IMG/VR virus record: IMGVR_UViG_3300007276_000309
Span: 1-23,800 of that record
DNA: 23,800 nt
Source of the DNA: a virus
Strand: one strand, 5' to 3'
Part shown: positions 1-23,800 of the stretch, piece after piece
How positions within the stretch are numbered: the first letter of the stretch is position 1
Layout of the letters: each line of letters opens with the position of its first letter
Program-made: the position numbers and the translations under genes
The notes under the pieces: model-generated
What the model saw: the letters and a program-made list of their open reading frames with translations, nothing else
Databases searched by the model: none
What the model was told of the DNA's origin: nothing

Positions 1-1
1 A

Positions 2-2032
2 GTACCTAGCAGTGTGTATAGCAACAGCGATAACAAGTGGAAGCGTATTGATACGCCAAAACAGTTGGACAAAATAAAAAATATATTTGACTGGCGAGCT
101 TATCCTGAAGAGCAAAAAGAACAGTGGTACGATTATATAGATGAGGAGTTTAAGAGGAGAGACGAAGGTTTCTGGTTTTCAAATGCTGGTGTTCCAACTT
201 ATATTACAGGAACTCATTACATGTACCTCCAGTGGTCAAAAATAGACGTTGGTGCTCCAGACTTTCGTGAGGCTAATAGATTGTTTTTTATATTTTGGGA
301 AGCTTGCAAGGCTGACAAAAGATGCTACGGTATGTGTTATCTTAAAAACAGACGTTCTGGCTTTTCTTTTATGAGCTCTGCTGAAACCGTTAACTTAGCC
401 ACAATATCGAGTGATAGTAGATATGGGATACTATCTAAAAGTGGTGCCGATGCAAAAAAGATGTTTACAGACAAGGTTGTACCTATATCTATAAACTATC
501 CTTTTTTCTTCAAGCCAATACAAGATGGTATGGATAGACCTAAGTCTGAGCTAGCGTATCGTGTACCAGCGAGTAAGTTTACTCGTAAAAAAATAGAAGT
601 TAACGAACAGCTAGAAGAGATAAAAGGTCTTGACACAACGATTGATTGGAAAAATACAGGTGATAACAGTTATGATGGTGAAAAACTATCATTACTAGTT
701 CACGATGAAAGTGGAAAGTGGGAGAGGCCCGATAACATACTTAACAATTGGCGAGTTACAAAAACTTGTCTTAGATTAGGTGCTAGGGTTGTAGGTAAGT
801 GTATGATGGGTTCAACATCAAACGCGCTAGACAAAGGTGGAGATAACTTTAAAAAATTGTACAATGATTCAGATGTCACTTCTAGAAACCGTAATGGACA
901 AACAAAGTCTGGTTTATATTCTTTGTTTATCCCAATGGAATGGAACTATGAAGGATTTATTGACGAATTTGGACAACCAGTATTTAATAACCCAGATCAT
1001 GATGTATACGGACCCGACGGTGAATTAATTGAGTATGGGATAATTGATCACTGGAATAACGAAGCTGACGGATTAAAATCAGACCAAGATGGTTTAAATG
1101 AATTTTATCGACAGTTTCCTAGAACAGAAGAACACGCTTTCAGAGACGAAGCGAAAAACAGTATATTTAACTTAGTTAAAATATACGAGCAAATAGATTA
1201 TAATGAAGGCATTAGAAATAGCTCTGCAGTTAACACGGGTAATTTCCAATGGGAAGATGGCATAAAAGACTCTAAAGTAGTTTTTTATCCTGATCCAAAA
1301 GGTAGATTCAATATTAGTTGGACTCCACCGCACAACCTTCAGAACAGAATAATAACTAAGAATGGAGTTAAATATCCTGGAAACGAGCACATAGGCGCTT
1401 TTGGATGTGATAGCTACGATATTAGTGGAACAGTAGATGGTAAAGGATCTAAAGGCGCTTTGCACGGCTTAACGAAGTTTTCTATGGAAGACGCGCCACC
1501 TAACCATATGTTTTTAGAATATATTGCAAGACCACAAACCGCTGAAATGTTTTTTGAAGATGTGTTGATGGCATTGGTTTTTTATGGCATGCCAATACTA
1601 GCGGAAAACAATAAACCAAGATTACTTTATTATCTAAAGCGAAGAGGCTACAGAGGGTTTAGTATGAATAGACCTGATAAAGTTTGGAATAAGCTTTCTG
1701 TGGCAGAAAAAGAAGTAGGTGGTATACCTAACTCTAGCGAAGACATTAAGCAAGCTCACGCTGCTGCGATAGAGATGTATATACAAAGCCACGTTGGCCA
1801 TTTAGGTGATGGTACTTACGGTAATATATACTTTAACCAAACATTAAACGAATGGAGTAGGTTTGATATAAATAAACGTACAAAGTTTGATGCCGCAATA
1901 AGTTCTGGTTTAGCTATAATGGCTTGCAATAGACACTTATATAGACCTCACGCTGAAGTAGAAAAGCCAGCGTTAAATTTAAACATTGCAAGGTATACTA
2001 ACAATGGTAATACATCTAAATTAATAAAATAA
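2..2032 (+). CDS. terL: Terminase large subunit (DNA packaging ATPase/nuclease), 5' end outside window
   Basis: This is the motor that pumps genome DNA through the portal and cuts the concatemer. The frame is open to the window edge. A GTG lies at 14 but has no obvious start context, so the true start is probably upstream. Counting from that GTG: a deviant Walker A loop, KNRRSGFS, at residues 111-118; Walker B, LLVHDE, with D231/E232; a coupling-type GSTSNA segment after it; and a C-terminal RNase H-like nuclease with D466 and D469 (CDSYD), a Glu-containing strand near 530 and D626 (KFDAA). These are the ATPase and nuclease elements expected of TerL, and about 670 residues fits a long-type TerL. 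The P-loop lacks the classic GKT/S, as in several environmental and crAss-like terminases. The stop lies 2 nt before the portal ATG, so the two are probably translationally coupled. Identification is secure; the start is not. Confidence 0.92.
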   Translation, partial: VPSSVYSNSDNKWKRIDTPKQLDKIKNIFDWRAYPEEQKEQWYDYIDEEFKRRDEGFWFSNAGVPTYITGTHYMYLQWSKIDVGAPDFREANRLFFIFWEACKADKRCYGMCYLKNRRSGFSFMSSAETVNLATISSDSRYGILSKSGADAKKMFTDKVVPISINYPFFFKPIQDGMDRPKSELAYRVPASKFTRKKIEVNEQLEEIKGLDTTIDWKNTGDNSYDGEKLSLLVHDESGKWERPDNILNNWRVTKTCLRLGARVVGKCMMGSTSNALDKGGDNFKKLYNDSDVTSRNRNGQTKSGLYSLFIPMEWNYEGFIDEFGQPVFNNPDHDVYGPDGELIEYGIIDHWNNEADGLKSDQDGLNEFYRQFPRTEEHAFRDEAKNSIFNLVKIYEQIDYNEGIRNSSAVNTGNFQWEDGIKDSKVVFYPDPKGRFNISWTPPHNLQNRIITKNGVKYPGNEHIGAFGCDSYDISGTVDGKGSKGALHGLTKFSMEDAPPNHMFLEYIARPQTAEMFFEDVLMALVFYGMPILAENNKPRLLYYLKRRGYRGFSMNRPDKVWNKLSVAEKEVGGIPNSSEDIKQAHAAAIEMYIQSHVGHLGDGTYGNIYFNQTLNEWSRFDINKRTKFDAAISSGLAIMACNRHLYRPHAEVEKPALNLNIARYTNNGNTSKLIK

Positions 2033-2034
2033 GT

Positions 2035-4452
2035 ATGGCAGAGTCTGTTATAAAGAATTATTTTCCAAGTCAAACCGTAAGCGACGCTGAAAAGCTTAGT
2101 TATGATTACGGTTTAAAAGTTGCAAAAGCTATAGAACAAGAGTGGTTTGATGATGATGCAACTAACGCTAAGTATAGAAGCAACTTAAACGATTTCCACA
2201 GGCTAAGATTATATGCTAGAGGTGAGCAGTCTATACAAAAATACAAAGATGAATTATCTATAAACGGAGACTTGTCTTACTTAAACTTAGATTGGAGCCC
2301 AGTTCCTATCATACCTAAATTCGTTGACATTGTAGTAAACGGCATAGCCGAAAGAACTTACGATATAAAAGCGTACTCTCAAGATCCTAATGGAGTCGCT
2401 AAAAGAACTAAGCACATGGAGTCAATTATGGACGACATGGAGTTTAAGGATTTGAACGATTTAGTTTCTACTCAGTTTAATTTAGATTTAAGAGAAAGTG
2501 AAGAGCTTGTTTTACCTCAAACAATTGAAGAGCTACAGCTTCACATGCAGCTTAACTACAAGCAAGCTGTAGAGTTAGCTGAAGAACAAGCCTTAAACGT
2601 TTTGCTAGACGGTAACAAATACGAATTAACTAAAAAAAGATTTTTCTACGATTTAGCTGTTTTAGGCATAGGTGCTGTAAAAAATAACTTTTCAACATCT
2701 GAAGGAATAACAGTAGGCTATGTAGATCCAGCTGACCTTGTTTATTCGTATACAGACTCCCCTTATTTTGACGACATTTACTATGTAGGTGAAGTTAAAT
2801 CTATACCTATAAACGAATTAGCAAAACAATTCCCACACTTAGATCAAGAAGAACTTGAAGACATAGCTAACAAGTCTAATTATAATATAACAAACAAGCA
2901 TAATAGATACAACTCTGATAAAGATGATATAAATAGAGTTCAAGTACTATATTTTAACTACAAAACCTATATGAACGAGGTTTACAAGGTTAAACAAGTA
3001 GGGTCTGGAGCTGAAAAAGTTATAGAAAAAGACGACACATTTAACCCTCCTAATGAAGCTGAAGACTACTTCAAGCTTCAAAGAGCCGTTGAGGTTTTGT
3101 ATGATGGAGTTTTAATACTAGGAACTAAAAAGCTTGTTAAGTGGGAGATGGCTAGAAATATGATGAGGCCAAAAAGCGATTTTACTAAAGTTAAAATGAA
3201 TTATTCTATTGTAGCTCCTAGAATGTACAATGGCAAAATAGAATCGTTGGTTAAGCGTATTACTGGTTTTGCTGATATGATACAGCTTACTCACTTAAAA
3301 CTACAGCAAGTAATGTCAAGATTAGTTCCAGACGGAGTTTATTTAGACGCTGATGGTTTAGCTGAAATAGATTTAGGTAATGGCACAAACTACAACCCAC
3401 AAGAAGCTTTAAACATGTTCTTCCAAACAGGTTCTGTTATTGGTAGGTCATTTACTTCTGAAGGCGATATGAATCCTGGTAAAGTTCCTATTCAAGAAAT
3501 ACAGTCAAGTTCAGGCGGGCAAAAAATGCAGAGTCTTATACAGACTTACAACTACTACTTGCAAATGATACGTGATGTGACTGGCCTTAACGAAGCTAGA
3601 GATGGTAGCATGCCAGACAAAAACGCTTTAGTAGGTGTTCAAAAGCTTGCGGCAGCAAATAGTAACACAGCAACAAGACATATACTACAAGCTGGTTTAT
3701 TCTTAACAGCTGACACCTGCGAGTGTTTATCGCTTAGAATATCTGATGTACTAGAATATTCTCCAACAAAGGACGCTTTTATACAAGCTATTGGAGCACA
3801 CAACGTGGCTACACTAGAGGAGCTTGAAGAATTACATATGTATGATTTTGGTATATTCTTAGAGCTAATGCCAGATGAAGAAGAAAAAGCAAAGCTAGAA
3901 AATAATATTCAAATGGCGCTGCAGCAACAAAATATTGAGTTAGAAGATGCTATAGACCTAAGAGAGATAAGAAATATAAAGTTGGCCAATCAACTTCTTA
4001 AAATACGTAGAAAGAAAAAGCAAGAAAGAGATAGAGCTTTACAGCTAGAAAATATACAGGCTCAAACAAAGTCTAACGCTCAAGCGGCTCAACAGGCAGC
4101 TCAAGTAGAGGTTCAAAAAGAGCAAGCCCTTACTCAAAGCAAAATGCAGTTAGAAAGCCACAAAGCTCAACTTGAAGCTCAAAAAATGCAACAAGAAATA
4201 GAAGCTAAAAAACAATTAATGGAAGTTGAGTTTTCTTACAACATGCAGTTAAGAAAAGCTGACTCTGACAATTTATCTCAAAAAGAAAAAACAAAAGAAG
4301 ATCGTAAAGACGAAAGAACTAAAATACAAGCTTCGCAGCAATCAGAGCTTATAGACCAAAGAAATAAAGGTAAATCACCTAAAAACTTTGAATCTGCAGG
4401 TAATGATAGTACTGGAAGTGGATTTGACTTAGAAGCGTTTACGCCTAGGTAA
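2035..4452 (+). CDS. Portal protein
   Basis: This is the dodecameric channel at the unique capsid vertex, which the terminase docks on and the neck attaches to. It is 805 aa and directly follows terL. Visible features are an N-terminal helical region with a DWSPVPIIPKFVDIVV segment near residue 90 (typical of portals of this type), a stem/clip region rich in helices around 373-452 (RNMMRPKSDF through the VPDGVYLDADGL turn), and a DVTGLNEARDGSMPDKNALVG segment. From about residue 662 to 766 there is a long Q/K/A/E-rich coiled coil. The extreme C terminus (785-799) has a short motif that recurs at the N terminus of the next gene product. Long Q-rich tails are known in portals of marine and crAss-like phages. 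Position, length and sequence type agree. No signal peptide or membrane segment is seen. The start is ATGGCA behind an A/T leader without Shine-Dalgarno. Confidence 0.9.
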   Translation: MAESVIKNYFPSQTVSDAEKLSYDYGLKVAKAIEQEWFDDDATNAKYRSNLNDFHRLRLYARGEQSIQKYKDELSINGDLSYLNLDWSPVPIIPKFVDIVVNGIAERTYDIKAYSQDPNGVAKRTKHMESIMDDMEFKDLNDLVSTQFNLDLRESEELVLPQTIEELQLHMQLNYKQAVELAEEQALNVLLDGNKYELTKKRFFYDLAVLGIGAVKNNFSTSEGITVGYVDPADLVYSYTDSPYFDDIYYVGEVKSIPINELAKQFPHLDQEELEDIANKSNYNITNKHNRYNSDKDDINRVQVLYFNYKTYMNEVYKVKQVGSGAEKVIEKDDTFNPPNEAEDYFKLQRAVEVLYDGVLILGTKKLVKWEMARNMMRPKSDFTKVKMNYSIVAPRMYNGKIESLVKRITGFADMIQLTHLKLQQVMSRLVPDGVYLDADGLAEIDLGNGTNYNPQEALNMFFQTGSVIGRSFTSEGDMNPGKVPIQEIQSSSGGQKMQSLIQTYNYYLQMIRDVTGLNEARDGSMPDKNALVGVQKLAAANSNTATRHILQAGLFLTADTCECLSLRISDVLEYSPTKDAFIQAIGAHNVATLEELEELHMYDFGIFLELMPDEEEKAKLENNIQMALQQQNIELEDAIDLREIRNIKLANQLLKIRRKKKQERDRALQLENIQAQTKSNAQAAQQAAQVEVQKEQALTQSKMQLESHKAQLEAQKMQQEIEAKKQLMEVEFSYNMQLRKADSDNLSQKEKTKEDRKDERTKIQASQQSELIDQRNKGKSPKNFESAGNDSTGSGFDLEAFTPR

Positions 4453-4478
4453 ATTTATTAATTATTTTATATTATATT

Positions 4479-5639
4479 ATGGAAGAAAATGAAAACGTAG
4501 TAGAAGAAACTACACAAGAAACAAACAAGGTTGATGAAAGTAAGTTTGAAAGTGCTGGAGATGACAGCGTTATTAAAGTTGACTTAAATGCACCTGTAGA
4601 AACTAAGACCAATGAAGAAGACCAAACTGAAAATGACGGAGCTGACGAGGCAAGAGTGGTTGGAAGCAATGAAAGTGCCGACACCTCACCAGAGCAAGAA
4701 GAAGTACAAGAGGAAAGTGAAACACAAGAAGCTCCAGTACAAGAAGAAGTTGTTGACGAAGAGGTTGAAGAAGTTGTTGAGCAGGTTGAAGAAGCTATAG
4801 CTCAAGCAGAAGCAACTGGAAAACCATTGCCAGAAAACATTCAAAAGTTAGTCGATTTTATGGAAGAGACTGGTGGTGACATAAACGACTATGTTAAACT
4901 TAACAAAGACTACAGCCAAATGGATGGTGATGAGGCTTTGAAAGAGTATTATAAGTTAACTAAACCTCATCTTGACGCAGAAGAAAGATCGTTTTTATTA
5001 AACGAAAACTTTTCTTACGATGAAGACGTAGATGATGAGAGAGATATAAGAAAAAAGAAAATCGCTTACAAAGAGCAAGTTGCCGAAGCGAAAGCCTATT
5101 TAGACGGGCAAAAGTCTAAGTATTACGATGAGATTAAAGCTGGTTCAAAGCTAACTGTAGAACAACAGAAAGCTGTAGACTTTTTTAATCGATATAACAA
5201 GGAATCAGAAGCTAGTGAAGCACTACAATCTACGTTTCTTAAAAAGACTAATTCAGTCTTTACTGACAAATTCAAAGGTTTTGAATACAACGTTGGAGAA
5301 AAGAAATATAGATTTAATGTAAAAGATGCTACAAAGGTTAAAGAAACCCAAAGCGACATTAACAACTTTGTCAAAAAGTTTTTGAACAAAGACGGAACAA
5401 TGTCAGATGCTAAAGGTTATCATAAAGCTTTGTACTCGGCAATGAACTCTGATGCTATAGCTCAACATTTCTACGAGCAAGGTAAAGCTGATGCTTTAAA
5501 GCAAAGTGTTGCTAAGTCTAAAAACGTAGACATGACGCCTAGACAAAATCATAAAGAGTTTGAGGGTGGCGGTATAAAAGTTAGGGTGCTAGGAGATAAT
5601 TCTTCTGATTTTAAGTTTAAAATTAATAAACGAAAATAA
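4479..5639 (+). CDS. Acidic scaffold-like head assembly protein
   Basis: Encodes 386 aa between portal and major capsid protein, the usual place for a scaffolding protein. Residues 1-115 are strongly acidic and low complexity (runs of E with Q, V and D), probably disordered or coiled coil. The middle (120-320) is helical and charged. The C terminus has a YEQGKADALKQSVAKSKNV segment, then a short basic tail ending KFKINKRK. An acidic helical body with a basic C-terminal tail resembles scaffolds that hold capsid protein inside the procapsid, as in P22 and T7. Residues 23-36 repeat a motif found at the portal C terminus. No protease motif is seen, so a fused maturation protease is unlikely. The function is inferred from context and composition; a minor head protein is the alternative. 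The 26-nt leader is entirely A and T. Confidence 0.62.
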   Translation: MEENENVVEETTQETNKVDESKFESAGDDSVIKVDLNAPVETKTNEEDQTENDGADEARVVGSNESADTSPEQEEVQEESETQEAPVQEEVVDEEVEEVVEQVEEAIAQAEATGKPLPENIQKLVDFMEETGGDINDYVKLNKDYSQMDGDEALKEYYKLTKPHLDAEERSFLLNENFSYDEDVDDERDIRKKKIAYKEQVAEAKAYLDGQKSKYYDEIKAGSKLTVEQQKAVDFFNRYNKESEASEALQSTFLKKTNSVFTDKFKGFEYNVGEKKYRFNVKDATKVKETQSDINNFVKKFLNKDGTMSDAKGYHKALYSAMNSDAIAQHFYEQGKADALKQSVAKSKNVDMTPRQNHKEFEGGGIKVRVLGDNSSDFKFKINKRK

Positions 5640-5667
5640 TTATTAACCCATTTAAAACTATAAAAAA

Positions 5668-7179
5668 ATGGCAATTACAAATGGTGATTCGTTGAACAGC
5701 GTGCCTGCAGCACAAAAGCAGACGTTAGCAACGAACTATTTAGACTTAATGTCTAGTACAGGTTGGGGACAGCAATATGTTCCAGACCTAATGGAAAAAG
5801 AGGCTGAAGTTTTCGGCCCAAGAACTATTTCAGGATTTTTAGCGCAAGTTGGAGCTGAAGAGGCTATGACTGCTGATCAAGTTATTTGGTCAGAGCAAGG
5901 TCGTTTACACTTATCTTATACAGGTAATGTAGCTACTGCTGCTGGTGGTATAAACTACGACTCTAATGGAGCTACTTCTCAGGTCGCTATTGAAAACGAC
6001 ATTGACGGTACTTCAGGATTTACAGCTACTGCTCACGGTGTTAGAGTTAACGATACTATTATTGTTTCTAACTCTGACGGTGTTTTCAAATGCTTAGTAG
6101 TTAAAGTTAATGGTGCTACGTTAGACGTCGCTCCTTATAGCAAAGCTAATTTAACTCAAAAGACTGATGCTGATGCAACAACTATCTTAGTTTATGGTTC
6201 TGAGTATGGAAAAGGTTCTTCTTACTTTGGTAACGTTACTACTACTGCTCAAGCTAGCGCTTCAGCAAGAACTGCTAACGAGCCTGATTTTAAAACGTTC
6301 AAGAACAAGCCTATTATCATGAAAGACTACTACGAAGTATCTGGATCAGATTCTTCTCGTATTGGTTGGGTAGAGGTTTCTACTGAAGGCGGACAAGGCG
6401 GATACTTATGGTATTTAAAAGCTGAGTCTGATACTAGAGCTCGTTTCTCTGACTACGTTGAAATGGCGATGCTAGAAGGTGAATTTGGTGTAGCTGCATC
6501 TCTTGCACATGACGTACCTGCTTTAGGCGGTCACGGTGGAGCTGCTGACACTGTAGGTACTGAAGGTTTATTTGCCGCTATCGAAGAAAGAGGTAACTTA
6601 ACTTCAGGTATTACTGGTGTTAACGCTGCTACTGATTTAGCTGAGTTCGATGCTATTTTAGCTGAGTTCGATAAGCAAGGTGCTATTGAAGAAAACATGA
6701 TGTTTGTTAATCGTTCAACTAGCTTGGCTATTGACGATATGCTAGCTTCTATGAATTCTTACGGTGCTGGCGGTACATCTTACGGTGTATTTGACAACTC
6801 TGAAGATATGGCGTTAAACCTAGGCTTTTCTGGTTTCCGTAGAGGATCTTATGACTTCTATAAGTCTGACTTCCGTTACTTAAACGACAAAGCTACTCGT
6901 GGTGGTATTAATGACGCTGCAGGTTCTGCTGCAATTAGAGGTGTTATTATTCCTGCTGGTTCTTCATCTGTTTATGACCAAACTGTTGGTGCTTCTGTTA
7001 AGCGTCCGTTCTTACACGTTCGTTATAGAGCTTCTCAAACTGATGATCGTAGAATGAAGACTTGGACTACTGGTTCGGTTGGAGCTGCTACATCTGCTTT
7101 AGATGCAATGCAACTACACTTCTTAACTGAAAGATGTTTGATCACTCAAGGTGCGAACAACTTTATGTTGATGAAGTAG
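5668..7179 (+). CDS. Major capsid protein (HK97-fold, inferred)
   Basis: The 503-aa product is placed as the main shell subunit. It follows the scaffold candidate, has the usual length, and opens with an N-arm-like helical segment. A GWGQQYVPDLMEKEAEVFGPRT segment at about residues 32-54 resembles major capsid proteins of marine tailed phages. Around residues 122-155 there is a small beta-rich insert (GVRVNDTIIVSNSDG onwards) that could be an insertion domain on the capsid surface. The C-terminal half has the helix and beta content expected of the P and A domains. Codon use differs from neighbours: by my count 10 of 21 Arg codons are CGT, whereas AGA dominates elsewhere, as expected for the most abundant protein. 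A rho-independent terminator follows 11 nt after the stop. The start, ATGGCA, follows an A-rich leader. No cleavage site is obvious. Confidence 0.85.
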   Translation: MAITNGDSLNSVPAAQKQTLATNYLDLMSSTGWGQQYVPDLMEKEAEVFGPRTISGFLAQVGAEEAMTADQVIWSEQGRLHLSYTGNVATAAGGINYDSNGATSQVAIENDIDGTSGFTATAHGVRVNDTIIVSNSDGVFKCLVVKVNGATLDVAPYSKANLTQKTDADATTILVYGSEYGKGSSYFGNVTTTAQASASARTANEPDFKTFKNKPIIMKDYYEVSGSDSSRIGWVEVSTEGGQGGYLWYLKAESDTRARFSDYVEMAMLEGEFGVAASLAHDVPALGGHGGAADTVGTEGLFAAIEERGNLTSGITGVNAATDLAEFDAILAEFDKQGAIEENMMFVNRSTSLAIDDMLASMNSYGAGGTSYGVFDNSEDMALNLGFSGFRRGSYDFYKSDFRYLNDKATRGGINDAAGSAAIRGVIIPAGSSSVYDQTVGASVKRPFLHVRYRASQTDDRRMKTWTTGSVGAATSALDAMQLHFLTERCLITQGANNFMLMK

Positions 7180-7190
7180 AGTATTTTAAG

Positions 7191-7221
7191 CTACCCTGCC
7201 TTCGGGTGGGGTAGTTTTTTT
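7191..7221 (+). terminator. Rho-independent terminator after major capsid gene
   Basis: CTACCCTGCC (7191-7200), a TTCG tetraloop (7201-7204) and GGTGGGGTAG (7205-7214) form a 10-bp stem with two G-U pairs, closed by C-G around the UUCG loop. It is followed at once by seven T (7215-7221). Flanking AAG/TTT can extend the stem by about three pairs. There is no T-tract on the opposite side, so it acts on + strand transcripts. It lies 11 nt after the capsid stop, so it would cap capsid mRNA and reduce transcription of downstream genes. Confidence 0.88.
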
Positions 7222-7245
7222 ATTAATTTTTTATTATATTATATC

Positions 7246-8073
7246 ATGGCAAAAAAAGAAACAAAAAAGGTTGATGTAGCACCTGAAGTGAAAGCTACAA
7301 ACGAAATGGTTGAGGTTGAAGTGAAAACTAAACCTAAACATCAAAAACCAACTTGGGAGATAAAAGACAGAGTTTATAATTTAAAAGGTAGAAAAAGACC
7401 GCTTTCAAGAACTATAAAGTCTGCTGGAATTTACTACTTTGACGAAGCGAAGGGCTACGAGAGAGAGTTAAAATATTGTCAAAATCAAAAAACTCCGTTT
7501 GTAGATGAAATGATTGGAGATCAAAGATTAGAGCATATAACCTTTAGAAACGGAGCGTTGTTTGTTCCTAAAGAAAAAACTACTCTTCAAAAACTTCTAT
7601 CTTTATACCACCCAGATAAAAACAAGCTTTACGCAGAGTATGAACCTGTAAAAGAAGCTGCTAGTGAAATAGAGGTGCTAGAAATGGAGGCTGACGCAAT
7701 ATTAATGGCTAGACAAATGGACATTGAAATGGCAGAAGCTATTATGAGGGTAGAATTAGGATCTCAAGTTAATACGATGAGTTCTAAAGAACTTAAAAGA
7801 GATTTACTGCTATTTGCTCGTAATAACCCTGCTTTGCTCTTAGAACTAGCTTCTGATGAAAATGTTCAGCTTAGAAACTTTGGTATTAAAGCCGTAGAAG
7901 AAGGTATTATTAAAATATCTAGCGATCAACGTAACTTTTTATGGGGATCAACTGATAGAAAAATAATGACCGTACCGTTTGATGAGCATCCATATACAGC
8001 TTTAGCACATTGGTTTAAAACTGATGAAGGTATGGAGATTTATACGAACATAGAAAAACGTTTAAACGCGTAA
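7246..8073 (+). CDS. Conserved head-associated protein of unknown function
   Basis: I recognise the type, but no function is known to me. The 275-aa product starts with about 35 residues rich in K, E and V, probably disordered. A compact middle part follows (IKDRVYNLKGRKRPLSRTI, then a beta-like stretch to FVPKEK near 125). The C-terminal half is helical, with KELKRDLLLFARNNPALLLELA at about 185-206 and then a conserved-looking FDEHPYTALAHWF segment near the end. Similar proteins sit just downstream of the capsid gene in uncultured marine phages, as I recall. A role as head completion, decoration or inner-head protein is inferred from position only. The gene is bracketed by two UUCG hairpins, so it may have its own transcript. 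Its A/T leader resembles that of the scaffold-like gene. Confidence 0.8.
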   Translation: MAKKETKKVDVAPEVKATNEMVEVEVKTKPKHQKPTWEIKDRVYNLKGRKRPLSRTIKSAGIYYFDEAKGYERELKYCQNQKTPFVDEMIGDQRLEHITFRNGALFVPKEKTTLQKLLSLYHPDKNKLYAEYEPVKEAASEIEVLEMEADAILMARQMDIEMAEAIMRVELGSQVNTMSSKELKRDLLLFARNNPALLLELASDENVQLRNFGIKAVEEGIIKISSDQRNFLWGSTDRKIMTVPFDEHPYTALAHWFKTDEGMEIYTNIEKRLNA

Positions 8074-8080
8074 CTATCCC

Positions 8081-8122
8081 TATAGTAGAGCGACCACTCT
8101 TCGGGGTGGTTGCTTAACTATA
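8081..8122 (+). terminator. Large UUCG-loop hairpin, possible terminator or mRNA-stability element
   Basis: An 11-bp stem, AGCGACCACTC (8089-8099) with GGGTGGTTGCT (8104-8114), closes a TTCG tetraloop (8100-8103). It is extended by TATAGT (8081-8086) pairing with ACTATA (8117-8122) across a small internal mismatch. Unlike the hairpin after the capsid gene, it has no T-tract: the downstream sequence is A-rich. It may therefore be an RNA processing or 3'-end protection structure, or a weak terminator, and it ends only 13 nt before the next ATG. Confidence 0.6.
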
Positions 8123-8135
8123 AAAATAAAACATA

Positions 8136-8855
8136 ATGGCAGTAAGTGTAGACACAGTATATCAAACAGTATTGGCGCTAGCCAACAAGGAGCAAGGAGG
8201 ATACATAACTCCTCAAGAATTTAACTTATTTGCTAATCATGCTCAATCTGAAATATTTGAGCAATACTTTTACGATCTTAGTCAATTCAAAAGAGGTAGA
8301 GGTAGTGACGATAATGAATCTGATATGGTTTCTTTACTAGAAGATAAAATAGCTATATTCAGCTCAACTGCAACGCTTGGAAATCAAGATCCAGAAGCAG
8401 GCAACTCAAAGTTTACATTACCTAAGAATTTCTACAGATTAATAGACGTTAGAACCGGCAGTTCTCACAGCAATGTTCAAGTAAACAAACTTTCAAGAAA
8501 AGACTTTTGGGAATACAATCAAGGCCCGCTTACTAAAGGAACTTTAAGTAGACCTAATTGTTACTTTCATGGTCAAGACGGAGTGTTATGGGTGAATCCT
8601 GATGGGATAGAAACAATAGATGCAAACTATATTAGAAAGCCAAAAACTCCTAAGTGGACGTATGTTGTTGTTAATGAAAAAGCTTTATGGAATCCTATGT
8701 CTTCAGACAAGCAAGACTTTGAGCTTCACCCTTCAGAACAACACAATTTAGTTGTCAAGATACTAAAGCTTGCTGGAGTTTCTATAAAAGACTACAACTT
8801 AGCTCAAGCTGCAGGTCAAAACGAAGTTCAAAATATTCAACAACAAAAATCTTAA
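8136..8855 (+). CDS. Neck/head-completion protein (adaptor or ring-like), 239 aa
   Basis: Probable virion neck component. The N-terminal third is helical (TVYQTVLALANKEQGGYITPQEFNLF and the following helix), the pattern of adaptor proteins whose helices pack on the portal. Next comes LPKNFYRLIDVRT (about residues 106-118) leading into a beta part with DGVLWVNPDG, and the end is a helix (HNLVVKILKLAGVSI, about 207-221) with a Q/N-rich tail. The next gene product has the same order of parts: helices, an LPK-aromatic strand, a beta part ending in YI, then C-terminal helices. The two may therefore be stacked ring proteins of related fold. The assignment rests on architecture and position between capsid and nozzle genes. 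A strong hairpin lies in its 5' leader region, and the start ATGGCA has no Shine-Dalgarno. Confidence 0.75.
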   Translation: MAVSVDTVYQTVLALANKEQGGYITPQEFNLFANHAQSEIFEQYFYDLSQFKRGRGSDDNESDMVSLLEDKIAIFSSTATLGNQDPEAGNSKFTLPKNFYRLIDVRTGSSHSNVQVNKLSRKDFWEYNQGPLTKGTLSRPNCYFHGQDGVLWVNPDGIETIDANYIRKPKTPKWTYVVVNEKALWNPMSSDKQDFELHPSEQHNLVVKILKLAGVSIKDYNLAQAAGQNEVQNIQQQKS

Positions 8856-8859
8856 GTAA

Positions 8860-10476
8860 ATGGCTTTAATAAATAAAACTGACTTAAACTACTACACAGG
8901 GAGCGAATTAGGTGATTATCAGTTTGTATCACTAGACGACGTTATATCTCAGTTTATGGCTGTTTACGTAGGTGATGAAAAAATAATAAATAAAGTAAGT
9001 AGATCTGACGTGAGTTTTTGGGCTCAAAGAGCTTTAGCTGAGCTTTCTTTTGACACTTTAAAATCTGTTAAGTCTCAGCAAATTGATCTGCCGCCAAGCT
9101 TAACAATGCCACTTCCTAAAGACTATGTAAATTACACTGAGTTGAGTTTCGTAGACAGCTCTGGAGTGAAGCATCCATTGTATCCAACTAAAGATACTTC
9201 AAACCCGTACCAAATTAGTCAAAATGACGATGGCTCTTATGAGTTTCCTGGAGAAGGTGAGCTAGCTTATACTTTTGATTTTAACGAAGGACAAGCTTCA
9301 ATAAGCGCAGCTAGCAATTGGGTTTTGTCATCTCACGCTGTATATTCAGCTACTTTTGGAGGTAAATTAACGAGTACAACTATAGATTCTGAAACAGATC
9401 CAGATAATCCTAGGCTTAAGTTTAGCATAAAACCTAAAAGATCAGCTGTTACTGTTGGTACAGCTCACGGTTATGCTTTGTATTCATATCAAGAAATAAA
9501 CGTAGACGGACTACAGCTACTTCAATTTAGTGGTAATGCAACTACTACTGCAGCAAGAACAACCTCAATAAGTGTTTCGCAAGCAGCTACTACAGGTATC
9601 ACTGGACAAACAAGTGGAACGTTTGATTTACCTGGAACAACAATAAGACTAGGCTTTAGCACTACTCCGCCTGCGCCTGAGATAACTATGCGAGATTACA
9701 TTTTCAACAATCAACAATACGTAGGTCCCGACGGAACAGTTTGGGAAAGAACTTCAAACGCATCTACAGACTTGTTTGATTTAGGGTATTTAGAGTGGAC
9801 TCAAGGTGAATCTGGAATTAAAAATTATGACGAGCAAGCGGTAGACGTAAGTAACGTAGACGGCTCTGTTTACTTAATAGTTTTGTGTATAGCAGATCAC
9901 ACTGATGTAGATACTAACAAAGGTGGATCTAGCTTTATGGCTGAAGAAGCGTTTATAGATGATATAGTCGTAGAAAATATTGTTACAAAAACATCTTTGT
10001 CAGAAACTAATCCGGGTGAGTCTTCAACCTTTACAAACTACAAGCAAGCAAATACTAGTGAAAAAGTTGTAACCGACGACTATATAGATGATATATATTG
10101 GCCTAACGAAGGTGAAAGATACGGTATAGATCCGGTAAGAGCTCAAGTAAATGGTTCTTTCTACATTGATCAAAGATTAGGTAAAATAAACTTTAGCTCT
10201 AACATTTCTGGAAAAACTGTGATCTTAGACTACATAAGTGATAGTCTTGGAACTGATAAAGAAATGCAAGTGCATAAGTTTGCAGAAGAAGCTTTATACA
10301 AGTGGATAACGTACGGCGTTTTATCTACTAAATCTAATGTTCCTGAGATGATAGTAAGACGCGCAAAAAAAGAAAAGTTTGCAGCTACTAGGCAGGCTAA
10401 GCTAAGATTATCAAACGTTAAGTTAGGTGAGATGACCCAAATATTAAGAGGGAAGTCTAAACAAATAAAACACTAG
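8860..10476 (+). CDS. Head-to-tail adaptor / tail tubular-like protein with inserted beta-sandwich
   Basis: The 538-aa protein is a neck adaptor of a type I know from marine phages. Conserved parts are the N-terminal helices (SRSDVSFWAQRALAELSFDT, about 47-66), MPLPKDYVNYTELSFVDSSG (about 85-104), then after a long interval GERYGIDPVRAQVNG (about 418-432), FYIDQRLGKINFSSNISGKT and a basic helical C terminus ending GKSKQIKH. In relatives, as I remember them, the two halves lie close together. Here residues of about 134-393 intervene, rich in S, T, D and aromatics. This stretch reads like a carbohydrate-binding-type beta-sandwich: it starts AYTFDFNEGQ and ends with the strand FIDDIVVEN (365-373). 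The job is to join portal and nozzle; the insert would project from the neck. The gene ends TAG followed by in-frame TAA, directly before the nozzle ATG. Confidence 0.8.
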   Translation: MALINKTDLNYYTGSELGDYQFVSLDDVISQFMAVYVGDEKIINKVSRSDVSFWAQRALAELSFDTLKSVKSQQIDLPPSLTMPLPKDYVNYTELSFVDSSGVKHPLYPTKDTSNPYQISQNDDGSYEFPGEGELAYTFDFNEGQASISAASNWVLSSHAVYSATFGGKLTSTTIDSETDPDNPRLKFSIKPKRSAVTVGTAHGYALYSYQEINVDGLQLLQFSGNATTTAARTTSISVSQAATTGITGQTSGTFDLPGTTIRLGFSTTPPAPEITMRDYIFNNQQYVGPDGTVWERTSNASTDLFDLGYLEWTQGESGIKNYDEQAVDVSNVDGSVYLIVLCIADHTDVDTNKGGSSFMAEEAFIDDIVVENIVTKTSLSETNPGESSTFTNYKQANTSEKVVTDDYIDDIYWPNEGERYGIDPVRAQVNGSFYIDQRLGKINFSSNISGKTVILDYISDSLGTDKEMQVHKFAEEALYKWITYGVLSTKSNVPEMIVRRAKKEKFAATRQAKLRLSNVKLGEMTQILRGKSKQIKH

Positions 10477-10479
10477 TAA

Positions 10480-13400
10480 ATGGCGGAGATCAAAAACACT
10501 TTTAGTCAAGGTAAAATGAACAAAGACCTTGACGAAAGACTTATACCTAATGGACAATATAGAGACGCTTTAAATGTTGAAATAACTTCTGATGGTGAGT
10601 CTGCAGAAACAGGTAGCGCTGGCACAATATCTAACATAAAAGGTAATGTACCTTTAGAGAACGTTGTACCGAGCGATAAGTGTGTTTGTGTAGGAAGTGT
10701 TGCGGATGAAAAGAATAACAAGCTGTATTGGTTTATTAAGTGCGAAGGATTTCCGCAGTCTGGAGACACAGCGTTTCCTAATAGAGACGCTATAATTGAA
10801 TACGATACTGTATCAAAAGAATCTACATTTCTTATTACTGATCTTCGTAGCAAGTTTACAAATTCAGCTGGAAGCACATTAAAGCCTATATTAAATTTTT
10901 CTGGCAAAAAAATAACCGCAATAAATATAATAGATCAGTATTTAATATGGTCTGATGGAGAAACAGAGCCTAAAAAAATAAATATTGAAAAAGCTAGAAA
11001 AGCAACAATTAAGCAAAATAAAGGCACAGGTGGAAGAGGATCTATAGATCACCACTCTTATCTATACGTTGACGGTGTTAATACTGTTCAATATCTACAA
11101 GAAGAAAATATAACTTTAATAAAGAAAAAGCCTTTAATGGCTCCTAGGTACAGTGTTGTTAGTGCTAAAAACGCTCAGTTTGATCCTAAGTTAAACCCAA
11201 CGCCTTTAAAAGAAGCTATATTTGAAAAAATATTTCCTAGGTTTTGCTTAAGATATAAATACCAAGACGGTGAATACTCTGCGTTTGGCCCTTGGACTAA
11301 TGTAATTTTTAACCCTGAATTTGTTGGTGAATATTCTGTTTTAAATGCTTTTACAGCAAAAGAGCCGTACAACAAAGCTATGGTTAACGCTATAAGAACA
11401 ATAAACTTTTATGGTTTAGTTACTCCAGACATGCCTAAAGATGTTGTGCAAATAGACATTCTTTACAAGCAAGAAAATTCTACAGTAGTACACAATGTGG
11501 GTAGTATTAAAAACACAGACCCAGAGTGGTTTGAAGATGGAAGCTGGTTTAAAGATCAAGGTTTAGCAGACTATGACGACTACAACCCTGCAACTAAAGG
11601 TGTATTTATAGTAGACACCGAAAATATACACGCGGCTCTACCTGAAAATCAATTTTTAAGAGTATGGGATGCTGTTCCAAGAAAAGCACAAGCTCAAGAA
11701 ATAACAGGTAATAGATTAGTTTTTGCTAACTATACCGAAGGCTACGACATGGTAGTTGATAACGCGGATTTTAAGCCAAAGATTTTAGGTGACTTTGAGC
11801 CTAGGCAGATTGATGTTGATCTTATTTTTAGAGGCGAAGGAGCTTTTGGAGCCGCGCTAAACACGTCAAGACCTATTTTAGGAAGATGGACAAGTGAACC
11901 TTTAGCAACGCGTGATGGAGAAAGTGGGGGCATTTACAGTTACGTTTCTGCTCCTGTTGCAGATCCGTCATCGCCGCTAATATACAACTATGTTGGCTAT
12001 AGAGGCGCAGGACTGCCTACTATTAAGTCACAGCGAGATTATCAACTAGGTGTTGTTTTTGGGGATAAGTACGGTAGAGAAACACCTGTGTTTACTTCTG
12101 ATTTAGCTACAATTAAAATTCCTTGGGAAGGCACGTATGGAAAATCAGCTAGTACGTCATTATCTATAGCCGCGGCGCTAGGTAACACTCCTCCTAGCTG
12201 GGCTAGTTATTACAAGTTTTACGTAAAACAATCCGCTGGAGAGTACTACAATCTAGCGATGGATAAAATATATAGACCAGCAACATCTTCTCCAGAATTT
12301 GCAAATAGCTTAAATCACGTTTGGGTTTCTTTTGCATCGTCTGATAGAAACAAAGTAGATGTGGGTGAATACATTACTATTAAAAAAATTGTAAATGAAA
12401 ACGCGTTACAAATTGAAAAAGAAAATAAGTACAAAATACTAGACATTTCTAACGAAATGCCAGAGTCTATCGCCTACGAGTTTTATAATTTAGGCACTAG
12501 ATCTAACGTCAGCGATGCTTTAACAGATGATACTGTTGCTGGTGGAAATCCTATTTTTACGGCAGATCCAGGTGCTAATGAAGACGAAAGAATAGATAGA
12601 ACAACTAATACAATTGAAATTTCAAAACCAAACTGGTTAGCTGGCAATGGAGTTCCACTTACTAAAGAGTCAATAGACGATTACACAGAGAGAAATGGCG
12701 ATTTATATATTTCTTGGAGAAGAACTACAACTTTAAGTAGATCTTTTTCTAAAAGGTACAAGGTGACATCTGTAACTTTTCGAAGTGACAAATACATATT
12801 AAAGCTTGCTGAAACAATATCAGAGCAAGACGCTAAGCTAGCCGCTAATAATTCTGACTTGTCGTCGGCTTCATCAAATTTGGGTGGAACTTCAACGTCT
12901 GACACATTAACTTTTCAAGTAGAAAGAAAAGAAAAGAAAACAAAAGAAGCTTTTGATGGTAGGTTTTTTGTTAAAATATCTGCTGACTATATATTACAAC
13001 AGTATTTGCTTAGCGAATTTAAAGAAGAGTTAACCGACTATTATATAAATGGATCTCAAAAATTATTTTACTTAGCCGACGGCGTAACTACTGGTTTTGA
13101 CGCCACGTCTTCTATAGTAAACTCTGAAAATTCTTCTGAGATACAGTCTTATCAAGATGATAGTGATGTTACATCTCCTAGCGATATACACAGCGGGGGA
13201 TCGCTAACAAACATTCAGTCAGAGTGGCAGGCTTTAATAGACGACGAAGACTTTGGTGTAAGGCTAAGCCCTACTAGCACTAGCTCTGCTGGTAACGGTG
13301 GGTTTTTTATAGATGCTATGTATTTTGCCGCGGTTAACAGTGATGATGTTGGTTCTTACGCAAAGTACGCTGGTCAAGGTTGGGCTGGTAATCCAAACGT

Positions 13401-16400
13401 TGAGTATCCTGAAATTGAATGGGGTAGAATAATAGATTATAGAACGAACGACAATGATCTTGCTGGCTCAGATTGGCTAACATCTATTCCACCAACTACT
13501 TACGGTAGAGATTATAATATAGCAGCTAGAAGAGCTAGATATGGCTGGAGAAAAGCTGGCGTTGACGAAACAAACGTTGAAAATTGGATAGAGTCATCTA
13601 GTGCTTCAGGTTATGGCGCAAGTGCTTACAGAGGCAGATGGAGAAATTGGAATCATTCAAACTTTTCTACATGGCAAGTTTTACAAGGCACTTCAGAAAC
13701 AATAGAATCAGACAGAGAGTCTGAAGTAAACGGGTTTGAAGGTGTTTTACAACAAGCTTCTCCGGTACATTATTCTTTACCTTCTGACGGTGGTTATAGA
13801 AACTTTTTATCTAATATATATGGAAAACAGCCTAACGGCAGAACTATATCTAAAAATGTTTATAAATCTACAGTTAACAACGAAACTCCTTCTTACTTAC
13901 ACTTATCTTATTTAGGACCAGGGTACTCAGGCTCGCTTTTTGATAAAACCAAAGTTCCTTCAGACGTTAGTTTGCATGGCGAAAAAGCTTTAGGTCGTTA
14001 TTTAGGTGGAATATGGGGAGGCGGAGCTTTCACAAGTCAAGATGGAACAAACTTTGGACTTTCTAACATAAGGTTTGTTGAGATGGAAGGAACTAATTGG
14101 GACGATAGAATAGCGTACTCTGACAATGGTTCAATATTACCAGACGGCTATGACGAACAAGCTGAGATTAACATGCCTAGCGATAGTACTAGATCGCAAG
14201 CTCCAAAAGCAGGTGCGTCATGGTCTTTTGGTTACGATCAAAGTAAAGCTACAGCGCATAACAATCAATGGAAACCAGGCGGTGATCGCCCTACAAATCC
14301 GCCTGTGTTTGACTTTGCAACTCAAGATTTGCAGCAAGGTGCTCAATTTAGATTTAAAAACGACGATAGTCAAGAGGTGTATACTGTTCTTGAAAAATCT
14401 GAACTTCACGTATATAATCATACTCCTTGGAAAGCAAGAAAAGTATGGAATGGTAACGAATACGTGTGGGGTAACGACAGTGTAGAAGAAGCTGTAGCTG
14501 CTTGGGCAAACACCGCTGACGTTGATGGTCAACCTGATAACAACGGTCAAGAGTTTACAGATATGTTAGACAGGCTAGAAGCGTTTGGCGATAGATCTAA
14601 CAGAAGAACTACCTACGTTTTAGCTTTAGATAAACCTGTACAAACATCTTCGTACAACCCTGTGTTAGGCGCGGACACCACCAATAGTCAAGTAGTTCCT
14701 GATACAACCGCTTTTACTGATATAGAGTTTTTAAGAGAAAACCCTATGGTTTTAACTGGTGAAGTTACTAAAGATCCAGCTATATGGGAGACAGAGCCTA
14801 AGAATAATGATGAACTTGATGTTTATTACGAGGCTTCCAACGCAATACCTACTAAACTCAACAAAGATAATCTTGATTTATTCGCGCCTCAAGGAACTAG
14901 AATAGAGTTTCCTAACATGGACAATAGCGTTATAAAGCACGATTACGACGTTTACCTGCGTAGATGGAATGGTCCAATGTCAAGTTATAACGATGAAGTA
15001 ATAAGGCTAGAGGTAAGAGCTTTAGGTGGTGGTGACACAGGCTTTAAGTGGGAGCAAAACGATGTTAATATAGACTATACAAATCAAGAAATTAGATTTT
15101 ATAGGCAAGACGGTAGTTACACTACGGCTACAACAGCTAATGTTCAAATAGAACAATTTTACGTAGACACAGATAATATGACTGATGGCTCTGGTGACTA
15201 CTGGAAGAGTAAAAATACAGCTGCGTATATATTCTTAAAAAACACTATAGATCCTACAAAACAAGTAGGATTAAACTGGTTTAACGCGTTTACTTTTTCA
15301 GACGGAGTTGAATCTAATAGAATTAGAGACGACTTCAATGAAATGACAATAACTAATGGCGCTAGAGTTTCTACTACTTTAGACGAGCCTTATAGAGAAG
15401 AGGTTAAAGCTAACGGATTAATATATTCTGGCATATACAACTCTAACTCTAAAACAAACAACTTAAACGAGTTTATTGCAGCTGAAAAAATAACAAAAGA
15501 CTTAAATCCTACGTACGGCAGCATACAAAAGCTGTTTTCAAGAAATTCAGACTTAGTTGCTTTTTGTGAAGATAGAGTTGTTAAAATACTAGCCAATAAA
15601 GACGCTGTATTTAATGCTGATGGTAATCCTCAATTAGTAGCTTCAAATAGAGTTCTTGGTCAAGCCACGCCTTTTGCCGGTGACTTTGGTATATCTAAAA
15701 ACCCAGAATCGTTTGCTAAAGATTCTTATAGAGCTTATTTTGCTGACAAACAAAGAGGTGCTGTGCTAAGACTTTCTATGGACGGATTAACACCTATATC
15801 TGAAGCAGGTATGAGCGATTGGTTTAGAGACGAGCTTACTGCCACAGGCATAAACATAATAGGCACGTTTGATGAACACGCTAAAGAATATAATGTAACT
15901 GTTAAAGAGTTAATAGACCCTAACAGAATACAAAACAACACATTTGATTACGGATCTCAAGTTAACACTGTAAATATAGTTAATCCAGAGTTATGTACCA
16001 ATTCTGATTTATCCGGTGGAGCAGAATACACGCCTGTAGATCTTGTTAATGACATATACTATGCTGGACCAACTGCTGATTCTAGTTTAGGTGTAAGCCT
16101 TGGTTTTGACGTGTATAGCAAAGTTCCTATAAGAAACAGATCTTTAGGCTATAAATCTACAGTTAGAAACTGGCCGGCTATAGCAGAGGGATCTATAAGA
16201 TCTTACGTCGCCGCAGTACCTGCTATCTTAGCGGCTAACGCGGAGTACGATACTTACGATCTGCAAAACTATAATATGTCGGGTATTGATACAGTTTACA
16301 AGCTGTTTCATTGGTCGTTTAGAAATACTGATACTAATCCTTTTGACAACCCTACGCCTAATGGGTCAAGATCTACTCTTTCAACTAGCTCAACGTCTAA

Positions 16401-19400
16401 AACAGAGGTAACTTCAGGTTATAATTTAGCAAACAGTTATGGCGCTAGATACATAGGATCTAACGACTCTACTGAGCCAGGACATGATGATGATGGCGTG
16501 AGTGGCGATACTAGCTCTTACACAGATTTACGTTCATACGGCAATAGCACTCAACAGGATTACGATCTTAGAAGTATATTTTACGACTCAGCGGATGCTA
16601 CTAGCACGACTCCATCAACTAGCGCTGACACAATATACACTCAAGAAGGAAATAACTCTGGTATTATATTTGGTAACTGCTACTTTGGTCACGAGCCTAC
16701 TAATGGCGGTGGTTTAGCGGCAGATAGTAAAGAGATGTACATAGAAGTTCCTGGATACCACGAAGAAGATTACGGTAATAGAGTTGCAAGTGATGTGAAG
16801 AACTGGGGCACTGATCCAGACAATCATTTACAAGAAAATTTTGGTACGATGTACAATAACTCAGCGTTTAATAACGAAGAGTTTCATCTAAGTTATAGCA
16901 TATCTAATTCACACGGCGGCGCAACTTATGATCATAAATGGTTTGTTGAAATATGGGCTGACGGTCAGCTTATAGATGACTCGTATTTAGTTGACACTGA
17001 CGCTGAAACAAATACTTTGGCTACAAGTAGTTATAACCCGGGCTTTGTTACTAGTAATACTACTATAACTCCTGCCGCGGGAGCCGTTGGTACGCAAGCT
17101 TCGCCTTCAGGTTACACAGCTCAATTGCAGTTTAAGATACAAGATCCTAACACGTCTGCAGACTCTAGCCATAAAGTGTTTAATCAAATTAAAGTTAGAA
17201 TTGGTATTACAAACTCAGATCAAACAGCAAACTATCCTTCAGATCCAGTTTACGCTATACTACACCAAGTTAAGCTTACTAAAACAAAAAGACTAACACA
17301 TCCTAAAATAACGGAGTATGCAGGTGAGCCAGAAGTTTTAGCTGTTCCAAGTTTAGATAGACCGGCTTGGTCAGAGGTTATTCACGAGCTTCACTATGAA
17401 AATGTATGGAATATTACTGCTGGAACTGGAAATAGATTCTACAAGGCTGAACAAACTTTAGGTGTAGCAAATCCAGGCGGGTGGGTGACTAGTACCGATA
17501 ACAATGGAAACACAGTACAGTGGTATGATTTTGTTGAAGGTAACGATGTTACCGTAAACCCAATTTACGACGATGCTGTTGAGGGCGAAAACTCTTACAC
17601 AGGGGCTGCGCCAGCAGAGTATATAACTACTCCTAACGGTAGTGACTTACCGTCGTTTAATCAATACACTGAGGCTACTAGCGAAGCCGAAGATCCTAAC
17701 CAAATAACGGTGGATACTAGAGGAATACTTATTAATAACAACGGATCTGAAGACGGCAGCTTTTATTTTGCGCAACCGCTAAACAATGACTCAAAATACG
17801 TTGTTGGTAATTGGTATTGTGTTGATGTTTTTCTTGACTCTAGTTATGATAACGTAGCTTTAAATAATCTTTTAATACCTGGCGTGCTAGGTGCAAGTGA
17901 CAGCTTAGATAATGCTTATCAGACAGATCACACGCAAGACAACCCTGATTATCCACCTTATCATTTTGGAAAAGTTGGTGGATCAAGTACCGCGGGCTAC
18001 AGTAAGTCTATAGTGTTAATGCCTGTTATAAACAACGAATGGCCTTTAGGCAATGGAAACGAAGTTTATAGAGCTATATTCCAATATAACGCTACTGAAT
18101 TTGTTCAAGAAGATCAAGGTCAAAACTTTGTGCTGCAAGGCTGGAACGCTAACTGTTTAATTAGAACTATATCTCTGTATGATATAACAGAGCAAGCAAC
18201 TATGGGCAAGCCTACAGGCTGGAACGTTCCTCAAGACGCTTGGGTTAGTGAGCACGCTATGCACGAATTTATAACAGAGCAGACTAATGATAATCTTGAG
18301 CCTGAATGTTACTTTAGACATAACATGCTTTGTTGGAACACTGAAAGAGGTAGTCATGTATATTGGAATAATTACCACTACAACGGTAACGGTCCGCTAG
18401 ACGAAACAGAAGAGTCTTACAATGGATATTTACTTAACTTTACAATAGAAAAAAATCCAGATTTTGTTGAAGAGGAGTTTAATGGCAAGCTTAGAGTTAG
18501 AGTTACTAATAGATGGAATGATCAAACTAATTCTTTAGACGGCGCTTATATTAGAGATATAGATACACCTGGCGACTACTCTATATTAATGAACTTCAAC
18601 TCTATAGATCCAACTATAATTTCTGCGCCTGAAGGATCTGAAGTAAACGCCGTAGCGTTTGCTAATCAAAGTGATTTTGCTCAAGTTGAAAATCATAGAA
18701 GCAAGATAATAGTATTCCCAGAAAACGGTGGTTGCACAGGTGCTTTAAGCAGCTTGTCGCTAATTGACGCTACGCAATACTACGAGGGTGGTGGCGTAGA
18801 TTCCTGGGCTATAACTGGTTACGATAGAACAGCGGCAAACTATATTTCTTGGAATGAAGAAAATTTAAACATTGTGTTTGAAGAAGCGCCAGTTGAACAA
18901 GAAAACTTAACAACTAATATTAGCGAACCTGTTCAAATAGAGCAAAGAGTTAGTAGTATACAGTCAAATTCTAGCGTAAAGTTTGGCTTGACGCTAAGCA
19001 GTTTAGAAGGAAAAATAAGCGCTTATTATTACAATAGTTTTAACAAAGGTTTTAGCGTTACTTACGACTCAAACGGAAGTTATTTAAATATATTTACGTT
19101 AAATGAAAACAGGCCTGCAGGCGCGCTAATAAATACTTTAGTTATAAAAGCCGCACAACAAAACACTTCTTGTGTTGTAGACGATGTAGTTTTAAGTAGA
19201 AGTGCTAACGCTGGATTTAAACCAAAAACTATAAGTTACAGTGAAGATGTTAAAGGTTGGACTAGCTTAAAGTCTTTTTATCCAGAAAGTGGTGTTAGTG
19301 TAGCTAGACAATACTACACGATTAACAATGGTGAATTATGGCAACATCATGCTAATGACGTTAGAAACAACTTTTATGGTCAGCAGTACGACAGTAATAT

Positions 19401-19779
19401 AACTTTAGTTATGAATGCTGATCCTTCTACTATTAAAAACTTTAGAGCTGTTAGTTATGAAGGCAGTCAAGCTAAAATTAACGAAGCTAGTCAACTATTT
19501 TTAGGTGTAAACGAATTAGGAGAAAGTATATACGCTAGCTCAGCAGACAACTACAACTTTTCTTCTAAGCTTGGTTGGTTTGCAGAAAATATTCACACAG
19601 ACATTCAACATGGATCAATAAAAGAGTTTGTAAAAAAAGAAGGCAAATGGTTTAACAACATAAAAGGAAGAAACACAGGTGATTCTGTAACTATGGAGGA
19701 AGTAGGGCAAATAAGCTTTCAAGGCTTAGGTTTTGTTGCTTCTGTTGTAACTAGCGAAGACACTGCGGCTGCAGAATAA
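10480..19779 (+). CDS. Giant tail nozzle / stabilisation-type virion protein with multiple domain insertions
   Basis: At 3,099 aa this gene fills 39% of the window. Core pieces match the tail nozzle/stabilisation (gp10- or gp12-like beta-propeller) proteins of marine phages. They are QGKMNKDLDERLIPNGQYR (9-27); a region around 616-674 with DRNKVDVGEYI and KYKILDISNE; FDGRFFVKI near 823; AIWETEPKNNDELDVYYEAS (1433-1452); a long highly typical block 1620-1820 (SGIYNS, KLFSRNSDLVAF, LANKD, ADKQRGAVLRLSMDGLTPIS, EYNVTV); and the C-terminal part from 2919 (WTSLKSFYPESGVS, FYGQQYDS, then EGKWFNNIKG near the end). In ordinary members the EYNVTV and WTSLKSF elements are close; here about 1,100 residues separate them. 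That insert holds several beta-sandwich-like units. A second extra region lies within 866-1300. No signal peptide, membrane helix or catalytic motif is visible. It probably forms the tail tip and displays the receptor-binding domains. Confidence 0.85.
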   Translation: MAEIKNTFSQGKMNKDLDERLIPNGQYRDALNVEITSDGESAETGSAGTISNIKGNVPLENVVPSDKCVCVGSVADEKNNKLYWFIKCEGFPQSGDTAFPNRDAIIEYDTVSKESTFLITDLRSKFTNSAGSTLKPILNFSGKKITAINIIDQYLIWSDGETEPKKINIEKARKATIKQNKGTGGRGSIDHHSYLYVDGVNTVQYLQEENITLIKKKPLMAPRYSVVSAKNAQFDPKLNPTPLKEAIFEKIFPRFCLRYKYQDGEYSAFGPWTNVIFNPEFVGEYSVLNAFTAKEPYNKAMVNAIRTINFYGLVTPDMPKDVVQIDILYKQENSTVVHNVGSIKNTDPEWFEDGSWFKDQGLADYDDYNPATKGVFIVDTENIHAALPENQFLRVWDAVPRKAQAQEITGNRLVFANYTEGYDMVVDNADFKPKILGDFEPRQIDVDLIFRGEGAFGAALNTSRPILGRWTSEPLATRDGESGGIYSYVSAPVADPSSPLIYNYVGYRGAGLPTIKSQRDYQLGVVFGDKYGRETPVFTSDLATIKIPWEGTYGKSASTSLSIAAALGNTPPSWASYYKFYVKQSAGEYYNLAMDKIYRPATSSPEFANSLNHVWVSFASSDRNKVDVGEYITIKKIVNENALQIEKENKYKILDISNEMPESIAYEFYNLGTRSNVSDALTDDTVAGGNPIFTADPGANEDERIDRTTNTIEISKPNWLAGNGVPLTKESIDDYTERNGDLYISWRRTTTLSRSFSKRYKVTSVTFRSDKYILKLAETISEQDAKLAANNSDLSSASSNLGGTSTSDTLTFQVERKEKKTKEAFDGRFFVKISADYILQQYLLSEFKEELTDYYINGSQKLFYLADGVTTGFDATSSIVNSENSSEIQSYQDDSDVTSPSDIHSGGSLTNIQSEWQALIDDEDFGVRLSPTSTSSAGNGGFFIDAMYFAAVNSDDVGSYAKYAGQGWAGNPNVEYPEIEWGRIIDYRTNDNDLAGSDWLTSIPPTTYGRDYNIAARRARYGWRKAGVDETNVENWIESSSASGYGASAYRGRWRNWNHSNFSTWQVLQGTSETIESDRESEVNGFEGVLQQASPVHYSLPSDGGYRNFLSNIYGKQPNGRTISKNVYKSTVNNETPSYLHLSYLGPGYSGSLFDKTKVPSDVSLHGEKALGRYLGGIWGGGAFTSQDGTNFGLSNIRFVEMEGTNWDDRIAYSDNGSILPDGYDEQAEINMPSDSTRSQAPKAGASWSFGYDQSKATAHNNQWKPGGDRPTNPPVFDFATQDLQQGAQFRFKNDDSQEVYTVLEKSELHVYNHTPWKARKVWNGNEYVWGNDSVEEAVAAWANTADVDGQPDNNGQEFTDMLDRLEAFGDRSNRRTTYVLALDKPVQTSSYNPVLGADTTNSQVVPDTTAFTDIEFLRENPMVLTGEVTKDPAIWETEPKNNDELDVYYEASNAIPTKLNKDNLDLFAPQGTRIEFPNMDNSVIKHDYDVYLRRWNGPMSSYNDEVIRLEVRALGGGDTGFKWEQNDVNIDYTNQEIRFYRQDGSYTTATTANVQIEQFYVDTDNMTDGSGDYWKSKNTAAYIFLKNTIDPTKQVGLNWFNAFTFSDGVESNRIRDDFNEMTITNGARVSTTLDEPYREEVKANGLIYSGIYNSNSKTNNLNEFIAAEKITKDLNPTYGSIQKLFSRNSDLVAFCEDRVVKILANKDAVFNADGNPQLVASNRVLGQATPFAGDFGISKNPESFAKDSYRAYFADKQRGAVLRLSMDGLTPISEAGMSDWFRDELTATGINIIGTFDEHAKEYNVTVKELIDPNRIQNNTFDYGSQVNTVNIVNPELCTNSDLSGGAEYTPVDLVNDIYYAGPTADSSLGVSLGFDVYSKVPIRNRSLGYKSTVRNWPAIAEGSIRSYVAAVPAILAANAEYDTYDLQNYNMSGIDTVYKLFHWSFRNTDTNPFDNPTPNGSRSTLSTSSTSKTEVTSGYNLANSYGARYIGSNDSTEPGHDDDGVSGDTSSYTDLRSYGNSTQQDYDLRSIFYDSADATSTTPSTSADTIYTQEGNNSGIIFGNCYFGHEPTNGGGLAADSKEMYIEVPGYHEEDYGNRVASDVKNWGTDPDNHLQENFGTMYNNSAFNNEEFHLSYSISNSHGGATYDHKWFVEIWADGQLIDDSYLVDTDAETNTLATSSYNPGFVTSNTTITPAAGAVGTQASPSGYTAQLQFKIQDPNTSADSSHKVFNQIKVRIGITNSDQTANYPSDPVYAILHQVKLTKTKRLTHPKITEYAGEPEVLAVPSLDRPAWSEVIHELHYENVWNITAGTGNRFYKAEQTLGVANPGGWVTSTDNNGNTVQWYDFVEGNDVTVNPIYDDAVEGENSYTGAAPAEYITTPNGSDLPSFNQYTEATSEAEDPNQITVDTRGILINNNGSEDGSFYFAQPLNNDSKYVVGNWYCVDVFLDSSYDNVALNNLLIPGVLGASDSLDNAYQTDHTQDNPDYPPYHFGKVGGSSTAGYSKSIVLMPVINNEWPLGNGNEVYRAIFQYNATEFVQEDQGQNFVLQGWNANCLIRTISLYDITEQATMGKPTGWNVPQDAWVSEHAMHEFITEQTNDNLEPECYFRHNMLCWNTERGSHVYWNNYHYNGNGPLDETEESYNGYLLNFTIEKNPDFVEEEFNGKLRVRVTNRWNDQTNSLDGAYIRDIDTPGDYSILMNFNSIDPTIISAPEGSEVNAVAFANQSDFAQVENHRSKIIVFPENGGCTGALSSLSLIDATQYYEGGGVDSWAITGYDRTAANYISWNEENLNIVFEEAPVEQENLTTNISEPVQIEQRVSSIQSNSSVKFGLTLSSLEGKISAYYYNSFNKGFSVTYDSNGSYLNIFTLNENRPAGALINTLVIKAAQQNTSCVVDDVVLSRSANAGFKPKTISYSEDVKGWTSLKSFYPESGVSVARQYYTINNGELWQHHANDVRNNFYGQQYDSNITLVMNADPSTIKNFRAVSYEGSQAKINEASQLFLGVNELGESIYASSADNYNFSSKLGWFAENIHTDIQHGSIKEFVKKEGKWFNNIKGRNTGDSVTMEEVGQISFQGLGFVASVVTSEDTAAAE

Positions 19780-19794
19780 TTTAAAAACAATTAA

Positions 19795-21024
19795 ATGGCT
19801 ATAATAAACGAAATACAAATAAACACTGAAGATATACCAGCAGGAGGTGCAACTAGGTATTTTAGCATAACTGGAGAAGAAGGAGCTCAGTTTATGCTTC
19901 AAGCCGTCACATCTGAAGGTGTTTTTTACAATTTTGTTACAAAAAAATTTACAGCAAGCGAAGGTTTTAATTCAAACCACAATAAAGTTGTAACCATGAG
20001 TGGTCAGTTCAACTCATCTATTCATTTTCCAAGTGGACTTACTACAACTTATAGCGTTATTTTATTAGCAAATGGTTTTGACACAACTATTAATAATGAC
20101 AGTAGAAAAGTAAGTGTTAAAAAAATTACACAAAATAGTCAAACAACGCTTACATTTGCTTTTGCTACAGATAATTCAAGTAAATACAGCTCTAGCCCAG
20201 CCGCAGCAAACGTTACATCTAGTGGAACACCAGGAGTGGCTACAAGTGTAGTTGTAAGTAATACTAGCACAGTAACAAACGCTGACAACGATACTCATGG
20301 TAGTGGGTTTGCTGTTTTAAAGTGGAATAAAGACACAGTACAGTATAATGGTGACAACATGTGGTATTATCAAAAAACAGCTACAGTAAACGGAGCTAGC
20401 TCTACCGACGTGTTAACATTAGATAGCGTCGATGAAATTGCAATAGGGTCTCAAATAACTTATATTACAGGCACAACCGCCCCTGGAGCAACAACAATTG
20501 TGAAGAGCATAGACACTACTGCAAAAACGCTAACATTGTCTAGAGCTCAAGCTTTTAGCGACGGTGCTACGGTAACTATAAGATCTTATGGCGCGTCTTT
20601 AATAAATAGTGTTGCTGGCGCTAGCGTTAGCTTTCCCGCAGTTGTAGCTATTAAAACTAGTAGTACAAACAAAAGGTACACTACCAACGGAACCACCACT
20701 ACAAGTAACACTATAAACTTGAACGGATCGCGAGGATTAGGTAAAGGCGCTATAATTTCAGGTACAGGAATAAATAGATCAAACTCTGGTGATGTTATAC
20801 ACTCTGTTAGTCTTAGCGCTAGCGGTGGAAGTATAGTTGTAGGAGATAATGACGCTGGTACATCTGGAGATCTTCAAACTTTACCGGACAAGCTTACAAT
20901 TGATACAGACTCTATTATCACTATAGATGTTCATTTTAAAACGGAAGTAAATAGTTATCCATCAACCAACAAAACGATAAACTTAGATTTAGATAAAATA
21001 TTAACTCCATTAGCAACATCATGA
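19795..21024 (+). CDS. Beta-rich virion structural protein
   Basis: The 409-aa product belongs to a beta-rich family I recall from marine phage structural modules. The N-terminal domain (about 1-140) has GGATRYFSITGEEGAQFML, FYNFVTKKF and an FPSGLTTTYSVILLA strand pattern, suggesting a beta-sandwich. After a Ser/Thr/Ala-rich linker (about 141-165) come two module-like stretches. The first (about 203-265) reads LTLDSVDEIAIGSQITYITGT, then VKSIDTTAKTLTLS and DGATVTIRSYG. The second (about 300-370) repeats the same order in degenerate form (TINLNGSRGLGKGAIISGTGI, then SVSLSASGGSIVVG). Such modules usually form small beta-barrels on virion surfaces. Role at the tail or as an appendage is inferred. 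The gene's TGA overlaps the next ATG (ATGA), so the two are probably translationally coupled. No enzyme motif is seen. Confidence 0.78.
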   Translation: MAIINEIQINTEDIPAGGATRYFSITGEEGAQFMLQAVTSEGVFYNFVTKKFTASEGFNSNHNKVVTMSGQFNSSIHFPSGLTTTYSVILLANGFDTTINNDSRKVSVKKITQNSQTTLTFAFATDNSSKYSSSPAAANVTSSGTPGVATSVVVSNTSTVTNADNDTHGSGFAVLKWNKDTVQYNGDNMWYYQKTATVNGASSTDVLTLDSVDEIAIGSQITYITGTTAPGATTIVKSIDTTAKTLTLSRAQAFSDGATVTIRSYGASLINSVAGASVSFPAVVAIKTSSTNKRYTTNGTTTTSNTINLNGSRGLGKGAIISGTGINRSNSGDVIHSVSLSASGGSIVVGDNDAGTSGDLQTLPDKLTIDTDSIITIDVHFKTEVNSYPSTNKTINLDLDKILTPLATS

Positions 21025-21368
21025 CAATAAATTTATATTCAGCAATACAAAATAGTTCTATATCTGTTGGTGATGTAGTATACGCCTCGCAAAACGAGTC
21101 TACAAAAAATGGCATAAAATATTACGGGCAAAATGGAAGCTTTCCTCAAAAAATAGGCAAAATAACAGAAATAGGATCTGATTATATAAAAGTGCAAGAA
21201 GGATCTAGTGTTCCGCCGGTGGACGCTTTTTTAATGTTTTCTAAAGACAACTCTGTTAACGAGGCTAGCTTAAAAGGCTATTACGCTAGTATCACAATGA
21301 AAAACGAATCTACAGATAGAGTAGAGCTTTTCGCTGTTAACGCTGTAGTTCACGAAAGTAGTAAATAG
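21021..21368 (+). CDS. Small beta-barrel virion protein
   Basis: The 115-aa product overlaps the previous gene by 4 nt (ATGA), which points to coupled translation and a joint role. It has a SVGDVVYASQ strand, then KYYGQNGSFPQKIGKITEIG and YIKVQEG, which look like a small SH3-like barrel. The second half (FLMFSKDNSVNEASLKGYYASITM, then ELFAVNAVVHESSK) matches a signature I associate with small conserved virion proteins of marine phages, which often end in an ELF...SSK pattern. The exact function is unknown to me. It has no signal peptide, cysteines or enzyme motif. Confidence 0.75.
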   Translation: MTINLYSAIQNSSISVGDVVYASQNESTKNGIKYYGQNGSFPQKIGKITEIGSDYIKVQEGSSVPPVDAFLMFSKDNSVNEASLKGYYASITMKNESTDRVELFAVNAVVHESSK

Positions 21369-21416
21369 TGCGCTTAGAATGTGACTATATACACTATAAT
21401 AGAATTAAATTAAATA

Positions 21417-21836
21417 ATGAGTGAACAAGTTACATTTAGAACCTTTAAACAAGGTGACTACGAAATGTGTTGTGACTGGTGGAGATGGTGGTGGAAAGAA
21501 ATACCGGTAAAAAGAAAAGTTTTACCAAATGATGAAAGATGTTTCGTAATAGAGAATAATAACATACCTGTAGCTGCGGTTTTTTTATACGCGGCTGTAA
21601 ATCCAGAGGTAGGTTATCAAACATGGTTAGTATCTAATCCAGAGTACAGACAAAAAGATAGAAGAAAAATGCTAGAGTTGCTAGTAGCAAACGTGGCAAA
21701 GGAAGCGAAAGAAACCTGGGGTATGTCGATGTTATTTACAGTATGTGTAAACAAACATATAGAAAACATTCACGAAAACCAAGGTTGGTTTATAGAACGA
21801 TCAGCGCCTTGTTACGAGGCGTTCAAATACTTATAA
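21417..21836 (+). CDS. GNAT-like N-acetyltransferase family protein, degenerate
   Basis: The 139-aa product has the strand and helix order of a GNAT acetyltransferase: an N-terminal TFRTFKQGDYEMCCDWW strand-helix, a central CFVIENNNIPVAAVFLYAA beta pair, the strand QTWLVSNPEYR, a helix RKMLELLVANVAKEAKE, and the final strand MSMLFTVCVN. The acetyl-CoA loop, normally Q/R-x-x-G-x-G/A, here reads RQKDRRK (about 81-87), without the glycines, so catalysis is doubtful. Residues 21-26 are five Trp around one Arg, an extreme version of the WW-x-W start seen in GNAT-like proteins of marine phages. Such genes sit among virion genes in several podoviruses; whether they modify a virion protein, a host target or nothing is unknown. 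It lies between tail and ejection-protein genes, after a 48-nt gap. Confidence 0.7.
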   Translation: MSEQVTFRTFKQGDYEMCCDWWRWWWKEIPVKRKVLPNDERCFVIENNNIPVAAVFLYAAVNPEVGYQTWLVSNPEYRQKDRRKMLELLVANVAKEAKETWGMSMLFTVCVNKHIENIHENQGWFIERSAPCYEAFKYL

Positions 21837-21837
21837 T

Positions 21838-22491
21838 ATGGGTAGAGCAGCACAAAGAAGAACAGAGCAACAAATTACAGGCGCTACAGAAGCTCAACTG
21901 CAAGAGCAACGCGCATTTCAAGACAGACAAAGACAAGTTTTAGACGCTCAAAGAGCACAATACGAGAATTTTGAGTTTACAAATCCTTTTGCTGGTATGG
22001 AAAATACCATGGAGGATCTACAGGTTAATACTGCAGCTGCGGATTTTCAAGCAGAGCAAGGCAGACAGCAACGAGCAAACTTATTGAGTGGACTAAGAGG
22101 AGCGGCTGGAGGTTCTGGTATTGCTGGCTTAGCTCAAGCGTTAGCTAATCAAGGAACTTTACAGTCAAGGCAAATATCTGTAGATTTAGCAAAACAACAA
22201 TCAATGAATCAAAAACTTGCTGCTCAGCAAGGTATGCAACTACAACAGTTAGAAAGACAAGGAGACGCAGCTGTTCAACAAGCTTTAGCTAGTAGAGAAT
22301 CTACGCTGCTTGGTATGGAAATGGGTGAAATGGCTGGCGCTAGAGCTGGAGTACAATCTGCTTATGGAAATCAAATGGCAGGGCTTGGTGCTATATCGGG
22401 CATGCAAAATGCTCGCATGGGTATGTATGGACAAATAATAGGTGGCGTTGCTCAAGGAATTGGTTCTGCTGCAACAGGATCATTCGCGTAA
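21838..22491 (+). CDS. Probable internal virion (ejection) protein
   Basis: The 217-aa product is almost wholly helical and rich in Q, A, G, M and R, without cysteine. The N-terminal 50 residues form an R/Q-rich helix (RRTEQQITGATEAQLQEQRAF), followed by a short FEFTNPFAGMENTM turn. A glycine-rich hinge (GLRGAAGGSGIAGLAQALANQG, about 82-103) comes next, then a long Q-rich coiled coil. The C terminus is a glycine- and alanine-rich hydrophobic segment with two GxxxG pairs (G198/G202, G203/G207) that could insert into a membrane. This composition is that of ejected proteins such as those of T7-like podoviruses, which form a conduit through the envelope. Position before a longer protein of similar style supports this. 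The ATG follows the previous stop by one base. Function is inferred, not shown by a catalytic motif. Confidence 0.72.
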   Translation: MGRAAQRRTEQQITGATEAQLQEQRAFQDRQRQVLDAQRAQYENFEFTNPFAGMENTMEDLQVNTAAADFQAEQGRQQRANLLSGLRGAAGGSGIAGLAQALANQGTLQSRQISVDLAKQQSMNQKLAAQQGMQLQQLERQGDAAVQQALASRESTLLGMEMGEMAGARAGVQSAYGNQMAGLGAISGMQNARMGMYGQIIGGVAQGIGSAATGSFA

Positions 22492-22503
22492 AAATATAAA
22501 AAC

Positions 22504-23800
22504 ATGGCAAAAGGAGGAATAAATTTAACACCGAGAGCAGACGCTACTTTAGTTAATCAATCTGCTCGTATGGGTATGGCTGGAGTGCCAAAAGATCTTA
22601 GCAAGACGTTTAAAGGAATGTCTGATAGCTACGCTTCGTTTATGGGTACTATAGGTGAAGTTGGTAATGCTATAGGTCAAACTGTAGGTAAAATAGCTGG
22701 ACAAGCAATAAAACAAGGAATAGAAACTACTAAGGCTTTAAATCAAAATCCAAATGACTTAGGTGGTTTTTCTGACTTTTTTACTGAAGAAATACAAAAC
22801 GTAAAAAACCTAAGAAAAAGCGGTGACAGATTTAAGCTTGGCAAAGAGGGTAAAGAAGCTAGACAGCTTTTTAGAAAAGAAAGAGATAAGCTTTTTAATC
22901 AAATGCAAGGTGTTAAAGACGGGACTATAGCTAATGCTACAGCCTTAACTGAAGGAACTTTTAACGCAGAGGCTACAGGAGCAGAAAACATGTTACTTAA
23001 CAATTTAATATTAAACAAAGGTAACGCTATTAAAGATGGAGAATATAAAGGCGCTAAAGCTAAGATGTTTAAAGACGAAAATGGTGATGTTGCATTTAAG
23101 TTTGTAAATAATGAAGGTAAAGAAATAGCCGGGGTAAACGAAGAAACAGGTGAACTTATAGTGGCTGATGCTAACAACCCAGCTAAAGTAGTTAGAAACG
23201 ATCAAGTAGGAAGTTTAATAAAGCCTAGCGTAGATGTTGTTGACGAAACGCTTGAAGCAACTTTTGACCAGCTTGTTAAAGATGGTATGGAAAAAAACCC
23301 ATTTAATCCTAATAGAGTTAAAACAGATGTTACAAAGCTAATCCAAACAGAAAATGCGTTTTTGCATGCGGTGCACACTACAATGCCGGGTATGGATCAA
23401 AGCTATGCCGATATGTTAACTATGCCTAACGACGCTACAGAAGAAATGTATCAAGCTTTATTTGACATTGACAAAGACGGTGACGTTGATGCTGATGATA
23501 AAGCGGCATCTGGAGCGTCAGACGTAAACTTTGGTGAAGGATATAACACTGTAGAAAACTTTAAAAAGTTTAGAAAGGCTATGTTAGATCCAAACAATAA
23601 AGCAGCAAAAGATATATTTGCTAACAAAGTTGTAGAAAGCATGGCAGATGGCTATCAAAGTGGTGTTGACGCCACTCAAGCTCAAGCAGACGCTAAAATG
23701 CAAGAGTTCGCTATAAAAGAAGATATAAAACAAGAAAACGTTTTAGAGCGTAAAGAATTAGCCGCTACTAAACAATTAGAAAAAATTAGACTTCAAGATC
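22504..23800 (+). CDS. Probable internal virion protein with EF-hand-like loop, 3' end outside window
   Basis: An open frame of 432 codons runs without a stop to the window edge, so only the N-terminal part is visible. Residues 38-72 are an alternating hydrophobic/glycine segment with a glycine zipper G54/G58/G62/G66, followed by charged helical sequence (RKSGDRFKLGKEGKEARQLF). A beta-like patch with KDENGDVAFKFVNNEGKE follows at about 192-210. At 321-332 lies DIDKDGDVDADD, which matches the EF-hand/dockerin calcium loop at all Asp positions. The end of the visible part is a K/E/Q-rich helix. Start choice: ATGGCA at 22504, 12 nt after the previous stop, behind an A-rich leader. An AGGAGG inside codons 3-5 is not a ribosome binding site for any start. 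An ejection protein, partner of the preceding gene, is the likely role. Confidence 0.75.
   Translation, partial: MAKGGINLTPRADATLVNQSARMGMAGVPKDLSKTFKGMSDSYASFMGTIGEVGNAIGQTVGKIAGQAIKQGIETTKALNQNPNDLGGFSDFFTEEIQNVKNLRKSGDRFKLGKEGKEARQLFRKERDKLFNQMQGVKDGTIANATALTEGTFNAEATGAENMLLNNLILNKGNAIKDGEYKGAKAKMFKDENGDVAFKFVNNEGKEIAGVNEETGELIVADANNPAKVVRNDQVGSLIKPSVDVVDETLEATFDQLVKDGMEKNPFNPNRVKTDVTKLIQTENAFLHAVHTTMPGMDQSYADMLTMPNDATEEMYQALFDIDKDGDVDADDKAASGASDVNFGEGYNTVENFKKFRKAMLDPNNKAAKDIFANKVVESMADGYQSGVDATQAQADAKMQEFAIKEDIKQENVLERKELAATKQLEKIRLQD

Follow-up and report, generated by a model that had tools for sequence, protein, structure and literature searches.

A ring-protein loop that looks like an exchange site for unrelated modules, one of them CBM-like, in an uncultured short-tailed phage and its relatives

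Several tail adaptors are described with accessory domains. In crAss001, ring protein 1 (R1) lies at the portal end of the tail and, together with R2, carries the fibre hubs (PMC10172136). SU10 has an optional adaptor domain that docks fibres on its outside (PMC9509320), and the adaptor of R4C, a marine phage, bears a peripheral Ig-like attachment domain (PMC10276861). The ring protein described here resembles the SU10 and T7 adaptors in having an optional domain, present in some phages and absent from others, but theirs is a fibre dock, for which the excerpted text of PMC9509320 reports no CBM-like fold. It resembles the R4C adaptor in being head-proximal with an accessory beta domain, but the R4C domain is N-terminal and Ig-like rather than a loop insertion, and the excerpted text of PMC10276861 reports no exchange of it. 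Both adaptors with accessory domains and phages with mosaic beta domains are already known. A literature search over titles and the starts of abstracts found neither ring or adaptor proteins with exchangeable CBM-like inserts nor a single head-proximal ring-protein loop that exchanges several unrelated modules.

The window, by which we mean the whole stretch of DNA analysed, covers 23.8 kb of a metagenomic virus record. Its source is an uncultured short-tailed phage, kin of marine flavobacterial phages. The genes run terminase, portal, ORF 4479, capsid-type protein, ORF 7246, ring-type protein, R1-like ring and muzzle, and the corresponding genes of phi38:1 (a Cellulophaga phage) and elemoF (a Flavobacterium phage) are annotated, with the order unchanged. 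The features discussed below are as follows.

5668-7179: capsid-type virion protein
8136-8855, + strand: second ring-type protein, R3/R4-like, 239 aa, no insert (BLASTP to crAss001 gp34; weak SU10_adaptor match)
8860-10476, + strand: tail-barrel ring (adaptor) protein, R1-like, module-bearing, 538 aa (PHROG 13977 and core fold match to gp43)
8860-9246, + strand: the N-terminal half of its core, residues 1-129 (every one of the 88 homologues aligns here; DSSP of the model)
9247-10008, + strand: exchangeable module of group F1, predicted CBM-like jelly-roll beta-sandwich, residues ~130-383 (homologue alignment, clustering and fold match)
10009-10149, + strand: core linker, residues 384-430, GESSTFTNYK...DPVRAQV (homologue alignments; kept where there is no insert)
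10150-10473, + strand: C-terminal core half, residues 431-538 (homologue alignments; DSSP of the model)
10480-19779, + strand: muzzle protein of nozzle type, 3099 aa (passes the cut-off of Pfam crAss_MUZ_C with E 1.8e-8)
19795-21024: gene after the muzzle

By DSSP of the window model, the N-terminal core half consists of helices followed by the first strands of a beta domain, and the C-terminal half begins with strands and continues with conserved helices. The ring-type protein at 8136-8855 matched crAss001 gp34 (ring 4/5) with a BLASTP E value of 3e-4 in one single comparison, and Pfam SU10_adaptor at E 5e-4, short of that model's cut-off. Two further features of the neighbourhood were observed. 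The muzzle protein (3099 aa) is far longer than those of phi38:1 (1324) and elemoF (1493), and has probably gained large insertions too. The stretch 5668-8073, with the capsid-type protein and ORF 7246, has a mosaic look: its products are 73% and 86% identical to those of locus L018 and 66% and 71% to those of L002, yet in the portal and both ring genes the window is closer to L002.

The 538-residue product of 8860-10476 matched PHROG 13977, a 273-position profile annotated 'head and packaging / virion structural protein', in two separate stretches (E 5.6e-45). The homologues in isolated phages, phi38:1 gp96 (283 aa) and elemoF gp23 (286 aa), likewise align on either side of a gap; these two and PHROG 13977 are direct homologues of the core that share the gene order but, unlike the window protein, have no insert. 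Homologues were collected from two IMG/VR scans and two cultured phages (93 loci; 94 proteins with the window's), and removal of partial copies (L008, L081 and L090) and duplicates (L003, L006 and L047) left 88 distinct full-length proteins. The distance between the positions equivalent to Q121 and N431 was 51-75 aa in 31 of them, which lack the insert and include phi38:1 and elemo, and 204-515 aa in the other 57, two size classes without overlap. Because the second scan contributed the 80 best of the window protein's 590 relatives, 57/88 is biased towards the window's kin and should not be read as a frequency in the population. The reading frame is open through all 57 inserts. Among cultured phages (85 records), an insert-free query was matched in one piece by 60 of the 60 matches listed and was covered to at least 80% in 84 records.

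An earlier, sequence-only reading of this DNA had proposed a domain inserted into the neck adaptor, and the alignment bears this out: the segment is missing from 31 homologues and, where present, always enters at the same point. The bounds then suggested (residues 134-393, 9259-10038) were nearly right. The insert proper spans residues ~130-383 (9247-10008), and the last ten or so residues of the earlier interval, including ESSTFTNYK (387-395), belong to a core linker (ESSTFTNYK...RYGIDP) that insert-free homologues also possess. Richness in S, T and D, mentioned in that reading, does not distinguish the insert, since these residues make up 29.9% of the module, 27.9% of the N-terminal core and 20.6% of the C-terminal core.

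In three relatives the arrangement looks different. The ring protein of L049 (6992-9226) has 745 residues with a 515-residue stretch at the insertion site, perhaps two modules. L007 carries three tandem ring-protein genes on one contig (3808-5346, 5359-6987 and 6995-7885), encoding 512, 542 and at least 297 residues (the third ends at the contig edge), each with an F1-type insert; these possibly form several stacked rings. In L059, the ring-type gene preceding the R1-like ring is long (5986-6994, a 336-codon open frame), and its residues 208-255 include a weak F2-like stretch (E 8e-4), so modules may enter the adjacent ring as well.

The identity of the core was addressed by structure prediction. 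The ring part of the window model matched 7qog_B (Z 10.6) and 7qoi_FS (Z 10.7) with rmsd values of 8.7-9.9 (8.7 for 7qoi_FS), as expected if the module sets the core halves apart. In an AlphaFold2 model of L038, a homologue with an F2 insert (mean pLDDT 74, pTM 0.44), the core matched 7qog_B with Z 10.5 over 183 aligned residues at 3.6 A; other tail chains followed, from KHP30 (Z 10.2), B2 (Z 9.1), N4 (Z 8.8) and DEV (Z 8.5). Chain 7qog_B is crAss001 ring protein 1, gp43, by sequence; 7qoi_FS is assigned to R1 because R1 and R2 are the only ring proteins in 7qoi, and FS has 229 residues as against 225 for R2. Ring chains of R3 or R4 type were absent among the structural matches listed for the window model, which is no evidence against them. 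Since hhalign detected no sequence similarity between the insert-free alignment and gp43 (probability 0.2%, a very distant pair), fold and gene order are the basis for the R1 identity: the R1-like gene lies directly upstream of the muzzle gene, and crAss001 gp43 and gp44 are ordered alike. By predicted fold and gene order, then, the 8860-10476 product is a short-tailed-phage tail-barrel ring (adaptor) protein of the crAss001 R1 type, in agreement with the portal-proximal position first proposed for it. It differs from gp43, which has 236 residues and no such module, and whose sequence similarity to the window core is undetectable.

The module itself is predicted to be a jelly-roll beta-sandwich. 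The window model has a mean pLDDT of 65 and a pTM of 0.47, and from about residue 170 most 10-residue blocks of the module reach pLDDT 68-94. For residues ~131-375, the strongest solved matches included a CBM61 (2xom; Z 10.6, 133 of 145 residues aligned, 2.6 A), CBM16 (Z 10.4) and CBM4-2 (Z 10.1); the jelly-roll is shared with these three families over most of the module, at rmsd 2.5-3.5 A and 10-14% identity. Further matches were a domain of the phage K2-2 tailspike (Z 10.0), an alginate-binding module (Z 9.7) and a porphyran-binding module (Z 9.4), together with Cry protein domains and Eph receptor ligand-binding domains. The best Foldseek E values for the window model were 3e-4 to 5e-4 (top 3.4e-4). 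The search of predicted viral structures with the module gave tail fibres, tailspikes and unnamed proteins among the matches listed, and nothing decisive.

Profile searches returned less. Among 31 proteins of the F1 group, none matched a Pfam CBM model at E 0.1, and the F1 profile had no match among PDB sequences at E 10. Big2, I-set and FN3 were absent from the 4 Pfam families listed for the 31 F1 proteins and from the 7 listed for a 19-protein set of F2-bearing and insert-free homologues. Moreover, tblastn of the window module and one F2 module against a phage collection gave no match at E 1, and PHROGs searched with 10 modules gave nothing beyond chance level (E >= 0.02). The carbohydrate-binding-type domain first suggested therefore holds as a beta-sandwich prediction with many CBMs among its best solved matches, but not as a member of a Pfam CBM family; we call the module CBM-like because its fold matches CBMs and the Pfam CBM profiles do not.

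More importantly, the insertion site holds different things in different relatives. The 57 inserts fall into four groups: F1 (32, the window's included), F2 (16), F3 (6) and F4 (3). Membership of L056 in F2 was assigned by HMM (E 1.2e-4), and F4 was grouped from single-sequence HMMs, with L078 joining weakly (E 0.006-0.012). Between groups, hhalign probabilities did not exceed 3.2%, as against 100% for one half of F1 with the other. F1 and F3 could be remote relatives, their 3.2% match falling on 22 N-terminal columns. In F2, a ~75-residue beta-barrel is duplicated internally (halves matching at E 9e-8), and phage tail proteins were among the matches of its repeats. In L038 (7001-8317, residues 128-288) the repeat matched the phage Bridgette virion chain 8eci_1, which presumably has a virion-decoration role, with Z 9.4 and 24% identity over 75 residues, and proteins of the phages Mystique (Z 8.3), Chi (Z 6.4) and T5 (Z 5.9), the last two weakly; the F2 barrel and the Bridgette chain possibly share a virion-decoration fold.

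On a tree built from the core only, accounting for module state takes 19 changes (shuffled mean 44, minimum 4), or 13 when two long outgroups are removed. Well-supported sister cores differ in state: L048 has F2 and L020 F1, with C-terminal cores 96% identical and modules from different groups, and L087 and L083 have no insert beside the F4 modules of L078 and L086, respectively. HMMs of F1-F4 run against the fetched loci matched two further ring genes of L007 and, among non-ring ORFs, gave only the one weak F2 match in L059 (E 8e-4), so no donor gene was found there. Because related cores carry unrelated domains or none at this point, this one loop of the ring protein looks like an exchange site, and the CBM-like domain in the window is one state of a wider system that swaps several unrelated modules.

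Alleles of a single module group have also been reassorted. Compared with L002, the window has identities of 93% (upstream gene), 84% (N-terminal core), 96% (C-terminal core) and 30% (module); compared with L017, the values are 45%, 78%, 82% and 39%. Among the portal-to-muzzle segments with scores against both relatives, only the module is nearer to L017. In the module tree the window joins L017 (support 99/95), and L016 joins L001, L002 and L009 (100/98). The module data reject a grouping of the window with L001, L002 and L009 (AU p 0.0016) and the core data reject one with L017 (AU p 7.8e-6), both p values being not blind, because the groups were chosen after the identities had been seen. 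As judged from these comparisons, the window's module groups with the more distant L017, and its core and flanking genes with L001, L002 and L009. Across nine pairs, module dN ranged from 0.20 to 0.86 and exceeded that of both core parts in eight; the exception was L034/L036 (module 0.21, C-terminal core 0.26). Module dN/dS was below 1 in all nine pairs, and thus gives no sign of positive selection as such.

We propose that the protein forms the ring nearest the portal in a tail barrel like that of crAss001, that one loop in its beta domain accepts insertions, and that phages of this group swap whole surface modules there by recombination. By analogy with crAss001 and SU10 the module would face outwards, and by analogy with crAss001 twelve copies would project around the barrel just below the capsid. 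There they would most likely act as auxiliary adhesins that tether the virion to surface glycans, either on the host or in its surroundings, ahead of engagement by the tail tip; rapid divergence and swapping of the modules would be favoured where surface polysaccharides change. The variety of modules, their swapping and the CBM-like fold lead us to favour adhesion, and we regard the whole proposal, a loop that swaps modules and in the window bears a CBM-like auxiliary adhesin on an R1-like ring, as evenly balanced between right and wrong. Glycan binding, the candidate function suggested by the modelled fold, falls slightly short of that balance: jelly-rolls bind proteins too, as in Eph receptors, and the want of a Pfam CBM match or a PDB sequence match to F1 also counts against it.

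The main rival to adhesion casts the module as a platform on which tail fibres or hub proteins dock, with swapping allowing the ring to accept different appendages; the beta domain of T7-like adaptors is then taken as a fibre-dock domain. It has precedents: the adaptors of SU10, T7 and KP32 have a dock domain for long tail fibres with radially protruding loops, and P22 and Sf6, without long fibres, are also without the domain (PMC9509320), while R1 and R2 of crAss001 form the interface for fibre hubs (PMC10172136). The gene after the muzzle (19795-21024) bears on this reading. By tblastn, the window protein matched 27 of 74 records, and in 58 scored records a relative occurred in 20/21 with F1 as against 7/37 others. 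An iterated profile recovered relatives that tblastn had missed (for example in L074, L075, L059 and L084), so the seeming tie to F1 was largely lost sensitivity. With the profile, relatives were found in every module-bearing record examined (F1 20/20, a count that is not blind, as 14 of the 20 regions were fetched where tblastn had matched; F2 2/2; F3 1/1; F4 1/1, weak, E 3e-4) and, near that place, in 4 of 14 insert-free records examined. This presence pattern, which docking would welcome, is confounded by relatedness: the sign test had only four independent pairs, with a median p of 0.25. Furthermore, the alleles follow the backbone and not the module, with identities of 86% in the L002 record, 65% in L009 and 38% in L017, and relatives that have no insert, phi38:1 for one, are viable. 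We consider docking rather unlikely. Independently of this question, the 19795-21024 family changes fast, and genes of other sizes stand at that place in insert-free records.

Alternatively, the module could be a structural or near-neutral accessory (a stabiliser, a spacer or a filler for a symmetry mismatch) that spreads by recombination and has no ligand. The peripheral Ig-like attachment domain of the R4C adaptor is tied to local stability and not to adsorption, a preference its authors base on its nearness to the head (PMC10276861); a module dN/dS below 1 and the existence of insert-free phages would also suit such a role. Nevertheless, a fixed contact would not predict unrelated modules at one site or allele swaps between close relatives, and none of the 57 inserts has decayed, which makes this alternative less probable than docking. 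A chimeric contig, conceivable for a fragment of a metagenomic record, is contradicted by in-frame inserts at the same point in 57 of 88 homologues from many separate records and is extremely improbable.

Returning to adhesion, a bolder version, possible though doubtful, would make the portal-proximal ring a modular display platform: a recombination cassette site presenting twelve copies of interchangeable adhesins below the capsid, as a second adsorption device besides the tail tip. If so, the adhesins would comprise CBM-like jelly-rolls, duplicated virion-type barrels and others, and tandem rings such as those of L007 would stack several differently decorated rings on one tail.

Fibres, spikes and tail tips are where variety in receptor binding is usually looked for. 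In the region compared here, the part exchanged most strongly sits in a conserved head-proximal ring protein, a position at which a few adaptors are known to have accessory or fibre-dock domains. Since natural swaps have put different modules on the same ring, their function can be tested directly. Should they be adhesins, the relatives of marine flavobacterial and crAss-like phages would possess a second contact device.

Follow-up and report, generated by a model that had tools for sequence, protein, structure and literature searches.

The tail muzzle (nozzle) is among the most conserved crassvirus proteins and is the gate for ejection. The reference structure is gp44 of phi-crAss001 (1,371 aa; PDB 7QOK/7QOL; PMC10172136), whose crass domain is believed to make contact with the cell; muzzle length varies, and this variation has been reported by Bayfield et al. 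in the crass and IG2 regions (PMC10172136). In Escherichia phage SU10 the nozzle is a seven-bladed propeller that contains a string of four beta-sandwich (Ig-like) domains between its blades (PMC9509320). Two cultured phages, Cellulophaga phage phi38:1 (gp97) and Flavobacterium phage elemoA_7-9A (gp25), have the same gene order and conserved muzzle blocks as the DNA studied here, and their muzzles are compact. Yet in the group described below, more than 1,000 residues have been gained, lost and exchanged at one defined hairpin of this protein.

We have analysed a window of 23,800 nucleotides from the IMG/VR record of a marine phage (IMGVR_UViG_3300007276_000309). Its ORF at 10480-19779 (+), with no interruption across all 3,099 residues, is a tail muzzle of the crassvirus type. 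The original prediction of a nozzle protein was borne out by phrog_14478 (E 1e-122), by PF25729 crAss_MUZ_C at residues 2961-3062 (35.1 bits against a Pfam cut-off of 27), by the gp44 profile, which aligns with compact relatives, propeller included (hhalign 96.6%, E 6.6e-10), and by a structural model. The muzzle fold was taken from the AF2 model of a compact relative (L046), the window's own core exceeding the length that could be modelled; the top PDB matches of the L046 model are two phi-crAss001 muzzle chains (7qok_A, E 2.8e-25), and SU10 nozzle chains are also among the matches. The layout of the protein is as follows.

10480-19779 (+): tail muzzle (nozzle) protein, crassvirus type, 3,099 aa
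10480-11751 (+): residues 1-424, conserved N-terminal part (MNKDLDER...GNRLVFANY), in all relatives with near-constant spacing
12280-15159 (+): residues 601-1560, putative IG2/crass-domain counterpart from the gp44 alignment and identities, poorly conserved and of variable length
15199-15903 (+): residues 1574-1808, the most conserved propeller block by identity, with last strand EYNVTV
15904-19224 (+): residues 1809-2915, insertion in the b-c strand hairpin of one propeller blade
19225-19776 (+): residues 2916-3099, second hairpin strand (KTISYSE), GWTSLKSF, last blade and MUZ_C

The insertion site in the propeller hairpin

The window's muzzle and gp44 share the N-terminal motif, the interrupted propeller and the C-terminal part, and the gp44 profile aligns through the insertion site, which lies at about residue 1197 of gp44. 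Unlike the window, gp44 has no spare residues at the hairpin, where NDVYFTYKD is followed directly by HCLCYSE. In the L046 model the hairpin is formed by residues 971-976 and 981-986; by our own count it belongs to propeller blade 6. It is not part of the muzzle regions for which length variation has been reported.

The block before the site keeps up to 55-59% identity even with distant relatives. EYNVTV occupies residues 1803-1808, slightly before the position of about 1812 first assigned to it, and the tryptophan element had been placed correctly at about 2926 (W2927 within KTISYSEDVKGWTSLKSF, residues 2916-2933). The two conserved blocks are 1,107 residues apart in the window, 583-1,442 in the 28 insert carriers and only 2-39 in 13 compact relatives, two of which are cultured (5 residues in phi38:1 gp97 and 20 in elemoA gp25). 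The predicted single contiguous insertion, variable among relatives, was thus recovered, and relatives of ordinary size do not hold these residues as core; its coordinates (15928-19233) had been set about eight residues late at the start and three late at the end. The junctions read ..VKELID and ANAGFKP/KTIS. Because both conserved spacings ahead of the site do not vary (12 and about 4 residues) and the one after it remains short (14-39), the insertion is discrete and confined to a single place.

Domains, carriers and history of the insert

The insert was divided into the following segments.

15916-16284 (+): N1, residues 1813-1935, kept among insert carriers; its profile matches insert carriers only
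16285-16779 (+): residues 1936-2100, low-confidence and fast-changing (pLDDT near 30 in large parts; dN/dS 0.39)
16780-17394 (+): D1, residues 2101-2305, predicted beta-sandwich unit (AF2 strands, profile)
17395-18192 (+): D2, residues 2306-2571, predicted beta-sandwich unit (AF2 strands, profile)
18193-18774 (+): D3, residues 2572-2765, predicted beta-sandwich unit (AF2, moderate to high confidence)
18775-19203 (+): D4, residues 2766-2908, predicted beta-sandwich unit (AF2 pLDDT 71-95)

Three of the units noted originally (2305-2571, 2575-2765 and 2766-2908) fit the AF2 strand blocks closely, while the first had to be shifted to about 2101-2305. Judged from their profiles, D3 and D4 are duplicates (hhalign 96.8%, E 2.4e-10; reversed-profile control 0.1%). 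In the AF2 model of the whole insert (mean pLDDT 61, pTM 0.39; low confidence at residues 1908-2065) TM scores of the whole model are meaningless, and the fold class was read from local similarity. AF2 strand blocks and local Foldseek matches agree on a beta-sandwich, the resemblance being local and not a single-domain superposition. The multi-domain matches are EngBF/GH101, Cry1A, Vip3, AlyQ CBM32, SGBP-B and xylanase J. To the multi-domain chains of CBM or galactose-binding-like type among them (EngBF, GH101, Cry1A, Vip3, AlyQ CBM32) the insert is alike in local Foldseek similarity, but it differs from them in having no sequence similarity, no catalytic domain and a poor whole-model superposition. 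The window's insert has no match in Pfam, CBM families included, no close match in PHROG and no useful match among PDB sequences; against viral models, Foldseek gave low-TM multi-domain matches and no clear homologue. A GalBD_like match was found in the insert of one of 26 relatives (Pfam, E 0.009). No sugar-binding-site residues were identified in the insert. Its units are probably domains of the sugar-binding type, as the modelled folds suggest. A separate tail fibre or tailspike was rejected as an identity for the insert, which matches no tail-fibre PHROG and lies within the muzzle chain itself.

The insert is also present, at 84% identity, in an independent contig (L085), which was the sole match in a single-sequence scan with the window's insert; 26 further distinct relatives also carry it. 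With dN/dS of about 0.20 across its length, the insert is under purifying selection, and these three observations rule out chance or an assembly artefact. The alignment of the carriers' inserts is too divergent for a degenerate-pattern scan. Among 50,697 phage records, no cultured phage with this insert was found at E 0.1.

On the tree of the muzzle core, the insert was gained once and cleanly lost at least twice: three changes, all forced by the starred branches, correspond to one gain and two losses (L006 with L007, and L023), and the AU test on the muzzle core rejects the carriers as one clade (p 8e-14). Since it has been cleanly lost, the insert is dispensable. Portals that are 92-95% identical accompany its presence or absence in the pairs L006/L010 and L023/L033, and such natural empty and filled pairs allow direct comparison. 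One relative (L019) has an insert that is missing its first half, and dS differs among insert segments from 0.18 to 0.85, which, being unequal, suggests recombination. Together with the D3/D4 duplication, these sequence patterns suggest that the insert is modular. No reverse transcriptase of a diversity-generating retroelement was detected in 15 related records.

Role of the insert and rival explanations

We regard the insert, with a probability of roughly 0.6, as a facultative tandem beta-sandwich cassette in the muzzle b-c hairpin whose chief task is an accessory one, the avidity-driven binding of glycans or capsule on the surface of a putative Bacteroidota host, beside separate fibres. The original suggestion that the units bind receptors or glycans is plausible, and glycan binding is the best reading that we infer from the fold-level likeness to CBM and galactose-binding-like chains. 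The absence of Pfam, PHROG and PDB sequence matches, the low confidence of the insert model and the dispensability of the insert weigh against it. The b-c hairpins of a four-stranded propeller share a face with the loops that link one blade to the next. The IG1 domain, below the phi-crAss001 propeller, begins at one of these linking loops, and the cassette should therefore project distally; by this geometry it would extend from the side that faces the host, next to the crass domain. Six copies would contribute modules of about 0.7 MDa to the surface if the muzzle is hexameric as in phi-crAss001. Binding to glycans or capsule might then keep the muzzle close to the outer membrane until gate opening, with the insert acting alongside separate tail fibres.

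The original prediction went further and proposed that the insert may replace separate tail-fibre genes, none of which is found within the 23.8-kb window; the insert would then be the phage's only receptor-binding device. This is very improbable: the window is a fragment that stops some 4 kb beyond the muzzle, which makes the absence of a fibre gene uninformative, and one insert carrier (L017, a near-complete 66-kb contig) has a tail-fibre protein that is encoded separately, about 20 kb beyond the muzzle (L088:8301-9641; phrog_5668, E 1.5e-26). Because the genes downstream of the muzzle in the compact relatives L006 and L007 match those of the window, nothing nearby compensates for presence or absence of the insert. 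The existence of separate fibre genes in a carrier would suit a docking platform for fibres or accessory proteins that does not itself bind the host, and the short fibres of SU10 do attach to a loop that extends from a blade of the nozzle propeller (PMC9509320). We consider this improbable as well, because the insert is far larger than a dock loop, the neighbouring genes are no different in compact relatives, and the fibres of phi-crAss001 attach at rings 1-2, to hub proteins and not to the muzzle (PMC10172136).

SU10 also provides the model for a mechanical extension, in which the insert is a spacer or rearranging sleeve that takes the tail tip through the capsule and sugar binding is incidental. 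The four Ig-like domains inserted in its nozzle propeller straighten on infection and lengthen the tail (PMC9509320), SU10 chains are among the matches of the core model, and the number of units and the length differ by hundreds of residues among carriers. Those domains, however, lie between blades 2 and 3 and not at the muzzle b-c hairpin, clean loss in close relatives is odd for a required moving part, and the top fold matches are modules of the sugar-binding type; the explanation is thus unlikely, if worth keeping in mind. A selfish element, intein or intron-borne and with no virion role, would typically show clean presence or absence at one site, and introns and inteins are abundant in crass-like phages (PMC7886860). 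It was rejected as having almost no likelihood: the insert has no Hint or endonuclease domain (Pfam), intein junction residues (Cys/Ser...HN) are absent at both ends, no Rfam intron was found in the window or in seven split-type loci, and the purifying selection and the 28 carriers of very different length also speak against it. Left empty in some relatives, filled with other domains in others and broken between two genes in still others, the hairpin resembles a natural socket for parts that contact the host, and would be a precise site for such modules in Bacteroidota phages.

Split muzzles and neighbouring genes

Three genes next to the muzzle are relevant here.

8860-10476 (+): virion structural protein, upstream of the muzzle, that has its own insertion (residues about 130-400)
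19795-21024 (+): 409-aa protein of unknown function between the muzzle and the detached C-terminal piece, position conserved in relatives
21021-21368 (+): 115-aa gene that corresponds to the muzzle's last ~100 residues, here detached; also phrog_18548 positions 139-236

In 13 relatives and in the cultured Cellulophaga phage phi13:2 (gp120/gp121), the insertion loop is a gene break. The last blade of these split-type muzzles is a separate gene, and the first chain ends in other domains, such as TSP3 repeats and bacterial Ig domains. The gp120 of phi13:2 has about 500 residues of extra domains at the same hairpin as the window's insert; unlike in the window, the gene is cut there, and gp121 begins with MPKTITYSEKNKGWTSF. 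The same split muzzle is found in phi18:3, phi19:3 and phi46:3 (also MW202828.1), and cultured Cellulophaga phages would have a tail gate whose propeller is made of two chains. The payloads of split-type contigs gave no match to the profiles of the window's insert.

The muzzle end can be separated in a similar manner. The 115-aa family matches the C-terminus of phi38:1 gp97, elemoA gp25, Gundel gp60 and phi13:2 gp121 (E 2e-26 to 4e-15), while its homology to the extreme end of gp44 is not significant. These matches suggest that the family is the detached muzzle end, and that phrog_18548 and phrog_38031 are C-terminal parts of split muzzles. In phi38:1 and elemoA, unlike in the window, the last ~100 residues are fused to the muzzle. 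The expectation that the typical core resumes to the C-terminus therefore held for MUZ_C and not for these residues, which are encoded apart at 21021-21368.

On balance, we lean towards regarding the hairpin as a socket that is general among the crassvirus-like phages of marine Bacteroidota. The hairpin may be empty, filled in frame with a string of domains, or cut, with the propeller closed by a second polypeptide and unrelated domains ending the first chain. With a muzzle end that is likewise detachable, the tail gate would be a multi-chain assembly of exchangeable parts, of which functional two-chain muzzles would already exist in cultured phages such as phi13:2.

The 409-aa protein has no match in Pfam or PHROG. 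The upstream gene, which adjoins the muzzle, belongs to a virion structural family, and comparison with the ring protein gp43 did not establish a similarity. The insertion of the upstream protein is only weakly related to D3/D4 (hhalign 2.5%), with the exception of one L070 profile match (E 7e-5). This protein is 283-308 aa long, with no insertion, in phi38:1, elemoA and split-type relatives, and 468-745 aa long in insert carriers.

Identity of the muzzle and extent of its insert

Downstream of terminase, portal and other virion genes, this 23.8-kb virus fragment has a long ORF whose product is a tail muzzle (nozzle); it matches phrog_14478 (E 1e-122) and exceeds the cut-off score of Pfam crAss_MUZ_C. 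A profile of aligned compact relatives, which have few residues at the insertion site, matched gp44, the muzzle of phi-crAss001 (hhalign 96.6%, E 6.6e-10), and an AlphaFold2 model of one complete compact muzzle core (related contig L046, residues 1-1172) had as its top PDB matches 7qok_A and 7qol_P (E 2.8e-25), both phi-crAss001 muzzle chains. The following features are used below.

10480-19779 (+): muzzle ORF, 3,099 codons
15904-19224: insert, residues 1809-2915, from the spacing between conserved blocks
21021-21368: detached muzzle end, 115 aa, the muzzle C-terminal ~100 residues elsewhere
L102:4156-8997 and 9001-9726: gp120 and gp121 of phage phi13:2, cut at the blade hairpin

Scanning viral contigs yielded 80 relatives. 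The spacing from EYNVTV to KTISYSE..GWTSLKSF was measured with profile anchors on either side. Thirteen compact muzzles have 2-39 residues there (cultured phages: phi38:1, 5; elemoA, 20) and 28 insert carriers have 583-1,442, the window among them with 1,107; adjacent spacings are near-constant (30, 12 and ~4 before the site, 14-39 after it). The contiguous insertion originally predicted in the nozzle protein is real and discrete, occupying a single site. An independent contig, L085, carries the same insert at 84% identity, with dN/dS between it and the window of 0.20 in the insert and 0.05-0.15 in the core.

Site, composition and precedents

The site in the compact L046 model is a tight loop (977-980) joining strands 971-976 and 981-986 of a four-stranded propeller blade (961-966/971-976/981-986/991-996; local pLDDT 76-83). 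In propellers generally, one face bears both b-c hairpins and blade-to-blade loops, and the IG1 domain, which exits at the loop linking blade 2 to blade 3, is positioned below the propeller; we infer that the insert projects distally, host-ward. The equivalent gp44 position, near residue 1197, is C-terminal to the IG2 region (318-1021), which includes the crass domain (453-904 and 940-1012). In that region Bayfield et al. located the known variation in muzzle length (PMC10172136). Such variation and domain strings in nozzle propellers (SU10; PMC9509320) were already known. For the hairpin site, its repeated emptying and the gene split there we found no description in the open-access literature, outside which most subscription papers lie.

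The insert had been read as a chain of beta-sandwich units. Our model (residues 1781-2970, 26 sequences, pLDDT 61) predicts four such blocks, at about 2101-2305, 2306-2571, 2572-2765 and 2766-2908 (D1-D4, the last two best), and has a stretch of low confidence around 1908-2065. D3 is homologous to D4 (hhalign 96.8%, E 2.4e-10, with 0.1% for a reversed control). The insert gave no meaningful match in Pfam or PHROG and no useful one among PDB sequences; its top Foldseek PDB matches are multi-domain chains, many with CBM-like or galactose-binding-like modules, for which whole-chain TM scores are meaningless. It is therefore the fold class that suggests the insert may bind sugars. The further idea that it replaces tail-fibre genes is not supported: in the insert carrier L017 (66-kb contig) a tail-fibre protein has its own gene about 20 kb past the muzzle, and the compact L006 and L007 have the same downstream genes as the window.

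Gain, loss and recombination

Mapped onto the portal tree, insert presence takes nine changes, at least seven of them forced, and it differs between phages with 92-95% identical portals (L006/L010, L023/L033). This pattern is partly swapping of whole muzzle genes. The muzzle-core tree, rooted on compact muzzles, has one gain and two clean losses (L006 with L007; L023); an AU test on the core rejected carriers as one clade (p 8e-14). The L019 insert is without its first half. Between the window and L085, dS is 0.18-0.26 over insert residues 1936-2305, 0.44 over 1813-1935, 0.5-0.85 over most of the remaining insert and 0.57-1.12 over the core, and because the parts differ, pieces of the insert seem to recombine. 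At 16285-17394, dS to L085 is two- to five-fold below that of most flanking gene parts, which suggests recent exchange of that part.

Gene breaks and detached ends

The muzzle gene is split exactly at the insertion hairpin in 13 related loci. The first ORF extends 108-1,284 residues beyond the site, and the second starts 2-14 residues ahead of TITYDE..GWTSFHS in most loci and about 80 codons ahead in L037, L040 and L041; the junction is a stop-start overlap in some and holds one to three intervening genes in others. Split-type payloads did not match the domain profiles of the window's insert; that of L037 has thrombospondin type 3 repeats and that of L068 a bacterial Ig domain. The first chains at L037:13247-17074 and L041:13697-15238 run into long thrombospondin type 3 repeats, which are of a calcium-binding type. 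Cellulophaga phages in culture have the split layout too: in phi13:2, gp120 (1,613 aa) and gp121 (MPKTITYSEKNKGWTSF...) are each annotated as structural on the basis of their similarity to phage phi8:3. Eight other relatives instead carry 266-1,317 residues past the last blade, beyond the compact muzzle's C-terminal end.

The family of the 21021-21368 gene corresponds to the last ~100 muzzle residues of phi38:1, elemoA, Gundel and phi13:2 gp121 (E 2e-26 to 4e-15). The window's group encodes it as a gene of its own. It is part of the muzzle chain in phi38:1 and elemoA and of the second ORF in split-type loci, and phrog_18548 represents this fused form. With its C-terminal end encoded apart, the muzzle in the window, too, probably functions as two or more chains.

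Between muzzle and detached end, the window's group has a 409-aa gene (19795-21024 in the window), conserved in position but sharing just 27-46% identity in pairs whose portals are very similar. The gene directly upstream of the muzzle (8860-10476) has its own ~260-residue insertion (product residues ~130-400), absent in phi38:1, elemoA and split-type phages (283-308 aa); its L070 counterpart has a D4-like domain (E 7e-5). A relative of the window's phage encodes a 608-aa protein (L087:9124-10950) with a C-terminal Por_Secre_tail (E 9.9e-8), a domain for sorting in type IX secretion. A second muzzle cut place occurs at L078:9998-11905 and 11898-16319 (window-equivalent residues 424-514, ORFs adjacent). 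The muzzle of Maribacter phage Panino is broken within an earlier propeller block (L103:3816-6656 and 6767-7729, ~110 bases between ORFs), reflecting an intron, a frameshift or an annotation error.
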